A stretch of 37,079 nt of DNA from a virus: positions 1 to 37,079 of IMG/VR virus record IMGVR_UViG_3300021963_000334, one strand, 5' to 3'. The position numbers were made by a program, and so were the translations under genes. Positions 1-37,079 of this stretch are shown piece after piece. The notes beneath the pieces are model-generated. The model ran no database searches, was not told the origin of the DNA, and was given only the letters and a program-made list of their open reading frames with translations. The first letter of the stretch is position 1, and every line of letters begins with the position of its first letter.

Positions 1-191
1 CCAGTTCAAATTACAAATCTTATTCAACCGATACTGTAATTGAAGGTAACTTTGTTGGTACAAATTTGGGTTTTGTTGCAGGTCTTTGGTCTGATACTTC
101 CGCTATTACTGCAATTAAACTAACTAACAATAGCGCTAGTGATTTTACACAATACTCAACCGCTTATCTATATGGAATATCTAACGCATAA
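1..191 (+). CDS. Tail fibre protein, C-terminal end (partial)
   Basis: An open frame enters from the left edge (first whole codon at base 3) and stops with TAA at 189-191. The 62 visible residues are Ser/Thr/Asn-rich and end in a beta-like stretch AYLYGISNA. This resembles the ends of the two complete fibre genes downstream (IRVYGLANS and VKVYGVK), so I read it as the distal domain of a fibre or receptor-binding protein. A small Ala/Glu protein follows directly, as after the other two fibres. Its frame is compatible with the truncated fibre at the right edge of the window, but the two pieces may not be directly contiguous. Confidence 0.6.
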   Translation, partial: SSNYKSYSTDTVIEGNFVGTNLGFVAGLWSDTSAITAIKLTNNSASDFTQYSTAYLYGISNA

Positions 192-203
192 GGAGAAAAT
201 AAA

Positions 204-428
204 ATGACTAACAAAATCGTAGTAGATTGCTCAACAGGTGAGGTGCAAGAGATTGCATTAACGGCTGAGGAAATCGCAGAGCGTGAGGCTATGGCTGCAG
301 AGTATGCAGTACAGAAGGCTCAAGAAGAGGCAGAGGCTGCAGCAAAGGCAGCAGCAAAAGAATCCGCTAACGCAAAGTTAGCAGCCCTTGGTCTAACAGC
401 CGAGGAAATTGCAGCACTAACTAAGTAA
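204..428 (+). CDS. Small Ala/Glu-rich helical fibre-partner protein (copy A)
   Basis: This 74-residue protein starts at an ATG after an AAGGAG ribosome site. A short beta-like N-terminus (KIVVDCSTGEVQ) is followed by a long Ala/Glu/Lys helix, probably a coiled coil, and a C-terminal LGLTAEEIAAL motif. Two paralogues at 1186-1395 and 2039-2248 share the layout and the LG(I/L)T-E-E-x3-LL ending, and each also sits directly after a fibre gene. I do not recognise a named family. A fibre trimerisation chaperone or a structural partner of the fibre is an inference from position and shape. Confidence 0.72.
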   Translation: MTNKIVVDCSTGEVQEIALTAEEIAEREAMAAEYAVQKAQEEAEAAAKAAAKESANAKLAALGLTAEEIAALTK

Positions 429-436
429 GGACACTA

Positions 437-1186
437 ATGGCAACTATATCTAATACACCTAGACCAGGGTATGTATGGGACTCAACAGACAATGTTTGGT
501 ATCCTATAGGTACTGGTCCTCATACACACGCTGACTACATTACATCTGGCTCTGCAATCAATCCTACTATTGTAGATGCTAAGGGTGACATCATTGCAGC
601 CACTGCTGCTGATACAGTTGCCAGACTTGGTGTAGGTGCTAACAACACAGTCCTTACTGCTGATAGTGCAGAGGCTACTGGTCTTAAATGGGCTGCTAGT
701 GGTGCTGGTATGACTTTTATAGCGGCAGAAACTTTTTCCGCAGTATCAAGTGTAAGTTTTAACAATGTTTTTACATCAACTTATCGCAATTATCTTGTCC
801 TTATTGATTGGGTTGGTACTGCTGGTAATTCTACTAAAATAAGATTAAGAGCCAGTGGTTCAGATGATACTAACAGTAATTATTGCACTCAAAGGTTTAT
901 AGCAACAAACACTAGCCTTGGTGGTTACAGAGTAACTGGAACAGCGTGGGAAATTATGGACCAAACCGCACAAGCAAATGGTGGTTATATGTATTTTTTC
1001 AATCCTCAGACCAGTAATAAAACCGCGGGAACATTTAGCGGCTATAGTAATGGCGAAAGTGCTGTTGATTATATGCCTGGTTCAAACATTTTTAATGCAA
1101 CTACATCTTTTGATGGTTTTACCTTCTACCCATCATCAGGCACAGCAACTGGCGCAATTAGAGTATATGGATTGGCGAACTCATAA
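437..1186 (+). CDS. Tail fibre / receptor-binding protein
   Basis: This 249-residue protein is probably a virion fibre that contacts the host surface. Residues 1-40 are a short attachment-like segment containing PGYVWDSTDNVWYP and a His-rich turn. Residues about 48-92 carry the repeat module seen in many phage fibres (KGDIIAATAADT, LGVG, VLTADSAEATGLKW). The rest (about 93-249) is a beta-rich distal domain ending IRVYGLANS. The module at 48-92 is shared with the 1395-2039 fibre, while the distal domains differ, as expected for swapped receptor-binding tips. The stop overlaps the next start (TAATG). Confidence 0.8.
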   Translation: MATISNTPRPGYVWDSTDNVWYPIGTGPHTHADYITSGSAINPTIVDAKGDIIAATAADTVARLGVGANNTVLTADSAEATGLKWAASGAGMTFIAAETFSAVSSVSFNNVFTSTYRNYLVLIDWVGTAGNSTKIRLRASGSDDTNSNYCTQRFIATNTSLGGYRVTGTAWEIMDQTAQANGGYMYFFNPQTSNKTAGTFSGYSNGESAVDYMPGSNIFNATTSFDGFTFYPSSGTATGAIRVYGLANS

Positions 1187-1395
1187 TGGAAAAAATATAC
1201 ATACAAGAAAATCAAGAAAAAATTGAAGCGACTGGTAAAGTTTTACAACAAATTTTAACTGACCGCGAAGCCGAAACACGAGCAAAGGCATTAAAGCAAG
1301 CCGAAGCCGAAGCAAAAGCAGCACAACGCCAAGCACTACTAAACCGTCTTGGTATCACAGAAGAAGAAGCAAGAATCCTACTAGGAGGTAACTAA
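1186..1395 (+). CDS. Small Ala/Glu-rich helical fibre-partner protein (copy B)
   Basis: This 69-residue protein is translationally coupled to the fibre before it and to the fibre after it, by TAATG on both sides. It is a highly charged helix (Glu, Ala, Lys, Gln) with the same C-terminal motif as its paralogues, LGITEEEARILL. There is no Cys, signal peptide or membrane segment. Its function is unknown. The consistent fibre-then-partner order suggests it helps fold or cap the upstream fibre. Confidence 0.72.
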   Translation: MEKIYIQENQEKIEATGKVLQQILTDREAETRAKALKQAEAEAKAAQRQALLNRLGITEEEARILLGGN

Positions 1396-2039
1396 TGCCA
1401 ATAACTAAAGCAACGGCTAGTTCGGTAGCACCAGCAGCCAAGGGAGACCTTGTTGTAGGTAGTGCCACTAATGATGCCGCAGTACTAGGAGTAGGTACTA
1501 ATGACCAGGTATTAACTGCTGATAGTAGTACTGCTACAGGAGTTAAGTGGGCTGCCCCTGCTGCGGGTGGTATGACTTTGTTGTCAACAACTACATTGTC
1601 AGGTGCATCTACCACTATATCAGTATCAGCAACAGGTTATGAAAATCTATTTGTGCAAGTAACAGGGGTTAATCAAAGTGCTAGTGATGCCTTTAGATTA
1701 GCAATCAATGGCGATACAAATTTGACTCAATCTATTCAATACTTAAATTATACTGATGGGGTGCAAGTTGATGGATATAGTGCTCAACGGTATACATCAC
1801 ACAGTTGTAAATCAGGCAATACCAATAATGTTTATACATACAACATTTATAACATAAATTCAACAAGTTCATATAAAACTATTCTTTCAATTTTTGGATA
1901 TTTAGATGGTTCAGATAGAAATGCAATGGACTGGGGTGGTGGATTTTACAGGTCAAATAGTGCAATTACATCTTTAGTTTTTTCTCCTAGTAGTGGAACT
2001 TTTAGTGCAGGAACAGTTAAAGTATATGGAGTTAAATAA
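1395..2039 (+). CDS. Tail fibre / receptor-binding protein
   Basis: This 214-residue fibre is paralogous to the gene at 437. Residues about 14-55 hold the shared module (KGDLVVGSATND, LGVG, VLTADSSTATGVKWAAP). The distal domain, about residues 60-214, is beta-rich, rich in Ser, Thr, Asn and Tyr, and ends in a V-K-V-Y-G strand. It lacks the 40-residue N-terminal segment of the 437 gene, so it may attach to the virion through another fibre or through its partner protein. Starts and stops are TAATG-coupled to both neighbours. Confidence 0.8.
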   Translation: MPITKATASSVAPAAKGDLVVGSATNDAAVLGVGTNDQVLTADSSTATGVKWAAPAAGGMTLLSTTTLSGASTTISVSATGYENLFVQVTGVNQSASDAFRLAINGDTNLTQSIQYLNYTDGVQVDGYSAQRYTSHSCKSGNTNNVYTYNIYNINSTSSYKTILSIFGYLDGSDRNAMDWGGGFYRSNSAITSLVFSPSSGTFSAGTVKVYGVK

Positions 2040-2248
2040 TGAGTAAACCAATGGTTAGAATTCACAATACAGAAACAAATGAAGTCATTGATAGAGAAAT
2101 GACTAATGCTGAGTTTGCAAAATATGAAGCAGAACAGGCAGCGCAAGTAACTGCCAAAGCCGAAGCCGAAACAAAGGCTGCTGCCAAAGCAGCACTACTA
2201 GCACAACTAGGTATTACAGAAGAGCAAGCAAAACTTTTACTTTCTTAA
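2039..2248 (+). CDS. Small Ala/Glu-rich helical fibre-partner protein (copy C)
   Basis: This 69-residue protein is the third member of the set. It has a beta-like N-terminus (MVRIHNTETNEVIDREM) that resembles copy A, then an Ala/Glu/Lys helix and the ending LGITEEQAKLLL. It is coupled by TAATG to the fibre before it. The next gene starts 12 bases later with its own ribosome site. The role is unknown; see copies A and B. Confidence 0.72.
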   Translation: MSKPMVRIHNTETNEVIDREMTNAEFAKYEAEQAAQVTAKAEAETKAAAKAALLAQLGITEEQAKLLLS

Positions 2249-2260
2249 TTAAGGAGCACT

Positions 2261-4462
2261 GTGGCTGGTCGTGATATAACCGAAGGTCGTGCAGAACGTG
2301 CCATTGCTGTTGATGTTGGTATCGTATCTACAAGTACATACTGGCAAAATACATCTGACTCATATGATGTAGCAGTTGGTGGACAACCATTCTTCTATGC
2401 CATAAATGATGCACGCCCATACATTAGACAGACTGCACCTTATAAGAAGGACCAGTTTGATAATGGTAAGGAGCCAGGTGAGCAATCACTTACTGGTTGG
2501 TGGTTACGTTCTCAGTCATCATTCCACTCAGGTTCAGGTATAAAGTTCTATGACCCATCTGCTGGTGAGACTATTGACTATAGATTTACAGATAGCAAGG
2601 GTGTCAATGTTTGGACTAAGGGACAAGTAACCTTACTTAAAGACACCACTTCTACACACTATACATCTGGTCCAATACAGACAGAAGGTAGACCATTCCA
2701 AATTGCTCGCTCAATCCAATATGGTACAACTAATGGAGTCCTATTATGGGATGAGTATGATGTAGATAAGATTGCAGAAGATGGAACTGTTACGCATTTT
2801 ATTGATTACAATAGTGGAACTGACTATGCAGTTAACGCTATATGTGATGATGGCACCTATGCTTACTGGATTACCAATGTTTTAAATACTGGCACTCCAA
2901 GATTACGAGTATATAAGAAGTTATTAACTGGCGTTGCTGGTACTGGCGATGTTCTTATGATTAGCGACAATGGTATTACTGTAACTAATGCGTCAATGGA
3001 GTACGTCAAAGACCGCATTGTTATGACAATCAACAATAAGATATATGAAATATCATCATCAGCATCTGCCCTTCCAACTCCCGTATACACACACAGCGAT
3101 ACTGATATTGTATTCTCAAGCATTACCGCTTCTGGTCCAGCCATATATGTAGCAGGCTACAGTGGAACCCAGTCAAGCATATTTAAATTTACTTTAAATA
3201 CTTCTGGTGTTATGCCAACTCTTACTACTGCTATTACTGCAGCAGAGATGCCAGTTGGAGAAATTATCCATAAGATTTATTACTACCTAGGTTATATGAT
3301 GATAGGTACTAACAAAGGAATCCGTGCAGCAGTTGTCTCAGACCAAGACGGCTCCATTAACTATGGTCCACTTATTGTGGAAACCACTCAGCCTTGCTAT
3401 GACTTTGCTGCACGAGACAGATTCATCTGGTGTGCAACTGGCGTAGATGGAGCAGCAGGAGTTCTCCGTATTGACCTTGGTAATGAGATAGAAACTTTAC
3501 GCTTTGCTTATGCTAATGACTTATATGTAAGTGGTACATCAGGATATAGCACAACAACTTGTGCATTTGCTGGTATAACAGACCGATTAGTATTTGCTAC
3601 TACAGCAGTTAATGCTGGTTCAGTAAGCAACAAAGCACTCACATCTAACGTAGCAACCTTAACCACATCTGCAGTACACGGCCTAGCCGTTGATGACCAG
3701 GTATGGATAGAAGGTGTTGACTCTACATTTAATGGCAAGCACACAGTTACTGGAGTGCCAACTACTACTACATTTACCTATGCTAAGACTGCCTCTAACG
3801 TAGCATCTACTGCCGTATCACCTGTTGGTAAGGTTAACAAGGTGGGTAGCATTAATATTGAAGCAAGTGCAACACTAGCCTCTACTGGATATATCACTAC
3901 TGGTTACATCCGCTATGGAACATTAGAGCCTAAGAACTTTAAGCGTTTACTTGCTCGTGGTAACTTTGATTACGGTTCATTAACTCTTGAAACTGTGGAT
4001 AAAGATGGTATTGAGTATGACCATATCACTTATGAAGCAGGAGTAACTGCAGTTGAAGTAGGTACATCTAATCCTGATACAGCACAAGAGTATGTAGCCT
4101 ATAAATTTGTTCTTAATCGTGATACTACAACTACTAGCGCAGGTCCTATATTTAAGGGATACCAAGCAAAGGCTACTATTGCTACACCTCGTCAGAGAGT
4201 TATGAGATTTCCTGTTTACTGCTTTGATATTGAAACAGATAGATACAATGTGGTGTCTGGCTATGAAGGTAAAGCACTATCAAGATTACAACTGCTAGAA
4301 AATGTTGAAGAGGGTGGCGATGTCGTCACCTGGCAAGACCTGACCACTGGCGAAAGTCGCCAAGTAGTTATTGAGCAAATCTCATTTACTCGTATGACAC
4401 CGCCTGATAAAAGGTTTGATGGCTTTGGAGGCGTAATTGAGATTACGATTAGGACAGTATAA
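2261..4462 (+). CDS. Large tail protein (733 aa), beta-rich, possibly propeller-like
   Basis: The gene starts at GTG behind AAGGAG. The protein is almost entirely beta-type, with repeated short blade-like segments through residues 100-440 (for example TYAYWITNV, GPAIYVAGYSG, DRFIWCATGVDGAAGVLRID). A small inserted beta domain follows at about 445-530, rich in Thr, Val and Ser (AVHGLAVDDQVWIEGV). The C-terminus carries VVIEQISFTR, then PPDKRFDGFGGVIEITIRTV, an ending I know from minor tail proteins of actinophages. Position after the fibres and before lysis genes fits a tail hub or nozzle protein. The propeller assignment is inferred from spacing only. Confidence 0.75.
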   Translation: MAGRDITEGRAERAIAVDVGIVSTSTYWQNTSDSYDVAVGGQPFFYAINDARPYIRQTAPYKKDQFDNGKEPGEQSLTGWWLRSQSSFHSGSGIKFYDPSAGETIDYRFTDSKGVNVWTKGQVTLLKDTTSTHYTSGPIQTEGRPFQIARSIQYGTTNGVLLWDEYDVDKIAEDGTVTHFIDYNSGTDYAVNAICDDGTYAYWITNVLNTGTPRLRVYKKLLTGVAGTGDVLMISDNGITVTNASMEYVKDRIVMTINNKIYEISSSASALPTPVYTHSDTDIVFSSITASGPAIYVAGYSGTQSSIFKFTLNTSGVMPTLTTAITAAEMPVGEIIHKIYYYLGYMMIGTNKGIRAAVVSDQDGSINYGPLIVETTQPCYDFAARDRFIWCATGVDGAAGVLRIDLGNEIETLRFAYANDLYVSGTSGYSTTTCAFAGITDRLVFATTAVNAGSVSNKALTSNVATLTTSAVHGLAVDDQVWIEGVDSTFNGKHTVTGVPTTTTFTYAKTASNVASTAVSPVGKVNKVGSINIEASATLASTGYITTGYIRYGTLEPKNFKRLLARGNFDYGSLTLETVDKDGIEYDHITYEAGVTAVEVGTSNPDTAQEYVAYKFVLNRDTTTTSAGPIFKGYQAKATIATPRQRVMRFPVYCFDIETDRYNVVSGYEGKALSRLQLLENVEEGGDVVTWQDLTTGESRQVVIEQISFTRMTPPDKRFDGFGGVIEITIRTV

Positions 4463-4659
4463 TGAGTAGTCAAGAGTGGGCTGGATTAGCCGTCGCAGTA
4501 GCAACTATCGTAGCCAGTTTTGCTGGTTCAATTAGATGGTTAGTGAAACATTATCTTGAAGAATTAAAACCAAACGGGGGCAGTTCGGTAAAAGACCAAG
4601 TCAATAGATTGGAAGCCCGCGTTGACCAAATTTATCTACTCCTTTCTGATAGGGATTAG
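4462..4659 (+). CDS. Small membrane protein with coiled coil, holin-like
   Basis: This 65-residue protein has one membrane segment (about 6-29, AVAVATIVASFAGSIRWLV), a linker (LKPNGGSS) and a C-terminal amphipathic coiled coil (VKDQVNRLEARVDQIYLLL). The layout matches small membrane proteins found next to lysis genes in actinophages, often called holin-like or spanin-like. It is TAATG-coupled to the tail gene upstream. Its last 38 bases also encode the start and signal peptide of the next gene in another frame. Confidence 0.65.
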   Translation: MSSQEWAGLAVAVATIVASFAGSIRWLVKHYLEELKPNGGSSVKDQVNRLEARVDQIYLLLSDRD

Positions 4660-5818
4660 TTTACTTTTAATACCACAATTAGCCTATGCTGATGAAGTAC
4701 TTATTGAATTAACTCCAGATATTGCTTATGTAGATACAGTAGTAGAGGTCAATGGACCTACTGAATATTTTATTGAAACAACCACAGGTCCTAGATTTGA
4801 ACAAACACCTGATGGTGCAGTAGCAGAACGTGTTGAATGGGTAGATTCTTGGTTACAATTACGCCAAGGTGAAGTAGTTCTTAGACAAGACGATGACAGT
4901 AATCATAATACTCAAACTAATTATTATGCATCTAAACTTGTAGGTACATTAGATACAGGTACTTATACTATTCGTGCTACATCATACGACTACATAGTTG
5001 CAGGTCAAAGACCTATTGGAACTTATACTTTAAATAGTAATTTAATTAATCTTCCTGCTGTTGAGCCTGAACCTACTCCAGCACCTGAGCCAGAACCAAT
5101 ACCTGAGCCAGCACCTGAACCTGTGGCACCACCTATATTTATTGATTACCAACCAGAGCCTCCTCCACCTGTTGAAGAACCACCCGCAGTTATAGAAGAG
5201 CCTGTTACAGAGGCACCAGAGCCTCCTGTAGAACCTGAAGAACCTCCTCCAGTAGAAGAGCCTCCTGCTCCTGAAGAGGAAGCACCTGCTGAAGCAGAAG
5301 AACCACCCACTCCAGTTGAGGAAGCACCTCCTGTAGTTACTGAAGATTCGACACCTGAAGAAGTAGAAGCAGCAGTAGAAGCAATCATTGAATCAGCAGA
5401 TGGTGAAGCCATAACTGCTGAAGATATACAAGAAGCAGGTCTTACTCTTGAAGACTTGCCATCTGAGACTCCAGTAGAAGTTCGTACTGATGAAGATGGT
5501 AACGCAGTTGTTATTACTGCAGAAGTTGCTATTGCATTACAAGTATTCGATTCACCTGCTGAATTAGTAAGTGCAATCTTTGATGACCCAGGACAAGTCT
5601 TAACAGCCGTAGCAAATATAGGTGCTGATATGTCCGATGAAGAAAGAAAAGAATCAGAAGAAATTATTGTTGCATCTGTTATCGCTGGTCAGGCTGCTAT
5701 CAATGCAGCGGGTATGGCAGCAGGTACTGCAACTAGAACATCAACGCCAAGTTCCCCTGCTGGTGGACCTATGGCTGGTAACGATAAGCCTAAGTCAATA
5801 AGAAGGAGAAAACCTTGA
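4622..5818 (+). CDS. Secreted Pro/Glu-rich protein with signal peptide
   Basis: This 398-residue protein starts at TTG inside the preceding gene. Residues 1-23 form a textbook signal peptide (FLIGISLLLIPQLAYA, cleavage before DE). Residues about 25-140 are a beta-rich domain. About 145-245 is a Pro/Glu-rich spacer of PEP, PPPVEE and APE repeats, likely extended and wall-spanning. About 250-370 is acidic and helical, and the C-terminus is basic (KPKSIRRRKP). I do not recognise a family. Export from the host plus the lysis-module location suggest a role at the cell envelope, such as lysis or superinfection exclusion. A virion role cannot be excluded. Confidence 0.65.
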   Translation: MTKFIYSFLIGISLLLIPQLAYADEVLIELTPDIAYVDTVVEVNGPTEYFIETTTGPRFEQTPDGAVAERVEWVDSWLQLRQGEVVLRQDDDSNHNTQTNYYASKLVGTLDTGTYTIRATSYDYIVAGQRPIGTYTLNSNLINLPAVEPEPTPAPEPEPIPEPAPEPVAPPIFIDYQPEPPPPVEEPPAVIEEPVTEAPEPPVEPEEPPPVEEPPAPEEEAPAEAEEPPTPVEEAPPVVTEDSTPEEVEAAVEAIIESADGEAITAEDIQEAGLTLEDLPSETPVEVRTDEDGNAVVITAEVAIALQVFDSPAELVSAIFDDPGQVLTAVANIGADMSDEERKESEEIIVASVIAGQAAINAAGMAAGTATRTSTPSSPAGGPMAGNDKPKSIRRRKP

Positions 5819-5988
5819 AAATATTAAGAGATATGATTGAACAATTATGGACAGTACTAGGTATGTTTATTGCCTGGGTTGTACTTGATGGTTCAGCAAA
5901 GACAGTAGTTGGCTATGCAATCATTGCAACTTTAATCGCCTGGGCGGTTACTTACCGACTACGAAATCCTAAAGAAGATAATGAGTAA
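5815..5988 (+). CDS. 58-residue... 57-aa two-segment membrane protein, holin-like
   Basis: Start TTG at 5815 overlaps the previous stop (TTGA) and has a strong AAGGAG ribosome site 7 bases upstream. The 57-residue product has two hydrophobic segments (VLGMFIAWVVL and VVGYAIIATLIAWAVTY) separated by a short polar turn, and a charged tail (RLRNPKEDNE). That is the usual shape of a small class II holin. It overlaps the methyltransferase start by 8 bases. The holin call rests on topology and on the endolysin encoded nearby. Confidence 0.65.
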   Translation: MKILRDMIEQLWTVLGMFIAWVVLDGSAKTVVGYAIIATLIAWAVTYRLRNPKEDNE

Positions 5989-6562
5989 AGCGGATAACTT
6001 TCCAAAATGGTTTTATGATAATGCTACAGTCCAAGATTTTGAGAATGGATTAGTAGAGTTTAAAGGTAAGAAGAATCTTAAGTTCTTGCAGATAGGTGTC
6101 TTTACTGGCAACGCATCTGTATGGTTATTACAAAATATACTTACAGACCCATCATCTTTACTTGTAGACATAGACCCTTGGTGTGGCAACTTACCTCACG
6201 AATCAATCTATGACTGGGATGATATACAAGAAGCCTATAAAGAACAGACTGCTTCTTATGGTAAGAAACTTCAGACACATAAAGCATTCAGTGGTGACTG
6301 GTTAAAGGCTCATCGTGAACTTAAATATGATTTTATTTATATTGATGGAGACCACTTACCAGAATCAGTTACTTTAGATGCTGACCTATCTTGGGACTTA
6401 CTTAAGTCTGGTGGCATTATGGCATTTGATGATTATGAATGGGACCACCCAGATGGCACAGACAAGAATCCTAAACCAGCAATAGATGCGTGGCTAGAAA
6501 AGCACAAGAACGAAATAGAAATATTCCGTAAGGGATGGCAGATATGGATAAGGAAAAAATGA
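5981..6562 (+). CDS. SAM-dependent methyltransferase, class I
   Basis: This 193-residue protein carries the Rossmann methyltransferase signs. Motif I-like FLQIGVFTGNASVWLL lies at about 35-50, an acidic strand end VDIDPW follows, then YDFIYIDGDH and a late strand with SGGIMAFDDYEW. The pattern fits the Methyltransf_24 type (small-molecule or sugar O-methyltransferases) better than DNA methyltransferases, as no DPPY or PC motif is present. The substrate is unknown. Placement beside lysis and tail genes, with a glycosyltransferase elsewhere in the late operon, makes a glycan or virion modification plausible. It overlaps the next gene by ATGA. Confidence 0.8.
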   Translation: MSKADNFPKWFYDNATVQDFENGLVEFKGKKNLKFLQIGVFTGNASVWLLQNILTDPSSLLVDIDPWCGNLPHESIYDWDDIQEAYKEQTASYGKKLQTHKAFSGDWLKAHRELKYDFIYIDGDHLPESVTLDADLSWDLLKSGGIMAFDDYEWDHPDGTDKNPKPAIDAWLEKHKNEIEIFRKGWQIWIRKK

Positions 6563-7062
6563 GTAAACTAATAAAGAAAGCAACACCTGCTGCAATAGCA
6601 GTACTACGTCAAGCAACAGCAATTAAACCAACAAGAAAAAAATTATCGGATGGTTTACTACCATCTGCTGCTCATCTAAAAGCAAGCCCAACCTCTGACC
6701 ACAACACAGGGTATGCAGTTGATTTAACTCACGACCCTAAGAATGGCATTGATTGTGTTGAAATATTTGAGAAGTTAAAAGAAGATGCAAGGGTTAAGTA
6801 CCTAATATTTCAGGGAAAGATTTGGTCTAAAGAAAAGGCTAACGAGGGCAACCGTACCTACACTGGCAGCAATCAACATAATAAACATCTTCATATATCA
6901 ATAAATGATGGGTCAGGGAATGACACATCACCTTGGTTCTGGTGGATGAATCAACCTAAAGCAATTAACACTTTGATTGCTTCATTTGGTACAGCCCCAG
7001 CAAAGAAAGCATACAAACTTCCAGTATGTACCTGTTGCAAGGTTCATAAGGGAGATAAGTAA
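6559..7062 (+). CDS. Endolysin, M15-type peptidase
   Basis: A 167-residue peptidoglycan peptidase. The likely zinc ligands are His48 and Asp55 (SDHNTGYAVDLTH) and His112 (HNKHLHISIN), the M15/VanY-like set. I place the start at 6559 because an AAGGA site precedes it and it overlaps the methyltransferase stop by ATGA. An in-frame ATG at 6535 would lie deeper in that gene. The Cys-rich tail (VCTCCKVHKGDK) may bind metal or the wall. No signal peptide is visible, so export would need the neighbouring holin-like proteins. Together with 4462, 5815 and 7074 it forms the lysis module. Confidence 0.8.
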   Translation: MSKLIKKATPAAIAVLRQATAIKPTRKKLSDGLLPSAAHLKASPTSDHNTGYAVDLTHDPKNGIDCVEIFEKLKEDARVKYLIFQGKIWSKEKANEGNRTYTGSNQHNKHLHISINDGSGNDTSPWFWWMNQPKAINTLIASFGTAPAKKAYKLPVCTCCKVHKGDK

Positions 7063-7073
7063 AGGAGTAATAA

Positions 7074-7262
7074 ATGAACCCAAAGTTCAAGCAAATAGTA
7101 ATATCTTGGTTCCGAGCAGCAGCAGCAGCAACAGTTGCACTATATGTAACTGGCGTTACTGACCCTAAGCAATTAGGTGCAGCAGCACTGGCAGGTGTTG
7201 CAGGACCTCTATTGAAATGGTTAGACCCATCAGCATCAGAGTTTGGTCGCGGAAGCGAGTAG
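7074..7262 (+). CDS. Holin-like small membrane protein
   Basis: This 62-residue protein has a short basic N-terminus, one or two hydrophobic helices (WFRAAAAATVALYVTGV and LGAAALAGVAGPLLKWL) split by TDPKQ, and a charged tail. The arrangement matches small holins next to endolysins in actinophages. An AAAGGAG site precedes the ATG. It is the last gene before the terminators at 7269-7350, so it closes the late operon. Confidence 0.7.
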   Translation: MNPKFKQIVISWFRAAAAATVALYVTGVTDPKQLGAAALAGVAGPLLKWLDPSASEFGRGSE

Positions 7263-7268
7263 TTATAT

Positions 7269-7297
7269 AGCCCAAATCGGGCTTTAAACGCCCTTTT
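7269..7297 (+). terminator. Two overlapping short terminator hairpins
   Basis: AGCCC (7269-7273) pairs with GGGCT (7279-7283). Alternatively GGGC (7279-7282) pairs with GCCC (7290-7293), followed by TTTT. The two stems share the GGGC arm, so only one can form at a time. The position right after the last late gene supports a terminator. Confidence 0.6.
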
Positions 7298-7302
7298 AAG
7301 AC

Positions 7303-7350
7303 ACAAAGAACCCCCGACCTAGTAGAGATACTGGGAAGGGGGTCTTTTGT
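7303..7350 (+). terminator. Long-stem terminator, probably bidirectional
   Basis: ACAAAGAACCCCC (7303-7315) pairs with GGGGGTCTTTTGT (7338-7350), giving 13 positions with one mismatch and one G-U. The A-rich left arm and T-rich right arm would serve both strands. It is the second block after the late operon. Confidence 0.65.
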
Positions 7351-7501
7351 CGTTCATTATCACGTTTTTAATTAGCGTGTCTGCCTACCTTCTATGTCAG
7401 TGTTGTGTGTTAAGATACATCTACCAGCAATGGTGGGGGCGAAACCTCAGTGACGGTTATACCGACAGGGTTATGTCTTCTCTACCTACTCATATTTTTA
7501 T

Positions 7502-7517
7502 GGGGGGGTAGGGGGGG
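7502..7517 (+). repeat. G7-TA-G7 tract
   Basis: Two runs of seven G are separated by TA in otherwise AT-rich DNA. Each run could split into GGG-G-GGG, so a single-strand G-quadruplex is possible. The tract lies about 130 bases upstream of the exonuclease gene. Confidence 0.6.
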
Positions 7518-7532
7518 CTTTCCTAATTCTAA

Positions 7533-7548
7533 TTACCCGACAGGGTAA
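7533..7548 (+). promoter_or_regulatory. Inverted repeat, operator or hairpin candidate
   Basis: TTACCC (7533-7538) and GGGTAA (7543-7548) are perfect inverted copies around GACA. A related CCGACAGGGTTATG sequence occurs at about 7469-7482. The site abuts the AT-rich TATATA stretch, a usual place for a repressor to act, but no binding protein is identified. Confidence 0.45.
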
Positions 7549-7574
7549 TATATATAACTAAATATAAATAAATT

Positions 7575-7644
7575 TAGATAACTCTCTTATGTTGAGTACT
7601 CTCCTGTCCTCCGTAGGAGGGTTATCTAATTCAATAGACAGGAG
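7575..7644 (+). promoter_or_regulatory. Structured 5' leader that can mask the exonuclease ribosome site
   Basis: Three pairings are visible. TAGATAAC (7575-7582) pairs with GTTATCTA (7621-7628). CCTCC (7608-7612) pairs with GGAGG (7616-7620). CTCCTGTC (7601-7608) is a perfect complement of GACAGGAG (7637-7644), which is the ribosome site of the gene at 7650. The first and third pairings cross, so they are either alternatives or a pseudoknot. This would let translation of the first replication gene be switched. Confidence 0.5.
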
Positions 7645-7649
7645 AAACT

Positions 7650-7838
7650 ATGCTTAAACTTGATGGATATGAACTTCCAGCACATATATCTTATTCAGCA
7701 TTTACAACTTATCTGACTTGTGGTTATCAGTATTACTTAGGAAGATTACTGAAGTTAGAAGAAGAACCCTCAGTGTGGTCTGCTGGTGGCAGAGCCTTTC
7801 ACTATGCGACAGAATTGTATGACCTAGAAAATGAATGA
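7650..7838 (+). CDS. Cas4/RecB-type exonuclease, N-terminal part
   Basis: A 62-residue product with a GACAGGAG ribosome site. It matches the N-terminus of PD-(D/E)XK exonucleases of the RecB/Cas4 type: SYSAFTTYLTCGYQYYL carries the first Fe-S cluster Cys (Cys24), followed by AGGRAFHYATELYDLE. The catalytic core is in the next frame (7831-8427). Removing one A from AAAA near 7827 would fuse them as YDLEMNELWDKAW, so this may be a one-base assembly or sequencing error, a real split gene, or a programmed +1 shift. Confidence 0.75.
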   Translation: MLKLDGYELPAHISYSAFTTYLTCGYQYYLGRLLKLEEEPSVWSAGGRAFHYATELYDLENE

Positions 7839-8427
7839 ACTATGGGACAAGGCTTGGGCTAAAGAAACTGAAGGATTAGATTTCTCAATTGCTCGTGTTG
7901 CTGGTCGTTCAACGATTGCGAATCCGAATAAGGAAGATGCTGTTTGGTGGAATACACAGGGTTCCAAGTGGGTAGATAACTACATCTCTTGGCGCAAGAA
8001 TAATAAAGACTGGAAAATCTGGACTACCCCTCAAGGTGTTCGGGCTATTGAGTTGGAGTTAAATCCCATCATTGCTGATGTTCCAGTGAAGATGTTTATT
8101 GATAGGATATTTGAAGTTAACGGACAACTTGTGATTGTCGACTTGAAAACTTCCTCTCGTAAGCCAGTATCTGATTTACAGTTAGGCTTTTATAAAGTCG
8201 GTGTAGAAGAGATGCTTGGTGTTAAAGTCAATCTAGGTAATTACTGGATGTCTCGTGAGTCAGGGACAGGGGAAATGATTGACCTTAGTAGATATACGCT
8301 AGACACATTAGAATATTTTGTGTCAGGCTTTGATAAGGCTCGCAAGGCTGGTATATTTCTACCGAACCTACAATCGTGCAGTTACTGTGGACTTACAGAA
8401 CACTGCCAATTCACGAAGGATAAATAA
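7831..8427 (+). CDS. Cas4/RecB-type exonuclease, catalytic part
   Basis: This 198-residue product holds the nuclease core: Asp91 (FIDRIFEV), Asp104-Leu-Lys106 (IVDLKTSS) and Gln117 (DLQLGFY), the PD-(D/E)XK pattern of RecB-family exonucleases. Cys183, Cys186 and Cys192 (CSYCGLTEHC) complete a four-Cys cluster with Cys24 of the preceding fragment, as in Cas4 and AddB. Its role is likely recombination or DNA end processing. No ribosome site precedes the ATG at 7831, and the frame is +1 to the upstream piece with an 8-base overlap, so separate initiation looks weak. Confidence 0.8.
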   Translation: MNELWDKAWAKETEGLDFSIARVAGRSTIANPNKEDAVWWNTQGSKWVDNYISWRKNNKDWKIWTTPQGVRAIELELNPIIADVPVKMFIDRIFEVNGQLVIVDLKTSSRKPVSDLQLGFYKVGVEEMLGVKVNLGNYWMSRESGTGEMIDLSRYTLDTLEYFVSGFDKARKAGIFLPNLQSCSYCGLTEHCQFTKDK

Positions 8428-8823
8428 ATGGCAAACGAAGACTGGAAACTACAAGTCTCTTATAAAACTCCATCTGGAGACTTAATTAATATACGTGCAA
8501 ATACTTCTGAAGAACTATCAGTGTTGCTTGAAGGTGTGAGTGATTACTCTACACAGATTGCAGCAACTGGAAAGTTAATTCAAGGTGCTTACACTGCAGC
8601 CCCTTTGGGGACCACTGGTTCAACAGTAGGCACAGCGCAACCTCCTACCTCAACAACCGCCCAGCAATCGGCTCCATCCGCTATGGGAGGTCTCTCAACC
8701 CCGACTTGTATACACGGACCGCGAACACATCGCAGTGGAGTGAGCAAGACAACGGGAAAGCCTTACGCATTTTGGTCTTGCCCGCTACCACAGGGACCAG
8801 AGCAGTGCAAACCAGCAAACTAA
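8428..8823 (+). CDS. Putative zinc-ribbon protein next to exonuclease
   Basis: A 131-residue protein. The N-terminal 60 residues look like a small alpha/beta domain, followed by a Thr/Ser/Gln/Pro linker (about 60-90). The C-terminal domain contains CIHGPR, then PYAFWSCPLPQGPEQC, a Cys/His set that could bind zinc like the ribbon at topoisomerase or ssDNA-binding ends. It starts right after the exonuclease stop with a GAAGGA site. A single-stranded DNA or exonuclease partner is my inference from the pairing; I know no verified function. Confidence 0.6.
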   Translation: MANEDWKLQVSYKTPSGDLINIRANTSEELSVLLEGVSDYSTQIAATGKLIQGAYTAAPLGTTGSTVGTAQPPTSTTAQQSAPSAMGGLSTPTCIHGPRTHRSGVSKTTGKPYAFWSCPLPQGPEQCKPAN

Positions 8824-8852
8824 TTCAACAAGAACTACAATAGGAATTGGTA

Positions 8853-8888
8853 GAGGGGTAATTTTCATAAGGGGATTAGTTATCCCTC
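8853..8888 (+). promoter_or_regulatory. Intergenic hairpin
   Basis: GAGGGGTAA (8853-8861) pairs with TTATCCCTC (8880-8888), nine positions with one G-U. A smaller alternative, GGGAT (8872-8876) with ATCCC (8882-8886), uses the same right arm. No T-run follows, so attenuation or RNA processing is as likely as termination. Confidence 0.4.
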
Positions 8889-8913
8889 TTCCAACTTAAG
8901 ACAGGGGTTTTAA

Positions 8914-8991
8914 ATGATTGAAATGTTAATGTTATTTTACTTAGAAATACAACAAGTACTTGCTTTTATTATGATGTTATTGGGTATGTAA
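8914..8991 (+). CDS. 25-aa hydrophobic microprotein
   Basis: The short frame MIEMLMLFYLEIQQVLAF continues with IMMLLGM and stops at TAA, which overlaps the next ATG (TAATG). An ACAGGGG stretch lies upstream. It could be a single membrane helix or a leader peptide. Support comes only from the coupled overlaps. Confidence 0.4.
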   Translation: MIEMLMLFYLEIQQVLAFIMMLLGM

Positions 8992-9125
8992 TGAAACTAT
9001 ATTTTAAGTTTGTATGTGGTTTACATAACTGGTCAACAAGACAAATGAGTAATAGTATTAAAAAACTATATCCAGAATATCCAATTAATTTTAGAAAAGG
9101 CAAAAGTGAGAACACTTGTACGTAG
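8991..9125 (+). CDS. 44-aa basic small protein
   Basis: It starts in the TAATG overlap with the 8914 frame and ends inside the ATPase gene (20-base overlap). The product begins MKLYFKFVCGLHNWSTRQM and is Lys/Asn/Tyr-rich with two Cys. I do not recognise it. The chain of overlaps makes it more likely real than chance, but there is no homology evidence. Confidence 0.4.
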   Translation: MKLYFKFVCGLHNWSTRQMSNSIKKLYPEYPINFRKGKSENTCT

Positions 9126-9891
9126 CGTAGGTAGAAAAGATATTGGTGGAGAACCATTACCTTCTGTATTTAAAACGTTTGAAAGCAACAAGATTATATT
9201 TCGCAGAGCAGAAGTATCTATGCTTGCTGGAACTCCAGGTGTAGGTAAGTCAACTCTTGCTTTAGCCTTGGCATTAAATATGAAGGTGCCTAGTCTATAC
9301 ATATCTGCTGACACTAATGCTCACACTATGGCTATGCGATTAGCCTCAATGATTTCAGGTAAGAATCAAACTGATGTAGAAGAGTTGATGAATACTGACC
9401 AAGGTTGGACTCGTGCTGTGTTAGCAAAGGGTGCTCATATTGTTTGGTCATTTGAATCTAGTCCTACACTGCAAGATATAGATGAAGAAGTCCAAGCCTT
9501 TGAAGAACTATGGGGTTGCCCACCTGTAGCAATCTTTGTGGATAACCTTATGGATATTGCAACAGATGGAGGCGAAGAGTTCGCGTCTATGAGGGCTATT
9601 ATGAAGGAGTTAAAATACCTTGCTCGTGCTACTAACGCTGCTATCATTATTCTGCACCATACTTCTGAGGCTGTACTTGGTACTCCTTGTCAACCTCGCT
9701 CGGCTCTTCAGGGTAAAGTCGCCCAACTTCCCGCTCTTATTTGTACTCTTGGAGTCGTTGGTACTTCTATGGCTGTTGCTCCAGTAAAGAATAGATATGG
9801 CAGAGCGGATGCAAATGCTAACTTGAATTGTTGGTTATCTTTTAATCCTGAGTTTATGTTTATGAGTGACATACCTGAGAACGGTGGCTAG
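9106..9891 (+). CDS. DnaB/RepA-like hexameric helicase ATPase
   Basis: A 261-residue RecA-fold ATPase. Walker A is GTPGVGKST (42-50), Walker B is VAIFVDN (141-147), a motif-3-like strand IIILHHTSEA lies at 180-189, and the Lys/Arg finger-like VKNRYG is at 227-232. The layout fits AAA_25/RepA or the C-terminal domain of DnaB without its N-terminal domain. It likely unwinds DNA at the phage fork, working with the split primase encoded 1 kb downstream. It starts at GTG, and its stop overlaps the next start (TAGTG). Confidence 0.8.
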   Translation: MRTLVRSVGRKDIGGEPLPSVFKTFESNKIIFRRAEVSMLAGTPGVGKSTLALALALNMKVPSLYISADTNAHTMAMRLASMISGKNQTDVEELMNTDQGWTRAVLAKGAHIVWSFESSPTLQDIDEEVQAFEELWGCPPVAIFVDNLMDIATDGGEEFASMRAIMKELKYLARATNAAIIILHHTSEAVLGTPCQPRSALQGKVAQLPALICTLGVVGTSMAVAPVKNRYGRADANANLNCWLSFNPEFMFMSDIPENGG

Positions 9892-10370
9892 TGATAGTAA
9901 AACTGAGCCAAGAGGAAGTGCGAATATGCACAATGCTTGCGACGGAGAGATGGCTTGCAAAGTTTGGCTCTACAGATAAACCTAATTATGCTCAAGGCAA
10001 AGCAGATGGAAAACTAGAACACGAATTACTTTCTAATGTAAGAGCAAATGTATGTGAGTGGGCAGTAGCCAAACAATATAATCAGTCTTGGAATGTGCCT
10101 TGGTATCCCAATAGCCTTCACCCTCAGCGTAAATCATTGGCTGATGTAGGGGCAAACTATGAGGTTAGGTCTATAAGGACTCAGACTTCTATACCATTTT
10201 GGAAGAAGGACATTAACAACTATATATTCGGAGCGAAGGTATTAGATGTTGAGTATTACTCTGAAGTTGAGGTATACGGACACATCGCGCCTACTGACTA
10301 TATGACTGACGAATGGTATGATTCATACATTGAAGGCTGGCGAGTGCCAGTTGAACAGTTTAAGGAGTGA
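9891..10370 (+). CDS. Hypothetical protein, possible PD-(D/E)XK nuclease
   Basis: A 159-residue protein starting at GTG in a TAGTG overlap. I do not recognise a named family. The spacing of Glu56 (CEWAVAKQYN), Asp85 (LADVGANY) and Glu91-Val-Arg93 (EVRSI) resembles the E-D-(D/E)XK order of restriction-like folds, with Arg in place of Lys. Many aromatic residues follow. The location among DNA-processing genes fits a nuclease, but the assignment is tentative. Confidence 0.55.
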   Translation: MIVKLSQEEVRICTMLATERWLAKFGSTDKPNYAQGKADGKLEHELLSNVRANVCEWAVAKQYNQSWNVPWYPNSLHPQRKSLADVGANYEVRSIRTQTSIPFWKKDINNYIFGAKVLDVEYYSEVEVYGHIAPTDYMTDEWYDSYIEGWRVPVEQFKE

Positions 10371-10372
10371 GC

Positions 10373-10570
10373 GTGATTAGAGAAGAAGAAGATGATATGA
10401 CACAGGAGATTCGTCGTCTTGTTTTACTTGAAGTTAATGCAGAGATAAAAGAATTTGTTACAAAGATTCAAGAAGCAAAGATTAATCCTACTGATGAGTG
10501 GGGTGATGGTCTTAACCAAGGATTAGATTGGGCTATTCGCATTCTTAAGAAAGATAAGAGTGCATACTAG
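10373..10570 (+). CDS. Small acidic hypothetical protein
   Basis: The start GTG at 10373 is preceded by AAGGAG with a 5-base gap. GTG at 10367 lies inside that ribosome site, and ATG at 10397 is an alternative. The 65-residue product has an acidic N-terminus (IREEEDDM), a helical middle and the phrase WGDGLNQGLDWAIRIL, typical of small phage proteins of unknown role. Its stop overlaps the next GTG (TAGTG). Confidence 0.6.
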   Translation: MIREEEDDMTQEIRRLVLLEVNAEIKEFVTKIQEAKINPTDEWGDGLNQGLDWAIRILKKDKSAY

Positions 10571-10920
10571 TGCCATCTCAATCCCGTAAACATAGGGGAT
10601 ATCGTAGCCAGAAAGTAGTGGCTGAGTATTTAGCACTCAATGGATTTCCATATGCAGAATCTACAGGCGCAGGTCGTAGTGGCACAGATATAACTGGTTG
10701 TGTTGGTATAGATTGGGAGGTCAAAGCACGGACAGGATTCAATCCATCTAGTGCCATCAAGCAATTAAAAGAACGTGCTAAGACTGGCATACTTGGCTTA
10801 GTTTGCTTAAGACTTAATGGTCAAGGTGAAGAGAAAATCAAGGATTGGGTTGTAGTGTTGAGACTAGAAGATGTAGTTAATCTTTTAAAGGAGGCAGGAT
10901 ACGGTGAGAAGAAACGATAA
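10570..10920 (+). CDS. Holliday junction resolvase-like nuclease
   Basis: A 116-residue PD-(D/E)XK protein. Glu19 (VVAEYLALNGF), Asp40 (GRSGTDITG) and Glu50-Val-Lys52 (DWEVKAR) give the archaeal-type Hjc/VRR-NUC catalytic set, and the length fits. It probably cleaves branched DNA to ready concatemers for packaging. It starts at GTG and overlaps the primase zinc-finger gene by 17 bases. Confidence 0.75.
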   Translation: MPSQSRKHRGYRSQKVVAEYLALNGFPYAESTGAGRSGTDITGCVGIDWEVKARTGFNPSSAIKQLKERAKTGILGLVCLRLNGQGEEKIKDWVVVLRLEDVVNLLKEAGYGEKKR

Positions 10921-11281
10921 TGATTTACCAAGCATTAGAGAAATTCTTTTACACTATGGGGCAACGCTACGACAAACTCACGGACAAGTTAATCTTAAAT
11001 GTCCGTTCCATTCTGACACACATCAGTCAGGAACTGCGAACTTAGATAATAATATATTCTTTTGTTTTGCTTGCGGAGTGCAAGGTAACAGTTTACAAAT
11101 CATAAGCCTACAAGAAGGAGTTAACATACGTGAAGCAGAGCGCATCGCAGAAGGAATTACTGGACAAAGCGGCAGCACGATACGCGGAAAACATTTATCA
11201 GGCGGAAGATTACCTAAGAAGCAGAGGCATTCCATTGGAAGTGGCACGTCTGGCGCAATTAGGCGTAGTCGTGGAGCCTGA
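10904..11281 (+). CDS. DNA primase, CHC2 zinc-finger part
   Basis: A 125-residue product starting at GTG behind AAAGGAGG. Cys33, His36, Cys54 and Cys57 (CPFHSD and CFACGVQGN) form the CHC2 finger of DnaG-type primases, and REAERIAE follows as in the family. After about residue 90 the frame turns into Arg/Ser/Gly-rich sequence that does not look like primase and is the shadow of the Toprim gene, which begins within this frame at 11130. Cluster A mycobacteriophages are known to split primase in a similar way. Confidence 0.75.
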   Translation: MRRNDNDLPSIREILLHYGATLRQTHGQVNLKCPFHSDTHQSGTANLDNNIFFCFACGVQGNSLQIISLQEGVNIREAERIAEGITGQSGSTIRGKHLSGGRLPKKQRHSIGSGTSGAIRRSRGA

Positions 11282-11750
11282 AGTTGGACACGAAGCGTTT
11301 CACGGAAGACTCTCAATACCGTATATTACCAAGACTGGTGCAGTCGATTTGCGTTTTCGCTCTCTTAATCCTGCTGTTGAGCCTAAGTATATGGGTATGA
11401 CTGGTGCTGATACCAAGATGTATAACGTATTAGATATAGATAAAGCAAACGATTTTATAGGAGTGTGCGAAGGTGAACTTGATACTATTACTCTCTCTGC
11501 TTGCGTTGGTATCCCCTGTGTCGGTGTTCCTGGGGCTAACAGTTGGAAGAAACATTACACTCGCTTACTTGCAGACTTTGAAAGAGTATTCGTCTTTGCA
11601 GATGGTGACCAACCAGGCACAGAATTCGCACGCTCATTGGCTAGGGAACTACCCGTCACTATTGTGCAACTGCCAGAAGGAGAAGATGTCAACTCAGCCT
11701 ACGTTAAGTTCGGAGCAGGATATATAAGGGAGAAGGCTGGACTTGAGTGA
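11130..11750 (+). CDS. DNA primase, Toprim catalytic part
   Basis: A 206-residue product starting at GTG, with its own AAGGAG site nine bases upstream inside the zinc-finger gene (152-base overlap, +1 frame). It continues the primase pattern with YLRSRGIP, HGRLSIPY and KYMGMTGADTKMYN. The Toprim motifs are EGELD at 114-118 and ADGDQPG at 157-163, giving the metal-binding Glu and Asp residues. It makes RNA primers for the phage fork together with the CHC2 protein and the helicase. Its stop overlaps the next start (GTGA). Confidence 0.8.
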   Translation: MKQSASQKELLDKAAARYAENIYQAEDYLRSRGIPLEVARLAQLGVVVEPEVGHEAFHGRLSIPYITKTGAVDLRFRSLNPAVEPKYMGMTGADTKMYNVLDIDKANDFIGVCEGELDTITLSACVGIPCVGVPGANSWKKHYTRLLADFERVFVFADGDQPGTEFARSLARELPVTIVQLPEGEDVNSAYVKFGAGYIREKAGLE

Positions 11751-12112
11751 TAGAGCCGATTGACCCAGACTATCTAAAGTGTCACGAGTGTGGGGAAGAG
11801 TTTGAAAATTCATTTGATTTAATAGACCATACCCTAGAAGATGACGATGACTTTGACCCTTATCTAATTCTCCCTAATGGGTATAGATTAATGCTTGGTT
11901 CTCTACTTAAATTTCTTTATGATAATTCGGACAACACGGAACAAATAAGACATATAGCACAATCTACCTATGTTACACTTTTTGCAGCAGAAAATGGCTA
12001 TGACTTAATTGACACGTTGATTGAGGATATGATAGTCAAATCTTCTCTACAAAATTTTGACGAATCACTTCAGCAATTACTAACTGAAGGCGACAAAGAG
12101 AATGGGGAATGA
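11747..12112 (+). CDS. Zinc-finger hypothetical protein
   Basis: A 121-residue acidic protein with an N-terminal C2H-type motif (LKCHECGEEFENSFDLIDH), then an Asp-rich turn and PYLILPNGYRLMLGSLLKF. The pattern recurs in actinophage proteins of unknown function next to primase genes. A DNA- or protein-binding role in replication is inferred from place only. It starts at GTG. Confidence 0.6.
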   Translation: MIEPIDPDYLKCHECGEEFENSFDLIDHTLEDDDDFDPYLILPNGYRLMLGSLLKFLYDNSDNTEQIRHIAQSTYVTLFAAENGYDLIDTLIEDMIVKSSLQNFDESLQQLLTEGDKENGE

Positions 12113-12118
12113 AGAAGT

Positions 12119-12502
12119 ATGGCAGATTATAACCCACTTGGAAACACAAGGTTTCCATATAACATCAACAAAGATACGGAACCAACTATTGATAATAGAA
12201 ATCACAGTGCCTCTGCTCTCGAACCCAAGTTTGCAATAGCGGTCAGCGAAACATTCGATGAACTCAAAGAATTACTCATCAAGAAGCACCTTGATTACGG
12301 TCCGAAAAATATCTCGGACTCACCAGGTGGACCTCTCAATGGATTACGAGTGCGTATGCACGACAAACTTGCTCGTATCAATAACCTTGTCGACAAAGGC
12401 ACAACACCACAATACGAATCGCTTGAAGACTCCTTTAAAGATATGGCAAACTACTCAATCATAGCCTTGCTTGTCTTAAGACATAAGTGGGATACTGAAT
12501 GA
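12119..12502 (+). CDS. DUF1599-like (nucleotide-modification-associated) protein
   Basis: A 127-residue protein. Residues about 42-125 carry the pattern KKHLDYGPKNI, GLRVRMHDKLARINNL and ESLEDSFKDMANYSIIALL that I associate with DUF1599, also described as nucleotide modification-associated domain 1 and related to MazG-type all-helical folds. The acidic residues could bind metal and a nucleotide. A part in the nucleotide pool or in base modification is possible. The family call comes from memory of the pattern. Confidence 0.6.
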   Translation: MADYNPLGNTRFPYNINKDTEPTIDNRNHSASALEPKFAIAVSETFDELKELLIKKHLDYGPKNISDSPGGPLNGLRVRMHDKLARINNLVDKGTTPQYESLEDSFKDMANYSIIALLVLRHKWDTE

Positions 12503-12888
12503 AGGAACAAGAGTTATTCGATTGGTTAAAGGTTGGACACTATTCTGATTTAGAAAAGTCTTCTAATGAATATGATGGATTTGATTGCGTTAGTAATGAA
12601 TTCAAAATGTTTATTGAACTTAAGTCCAGACTTACCCATTACGATACTCTGTTGTTAGAAAGAAAGAAGTTTGATTTCCTAGTTGTAACTGCAGAAACTC
12701 TGGGCTACCAACCTTGGTATATAAACTCTACACCTAGTGGTGTCTGGGCTTTCCCTCTTAACTCAGTAGTTAAAGATTTAGAATGGGTTGATAAGTGGTT
12801 GCCTACTACAACTGAGTTCCAAAATAAATCAAAGACAACTAAGTTAGTTACATTTCTTCCATTAGAATTGGGTATAAAACTAACGTGA
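12499..12888 (+). CDS. PD-(D/E)XK nuclease-like protein
   Basis: A 129-residue protein overlapping the previous gene by ATGA. Asp26/Asp29 (YDGFDC) and Glu40-Leu-Lys42 (FIELKSRLTHYD) match the restriction-endonuclease-like core, followed by LLLERKKFDFLVV. The C-terminal half is aromatic-rich with no further motif. It could be an endonuclease for host DNA breakdown or recombination. It is coupled to the sigma-like gene by GTGA. Confidence 0.6.
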   Translation: MKEQELFDWLKVGHYSDLEKSSNEYDGFDCVSNEFKMFIELKSRLTHYDTLLLERKKFDFLVVTAETLGYQPWYINSTPSGVWAFPLNSVVKDLEWVDKWLPTTTEFQNKSKTTKLVTFLPLELGIKLT

Positions 12889-13535
12889 TTGAATGGGATA
12901 GAATAAAGAAATGGGACTACATTGTAGACTCTGTTGCCTCTGAGTATCAACTTAAGTTTAAGATTGATATACAAGATATAAAACAAAATCTATATCAGTG
13001 GTTTGTTGAGCACCCAAATAAACTAGATACTTGGGAAGCAATAGGTGAGAAGGACGCAAAGAATTTAATCTATCGCTCACTGCGTAACCAAGCACTTGAT
13101 TATTGTCAGGCTTGGAAAGCAAAGACAGGTGGATATGAAACCTCTGACTTATTCTTTTACCAAGCAGATATGATTGAAGCCTTGTTGCCCTCTGTCTTAA
13201 GAGGTGAGATAAATCTTGCACATAAATTAAATCTCGGTGGCACTGCTCGCCCTTCTGCACCCTCTGAAGGTGGCAATATGATGGCTATGATGATTGAGAT
13301 TGACGCTGGATTTTGGAAGTTAGGTAAAGAGGATAGGAAGTTATTGTTCCTGCGTTACTCTGAGAGTATGGACTTCCAAGCAATTGCAGATGAAATGAAA
13401 TTACCTAGTGAAGACACTGCTCGTATGAGAAACAAGCGTGCAATAAAGAAATTAATTAATAAGATTGGTGGGTTTAAACCATATCGTGATGAAGATTTAC
13501 CAGAAGCAACAGAGGCTCAACCACCAGTAGAATAA
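12885..13535 (+). CDS. RNA polymerase sigma factor-like protein
   Basis: A 216-residue protein starting at GTG. The C-terminal part (about 140-195) looks like sigma region 4: KLGKEDRKLLFLRYSESMDF, then QAIADEMKLPSEDTARMRNK, a helix-turn-helix. The N-terminal half is helical with LIYRSLRNQALDYCQAWKA and could be a degenerate region 2. It is the last gene of the replication block, suggesting middle or late transcription control. A DNA-binding protein without sigma activity is the alternative. Its 3' end overlaps the convergent minus-strand gene by 19 bases. Confidence 0.6.
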   Translation: MIEWDRIKKWDYIVDSVASEYQLKFKIDIQDIKQNLYQWFVEHPNKLDTWEAIGEKDAKNLIYRSLRNQALDYCQAWKAKTGGYETSDLFFYQADMIEALLPSVLRGEINLAHKLNLGGTARPSAPSEGGNMMAMMIEIDAGFWKLGKEDRKLLFLRYSESMDFQAIADEMKLPSEDTARMRNKRAIKKLINKIGGFKPYRDEDLPEATEAQPPVE

Positions 13536-13684
13536 AATCCACCAGTCTTAAAGATGGTAGGAATAGCAGACCATAATCTAGTCATACTTTCATTACAACA
13601 TACAGGTATTGTTTCATCATCGTGCGCCTTGCTTAACTCTTGTTGTCCACCACATACATTACATTTATATTCATACGTTGGCAT
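13517..13684 (-). CDS. FmdB-like zinc-ribbon protein (55 aa)
   Basis: The start MPTYEYKCNVCGG is the FmdB-family signature, with the Cys8/Cys11 pair and a second pair at Cys29/Cys30 (PVCCNE). FmdB proteins are small putative regulators. ATG overlaps the stop of the upstream gene (TAATG). The stop lies inside the 3' end of the convergent sigma-like gene. It is the last gene of the minus-strand cassette. Confidence 0.75.
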   Translation of the reverse strand: MPTYEYKCNVCGGQQELSKAHDDETIPVCCNESMTRLWSAIPTIFKTGGFYSTGG

Positions 13685-13860
13685 TAATCACACCCATCTA
13701 TCTCTGTTGGTGCAGTAGCCACAGCCCCACACTCATCACATACTTGGTCTAACAAATACATTCCTACTTGCCTTGTCTCCATATCCCACATTACTTTTAT
13801 ATTCCACATCTTTGAACCACATACACATACGAATACGGGTTCACCCCGTAAGTCAAACAT
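13684..13860 (-). CDS. 58-aa zinc-ribbon protein
   Basis: I start it at 13860, where ATG overlaps the stop of the transglycosylase gene (TAATG); a longer in-frame start at 13902 lies inside that gene and has no ribosome site. The product has CVCG near residue 13 and CDECG near residue 42, likely a four-Cys zinc ribbon with a beta-hairpin between. The final residues are GCD. Function is unknown. Confidence 0.65.
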   Translation of the reverse strand: MFDLRGEPVFVCVCGSKMWNIKVMWDMETRQVGMYLLDQVCDECGAVATAPTEIDGCD

Positions 13861-14321
13861 TAATACCAATTGTGTCGGGTATGCCACCTTTGTGCAGAGC
13901 AAGGAGTTTTATATCTGTGTTGAATATATTTATAAGTGTGTAATATTTGAACCATAGGGTCTTTGCTTTTTTCTTTAAGTCTTTGTCCAATTCCAAATGC
14001 ACTTGAACCAGACCTGTTCTTTGCCAAATGGTCATACCTTGCCTCTTTAATAAAGATTTTATCAAGGCACGCCCACTCCTTATCTTTCCAACCATACCCA
14101 ACCCAAGCAATCTTCTTAGCCAACGCTTTGTTAGCCTTCTTCTGCTCCATTGTAGCCTTTGTTGGCTCTGGATTGGGGGATTTAAAGGGTGCGCCTGTGT
14201 TGTTTACAGAGAATAAAGTTAGGGTGATAACCAATAAGGCTAGGAATATCACCTTGAACTTTAAGCCAACTTTCTTTCTGCCCTTACTTTTCTTCTGTTG
14301 TGTTCTGATAGTCCGCCCCAT
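13860..14321 (-). CDS. Membrane-anchored lytic transglycosylase-like protein
   Basis: A 153-residue protein. A basic N-terminus is followed by a membrane anchor (about 22-38, FKVIFLALLVITLTLF) and a linker. The C-terminal domain has KEWACLDKIFIKEARY (probable catalytic Glu93), NRSGSSAFGIGQ, YIQHRYKTPC and ends HNWY, matching the SLT/aggregation-promoting-factor-type domain of actinobacteria. Cys85 and Cys141 could form a disulfide outside the cell. The start at 14321 follows GAAAGG and overlaps WhiB by 61 bases; upstream ATG 14363 is less likely. It is notable that a wall hydrolase sits in this cassette rather than with the lysis genes. Confidence 0.7.
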   Translation of the reverse strand: MGRTIRTQQKKSKGRKKVGLKFKVIFLALLVITLTLFSVNNTGAPFKSPNPEPTKATMEQKKANKALAKKIAWVGYGWKDKEWACLDKIFIKEARYDHLAKNRSGSSAFGIGQRLKEKSKDPMVQILHTYKYIQHRYKTPCSAQRWHTRHNWY

Positions 14322-14512
14322 ACGCCAAACCTTTCGTCGTTGTCTAATGAATACTTTAAACATTCCTCTTTAACATCACAGGCTTTGCATATTCTTTTAA
14401 CCCTTGATACATCATCTCCCTTTTCAGGGAAAAATAAATCAGGGTCTACCTCAGCACACAAGGCTCTCCTTGTCCACTCAGGTGGCATTAATATCTCACT
14501 AATTATACTCAT
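14261..14512 (-). CDS. whiB: WhiB-family transcriptional regulator
   Basis: This 83-residue protein has all WhiB marks: Cys19, Cys42, Cys45 and Cys51 (C-x2-C-x5-C spacing) for a 4Fe-4S cluster, the FGVWGG turn at 62-67 and a basic tail (RRKVRAERK) for DNA contact. WhiB proteins bind sigma region 4 of the actinobacterial RNA polymerase. The phage copy probably redirects host transcription. A GGAGGA site precedes the ATG, which also overlaps the stop of a 29-residue membrane peptide (ATGA). Confidence 0.93.
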   Translation of the reverse strand: MSIISEILMPPEWTRRALCAEVDPDLFFPEKGDDVSRVKRICKACDVKEECLKYSLDNDERFGVWGGLSEHNRRKVRAERKLA

Positions 14513-14598
14513 CTAGTCCTCCAATTTCTCCAATAGTAAAGCCATTTTTTATGATATCTGAGCATAAGCAATAGGAGGAAGAATAAAGTTATGCTCAT
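14509..14598 (-). CDS. 29-aa membrane microprotein
   Basis: The frame begins MSITLFFLLLLMLRYHKKW and ends in an aromatic/Arg-rich tail (YYWRNWRTR). It starts in an ATGA overlap with the stop of the 14595 gene and stops in an ATGA overlap with the WhiB start, so it fills the gap exactly. The shape is one membrane helix with a positively charged cytoplasmic tail. The perfect coupling on both sides is the main evidence. Confidence 0.6.
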   Translation of the reverse strand: MSITLFFLLLLMLRYHKKWLYYWRNWRTR

Positions 14599-14822
14599 CT
14601 AAGTTCTTGTATCTGGACTACATCTCCTCTATCTACATCTTTCCACTTATAGTTTACATAATCTTGGTTCTCAAATAGCCACTCATCTTTGGCTTGCATT
14701 GTCCAAGTATCCCAATCCTCTGGCATACCGACGCCCTCTGGAAGGAATACTCTTACACACTCCGTCCCTTTGGTTTCATAGACAACATCAAAAGCATTTC
14801 TTAAAACAATTACATTGTTCAC
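14595..14822 (-). CDS. 75-aa hypothetical protein
   Basis: I start it at GTG 14822, in a TAGTG overlap with the upstream zinc-finger gene. A longer frame to 14882 only adds the shadow of that gene. The product starts with MNNVIVLRNAFDVVY and has acidic, Trp-rich phrases (PEDWDTWTMQAKDEWLF). No family recognised. Confidence 0.6.
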   Translation of the reverse strand: MNNVIVLRNAFDVVYETKGTECVRVFLPEGVGMPEDWDTWTMQAKDEWLFENQDYVNYKWKDVDRGDVVQIQELR

Positions 14823-14959
14823 TATGCGTTCTCCATTTCTTTTTCTTTTTCTAAATACATATCCATATTGCAATCGTCGCATAATGGTTTCTTGTTGTAA
14901 TAGTTATACCATTCAGGTTTAATAACTTCCCACCCACAATATTGGCATATCTCTTTCAT
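14822..14959 (-). CDS. 45-aa zinc-finger protein
   Basis: A GGAGGTGAAAC ribosome site precedes the ATG, which overlaps the upstream stop (ATGA). Cys pairs ICQYCGW and LCDDCN, 20 residues apart, form a plausible zinc ribbon. The C-terminus is a charged helix (YLEKEKEMENA). Confidence 0.65.
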   Translation of the reverse strand: MKEICQYCGWEVIKPEWYNYYNKKPLCDDCNMDMYLEKEKEMENA

Positions 14960-15072
14960 TGTTTCACCTCCTCAACATCTCCCCAAACAAATCCTTCTTG
15001 ATACCTAGTAATCTGACCTAAGATATCAAACCATTGGCTATCAACTGTTGCGGTTATGGTGTATCTAATCAT
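14956..15072 (-). CDS. 38-aa small protein
   Basis: The start MIRYTITATVDSQWFDIL follows a GGAGG site and overlaps the upstream gene by 8 bases. It looks like two beta strands and a helix. The stop is in an ATGA overlap with the zinc-finger gene. No family recognised. Confidence 0.55.
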   Translation of the reverse strand: MIRYTITATVDSQWFDILGQITRYQEGFVWGDVEEVKQ

Positions 15073-15304
15073 TCTGTTTTCCTCCTGTCAATTCAACTAA
15101 CTTTTTTGCAGATGATATAAGTTCGCTAAGATAATATACATTATCCTCACAATCGGTTTCTATTTGGACGCCACACTTCTCACAACAAGTAGCATAACAA
15201 CCGCTACCTTCCTCCGTCCAGTGCTTTTCGCAATCGTCCCAAATTGCACGAGCATTACAACATTTTGTTGGCGACGCTGGCTCTGACCATTCACCTAGAT
15301 ACAT
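15065..15304 (-). CDS. 79-aa Cys-rich protein
   Basis: The start overlaps the upstream stop (TAATG). The product contains KCCNARAIWDDCEKHW and CYATCCEKCGVQIETDCE, nine Cys in about 40 residues, so it probably binds one or more zinc ions. The C-terminal third is helical without Cys. Function is unknown. Confidence 0.65.
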   Translation of the reverse strand: MYLGEWSEPASPTKCCNARAIWDDCEKHWTEEGSGCYATCCEKCGVQIETDCEDNVYYLSELISSAKKLVELTGGKQND

Positions 15305-15579
15305 TACTTTACCCCCTCGAAAGTAAGTTCATCAAGCCAACCTTCAAAACTCATACCTTCATACAAGTTTTCGTCCCAATTAACTACCCACTCTGGGGCA
15401 ATATGAGAGTTTAACAATTCACTCTCTCTGTCTTTCCAGTAGATTTCATAACCGTTGAACTCGTCCCAAAATAACAAGACACGATACTCTTCGCCTTGAT
15501 ATTTGAAATTAATATATCTTTTCCACGATGTTGTTTCTTCTCGTGTTGAAGATACCACTATGTCCTGCTTTGCATTCAT
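15304..15579 (-). CDS. 91-aa hypothetical protein
   Basis: I start it at ATG 15579 behind ACAGGAG; an in-frame ATG at 15600 lies upstream of that ribosome site. The sequence is rich in Trp and acidic residues (FWDEFNGYEIYWKDRE, EWVVNWDENLYEGMSF) with a likely mixed alpha/beta fold. No family recognised. Confidence 0.65.
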   Translation of the reverse strand: MNAKQDIVVSSTREETTSWKRYINFKYQGEEYRVLLFWDEFNGYEIYWKDRESELLNSHIAPEWVVNWDENLYEGMSFEGWLDELTFEGVK

Positions 15580-15604
15580 TTTTATTTCTCCTGTCTTCAT
15601 TGGT

Positions 15605-15790
15605 TTAGTTTATTCTTTCTGTGTCTGACTTTGCTACATTATCCCAATCAATTGAGACAACATACCAACTCTCTTCGTCGTCCTTCGCAAGTTCCCACCC
15701 TTGGTTAGGGTCATCGGCTCTGTTGCGTTGGCGTAGTTTAACCATTGCTGTAACTGTGTGTTCCCACGCTGGTGTATCTTCATCTAACAT
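15605..15790 (-). CDS. 61-aa hypothetical protein
   Basis: An AAAGGAGG site precedes the ATG at 15790. The sequence is acidic with paired Trp (GWELAKDDEESWYVVSIDWD). It overlaps the upstream gene by 11 bases. No family recognised. Confidence 0.6.
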   Translation of the reverse strand: MLDEDTPAWEHTVTAMVKLRQRNRADDPNQGWELAKDDEESWYVVSIDWDNVAKSDTERIN

Positions 15791-15923
15791 TTACTTCCTC
15801 CTTTGGACAATCTGAATAAGGAAAGTATTCTTGCTCTTCACAAGAACAAAAGTTAAACTGTTCTACCTGTGTTTTATGGGTCAATTGTGCTAACTCTCCC
15901 CAACTTATGGACATCTCACTCAT
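15780..15923 (-). CDS. 47-aa Cys-motif protein
   Basis: The ATG overlaps the upstream stop (TAATG) with GGGAG nearby. The product starts MSEMSISWGELAQLTHK and has FCSCEEQEYFPYSDC, three Cys that could ligate zinc with a nearby His or Glu. No family recognised. Confidence 0.55.
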   Translation of the reverse strand: MSEMSISWGELAQLTHKTQVEQFNFCSCEEQEYFPYSDCPKEEVNVR

Positions 15924-16099
15924 TAGTTAAAACTCCCTTCTAATTCTAATTGGTATTCCATTGGTTCGCCTAGCGGTAGCCCACAATCTTGGCTTAATTT
16001 TTGTAAAGCATATCGCTTGGCTTGTTCCTCATCATCAGCATATATAACTGTGGTGATATTGAACAAATCATAAACTAGAGTGATGGTGTAATCGTTCAT
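15923..16099 (-). CDS. 58-aa hypothetical protein
   Basis: The product begins MNDYTITLVYDLFNITTVIY and continues with an acidic helix (ADDEEQAKRYALQKL). The beta-strand pair and helix recall the 38-aa protein at 14956, which starts in a similar way (IRYTITATVD), so the two may be distant relatives. It is coupled by ATGA and TAATG to its neighbours. Confidence 0.6.
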   Translation of the reverse strand: MNDYTITLVYDLFNITTVIYADDEEQAKRYALQKLSQDCGLPLGEPMEYQLELEGSFN

Positions 16100-16146
16100 T
16101 TATCACACCCACAAATCTTTATATCTTGTAAGCAATCGCCACACAT
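16096..16146 (-). CDS. 16-aa four-Cys microprotein (candidate)
   Basis: The complete product is MCGDCLQDIKICGCDK, two Cys pairs in 16 residues. It starts one base after the upstream stop and ends in an ATGA overlap with the next gene. There is only a weak GGGG ribosome site. The four Cys match the theme of the cassette; chance cannot be excluded at this length. Confidence 0.35.
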   Translation of the reverse strand: MCGDCLQDIKICGCDK

Positions 16147-16147
16147 A

Positions 16148-16297
16148 TCACACCCCACAAATCTCAATAGTATTAAAACAAAATCCCGTGCCCGTCCACC
16201 AAATACGGGTAGAGATTAGATAGAAGGCAACAAGAATACCAAATACAAACAACGCCCGCACTATTGTGCGTGTGCGATAATAATTTGGAGATTTCAT
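16148..16297 (-). CDS. 49-aa membrane protein
   Basis: The ATG directly follows the upstream TAA, and GGAGG lies 6-10 bases before it. The product has a basic N-terminus (YYRTRTIVR), one membrane helix (ALFVFGILVAFYLIS) and a C-terminal part with two Cys (GFCFNTIEICGV). Probable inner-membrane protein, function unknown. Confidence 0.6.
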   Translation of the reverse strand: MKSPNYYRTRTIVRALFVFGILVAFYLISTRIWWTGTGFCFNTIEICGV

Positions 16298-16744
16298 TTA
16301 TGCCTCCACTAATTCATCTTGTATTGAGTGTTGGAAGGCTTGGTCTACTACTGCGTCCCACACCATACGCTTTGCCACGAATAAATAAAGGCTCTGCAAT
16401 TTGGTGAGCGTTGGGTCTATACCCTCTGCCATTTCTGCTACTTCTTCGTCCACTTCATTGCTAGCCCATAGACTTAAGGCTTGCACTTCGTCGTTGATGT
16501 TTTTGTAATAAGTCTCGCATTGTCCATCGGCATACTCGTGCCCGTAATCTCTAAGGTCATCTATGCCGTAATCATCTTCGGCATTAACATAACCTTGCGC
16601 ATACATTGCGGTATCTTTAATCTCATCTAACCAAACACTACCGCCCGCAATATCAGGCAATAGGTTAAAGATATCGTAAGTCTCCCCGCTTTTAATTTTC
16701 TCAAGCGTTGCTAATAAATCAACACCCTTTACTTTACTTTCCAT
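16298..16744 (-). CDS. 148-aa acidic hypothetical protein
   Basis: A GGGAG site precedes the ATG. The protein is helical and strongly acidic (YVNAEDDYGIDDLRDYGHEY, NEVDEEVAEMAEGIDP) with a Trp/aromatic C-terminal helix. The charge would suit a DNA mimic or host-protein inhibitor, as in phage anti-defence proteins, but that is speculation. No family recognised. Confidence 0.65.
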   Translation of the reverse strand: MESKVKGVDLLATLEKIKSGETYDIFNLLPDIAGGSVWLDEIKDTAMYAQGYVNAEDDYGIDDLRDYGHEYADGQCETYYKNINDEVQALSLWASNEVDEEVAEMAEGIDPTLTKLQSLYLFVAKRMVWDAVVDQAFQHSIQDELVEA

Positions 16745-16771
16745 TTTGCTAGTCTCCCGTCTAGTCTTGCA

Positions 16772-16793
16772 AGGTTAGGCATTCGCCTTACCT
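16772..16793 (-). promoter_or_regulatory. Intergenic hairpin within minus-strand cassette
   Basis: AGGTTAGGC (16772-16780) and GCCTTACCT (16785-16793) pair with one mismatch around ATTC. It lies in the 119-base gap before the 148-aa gene, the largest gap in the cassette. No T-run follows on the minus strand, so RNA processing or attenuation is more likely than full termination. Confidence 0.4.
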
Positions 16794-16863
16794 AGTGCCC
16801 TATGGTGTCTTGCTCACCGCGCCCCCGTCAAGGGTTAGGGCTTTATTTTGTATAACGATTTTG

Positions 16864-17022
16864 TTATCTATCCCGCCACCTTCTCCAAGCCTTAAGCCCT
16901 GCAATTACTAGCACGGCAAGGATTAGAGTGCGCCAAGGTAGATAAATATCCCCGAAATATCCCTCAAGGAAAAAGCCGTAATCACTTAACCCGATATTTA
17001 GAAAGTTCTCCCAATCAATCAC
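16864..17022 (-). CDS. 52-aa membrane protein
   Basis: It starts at GTG in a GTGA overlap with the upstream stop. The product begins MIDWENFLNIGLSDYGFFL, then has a membrane helix (RTLILAVLVIAGLKAW) and an Arg-rich end (RRWRDR). Topology suggests the C-terminus is in the cytoplasm. Function is unknown. Confidence 0.6.
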   Translation of the reverse strand: MIDWENFLNIGLSDYGFFLEGYFGDIYLPWRTLILAVLVIAGLKAWRRWRDR

Positions 17023-17138
17023 GCGCTCACCTCACAATCGTGCCCATATGCCCACTCTTGGGCGTCTAAATCTTGTGAAAGGTCAAATAATCTCCCACAT
17101 TCTACGCAAACCGCAAGCGGTCTTTCTTTTGTCTTCAT
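17019..17138 (-). CDS. 39-aa zinc-binding protein
   Basis: ATG overlaps the upstream stop (TAATG). The product carries VCVECGRLFDL and later YGHDCEV, a Cys-Cys...His-Cys set. A longer in-frame start at 17237 would cover the upstream zinc gene out of frame and is rejected. Confidence 0.6.
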   Translation of the reverse strand: MKTKERPLAVCVECGRLFDLSQDLDAQEWAYGHDCEVSA

Positions 17139-17242
17139 TAGTTCACCCCAATCTTCTCTAAGTTTTCGTTGGTGTAGTGGTAGTGACATAATGCTATGCC
17201 GTCCGACACCTCTACCTCTCTTGGACATTCGTTGCATTTCAT
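17138..17242 (-). CDS. 34-aa zinc-binding microprotein
   Basis: A strong AAGGAGG ribosome site precedes the ATG, which overlaps the upstream stop (TAATG). The product starts MKCNECPREVEVSDGIALCH and has CNEC and CHYH, a complete small zinc site. It is coupled by TAATG to the next gene. Confidence 0.65.
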   Translation of the reverse strand: MKCNECPREVEVSDGIALCHYHYTNENLEKIGVN

Positions 17243-17421
17243 TAGTTAGCCTCCTTCAATTCTGTGCAATCTTCGCACATTAGATAATCTTCCACAATCT
17301 CGGCGAGACGCTCCTTGCCTTCGCTAATCTCCCCGCTTGTCTCTAACTCGTCCAACTCTTGAAGATGTGTCTCACATATCCAAGGGCGGTAGTAAATCCC
17401 TGCTAGTGGAAGGGTTGGCAT
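17242..17421 (-). CDS. 59-aa zinc-binding protein
   Basis: I start it at 17421 in a TAATG overlap; an upstream ATG at 17436 lies in the previous gene. The product has a Cys-x2-His (WICETHL), a charged helix and MCEDCTEL near the end, giving a Cys-x2-His...Cys-x2-Cys set. Function is unknown. Confidence 0.65.
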   Translation of the reverse strand: MPTLPLAGIYYRPWICETHLQELDELETSGEISEGKERLAEIVEDYLMCEDCTELKEAN

Positions 17422-17585
17422 TATTTCACCCCACAAGCCTCTAAGAATAGTTCACGATTAAAACGGGGGTTAGTGCCTTCTAACTTGTCCGCCATATTGT
17501 GGGAAAGTTGAAACTTTAACTCTCCATTGCCGTGCCAACTTGTAGCGATAACTTCCGCTATGAGTTCGAAGTCCTTGCGTGTCAT
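17421..17585 (-). CDS. 54-aa conserved phage protein
   Basis: A TAGGAGAC site precedes the ATG. The start MTRKDFELIAEVIATSW and the phrases MADKLEGTNPRFNRELF and EACGV form a pattern I have seen in small proteins of many phages, function unknown. It is coupled by TAATG to the next gene. Confidence 0.7.
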   Translation of the reverse strand: MTRKDFELIAEVIATSWHGNGELKFQLSHNMADKLEGTNPRFNRELFLEACGVK

Positions 17586-17684
17586 TCTTGTCTCCTATCA
17601 GTTGGAAGGGGCATTGTTGCCTCTTCTCGTGCCCCTCGTCGGTCTTGAGCCGTCGCCGTCGTTAGCGGGCGGGGGGCGGTGTTG

Positions 17685-17939
17685 CTAGTCTTCTAAGTGA
17701 TAGCAAGCGGGGCAGAGCATTAGCCCGTTGTCCTCGCGTCGCTTGTAGTTCTCCGTCCAATTTTGACAAGCCTCGCACTCCTCCGCGTCTACCTCTTCGA
17801 TATCGGGCACAATTGAAAGGCTAGCGGTGAACTCTTCGAAAATCTCTTTATCGGTTAATTTATCGGAAGAGTAAAACTCATAATTAATATACTCTCCGCT
17901 TGTCTCGTGGATTATCTCTATCTTGTTTAGATATGCCAT
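17685..17939 (-). CDS. 84-aa zinc-ribbon protein, first gene of minus-strand cassette
   Basis: I start it at ATG 17939 behind ACAGGAG (7-base gap); the frame is open further upstream, but that part covers the promoter and is not protein-like. The N-terminal half is mixed alpha/beta (AYLNKIEIIHETSGEY). The C-terminal half carries ECEACQNW and LCPACYHLED, a four-Cys ribbon. As first gene of the operon it should be made early and in the largest amount. Confidence 0.7.
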   Translation of the reverse strand: MAYLNKIEIIHETSGEYINYEFYSSDKLTDKEIFEEFTASLSIVPDIEEVDAEECEACQNWTENYKRREDNGLMLCPACYHLED

Positions 17940-17988
17940 TGTCTTGCTCCTGTCCTGCCTTGGCGTGGTTGCCTTGGCTAGTAATGGA

Positions 17989-18017
17989 ACTATGACACGG
18001 GGCGGGGGGCTTGTCAA
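17989..18017 (-). promoter_or_regulatory. Strong sigma70-type promoter of the minus-strand cassette
   Basis: On the minus strand a perfect -35 TTGACA (18017-18012) is followed by a 17-base spacer and a -10 CATAGT (17994-17989). The spacer is almost all G and C. The first gene starts about 50 bases downstream. It is the only near-consensus promoter I find, which fits early expression by the host polymerase. Confidence 0.8.
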
Positions 18018-18027
18018 GGATATTTTG

Positions 18028-18077
18028 ATAACACTTTCGTTATAATTGGGTGGGGTGATTGTCTCAATATGTGAGAC
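18028..18077 (-). promoter_or_regulatory. Operator candidates upstream of the cassette promoter
   Basis: ATAAC (18028-18032) and GTTAT (18039-18043) form a 5-bp inverted repeat just upstream of the -35. GTCTCA (18061-18066) and TGAGAC (18072-18077) form a perfect 6-bp inverted repeat with a 5-base centre. Both have the size of dimeric regulator sites. A TATAAT at 18041-18046 on the plus strand lacks a clear -35. Confidence 0.45.
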
Positions 18078-18602
18078 TCTGCGCCCTTTGTGGATTGCAT
18101 TTATAACGGGGGATTGAATGCAAGAAGGAGGGGGGAATAGTGCGAGGGGGATAGTCAAGCAACATAAGATTATTAATTATTCTTTAGCCTGTGGATATCT
18201 CTGCCTATTACCGCCCGCAGTGGGCGCATATATACCTATCAGGGCAAGCACAAGTCTAAACCTCAGGTAGATGTTGAGGGTTTTTGACCCAGAGGTTATT
18301 AACCAGCGCCAGTGTCATATATGTACTCTCTACCAAAAAATTGCTGTTATATCCCCCGCTATATAGGCACAAAGTGCCACAAATAGGACATAATAAAAAA
18401 TATATTCATTCTGATTGTTCGGTTTTAGCCCTTCGAACAGGTTATCTTATATAGTAGTTAAAACTACAGAGTTCAAACGAACTCGTCGTTTTGGCTCCTC
18501 GTTCGTTGAATATAATATATAAATATTTAACCTACGAAGTAGGAGACGACCACAGTTATGCCGTTTAACGGGTAGCGTTATATGACCGATATTAGGGACT
18601 AA
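18078..18602 (+). promoter_or_regulatory. Gene-free region with many inverted repeats before terL
   Basis: I see no convincing gene. Perfect small inverted repeats occur at 18212-18226 (CGCCC/GGGCG), 18259-18297 (AACCTC/GAGGTT, enclosing GGGT/ACCC), 18294-18304 (GGTTA/TAACC), 18366-18378 (GGCAC/GTGCC), 18454-18467 (GTAGTT/AACTAC), 18469-18484 (GAGTTC/GAACTC), 18475-18491 (AAACGA/TCGTTT) and 18531-18543 (CCTAC/GTAGG). Such density suggests a transcribed structured leader, a noncoding RNA, or the packaging or replication site, which often lies by the terminase gene. Confidence 0.5.
18511..18516 (+). promoter_or_regulatory. -10 element candidate for the late operon
   Basis: A perfect TATAAT lies 87 bases before terL on the plus strand. 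No good TTGACA sits 16-18 bases upstream, so it may depend on an activator or on phage-modified polymerase (WhiB or the sigma-like protein are candidates, by inference). Confidence 0.4.
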
Positions 18603-20471
18603 ATGGGACGCAAGCCAGGGATACAAAATATACCAAAGGGCGAGGCCCAAGAAAAAGTTTTAATACAACTACAACAAGGTTCTACCATCACAGCCGCTAT
18701 GGCTTCAGTCGGACGTAACGATGTTACCTTCAGACAATGGTCGATGAATGACCCTGAATTTAAAGAGAGAGCCGATAAGGCCCGCCTTGCTGGTAAAGGG
18801 GTTATCGCTGACTTAGGGGATTTGAAGAACATATCCTTCCCTGACTTCTCAGAGCAGTTCTTAAACACAAAGTTATTTGAACACCACCTTGATTGGATTG
18901 ACTTAATCGAGGGTAGGACTCCTAGATGGATTCATCCTTCTATGACCTACGAGCCAGGTGCTGAGAACCGTATCTTAATTAACGTACCACCTGAGCACGC
19001 CAAGTCAACAACGATAACTACCAACTACGTAGTTCATCATATTGTGACCAACCCGAACTCAAGAGTAATCATAGTCTCTAAGACTCAGGGTATGGCTAGA
19101 AAATTTTTAGGTGCGATTAAGACTCGTCTTAGCCACCCCGCCTATATTAAACTCCAGACCGCCTTCGGTCCAAATGGAGGATATAAGGCTGACGCTACTC
19201 AATGGTCAGCAGATATGATTTACCTAGGCACTGGAAGAGATTCTGGTGAGAAGGACCCTACGGTACAAGCATTAGGATTTGGGTCTCAGATTTACGGTGC
19301 AAGAGCCGACCTGATTATCCTAGATGACGTTGTGATGAACTCAAATGCCCACGAATGGGAAAAGCAAATTGAATGGCTTCAAAAAGAAGTTATCACACGT
19401 TTGGGACGGCACGGAAAACTACTAGTAGTAGGAACCCGTGTCGCCTCAATTGATTTATATAAAATGATTAGAGATGGCGGACAATGGACTGGAGGCAAGT
19501 CTCCTTTCACATACTTCGCTATGCCAGCAGTTTTAGAATTTGATGAAAAGCCAGCCAATTGGAAAACCTTATGGCCTTGGACTGATAGACCAGAGGGCGA
19601 CAAAGATGAAGCAAATGAGGAAGGGCTGTTCCCTAAGTGGGATGGACCGTCACTATTTACAAGACGCTCTGAAGTGGCGCCATCTGTCTGGGCTATGGTC
19701 TACCAACAAGAAGATGTCACAGAGAATTCAATCTTTTCTCCAACCTGTATCGCAGGTAGCGTTAATGGAATGCGAAAAAGAGGACCTCTCAAGCCTGGAG
19801 TCCCAGGACATCCGAAGCATTGTGAATCTACATATACAGTTATTGGCCTCGACCCAGCAATGGCGGGAGCAACAGGAGCGGTAGTTGTTTCTTATAACCG
19901 CGCTGATGGCAAGATATATGTTTTAGATTGTATTAATATGACAGACCCAACACCAGCCAAGATTCAAAACTTGATTGAAGAATGGGTACCTAAATACAAG
20001 CCACAAGAAATACGAATTGAAATTAACGCCCACCAGAAGGCTTATGCTCTGGATGATAACCTAAGAAATTATCTAGCCCAATATGGTTGCCAACTTAACT
20101 CACACTTTACTGGCAAGAATAAATGGGATGTTGGATTCGGTGTAGCCTCTATGGCAAGCCTATTTGGTTCAACCAGAGATGGTAGATTCCAAGATAACAA
20201 CATACTTGAATTACCAAGCAATGAAGGCTCTGAAGGACTTAAGACTTTAGTTCAAGAACTTATTACTTGGAAGCCTGACACTAAGAACCCAACTGACTGT
20301 GTAATGGCTTTATGGTTTGCAGTTATTCGTATCCGCGAATTAATGCAACAGTCAACACGAATTGGGCAATACCAGAATAATCGATGGGCCACTAGAGCAC
20401 AACAATCAAAACGCGGTTCACTTAATTTAGACGAAGCCTTTGCAGAGCAATGGGCTGAAACTTACAGTTAG
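18603..20471 (+). CDS. terL: Terminase large subunit with N-terminal helix-turn-helix
   Basis: A 622-residue packaging motor. Residues about 15-65 (GSTITAAMASVGRNDVTFRQ) look like a helix-turn-helix of the kind found in small terminase subunits. The ATPase follows with Walker A-like PPEHAKST (129-136) and Walker B LIILDD (237-242). The nuclease domain has GLDPAMAG (Asp417) and DCVMALW (Asp565). No separate small-subunit gene is visible nearby, so the N-terminal domain may take over DNA recognition. The DNA-rich control region with inverted repeats just upstream could be its target. Confidence 0.9.
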   Translation: MGRKPGIQNIPKGEAQEKVLIQLQQGSTITAAMASVGRNDVTFRQWSMNDPEFKERADKARLAGKGVIADLGDLKNISFPDFSEQFLNTKLFEHHLDWIDLIEGRTPRWIHPSMTYEPGAENRILINVPPEHAKSTTITTNYVVHHIVTNPNSRVIIVSKTQGMARKFLGAIKTRLSHPAYIKLQTAFGPNGGYKADATQWSADMIYLGTGRDSGEKDPTVQALGFGSQIYGARADLIILDDVVMNSNAHEWEKQIEWLQKEVITRLGRHGKLLVVGTRVASIDLYKMIRDGGQWTGGKSPFTYFAMPAVLEFDEKPANWKTLWPWTDRPEGDKDEANEEGLFPKWDGPSLFTRRSEVAPSVWAMVYQQEDVTENSIFSPTCIAGSVNGMRKRGPLKPGVPGHPKHCESTYTVIGLDPAMAGATGAVVVSYNRADGKIYVLDCINMTDPTPAKIQNLIEEWVPKYKPQEIRIEINAHQKAYALDDNLRNYLAQYGCQLNSHFTGKNKWDVGFGVASMASLFGSTRDGRFQDNNILELPSNEGSEGLKTLVQELITWKPDTKNPTDCVMALWFAVIRIRELMQQSTRIGQYQNNRWATRAQQSKRGSLNLDEAFAEQWAETYS

Positions 20472-20478
20472 GATATAA

Positions 20479-22260
20479 ATGGCATTAACAATGGAGCAGG
20501 TAGCAGCACGGGTTCAATCCCTGCGTTATCGTAATAGCGAGAGAGATGCTCGTAACTTAGATGTTCTTGCTGTACGTAAAGGCAAAATATCAGAAGTCTA
20601 TCCTGACTTCTTTCCAGATGGTGTAGATGCTAATGTCGTTGCAAATTTTATTGATGTCGTTGCCAGAGACCTTTCAGAAGTTATGGCACCTCTCCCAGCA
20701 GTCAACTGCTCGGCGGCTAATCAAGTTAATGACCGTGCTCGTTCTTTTGCCGATAAGCGTACTCGTATTGCTAGTAATTATTTCCAGAACTCTGATTTAT
20801 CTGTACAGATGTATTCGGGAGCGGATTGGTATTTAACTTATGGATTCCTTCCATTTGTTATCGAACTAGATGATGAGGCAAAATTACCTCGTATTCGTTT
20901 AGAAAATCCAATTGGTTCATATCCAGAGTTTGACCGATATGGTCGCTGCGTAGCATTTGCTAAAAGATACACTTTAACATTAGGCGAACTAGTAACTCAA
21001 TTCCCTGAGTATGATTCTGTAATCCTTGGACAAGATGGATACAAGCAAGATTTAAATGGTCAAGTAGAAATGATTCGTTACTACGATAAAGACCAATCAG
21101 TTGTTTATTTACCAGCAAGACAAAATTTAGTTTTATCACAAGCCAAGAATCCTCTAGGCAAGATGATGGTAGTAATAGCACGTAAGCCATCTATTGATAG
21201 CGAACTACGTGGACAGTTTGATGATGTATTAGGAATTCAATTACTTCGTAATCGATTTGCTTTACTTGCAATGGAGGCTGCAGAGAAATCTGTACAAGCC
21301 CCTATTGTTCTTCCACAAGATGTTCAAGAACTACAATTGGGTGGAGATGCGGTTATCCGTACAGCCAACCCAGCAGGTGTTCGTCGCGTAGAACTTACAT
21401 TGCCACAAGGTGCATTTACTGAACAAAGTCTTCTTAATCAAGAACTTCGTGTTGGTGCTCGTTACCCTGAATCTCGTACTGGAAACATTGACGCTTCAAT
21501 TGTTACTGGTCAAGGCGTACAAGCCCTTATGGGAGCATTTGATACACAGGTTAAATCAGCACAGGCTATATTTGCTGCAGCACTTCGTGATATAATTCGT
21601 CTATGTTTTGAGGTTGATGAATTAATTTATCCTGAAGAAAAAACAATTCGTGGTGTAGATTCTGGTTCACCATATGAAATTACATATAAGCCAACTAAAG
21701 ATATTAAATCTGATTACTCAGCAGATGTACGTTACGGAATGCTTGCTGGATTAAACCCAGCCCAAGGTCTTATCTTTATGCTACAGGCTCTAGGCGGTGG
21801 CTTAATATCTAAAGATATGGCTATGCGTGAGTTGCCATTTACCGTTAACGTAACTCAAGAACTTGAAAAAATTGAAGTTGAAAATATGAGAACATCTCTT
21901 CTCGGTTCTCTTACAGCACTAAGTCAAGCAATTCCACAGATGGTTGCAGGTGGACAAGATGCATCTGGAATAGTAAATAAAATTGCTGCGGTTATCAAGG
22001 CTCGTCAAAAGGGTCAAGCACTAGAAGACGCAATTGAAGCCACTTTCGCTCCGCAGCAACCAGTTCCTTCTGCTGGAGTTTCTAACCCTATGGTTGAGCA
22101 AACGTCCCCTGCTCCCTCTGGTGCTCCAGCAGGAGGCGCTCTTCCACCAGAACAAGGTGGACAAATGGTAACTCCACAAGCACCACCAGATATTCAATCA
22201 ATTTTAACAAGTTTAACAGCAGGTGGTAAAGGAAACGCAAGAGTAGTAACTAGGGGTTAA
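20479..22260 (+). CDS. Portal protein
   Basis: A 593-residue protein in the standard place after TerL. The N-terminal part has VVANFIDVVARDLSEVMAPL and WYLTYGFLPFVIELD, and the middle has GQGVQALMGAFDTQVKSAQ, as in portals of short-tailed and actinophage genomes. The last 70 residues are Pro/Gly/Gln-rich and probably disordered. Twelve copies would form the DNA channel. It is followed by the Ntn hydrolase, 14 bases away. Confidence 0.85.
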   Translation: MALTMEQVAARVQSLRYRNSERDARNLDVLAVRKGKISEVYPDFFPDGVDANVVANFIDVVARDLSEVMAPLPAVNCSAANQVNDRARSFADKRTRIASNYFQNSDLSVQMYSGADWYLTYGFLPFVIELDDEAKLPRIRLENPIGSYPEFDRYGRCVAFAKRYTLTLGELVTQFPEYDSVILGQDGYKQDLNGQVEMIRYYDKDQSVVYLPARQNLVLSQAKNPLGKMMVVIARKPSIDSELRGQFDDVLGIQLLRNRFALLAMEAAEKSVQAPIVLPQDVQELQLGGDAVIRTANPAGVRRVELTLPQGAFTEQSLLNQELRVGARYPESRTGNIDASIVTGQGVQALMGAFDTQVKSAQAIFAAALRDIIRLCFEVDELIYPEEKTIRGVDSGSPYEITYKPTKDIKSDYSADVRYGMLAGLNPAQGLIFMLQALGGGLISKDMAMRELPFTVNVTQELEKIEVENMRTSLLGSLTALSQAIPQMVAGGQDASGIVNKIAAVIKARQKGQALEDAIEATFAPQQPVPSAGVSNPMVEQTSPAPSGAPAGGALPPEQGGQMVTPQAPPDIQSILTSLTAGGKGNARVVTRG

Positions 22261-22274
22261 TTAAGTAGGGGACT

Positions 22275-22844
22275 ATGACTGCAATCGTTGGTGTTCAAGG
22301 CAAAGGTTGGGCTGTCTTAGCAGCAGATTCAATGACTACATATATGGATAAACCATATGTAGCAAAAGGCTGTGACAAGATAGTTAAAGTTGGAGAGTAT
22401 TTAATTGCAGTAGCAGGTGATGCTATAGCAGGAGATATTCTTAATAACTTATGGCAACCACCTAAAGTAATTAAAACGCAAGACCCAGATAGATTTATGA
22501 TGATTAGAATTTTACCATCTATCAAACAAGCATTAACTGAAGCAGGATACGACCCAGCACCAAAAAATAAGAATGATGATGATTCTGGATGGGACGCTTT
22601 AATCTGTTTTAATGGAAAGTTATATCAAGTTAGTGATGACTATGGATATATGCGAGATGATAAAGGTTTATACGGAATAGGCGCAGGTGGGGGATTAGCC
22701 CTTGGTGCACTAGCAATGATGGAAGTAGAAACAAAAACACACGCCAAAGCATCTGGTGCTGCAAAGAAAGCGATAAACGTAGCAATTCAATATAATGTTT
22801 GGTGTGGTGGACCAGTACATACAAAAACACAATTTACTAAGTAG
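22275..22844 (+). CDS. Proteasome/HslV-like Ntn hydrolase, candidate prohead protease
   Basis: A 189-residue protein that begins Met-Thr-Ala-Ile-Val-Gly. After Met removal Thr becomes residue 1, as in proteasome beta and HslV subunits. Counting from that Thr, Asp17 (AVLAADS) falls exactly at the catalytic Asp position, and Lys34 (CDKIVKVG) aligns with Lys33. IAVAGDAIAGDIL and the late GIGAGGGLALGAL strand also fit the family. Known prohead proteases sit between portal and capsid, where this gene lies, and no other protease is present. Capsid maturation is therefore the inferred role. A host-directed protease is the alternative. Confidence 0.8.
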   Translation: MTAIVGVQGKGWAVLAADSMTTYMDKPYVAKGCDKIVKVGEYLIAVAGDAIAGDILNNLWQPPKVIKTQDPDRFMMIRILPSIKQALTEAGYDPAPKNKNDDDSGWDALICFNGKLYQVSDDYGYMRDDKGLYGIGAGGGLALGALAMMEVETKTHAKASGAAKKAINVAIQYNVWCGGPVHTKTQFTK

Positions 22845-22852
22845 GAGGAATA

Positions 22853-23278
22853 ATGGCTGAGAATCGTGGAGGAATGCGCCCAACAGCGCCACAGAATAAT
22901 CCAGCAAATGTTTCTGCAACTGGTGGAGCAGGACAATCAGGAACACAGGCTGCACGATATATTCCTGGGCTTCCATATGGTCAGGGACAAACAACTATGA
23001 CTCAACAACAGAGTGCTCCTATGGCTGGACCAAATCCAACCGCACCTGCTAGTCCATTTGATGCAATGATGCCATCAGTAACTCCTTTAACTGCACCAAC
23101 AGAACGGCCAAATGAACCAATAACTGCTGGTATGGATTTTGGAGCAGGTCCAGGAAGTGAAGTTTTAAATCTTCCAAGAGAACGCTCCTTATCTGAAACT
23201 CTTGAAAGTATGATTCAATTTGATAATACTGGCGAAGTCCAAACTCTTTATGATTTTGTAGTATCACGAGGTCTTTAA
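22853..23278 (+). CDS. 141-aa Pro/Gln/Gly-rich virion-module protein
   Basis: An AGGAGG site precedes the ATG. Most of the sequence is low-complexity (Pro, Gln, Gly, Ala, Thr), with a short ordered end (SLSETLESMIQFDNTGEVQT). It is coupled by TAATG to the giant gene. It might be a disordered linker or ejected protein, or a cargo of the prohead. No family recognised. Confidence 0.6.
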   Translation: MAENRGGMRPTAPQNNPANVSATGGAGQSGTQAARYIPGLPYGQGQTTMTQQQSAPMAGPNPTAPASPFDAMMPSVTPLTAPTERPNEPITAGMDFGAGPGSEVLNLPRERSLSETLESMIQFDNTGEVQTLYDFVVSRGL

Positions 23279-26200
23279 TGTCAGTAAATAAACTGGCCCA
23301 GTCTTCTCCTGGTGCAGCAGTCGCTGCTATTCAGGCTAACGCATCTCCTGAGGATATTGCTCGTCTTTCAAAAATTGCTGAATTGCAAAAGATTCATAAA
23401 GATTTAACATCTCTTCCACAAAATGCTGCATATTCAAAATTTCAAAAATATAATCAAGAAACTAAAGACGCATTGTCTCAATTATATAATCCTAAATATC
23501 TTGAAAAAGATAAAGGTTTATTTGGTAATTTTTTAAGTGGAATTAAATCTGCTGTATGGTATGGCGGCGGAACAACTAAAGATATTATTAATCAAATTGG
23601 TTTATTAAATCCACTTACAGCAACTACTGCTATTGCTAAAAAAGGAGCAGTAAATGCCCTTCAAGCAGTAGGTCGTGTGGCTACTGACGAAACAACTGCT
23701 GTTGGTTCAGTATTAGATACTGCTATGCGCCCAGCAGAAAAACTTATTAAGCAACCATTTCAGGCTCAAGTGCTATATGAAGAGAGTACAAAAGATTCTT
23801 TTATTGGAGATGTAAAGAATTTTGGTCGCGTATGGACTGAAGGCTTAAAAGAACTTATGCCTGGTGGTCGAGATGCTGTAGCCACCGATATGTCTACATC
23901 TTGGAAAAAATATTGGGAAGCCGCTTCTGACCCAGAAACAGTTTATAATCCAACAGCAGTAGCACAAATTGAAAAAGATATGGACCCATCTCTTTCATAT
24001 GTTGCTAAGATTTTTTCATCTAAAAAAGACATTATTGATGAATTTGATAATTACAAAAATAATCCTGCTGTAACTAATTTAATTGCCAATTATGTTGCTG
24101 GCGATAAAGATGCTATGGCTCAAATTGGTGATGCTGTTGCTCGTTACGAAAAGGCTAAAGTAAGCCCAGGACGCGAATATGCTCGTGCAGTTATTAGTTT
24201 ATTTCCACACGAGTGGGAAAGAGCAATGCTTGGTGATGGCGCAGCCAAAATATTTTTCAACACCCTTTCTGCTCCAGTTGACGCTGGTGTTACGTTTGCA
24301 CTTGACCCATTAATTATTGGTAGCAAGGCACGTATGGCTGTATTAGCATCTAAATTTAGTTTAACAAAGTTTGGTGCAAGTCAAGAAGCACTTACTGTAG
24401 CATTTGAAAGACAACCACAATTCCGTAAGTATCTTGATGAAGCAGGAAAACTCATTAATACTTATAAGACTGGCTCTTTAGAAGAAAGCGGAGTTGCATA
24501 CAATCTTCTTCGTAATAGATATAAAGAATTATCTCCTGATGTAATTAATGATATGGCTAAGTTTGGTGTAAAAAACGATGTTACTGCACTTAAATTCTTT
24601 GAAGGTCAATCTGCAATTAATTTATTAACACAGGGGAATGCTGGAATTCGTAAGGTTCCATTATTACCGCGTTATACAGCAGTAACTAGTGCAAATAACT
24701 GGTTTAAAAACACTGTTGAAAAACTTATTACTCTGCCAAATAAAGAGTGGAGAACAATTGACTTACCAGGGGCTAAAGAAGATGTTTCAAAATTGCTTGC
24801 AACTAACCCTGAAAAATGGGCAAATAAAATTGGACTTGAAGAAGGTCTAGCAATTGGTCCAGATGGACGTGCTATTACAATTTATACGCAACTTGATAAA
24901 TCAATAGCGGCAAGAGTTGACAAATTTGTTCGTATGTTTGAAATTGGTCCTAAAATGCAACGCTTGATTAATATTTCAGATGCTTCTGACGCTGACCAAA
25001 TATTTAAAATGGCACGTACTATTACTGATAAAAAAACAGCAGGAAGTTTGCGTGTTGCTTGGATTGGTGGGGAAGAAGGAGACCGTCTACTTATTTTACA
25101 GGGCGTTCTAAAGAGTATTGGTCGCGGTATGGGACTTGAATATTCTGAAGAAGGTCGCAAGATTATGTCATCTATTGACGAACTTTCAAAAGAAACTTAC
25201 TCAGTCAGCCAAGGCCCGATTGATTTTGGTGACTTTGCAGATGCGGCACGAACTATTAATCCTAAGGGACTTCCACAACCAAAGGGCATTAGAAAAATAG
25301 TTCAAGAAAATATAGATGTTGCTACCGCTGAGACTAAAATTACGCGAGTTCAGGCTTCTATTAGTGCAGAATTGACTTCTATCTCAAATGAAATGAAGGC
25401 TTTATCTGCCGCCAAAAAAGACCTTAAATTAAAAGAAAAAGCAGGAATGGATGTCAAAGATAAACTTGATGACATTGATTCACAGAAAAGAATTTTAGGT
25501 GCTCGTTATGCAAAACTTAACAAGGGCCGTAAAGATATAAATGCTGGTGTAGCAGAAGATGCAATATCTCTTGACTCAACAGACTTTAACGCTGCAGAAC
25601 TTAATGGAACTCAACGCGCTATTCGTGTGTATCAATTAAACACACAACGCTCACTTCCAAACTTTAATGACTGGCGTGCAGCCGCTGCTCGCTCAGGTGT
25701 AGCAACAAAAATTATTGGTGGTGCTTCTAATAACCAAGGAGTTCAGGCTGTTACAGATGCCTGGTCTTTTGGTAACCTTTATCCTAGAATTGGTATTCGT
25801 ACCGCAACTGAAGAAGTTGGAACATATGGTCTTATTAACGGCGCCGAAGGATTTGGTAATTATTTAAAAGGACGAGAGTTATCTAAGGCTCTGCGTTCAA
25901 CCGCACCTGCTGGCGTAAAAACACGTATTTTAAAATCTAAGGGACAATTAAAAGAGGTTGAAGTACAAAACCTTGGTGTCCTTTATAATTCTTTTTTAAA
26001 GTTATTAAAGAAATCAAGCAGTAAAGAAGAAATTGCTCTTGCACAAAAAGACCCAGAACTGTTAGGTGAAGTAACAGCAAACGCTCTTCTTAAAAATCGC
26101 TTGCGTCCAGAAATCTTAAACACCAAGACTGGCAACGAACTTGCTGAATATGCCAGAGATTTTGCTCGCTTTAATGGTAAACCAATACTTGATGATGTCA

Positions 26201-28557
26201 ATGGCGCAACTATGCGTGCAGAAACACGAATGACTGAAGCAGAATTAGCATCTAAGTCTCTTGAAAAGTTTGGTCCATCAATTGCTTTAAATCCAAATAT
26301 TGGTGAAGCCGTAAAGGGAATGACTTTTGCAAAAGAGTTTACTGAGATGCGTTCTAACAGTGAGGGATTTTTAGTTAACTGGCTTCTTGAACTTAATAAT
26401 ACCGTCGGTAAGCGTAATGGACAATTCGGCAATATTGTATTATGGAATGCAAATAAACCACAAAAAGAAGTAATTGATAAACTTAGGACTTATATTGAAA
26501 CCGATGGGGCAGATATAGCCAATCGTTTTGCTATATTCAAGTCTGTTGGAGCACAAAACTTTGCTGAACGCATATATGCTGATGCAACATATGCTCTTCG
26601 TGATAGTTCTGGTAGAATCAACACAAAATTAGTTAATGCTATCCGCGATGCAGGTGGTATGGATAATTTTACCCTTGATGATTTAGTTAAATTTGATGTT
26701 AAGTTTGCTCGTCCAAAAAGTATACTTGGTAAAGAATTAATTCCTATTGAAAAAGCAAATGGTTCAAACGTATTCCGTAGAATTCAAGATAATGGATACG
26801 GTTGGGTAGGAAAACAAATTGCACTTCTTGACAAAGAGCCTATTACATTGGGTAACTACGCTATGTACCGTGACCAACTTAAAGGTTATCAGGCTAATGT
26901 AAAAGAAAGATTGTTAGCATCTGGCGCATCTGAAGAACTTGCTGAAACATCAGCACGTCTTGCTGCACACGATACAGCATTAAATCTTGCCGTAAATAGA
27001 ACTGTAGCGTTTATTGACAATTCAGACGTAAGAACAAATTTAGCGTACAGTTTAAGAACATTTGGTCGTTACTATCGTGCAACTGAAGACTTTTATCGAC
27101 GCTTTGCAAGAATTGTACGTTATGAACCACAAGCACTTGCTCGTCTCGCTATTTTAAATCAAACATTTGAAGATTCTGGATTTATTCATAAAGATGATAA
27201 AGGTCAATTATACTTTACATACCCAGGTGATGATTTGCTTAATAAAATGCTGGGAGATTATCTATTTAAGGGACTCGGAATGAGTGGTTCACAACTTCTA
27301 TCAGTTAATTTTGGTGGATATGTGAAAGCCTTAACACCATCACTTGACCCTAGGTCTGCTCCTCCAAGACTTAGTGGACCATTAGCCTCTGTTTCAATTG
27401 CAATGCTTGAACAATTACCATTTATTGGTGATTTTATTAAAGGTCAAGAGAACGTATTAACTGGCGGTATTGGAGACCAACCTCTTTGGCGCAAAGTTCT
27501 TCCAATAAATGCTCAACGTATTGTTGATATTGTTATTGGTGGAGATGCTAATAGCGAAGCACGAGCATCTGCAACTATGAAGGGTATGCGCTTACAAGTA
27601 TCCCTTGGTAATGGACCAAAGAGTCCTTCAGACATTAATAGATTTTTGCACGATTCATTAATTCAAGGAATCAACCAGCAAGTAGCAAAATTATTCTTTG
27701 GCGGTATGAGTCCTGCATCAATTCAAGCGTTTGAAGATAAATCTATTCCGAAAGAACTTCACGATGCCAGTGCATTTACTTGGAATTCAGAGTTTATAAA
27801 ATTTAGAGAACGCCATATAGGCGACCCTCAAGGACTTAGTAAGGCTCTTGTAGAGTTTGCGACCATTTACCCAAGCAAGTTAGCATTTACTGTATCTGGA
27901 ACTACCCCTGGAACAGAGGCAAACTTCGAAAAATCATATGAGGCTGCTAGGTTTGTAAAAAATAACAAATCTTTATTCCTTGACCATAAAGAAGGTATGG
28001 CATTCTTTATTCCTATTAATGGAACAAATGATTTCCAGTCATATCAATATCTTAAAAATAATGGTTTTGTGAAAAATAAAGAATTAGAAAAATTTGCACA
28101 AGAAATTCAGACTGCATACACACGCAAAGCCTATTATGAGCGCTCTGACTATTGGAACAATTTGATTGCTAATTCAAACGATATAGAGGCTAAAAGATAT
28201 TATCGTTGGAAAATGGCCGAAGAACAAACTATGTTTAAAACAATAGACCCTATGTTACAAACTGCACTTAGCGGGGGCGACAAACAGCCTAAAATAAATG
28301 CTCTCGATGATTTAAGAAAACTTCTTTTAAGTGGCAAAGCACCAGATAGAAAACTTGCCACCATTTATACATCTATGGTTCTCACATATGATAGAGAAAT
28401 GAAGAAGTTGGATAATTTGGGAAGTACTGATTTTGATACATTCCAAAGAAAAAATATTAAAGCAGACCTAAAGGATACTTTGGTAACAATGGCAAAAGAT
28501 AACCCTAGCGCTCAATCGCTTTACTGGGTTTTATTTGATTCTCTGATTGGAGACTAG
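23278..28557 (+). CDS. Giant internal/ejection-type virion protein (1759 aa)
   Basis: The largest gene (5.3 kb). The product is mostly helical with Lys/Glu/Ala-rich segments and a coiled coil at about 680-750 (SAELTSISNEMKALSAAKKD). I see no Walker, lysozyme or peptidase motif. Its length, composition and position among head genes resemble the large internal proteins of short-tailed phages (the T7 gp16 type), which are ejected ahead of DNA. Without tail tube and sheath genes a tape-measure role is less likely. The 5' end is coupled to the 141-aa gene by TAATG. Confidence 0.7.
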   Translation: MSVNKLAQSSPGAAVAAIQANASPEDIARLSKIAELQKIHKDLTSLPQNAAYSKFQKYNQETKDALSQLYNPKYLEKDKGLFGNFLSGIKSAVWYGGGTTKDIINQIGLLNPLTATTAIAKKGAVNALQAVGRVATDETTAVGSVLDTAMRPAEKLIKQPFQAQVLYEESTKDSFIGDVKNFGRVWTEGLKELMPGGRDAVATDMSTSWKKYWEAASDPETVYNPTAVAQIEKDMDPSLSYVAKIFSSKKDIIDEFDNYKNNPAVTNLIANYVAGDKDAMAQIGDAVARYEKAKVSPGREYARAVISLFPHEWERAMLGDGAAKIFFNTLSAPVDAGVTFALDPLIIGSKARMAVLASKFSLTKFGASQEALTVAFERQPQFRKYLDEAGKLINTYKTGSLEESGVAYNLLRNRYKELSPDVINDMAKFGVKNDVTALKFFEGQSAINLLTQGNAGIRKVPLLPRYTAVTSANNWFKNTVEKLITLPNKEWRTIDLPGAKEDVSKLLATNPEKWANKIGLEEGLAIGPDGRAITIYTQLDKSIAARVDKFVRMFEIGPKMQRLINISDASDADQIFKMARTITDKKTAGSLRVAWIGGEEGDRLLILQGVLKSIGRGMGLEYSEEGRKIMSSIDELSKETYSVSQGPIDFGDFADAARTINPKGLPQPKGIRKIVQENIDVATAETKITRVQASISAELTSISNEMKALSAAKKDLKLKEKAGMDVKDKLDDIDSQKRILGARYAKLNKGRKDINAGVAEDAISLDSTDFNAAELNGTQRAIRVYQLNTQRSLPNFNDWRAAAARSGVATKIIGGASNNQGVQAVTDAWSFGNLYPRIGIRTATEEVGTYGLINGAEGFGNYLKGRELSKALRSTAPAGVKTRILKSKGQLKEVEVQNLGVLYNSFLKLLKKSSSKEEIALAQKDPELLGEVTANALLKNRLRPEILNTKTGNELAEYARDFARFNGKPILDDVNGATMRAETRMTEAELASKSLEKFGPSIALNPNIGEAVKGMTFAKEFTEMRSNSEGFLVNWLLELNNTVGKRNGQFGNIVLWNANKPQKEVIDKLRTYIETDGADIANRFAIFKSVGAQNFAERIYADATYALRDSSGRINTKLVNAIRDAGGMDNFTLDDLVKFDVKFARPKSILGKELIPIEKANGSNVFRRIQDNGYGWVGKQIALLDKEPITLGNYAMYRDQLKGYQANVKERLLASGASEELAETSARLAAHDTALNLAVNRTVAFIDNSDVRTNLAYSLRTFGRYYRATEDFYRRFARIVRYEPQALARLAILNQTFEDSGFIHKDDKGQLYFTYPGDDLLNKMLGDYLFKGLGMSGSQLLSVNFGGYVKALTPSLDPRSAPPRLSGPLASVSIAMLEQLPFIGDFIKGQENVLTGGIGDQPLWRKVLPINAQRIVDIVIGGDANSEARASATMKGMRLQVSLGNGPKSPSDINRFLHDSLIQGINQQVAKLFFGGMSPASIQAFEDKSIPKELHDASAFTWNSEFIKFRERHIGDPQGLSKALVEFATIYPSKLAFTVSGTTPGTEANFEKSYEAARFVKNNKSLFLDHKEGMAFFIPINGTNDFQSYQYLKNNGFVKNKELEKFAQEIQTAYTRKAYYERSDYWNNLIANSNDIEAKRYYRWKMAEEQTMFKTIDPMLQTALSGGDKQPKINALDDLRKLLLSGKAPDRKLATIYTSMVLTYDREMKKLDNLGSTDFDTFQRKNIKADLKDTLVTMAKDNPSAQSLYWVLFDSLIGD

Positions 28558-28559
28558 CA

Positions 28560-29498
28560 ATGGGATATGAAAATCGTGATAACGATGCTGCCTATAAATG
28601 GTATGGCCCAGGTAAAGACCCAGGTGATATTCCTGTTGACCAGCAAGACCAGAATGATAATGATGCTAAAGTAGGGGCACTTGTTGGGGGAACTGACCCA
28701 AATGCTGATGCTGCTTATCAAGAATTTTTAAGGTTAAAAGGATTAGCAGATAGAAAATCTATTTCTTTAACTACACCTGCCGAAGCAACTGCTGATATTA
28801 ATGCCAGTTGGATGGAACAATTTGGTACTAATGCACCAAAGGCTATTGCTACTGCTTATTATAAAGAACTAGCAAGACTTCAATCTACTAGAGTAAGTGG
28901 CGGAGTCAGTAAAGACGGCAAGACAACAATAAATACACAAGGTGTTTCTGGCTCAGAAATAAAGGCACTTCAAAATAAGTACTTAACTGCTGCTGCAACT
29001 GACCTTATTGCTGCTTCAAGTAGAGGAGATGCTAAGGCTACTGCTGCTCTACAAAAGGGCAACTTTGGACTTACATATACAACTCTTAAGAATGCTTATG
29101 CTGAAAATGGATTACCAGTAAATATGCAAGCATTGGGTAAGTTGACTATTGAGTCAGCCACTAACCCTAGCCTTCTTAAATCAAATTTAAATTTAATTAA
29201 TATGCAAGCAAAAACATATTTTCCAGCATTAGCAGATAAGATTGATAAGGGATATACAGTAAAACAATTACTTACTCCTTATATAAATACACGTGCTAAT
29301 ATCCTAGAGGAAGACCCAGATTCAATAGATGTATCTACTTTAAAGTCAGTAGCATCTGACCCTAAAGGTTTGATGGGACTATATGATTATGAAATTTCTC
29401 TACGCAAAAACCCTAAATGGGCTTATACAAAGAATGCTCAAGATTCTTTGAGTTCACTTGCAAGAGATATGACTAAGATGTTTGGATTGGGAGCGTAA
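28560..29498 (+). CDS. 312-aa internal virion-type protein
   Basis: It starts two bases after the giant gene. The N-terminal 50 residues are Asp/Gly-rich (NDAAYKWYGPGKDPGDIPVD). The rest is helical with Ala/Lys repeats (ADINASWMEQFGTNAPKAIA). It is coupled by TAATG to the next gene. Position suggests a second internal or ejection protein, but no motif proves it. Confidence 0.6.
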   Translation: MGYENRDNDAAYKWYGPGKDPGDIPVDQQDQNDNDAKVGALVGGTDPNADAAYQEFLRLKGLADRKSISLTTPAEATADINASWMEQFGTNAPKAIATAYYKELARLQSTRVSGGVSKDGKTTINTQGVSGSEIKALQNKYLTAAATDLIAASSRGDAKATAALQKGNFGLTYTTLKNAYAENGLPVNMQALGKLTIESATNPSLLKSNLNLINMQAKTYFPALADKIDKGYTVKQLLTPYINTRANILEEDPDSIDVSTLKSVASDPKGLMGLYDYEISLRKNPKWAYTKNAQDSLSSLARDMTKMFGLGA

Positions 29499-30718
29499 TG
29501 CCATCATTAGATGCCCTTTATGACGCAAAGATAGCGGCTGGTCAAACACGTGATGCTGCCAAAACAGCAGAAGCAATAAGTATTGTTGGTAGAGAAGAAG
29601 TAGAACGAAGGGGTGGAGTAAACGCCCAAGGATATTTTATGGATGTCCCAGTATCACAACAATTAACTGCCCAGGAATATAAATCAGTTACTAAGCCAGA
29701 TGGAACTATTGATTCAGAAGCAGCACTTGCTATATTAAATAAAAAATCAGGTGGAACAATAAGTGGACCACTAGGAACTAGCACAAGCACAGGTACCCTA
29801 GGTACAACTCCTACATCTGGAACTACTGCAGGTTCAGTAAATGCAATTGCAGCAATTTCTGCATTACTTTCTTCATATGGACTTGGTGACCTAAGCGGAG
29901 CAATAACCGAAGCAGTTCAAAAGGGATATACAAGCGATACAATTCAATTGATTATGCAAGACCCTAATAGCAAGGACCCATTAGCGGTTGCATTCCAAAC
30001 AAGATTTCCTGCAAATAAAACACGCCTTGCTGCTGGTAAGTCAGTATTAAGCGCAGCAGAGTATTTAGCAGCAGAGCGAACATACACTCAAGTATTACAA
30101 TCCTATGGTGCATCTAGTCTTGCTACTAGAGATAGAATGAATTCTTTTATTTCCAATGATGTATCAGCAGCAGAGGTATCTGACCGAGTAGGTTTAGCGG
30201 TAGATAGAGTAAGGAATGCTGACCCATTTGTAAAGGCTGCTTTAGCAGAATATTATCCTATGCTTAACCAGGCAGATATTGTTGCTGCAGTATTAGACCC
30301 AGCAGAAGGACTACCAGCCCTAAAGCGTAAAGTTAATATTGCTGAAATTGGTGGTGCTGCTTCTGTACAAGGATTAAAGACTGGACTTAATGCAATGTCT
30401 GCAACCTCTAAAGAATTTGAAAATGTAACTACTGGAGCATTAGGTGCTGAAGCATTAGCATCATTTGGTATTACTAAAGAAGAAGCACGTAAGGGTTATC
30501 AAACCGTAGCAGGTATTGCACCTCGTGCAGAATTCTTATCAAGTATTTCTGGTGGAGAAGATTACACAAGACTTCAAGCAGAACAAGAAACATTCCTTGG
30601 ATTAGCCTCTGCTAAGAGAGCAAGAGAATCTTTGACTGCTTTAGAAGAGGGAAGATTTAAAGGACAATCTGGATTAACGAAGACTAGCCTTACTAATAAA
30701 GGTGCTGGTCAGTACTAA
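29498..30718 (+). CDS. 406-aa internal virion-type protein
   Basis: Helical protein with a Thr/Gly/Ser-rich linker at about 85-110 (TSTSTGTLGTTPTSGTT) and a C-terminal half with regular helices (DPFVKAALAEYYPMLNQAD). The C-terminus ends in Lys/Gly (LTNKGAGQY). Together with the 312-aa and 1759-aa products it may form the ejected complex. Family unknown. It is the last gene before the structured RNA. Confidence 0.6.
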   Translation: MPSLDALYDAKIAAGQTRDAAKTAEAISIVGREEVERRGGVNAQGYFMDVPVSQQLTAQEYKSVTKPDGTIDSEAALAILNKKSGGTISGPLGTSTSTGTLGTTPTSGTTAGSVNAIAAISALLSSYGLGDLSGAITEAVQKGYTSDTIQLIMQDPNSKDPLAVAFQTRFPANKTRLAAGKSVLSAAEYLAAERTYTQVLQSYGASSLATRDRMNSFISNDVSAAEVSDRVGLAVDRVRNADPFVKAALAEYYPMLNQADIVAAVLDPAEGLPALKRKVNIAEIGGAASVQGLKTGLNAMSATSKEFENVTTGALGAEALASFGITKEEARKGYQTVAGIAPRAEFLSSISGGEDYTRLQAEQETFLGLASAKRARESLTALEEGRFKGQSGLTKTSLTNKGAGQY

Positions 30719-30726
30719 ATAGAATC

Positions 30727-30810
30727 CTATGTGAATCCATCGGCCTCACATAGCGTACTAGACCGATAGCAAGAGCCAGCCTGGTTCCCCGACCAGAATC
30801 TGAGGCTTGC
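30727..30810 (+). promoter_or_regulatory. Structured RNA with pseudoknot upstream of the scaffold gene
   Basis: CTATGTGA (30727-30734) pairs perfectly with TCACATAG (30746-30753). Its loop ATCGG (30739-30743) pairs with CCGAT (30763-30767), a pseudoknot. A second hairpin has GCAA (30769-30772) with TTGC (30807-30810), GCC (30775-30777) with GGC (30804-30806), and CTGGT (30781-30785) with ACCAG (30792-30796). It fills the gap before the scaffold start at 30840, so it likely acts on capsid-gene expression. No known RNA family is recognised. Confidence 0.6.
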
Positions 30811-30839
30811 GACTACAACGAATAGAAGGGTGGGTTGCT

Positions 30840-31316
30840 ATGAGCAACAACTACTGGGATGAAGACGAAGACGACCAAGATACCGACACTGATACGCAAA
30901 TGGATGGAAGCGATTTACTTAAAAAATTGCGTAAAGCCAAGCGTAATGATGAGAAGCGTATTAAGGAACTCACTGAGCAACTTGAGGGATTATCCAAGGT
31001 GCAGCGTGAGCGTACAGTCAAAGAAGTCCTAGAAAAAAAGGGTGTCAACGCCAAAGCAGCAAGATTAGTTCTTAAAGATTTGGATGATGTTAACGAAGAG
31101 TCAGTGAATAACTGGCTTGATGATAACGCAGACTTATTTGGACTAACAGTTGCAAAGGAAGAGCCAAAAGTATCAGAACAAGACCGTGCCGCATTGCGTC
31201 AACAGGATGTTTTGACACAGAATGCTATGACCCCAGACCGAGCAGAAGACTTAAATCTTCGCATCGATAACGCGGATTCAATGGACGCGTTGTTAGATGT
31301 ACTTCGCTCACAATAA
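30840..31316 (+). CDS. Capsid scaffolding protein
   Basis: A 158-residue acidic helical protein directly before the capsid gene. It has an Asp/Glu-rich start (YWDEDEDDQDTDTDTQMDG), a coiled coil (KLRKAKRNDEKRIKELTEQL) and a helical end, as usual for scaffolds. I use ATG 30840; an in-frame TTG at 30807 lies in the structured RNA. The scaffold would guide capsid assembly and be removed, possibly by the Ntn hydrolase. Confidence 0.75.
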   Translation: MSNNYWDEDEDDQDTDTDTQMDGSDLLKKLRKAKRNDEKRIKELTEQLEGLSKVQRERTVKEVLEKKGVNAKAARLVLKDLDDVNEESVNNWLDDNADLFGLTVAKEEPKVSEQDRAALRQQDVLTQNAMTPDRAEDLNLRIDNADSMDALLDVLRSQ

Positions 31317-31327
31317 TTCCGTTCATA

Positions 31328-31343
31328 GTCACTTGGAGGTGAC
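31328..31343 (+). promoter_or_regulatory. Ribosome-site hairpin of the capsid gene
   Basis: GTCAC (31328-31332) pairs with GTGAC (31339-31343), and the loop shows most of the GGAGG ribosome site (31335-31339). The ATG is at 31347. It is one of the strongest ribosome sites in the window, as expected for the most abundant protein. The hairpin may tune or present it. Confidence 0.5.
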
Positions 31344-31346
31344 GAT

Positions 31347-32300
31347 ATGGCTAACGCCTACGTATCAACAGGCTCGTCCTCATTAGGAGGAACCGCTGGT
31401 GGTGCTGGTTTAGTACAGAAGGCTTATGACCGTCTTCTTGAATTCGCTCTCCGTTCAGAACCCCTAATTCGTTCTGTAGCAGATAAGCGTCCAGCACGTC
31501 AAGCAATACCAGGTTCAACAGTTGTTTTACAACGTTACGTTGACCTATCCGCTGCAACTACAGCCCTCACAGAGGATACTGACCCAGATGCAGTAGCAAT
31601 GTCCACACCAACCTCAGTAACCATTACTCTTGCAGAGTACGGTAACTCAGTGTTGGTAACACGTGCGTTGGAACTATTCAGCCTTGCTGATGTAGACCCA
31701 GCAATCGCAAATATTATTGCATTCAACCTTGCAGATTCTATTGACTCCGTAGCAATGACAACATTGCGTGGCGGTTCAAACGTAATCTACTCAGGTTCAA
31801 CTGCAACTTCAACAGCAACTATTACTGCTGCTGCAACACTATCTTCTGCTAACATCCGTAAGGCTGTTGCGAAGTTACGTGCTGGCAAGGCCGTTGCTCG
31901 TAAGGGTTCACTATACTGGGCTGGTATCCACCCAGAGGTATCCCACGACCTACGTGCTGAGACAGGTTCAGCAGGATGGTTACTTCCTAACCAATACGGC
32001 TCTGTTCAAGACCGTATCTGGGCAGGAGAAATTGGAACATACGAGGGTGCATACTTCGTAGAGTCTCCACGTCTGTACTCAGCAACTGATGGTTCTTCAT
32101 CTGCAAAGGTGTATCGCACAATCATCGCTGGACAACAGGCATTGGCTGAGGCAGTTGCCGAAGAGCCACACGTAGTTATCGGACCAGTAGTTGACAAGTT
32201 AATGCGTCACCGCCCAATGGGTTGGTACGGCGTACTAGGCTTTGCTCGCTACCGCGAAGAGGCACTATACAGAATCGAATCAGGTTCTTCAATCGCTTAG
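31347..32300 (+). CDS. Major capsid protein, N4-gp56 family
   Basis: A 317-residue HK97-fold capsid protein. It has an N-terminal arm rich in Gly/Ser/Ala, VLQRYVDLSAATTALTEDT and NSVLVTRALELFSLAD in the middle, and the C-terminal RPMGWYGVLGFARYREEALY that I associate with the N4-gp56 capsid family. The preceding scaffold and the strong ribosome site fit. The first 25 residues (Gly-rich) could be removed during maturation if the Ntn hydrolase acts on it, which is untested. Confidence 0.88.
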   Translation: MANAYVSTGSSSLGGTAGGAGLVQKAYDRLLEFALRSEPLIRSVADKRPARQAIPGSTVVLQRYVDLSAATTALTEDTDPDAVAMSTPTSVTITLAEYGNSVLVTRALELFSLADVDPAIANIIAFNLADSIDSVAMTTLRGGSNVIYSGSTATSTATITAAATLSSANIRKAVAKLRAGKAVARKGSLYWAGIHPEVSHDLRAETGSAGWLLPNQYGSVQDRIWAGEIGTYEGAYFVESPRLYSATDGSSSAKVYRTIIAGQQALAEAVAEEPHVVIGPVVDKLMRHRPMGWYGVLGFARYREEALYRIESGSSIA

Positions 32301-32312
32301 TTGATTGACGCT

Positions 32313-32340
32313 GTAGCAGGAGTAGAAATATTCCTGCTAC
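32313..32340 (+). promoter_or_regulatory. Hairpin after the capsid gene
   Basis: GTAGCAGGA (32313-32321) pairs perfectly with TCCTGCTAC (32332-32340), loop of 10. No T-run follows, so it is more likely an RNA-stability or processing element that keeps capsid mRNA high than a full terminator. Confidence 0.6.
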
Positions 32341-32364
32341 GGAGTAAGTTCATTAAGGAGAACA

Positions 32365-32634
32365 ATGGCAGATTATGTTTTTAAAACACCTACAGTCCGA
32401 GAAGGACCAGCAGGTAAACATAGATTATTTTATTTCTATAAATTAGATAGAGGTATCAGTATTGCTAAGAGCGGTGGAGTATATTCACAAGTTCGTTACG
32501 TTCTTGATGAAGCAATAGATGATTACCAAGAGTTTTATATAGGTGGACATAATCACATAGTTAACGATGCTACCAAAGCAGCACTAATTGCTGGTGGTGT
32601 AGGAGTAACAGAAGCAAACTTTACAGCAGTATAA
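32365..32634 (+). CDS. 89-aa small virion-module protein
   Basis: An AAGGAG site precedes the ATG. The product is mixed beta with aromatic residues (HRLFYFYKLDRGISI, VRYVLDEAIDDYQEFYIGGH). Position right after the capsid gene suggests a decoration or head-completion protein. No family recognised. Confidence 0.55.
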   Translation: MADYVFKTPTVREGPAGKHRLFYFYKLDRGISIAKSGGVYSQVRYVLDEAIDDYQEFYIGGHNHIVNDATKAALIAGGVGVTEANFTAV

Positions 32635-32642
32635 GGGGACAT

Positions 32643-32951
32643 ATGAAACACTGGGAACATCATCCAGAACCAATTGATGGATGTTTTGGATGTAAAGGTT
32701 TAGGACTTCAGATGAACTCTGGAGATGCTAAGAGAGATATTTCAGATAAGAAATGGACCTCTGAATTAAAGGCTTATAGAGATGCAAGAGACCAAGGAAT
32801 ACAACCAGCAGGAACAACTATGCGTCACGTACAGGAAGCGCATAGGGCTTCAGAAGTATTAGGTAAAGCGTATGATGCGGACACTATGCCTAAGACTAAA
32901 GATATAACTCCAAAAGCCGCAGCCATAATGAAAGAGATAGGACAAATATAA
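32643..32951 (+). CDS. 102-aa conserved actinophage protein
   Basis: The start MKHWEHHPEPIDGCFGCKGL and the phrases DKKWTSELKAYRDARDQGIQ and ASEVLGKAYDADTM form a pattern I know from actinophage genomes, function unknown. The Cys-x2-Cys near the start with nearby His could bind zinc. It is coupled by TAATG to the next gene. Confidence 0.65.
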   Translation: MKHWEHHPEPIDGCFGCKGLGLQMNSGDAKRDISDKKWTSELKAYRDARDQGIQPAGTTMRHVQEAHRASEVLGKAYDADTMPKTKDITPKAAAIMKEIGQI

Positions 32952-33100
32952 TGCCAAAAGTAGGAAAAAAGAAGTTCCCATACACCGCAAAAGGCAAGAA
33001 GGCTGCAAAGGCTTATGCTAAGGGTGAGAAGATGGAATCCAAGTCTGAGAAGATGATGGAAATGCGTAAGGGTATGAAGAAGATGGGCAAGAAGAAATAA
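32951..33100 (+). CDS. 49-aa Lys-rich basic protein
   Basis: The short frame MPKVGKKKFPYTAKGKKAAK continues with more Lys/Met and ends MGKKK. More than a third of the residues are Lys. It may bind DNA in the head or occur as a minor virion protein. The start overlaps the previous stop (TAATG). Confidence 0.65.
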   Translation: MPKVGKKKFPYTAKGKKAAKAYAKGEKMESKSEKMMEMRKGMKKMGKKK

Positions 33101-33101
33101 T

Positions 33102-33320
33102 ATGGCTAAAAAACCAAATTATTTTGAGAACGTTGCTAAAGAGATTAATGAATCTATCCAAGCATATCGTGCCACAAGTGAGATGCGAAATACTTCTGGG
33201 CTAGGAACTGATGCTCGTGCAAACGTTCTTCGCCAAATGGAAGACAAGCAATTTGGGCAACTTGTTGGAGCCGTAGTTAGAGGCAGACGATATGACTCAA
33301 AAGGAAAGCAAGTTAAATAA
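33102..33320 (+). CDS. 72-aa basic hypothetical protein
   Basis: It starts one base after the previous stop. The product is helical with Asn/Arg (YFENVAKEINESIQAYRATS) and a basic tail (VVRGRRYDSKGKQVK). Part of the run of five small basic genes between capsid and glycosyltransferase. The stop overlaps the next ATG (TAATG). No family recognised. Confidence 0.6.
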   Translation: MAKKPNYFENVAKEINESIQAYRATSEMRNTSGLGTDARANVLRQMEDKQFGQLVGAVVRGRRYDSKGKQVK

Positions 33321-33463
33321 TGTCATCGGGTCAACGCAAGCGTCACGACGGATTTAATAAATCAATTATGCGGGACGGTATGATTGTTATTCTCCGAAAG
33401 GATGGACGGGAAAAAACTCGTCTTGACCCAAAGACTAAAGAACAAATAAAGGGGAGCAAATGA
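33320..33463 (+). CDS. 47-aa basic hypothetical protein
   Basis: The frame begins MSSGQRKRHDGFNKSIMRDG and contains IVILRKDGREKTRLDPKT. It overlaps both neighbours (TAATG before, ATGA after), which is the main support. Rich in Arg/Lys. Function unknown. Confidence 0.6.
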   Translation: MSSGQRKRHDGFNKSIMRDGMIVILRKDGREKTRLDPKTKEQIKGSK

Positions 33464-33741
33464 AAGATTCAAGATTACAAAGAATTGGTGTATCTGGCTT
33501 TAACAAGCCAAAACGTACTCCTAATCATCCTAAGAAGTCACACGTAGTTGTGGCTAAAGTTGGAGATAAAGTAAAGACTATCCGATTTGGTGAGCAAGGC
33601 GCAAGCACTGCTGGTAAACCAAAGGCTGGTGAATCTGAGCGTATGAAGATGAAGCGTAAATCTTTTAAAGCAAGACACGGCAAGAATATTGCTAAAGGCA
33701 AGATGTCTGCAGCCTATTGGGCGGATAAAGTTAAATGGTAA
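33460..33741 (+). CDS. 93-aa conserved phage protein, basic
   Basis: The C-terminal half (SERMKMKRKSFKARHGKNIA, then KMSAAYWADKVKW) is a pattern common in phage small proteins of the DUF5872 type, by memory. The N-terminus holds HVVVAKVGDKVKTIRFGEQG, a likely beta-hairpin. The arrangement and charge suggest nucleic-acid binding. The function is not established. Confidence 0.65.
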   Translation: MKDSRLQRIGVSGFNKPKRTPNHPKKSHVVVAKVGDKVKTIRFGEQGASTAGKPKAGESERMKMKRKSFKARHGKNIAKGKMSAAYWADKVKW

Positions 33742-33893
33742 AGAAAGCATTTTGGGATAAGAAGAACCCTAAAAAAACTTCTAAGAAGTTAACTCCAACA
33801 CAAAAAAGCGCAGCAAAGGCTAGGGCTAAAGCAGCAGGTAGACCTTATCCAAACCTTATTGATAATGCTGCTGTATCAAAGAAAAAAAAGTAG
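33735..33893 (+). CDS. 52-aa Lys/Ala-rich basic protein
   Basis: It overlaps the previous gene by 7 bases. The product starts MVKKAFWDKKNPKKTSKKL and ends near GRPYPNLIDNAAVSKKKK; the RPYPNLIDN phrase is common in small phage proteins. Possibly a DNA-binding or minor virion component. Function unknown. Confidence 0.6.
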   Translation: MVKKAFWDKKNPKKTSKKLTPTQKSAAKARAKAAGRPYPNLIDNAAVSKKKK

Positions 33894-33907
33894 GGACACA
33901 GGGGACT

Positions 33908-34648
33908 ATGAGTATTAAAAATTCAATAGCAATTGCTTGGTGTGACAATGGTATGGTAGATGGCAAGTTTATGCAAGGCATAACAGATGTAATGTTAAAG
34001 TCTGGTGTAAAATTTGCTTCAACCTTACGCAGTCAAGGAAATCAGATTGCTAGACAAAGACAGACAGTAATTGATTACTGGTATGATAAGACTGACCACG
34101 AATGGCTACTATGGGTAGACTCAGATGTGGTAATTAGTCCAGATACTTTTAGATTATTATGGGATAATAAAGATGCAGATAAGCGTCCATTAGTTTCTGG
34201 AGTATACTTTACTACAGATAATCCTGAAGAACCTTTAATGGTTCCAATGCCTACAGTATTTAGTTTTGTTAATGATGGAGATGGTGGTTTTGGATTAAGT
34301 AGAATACATCCACTACCTGAGAATAAACTAATTAAAGCAGATGCAGCAGGGTTTGGATTTATCCTAATGCACCGTAGTGTAGTTGAAAAGGTAAGAGCCG
34401 TAGCACCAGATGGACAGGTGTTTATGGAAATGGGTAGAGGAACTAAGTTTATAGGCGAAGATATATTTTTCTTTGCTCTATGCGATAAGGCAGAAGTTCC
34501 GCTCTATTGCCATACAGGAGCCACTGCTCCACATATGAAACGCTTTTCATTTGATGAACATTATTATAAGGCATTCTTTGGTAAACCTAAAGAAGAGCCT
34601 AAGTCAAAACTTATCACACCTGATAAGAAAATCATTACACCTAGATAG
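33908..34648 (+). CDS. Glycosyltransferase, GT-A type
   Basis: A 246-residue protein with an N-terminal nucleotide-sugar-binding pattern, RSQGNQIARQRQTVIDYWYD and HEWLLWVDSDVVISPDTF; Asp71-Ser-Asp73 is the DXD metal motif. Later AAGFGFILMHRSVV and GEDIFFFALCDKAEVPLYCH match the acceptor half of family 2-like enzymes. It sits among virion genes, so it may glycosylate capsid or fibre proteins. Host-surface or DNA glycosylation are alternatives. The C-terminal 25 residues are Lys/Pro-rich. Confidence 0.8.
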   Translation: MSIKNSIAIAWCDNGMVDGKFMQGITDVMLKSGVKFASTLRSQGNQIARQRQTVIDYWYDKTDHEWLLWVDSDVVISPDTFRLLWDNKDADKRPLVSGVYFTTDNPEEPLMVPMPTVFSFVNDGDGGFGLSRIHPLPENKLIKADAAGFGFILMHRSVVEKVRAVAPDGQVFMEMGRGTKFIGEDIFFFALCDKAEVPLYCHTGATAPHMKRFSFDEHYYKAFFGKPKEEPKSKLITPDKKIITPR

Positions 34649-34656
34649 GATAAACA

Positions 34657-34923
34657 ATGGCACTTGGTAAAGCAGGTAGTAGTTTAACAGCAGAACTTAA
34701 CCGTCTCGCTGGTATAACTGATGTAGCACAGTATCTTGATGAGCAAGGGGCTGCTAATGCCTATGCTAGTACTACTGGACTTGCAACCGTTGGTGCTCTT
34801 AATATCAAAGCAGAAGCAGGAAGAACTAGAGATAAGTTTAAAGATATTGATGGTATCTGTAATGAACTTGCTGGAACTACTGGACTAGCAGCACCTGCTG
34901 CATTACGGAGTATAAACCTTTAA
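34657..34923 (+). CDS. 88-aa small virion-module protein
   Basis: The product is Ala/Gly/Leu-rich and helical (MALGKAGSSLTAELNRLAGI, YLDEQGAANAYAST). It is coupled by TAATG to the connector-like gene. Similar small proteins lie at head-tail genes in actinophages. No function is known. Confidence 0.55.
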   Translation: MALGKAGSSLTAELNRLAGITDVAQYLDEQGAANAYASTTGLATVGALNIKAEAGRTRDKFKDIDGICNELAGTTGLAAPAALRSINL

Positions 34924-35843
34924 TGACAACTACATTAACTGACTTAATCAATGAGGTTCAGATTAACCTTGCTGGATATACCTATCAACAGGATAGAGCG
35001 ACACACTTAACTGCTGCTATCACTGGTACTACATCATCATCTGCATCTCCTACTATCTTATCTTTAGGTTCAACTGAGAATCTAGGTAAAGGTGTAGTTG
35101 AGATTGATGAAGAATTATTATGGGTAGATTCATTTGACCGTGTTGCTAACACAGCAACTGTATCTCCTTATGGTCGTGGTTATCTAGGAACTACTGCTGC
35201 TACACACACATTAGATACCAAGGTTACTATCTCACCAACCTTCCCACGCTATGTGGTTAAGAAGGCTATCAATGATACTATCAATGCTGCTGGTTCTAGT
35301 ATCTATGCCGCTAAAGTGACTACCTTTACATTTAATGCTGCTCAAACAACCTATGATTTTGATGATTTAAATATCCAAAACATTCTTACTATTATGTGGC
35401 AATCAGTTGGTCCATCACTTGAATGGATTCCTGTACGTCGTTGGTCTTGGGATTCTAAGGCTGATGCTACAGCATTTGGTGCTACATCTCAGACAGTAAC
35501 TATTGGAGATTATATTACTCCAGGTAGAACTGTTAAAGTTGTATACTCTACAGACCCAACACCATTCACAACTAATGCTCAAGACTTCTCAACACAAACT
35601 GGTTTACCAGAATCTTGTAAAGATGTAATTGTTCTTGGCGCTTCTTACCGCTTGCTTACCTACCTTGACCCTGCACGTGCTGGCCAAGTTAGCCCACAGG
35701 CAGATGAGACAGATGCCAAGCGTCCTTATGGTGCTTCACAAACTGCAACAAAACAACTATACGCCCTATATACACAACGTCTTAATGAGGAAACTCAAAG
35801 ACAGCAAACCCTGTATCCAATCCGCGTCCACTACAGCCGATAG
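34923..35843 (+). CDS. Head-tail connector or tail tube-like protein (306 aa)
   Basis: The N-terminal part (about 40-105) is a beta module (GVVEIDEELLWVDSFDR, VSPYGRGYLGTTAATH) that recurs, in other words, in the fibre that follows (LTIVRGRDGSSGVAHSAG). The middle has FPRYVVKKAINDTINAAGSS, and the C-terminus is helical (ATKQLYALYTQRLNEETQRQ), as in adaptor/gatekeeper proteins. The position before the fibres is where T7-like phages have their tubular protein A. The connector call is inferred. Confidence 0.6.
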   Translation: MTTTLTDLINEVQINLAGYTYQQDRATHLTAAITGTTSSSASPTILSLGSTENLGKGVVEIDEELLWVDSFDRVANTATVSPYGRGYLGTTAATHTLDTKVTISPTFPRYVVKKAINDTINAAGSSIYAAKVTTFTFNAAQTTYDFDDLNIQNILTIMWQSVGPSLEWIPVRRWSWDSKADATAFGATSQTVTIGDYITPGRTVKVVYSTDPTPFTTNAQDFSTQTGLPESCKDVIVLGASYRLLTYLDPARAGQVSPQADETDAKRPYGASQTATKQLYALYTQRLNEETQRQQTLYPIRVHYSR

Positions 35844-35851
35844 GTAAATAA

Positions 35852-37079
35852 ATGACAACACGCAAATACTCCTCACGCTCACAACAGACTACATTATCTG
35901 GAGCATTAACTTCCTCTGGTACTTCAGCAACTGTAGTATCTGGAACTTCCCTACTAGGTGGAGTAACAGTCTCTGCTGGTGAAATCTTTACGGTGGTGAT
36001 AGACCCAGATACAGCCCTTGAAGAAATTGTAGATGTATCGGCGGTATCAACCAACACGCTTACTATTGTTCGTGGTAGAGATGGTTCATCTGGTGTAGCA
36101 CACTCTGCTGGTGCAGTAGTGCGCCATATGGCAATTGGTCGTGACTATCGTGAAGCAAACGAGCACATTGAGAATACCACATCCGCACACGGATTAACTA
36201 TTGCTGATGTAGCGACAACTACAAATACAAAGACTTTAACTAACAAGACAATTAGTGCAGCAGATAATACACTTACTGGTGTAGCAACCCTGACTGGCAC
36301 ACAGACATTAACTAACAAGACTTTAACTAGCCCAACCATTACTGGTACTGGTGCTATTGCAGGAACCTTTACAGGTAACCTAACAGGTAACGTAACTGGT
36401 AACGTATCAGGTTCTGCTGGTAGCGCAACAGGTAATGCTGCTACTGCTACTGCTTTGGCTACAGGTCGTAACTTCCAACTAACTGGAGATGTAGAGGCTT
36501 CTGCCGTATCATTTGATGGTACTGGCAATGTAAGCCTAACTACTGTTATTGGTACTGGCGCTATTGTAAATGCTGATGTCAACTCATCTGCTCAAATTGC
36601 ATATAGTAAGTTGGCTTTAACTAATGGTATTGTTAATGCAGATGTTAATGCTTCTGCTGCTATTGAGTGGACAAAGATTGCTCCATCATCTACAGTATCT
36701 GCAACTGAACTTGGATACCTAGATGGTGTTACCTCTGCAATTCAAACTCAAATTGATTCTAAATTGGCTACTGCCACAGCATCAAGCACATATGCTCCAT
36801 TGGCTAGCCCAGCATTAACTGGTACACCAACAGCACCTACTGCTACTGCTGGAACTAATACAACACAGGTTGCAACTACAGCATATGTAGGAACAGCAAT
36901 ATCTAACCTTGTTGCTGGCGCACCAACTACTCTTGATACTCTTGATGAGATTGCTGCAGCGATTGCTGATACTGGTAATTTCTCAGACACAGTAGTTCTT
37001 AAGTCAGGCTCTACAATGTCTGGCGTTCTTGCTATGGGTAATAATAAGATTACTGGTCTTGCAACTCCTACAGTATCTA
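35852..37079 (+). CDS. Tail fibre protein, N-terminal part (runs off right edge)
   Basis: The open frame from ATG 35852 has no stop before the edge (409 codons and one base). Residues about 15-90 form the same beta module as the connector-like gene. Then come fibre repeats: TKTLTNKTI and TQTLTNKTL, runs of TGN (GTFTGNLTGNVTGNVSG), IVNADVNSSAQIAYSKLALT twice in variant form, and YAPLASPALTGTPTAPTATA. The end NNKITGLATPTVS usually precedes a STDAATKAYVD-type segment in other fibres. It is the main virion-attached fibre by length. Confidence 0.85.
   Translation, partial: MTTRKYSSRSQQTTLSGALTSSGTSATVVSGTSLLGGVTVSAGEIFTVVIDPDTALEEIVDVSAVSTNTLTIVRGRDGSSGVAHSAGAVVRHMAIGRDYREANEHIENTTSAHGLTIADVATTTNTKTLTNKTISAADNTLTGVATLTGTQTLTNKTLTSPTITGTGAIAGTFTGNLTGNVTGNVSGSAGSATGNAATATALATGRNFQLTGDVEASAVSFDGTGNVSLTTVIGTGAIVNADVNSSAQIAYSKLALTNGIVNADVNASAAIEWTKIAPSSTVSATELGYLDGVTSAIQTQIDSKLATATASSTYAPLASPALTGTPTAPTATAGTNTTQVATTAYVGTAISNLVAGAPTTLDTLDEIAAAIADTGNFSDTVVLKSGSTMSGVLAMGNNKITGLATPTVS

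Follow-up and report, generated by a model that had tools for sequence, protein, structure and literature searches.

The window, which is the whole 37,079-nucleotide stretch of DNA analysed here, belongs to a freshwater actinobacterial virus and carries, directly behind the portal gene, an Ntn hydrolase that is a group-I proteasome homologue and is probably an intracellular peptidase acting at infection time, not an enzyme of head maturation. The comparisons established its homology, intact catalytic residues, predicted fold and purifying selection, as well as the swapping and relocation of the gene and the fact that the set of head genes can do without it. Freshwater actinobacterial phages exchange the gene as a cassette, and it has been repeatedly swapped and relocated. 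Phage-borne group-I homologues of this kind have already been described; the position in the genome is unusual and does not reflect capsid maturation. The tempting claim that a proteasome matures the capsid has been removed, and a testable one put in its place. Coordinates of the features are collected in Table 1.

Table 1 Features of the window and of the phage loci compared with it
Sequence	Feature	Coordinates	Strand	Basis or remark
Window	DnaB/AAA_25-like protein	9106-9891		
Window	WhiB-like regulator	14261-14512	-	PF02467, 5.5e-24
Window	TerL (terminase large subunit)	18603-20471	+	PHROG 38, 1.5e-68
Window	Portal, 593 aa	20479-22260	+	PHROG 104, 2.7e-27
Window	HslV/BPH-like Ntn hydrolase, 189 aa	22275-22844	+	T2, D18, K35, G48 equivalent to Thr1/Asp17/Lys33/Gly47
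Window	141-aa protein	22853-23278	+	PHROG 8200
Window	1759-aa protein, probably virion	23278-28557	+	No family matched (Pfam, PHROG)
Window	312-aa protein	28560-29498	+	PHROG 6654
Window	406-aa protein	29498-30718	+	PHROG 8424
Window	Scaffold-like protein	30807-31316	+	PHROG 7813; putative scaffold from position and composition
Window	Major capsid protein (MCP), 317 aa	31347-32300	+	PHROG 1357, 1.1e-79; PF13252
L138	Small slot ORF	11786-12013		
L142	Small slot ORF	5701-5925		
L087	Small slot ORF	8033-8287		
G021	Small slot ORF	28167-28376		Reverse-complement coordinates
L087	MCP of E7	17567-18766		
L344	HslV-like protein, 388 aa	4001-5167		
L345	HslV-like protein, 327 aa	4001-4984		
L347	HslV-family gene	8019-8459		
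L348	HslV-family gene	7938-8372		

The reading frame of the Ntn gene, which spans exactly the interval in Table 1, opens with ATG ACT (Met-Thr) behind a GGGG run, and its product starts MTAIVGVQGKGWAVLAADS...KGCDKIVKVG...VAGD. The original prediction had recognised a proteasome-type Ntn hydrolase by this Met-Thr start and by Asp17 and Lys34 counted from the Thr, and all of these were borne out by the sequence. In the alignment, Lys34 is the counterpart of Lys33 of HslV and the proteasome, displaced by one inserted residue, and the equivalent of the oxyanion Gly47 is G48. In an alignment of 226 Ntn relatives, residue 2 was Thr in 222 of the 222 rows that reach it, Asp18 was invariant (225/225), and so were Lys35 and Gly48 (226/226 each). 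The median dN/dS of the gene was 0.10-0.12, indicating purifying selection. Because the catalytic residues are invariant and dN/dS is about 0.1, the gene appears to be kept as an enzyme. Promoter and terminator sites in a scan around the gene did not exceed those in shuffled sequences.

Family searches placed the protein among proteasome-like enzymes. It matched PF00227 (Pfam Proteasome) with 24.4 bits at a cut-off of 22.4, PHROG 1040 ('peptidase HslV family') at 4.6e-26 over almost its full length and, by phmmer, the BPH structure 5ovs at 1.5e-4; 23 of 26 diverse relatives also matched PF00227, and no other Pfam family was hit. An AlphaFold model built with 26 relatives as input (pLDDT 88.8, pTM 0.87) had the sandwich fold of proteasome beta and HslV, with helices at residues 50-58 (H1) and 71-89 (H2). 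Foldseek returned BPH 5ovs as the top PDB match of the model (E 1.7e-11, TM 0.73), with HslV at E 1.7e-9 and 20S beta at E 5e-9. The predicted structure and its comparison with HslV and proteasome beta thus point to an Ntn-type fold, in agreement with the enzyme class proposed originally. The suggestion that the gene had been captured from a host 20S proteasome was not supported, since the nearest solved structures are BPH and HslV, not actinobacterial 20S beta. A search for cellular relatives with a narrower Ntn alignment found only one gammaproteobacterial locus (25%).

Among known systems, BPH (5ovs, 5ovt, 5ovu) is the best match in both sequence and structure; neither enzyme has a propeptide and both have the Thr/Asp/Lys/Gly set, whereas identity is about 21% and the window's enzyme is encoded by a tailed phage. 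Group-I proteasome homologues carried by phages were described before by Fuchs, Alva and Lupas (2021, PMC8665760), and PPH, AAH and CPH are group-I homologues that include phage-borne ones; their survey reported AAH from no phage specific to Actinobacteria. All three resemble the window's enzyme in being phage-borne and group-I (BPH/HslV-like) with an intact active site. PPH is defined as about 140 aa without helix H2 (PMC8665760), and membership was ruled out for the window's protein, which has 189 aa and, in the model, both H1 and H2. HslV (ClpQ) shares the fold and catalytic set, but the window's enzyme has no propeptide and did not qualify as an HslV equivalog (NF003964, 17.9 versus 137 bits; TIGR03692, 17.3 versus 157.75). 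No HslU-type unfoldase was recognised among the window proteins scanned, where the DnaB/AAA_25-like protein was the only P-loop ATPase besides terminase; such a partner may be supplied by the host.

The family is also found in distant phages. DSL-LC01, VpV262, Kayfunavirus and Salmonella phages carry their annotated HslV-like genes among those for early functions, nucleotide metabolism, replication or lysis, whereas that of the window follows the portal. The homologue adjoins WhiB in DSL-LC01, dCMP deaminase in XacN1, ThyX and MazG in Pumpernickel, ThyA, DHFR and RNR in AAS21, PhoH and RNR in J2-1 and 166E36-1, and DnaD/DnaB in Shewanella 3/49; it stands just upstream of holins in Kayfunavirus and Salmonella SE124_1FR, and it is ORF47, outside the structural block, in VpV262. 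Two HslV-like proteins adjoining PhoH/RNR (L344, L345) have long C-terminal extensions, and two HslV-family genes of Escherichia and Salmonella phages (L347, L348) lie immediately 5' of a holin-holin-endolysin array. The recurrence of nucleotide-metabolism genes as neighbours in large phages would suit another Ntn activity, such as an amidase, a specific processing enzyme or a ligase, and connectase, a ligase that belongs among the proteasome-like homologues, is a precedent (PMC8665760). We regard such an activity as rather unlikely, since BPH and HslV, the nearest structural matches, are threonine peptidases and the model lacks the helices that connectase has inserted between S3 and S4.

The original prediction placed the gene between portal and scaffold/capsid, where it took the enzyme for the capsid maturation protease. 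The gene does lie directly after the portal, but some 8 kb and four ORFs (of 141, 1759, 312 and 406 aa) separate it from the scaffold (near 30807) and the MCP (31347). There are 14 bases between the portal and the Ntn start and 8 bases between the Ntn stop and the 141-aa ORF, and from this tight spacing we infer that the gene is likely transcribed with the late head operon in the window's group. Scans of head-module proteins of the window revealed no prohead protease of a conventional type. The 1759-aa protein is possibly an internal or ejected virion protein that is rapidly exchanged. It is 21-43% identical across phages whose portals are 55-98% identical, and its gene is flanked by conserved genes in most relatives where it was recognised.

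A search with the portal as query gave 80 loci, and the slot behind the portal could be judged in 79 of them (one, L137, is cut off). The Ntn gene occupied this slot in 70 of the 79, in at least four divergent types; types other than the window's were 28-35% identical to its enzyme. The other nine loci, with portals 84-85% identical, had only an ORF of 73-79 aa there. Two of the nine stand on contigs of nearly genome length (G001, 39.9 kb; G002, 37.5 kb) that had no Ntn gene anywhere, although they are possibly incomplete (the complete E7 genome has 39.1 kb); the same search found exactly one in each of seven control contigs. Both retain portal (84-85%), scaffold (74%) and MCP (76%). Immanuel3, a complete, cultured relative, also had no Ntn gene. 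All 19 loci that had a visible slot and an MCP identity of 92% or more contained an Ntn gene there, belonging to one of three types, so the gene is usual in the window's group. A portal slot that lacks the Ntn gene is filled by a small ORF of 69-84 aa, and in the E7 type such an ORF comes after the Ntn gene. Most of these ORFs have a strongly acidic C-terminus, and family searches with them gave no convincing match.

The gene has also moved. In a sister actinophage group it lies after the lysis genes and before the replication genes, directly upstream of a PD-(D/E)XK exonuclease in all 56 loci with upstream sequence, and many of the enzymes there are 82-87% identical to the window's. One phage of this group (G021, 37.5 kb) has the gene between holin and PD-(D/E)XK nuclease, and a 69-aa ORF between its portal and PHROG 8200 gene. 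Because the sister-group gene precedes replication genes, one fixed expression time does not seem to be required.

Swapping was seen on several trees. The portal tree required at least 12 switches of the slot's occupant and the MCP tree (37 rows) 10, and the Ntn type changed 9 and 22 times on the trees of the 1759-aa and 141-aa proteins. Co-exchange with neighbouring genes was considered as a hint to the substrate, and no neighbour tracked the Ntn type well. In one relative (L088) the portal is 97% identical to that of the window and yet the Ntn enzymes are of different types; the break between the two starts within the final 100 bases of the portal, and the Ntn gene was exchanged together with two variable genes, those of the 141-aa and 1759-aa proteins. 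Such joint exchange, and a slot between the portal and these variable genes, would fit a virion-associated peptidase packaged via the portal/internal-protein module and ejected with the DNA to act early on host proteins or used to trim the large internal proteins. We judge this distinctly unlikely, since the same enzyme type occurs in the replication module of the sister phages and the Ntn type does not follow the trees of the two variable proteins. Quite improbable, in our estimate, is a late function within the particle in the window's group, in which a ring-forming threonine peptidase, after its move to the portal slot, would trim a scaffold or internal protein or clear it away when present and yet not be strictly required.

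Comparison of the potential head substrates bears on capsid maturation. The MCPs of phages with and without the Ntn gene are colinear from residue 1, a short N-arm of about 25 residues preceding the conserved block, and their scaffolds, which are encoded by a separate gene, likewise align from residue 1; no removable prodomain, delta domain or extra segment was seen on either protein in these alignments. The prohead proteases (HK97 S78, ClpP-like S14 and T4 gp21 types) have the post-portal position in common with the window's enzyme, but their fold is unrelated, no family match was obtained and the Ntn gene is dispensable for the head gene set. A literature search gave no paper on an HslV-like or proteasome-like prohead protease apart from two in which the terms occur, one reporting the genome of a jumbo phage and one surveying gut enzymes. 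In D'Alembert a head maturation protease lies beside the portal, and the Ntn hydrolase is a second enzyme encoded at a distance of over 10 kb. That the Ntn hydrolase processes the scaffold, the capsid protein or both inside the prohead, as originally proposed, would agree with its slot right after the portal in a tightly spaced late operon, with the lack of a recognised conventional protease and with its high occupancy of that slot (70/79, and 19/19 with close MCPs), but we consider it very improbable indeed, because head genes persist without it (9/79 slots, G001, G002 and Immanuel3), its gene lies away from the head module in the sister group and in distant phages, D'Alembert encodes both enzymes at different places, the Ntn type switches independently of the MCP, and the head proteins have no segment to remove. 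Podoviruses of the P22, T7 and phi29 types are not known to require capsid proteolysis, which we also count against this role.

An infection-time peptidase accounts best for these observations. Relatives keep the capsid without the gene, or have the gene beside replication genes, so the enzyme is most likely a helper peptidase. As the Met-Thr start suggests, Met1 would be removed to leave a free Thr, which would serve as the nucleophile together with the Asp17 and Lys33 equivalents and could cleave peptides or unfolded proteins. By analogy with HslV or BPH, the enzyme would probably form a self-compartmentalised ring. Its role would be non-essential and usually beneficial, in protein or peptide turnover, host takeover or counter-defence during infection, and the cassette would be deployed from the portal slot in the window's group and from the head of the replication module in the sister group. 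Counting against an infection-time role, the late head operon position and the 70 of 79 slots holding an Ntn gene fit a late or virion-linked job too.

The presence of the WhiB-like gene (PF02467) supports an actinobacterial host for the window. Cultured kin are the Planktophila phages LanE43AprE7 and AprF5 (records ct2KA10), whose portal is 85% identical to the window's and whose hosts are 'Ca. Nanopelagicales' (PMC10202952); the host strain is 'Ca. Planktophila' LanE-43. Cultured Streptomyces podoviruses have portals 43-44% identical to it; one Streptomyces phage, Abafar, is described as a podovirus in a paper in which virion mass spectrometry was sought and none was found (PMC11536984). Phages that infect abundant freshwater actinobacteria commonly carry the gene of a proteasome-fold enzyme as a mobile, strongly conserved accessory, and pairs of phages with and without it, together with the cultured E7 and F5, which both have it, provide a direct route to the function of a phage HslV-like enzyme. 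Compared with the window's MCP, that of E7 contains an inserted stretch of about 80 residues.
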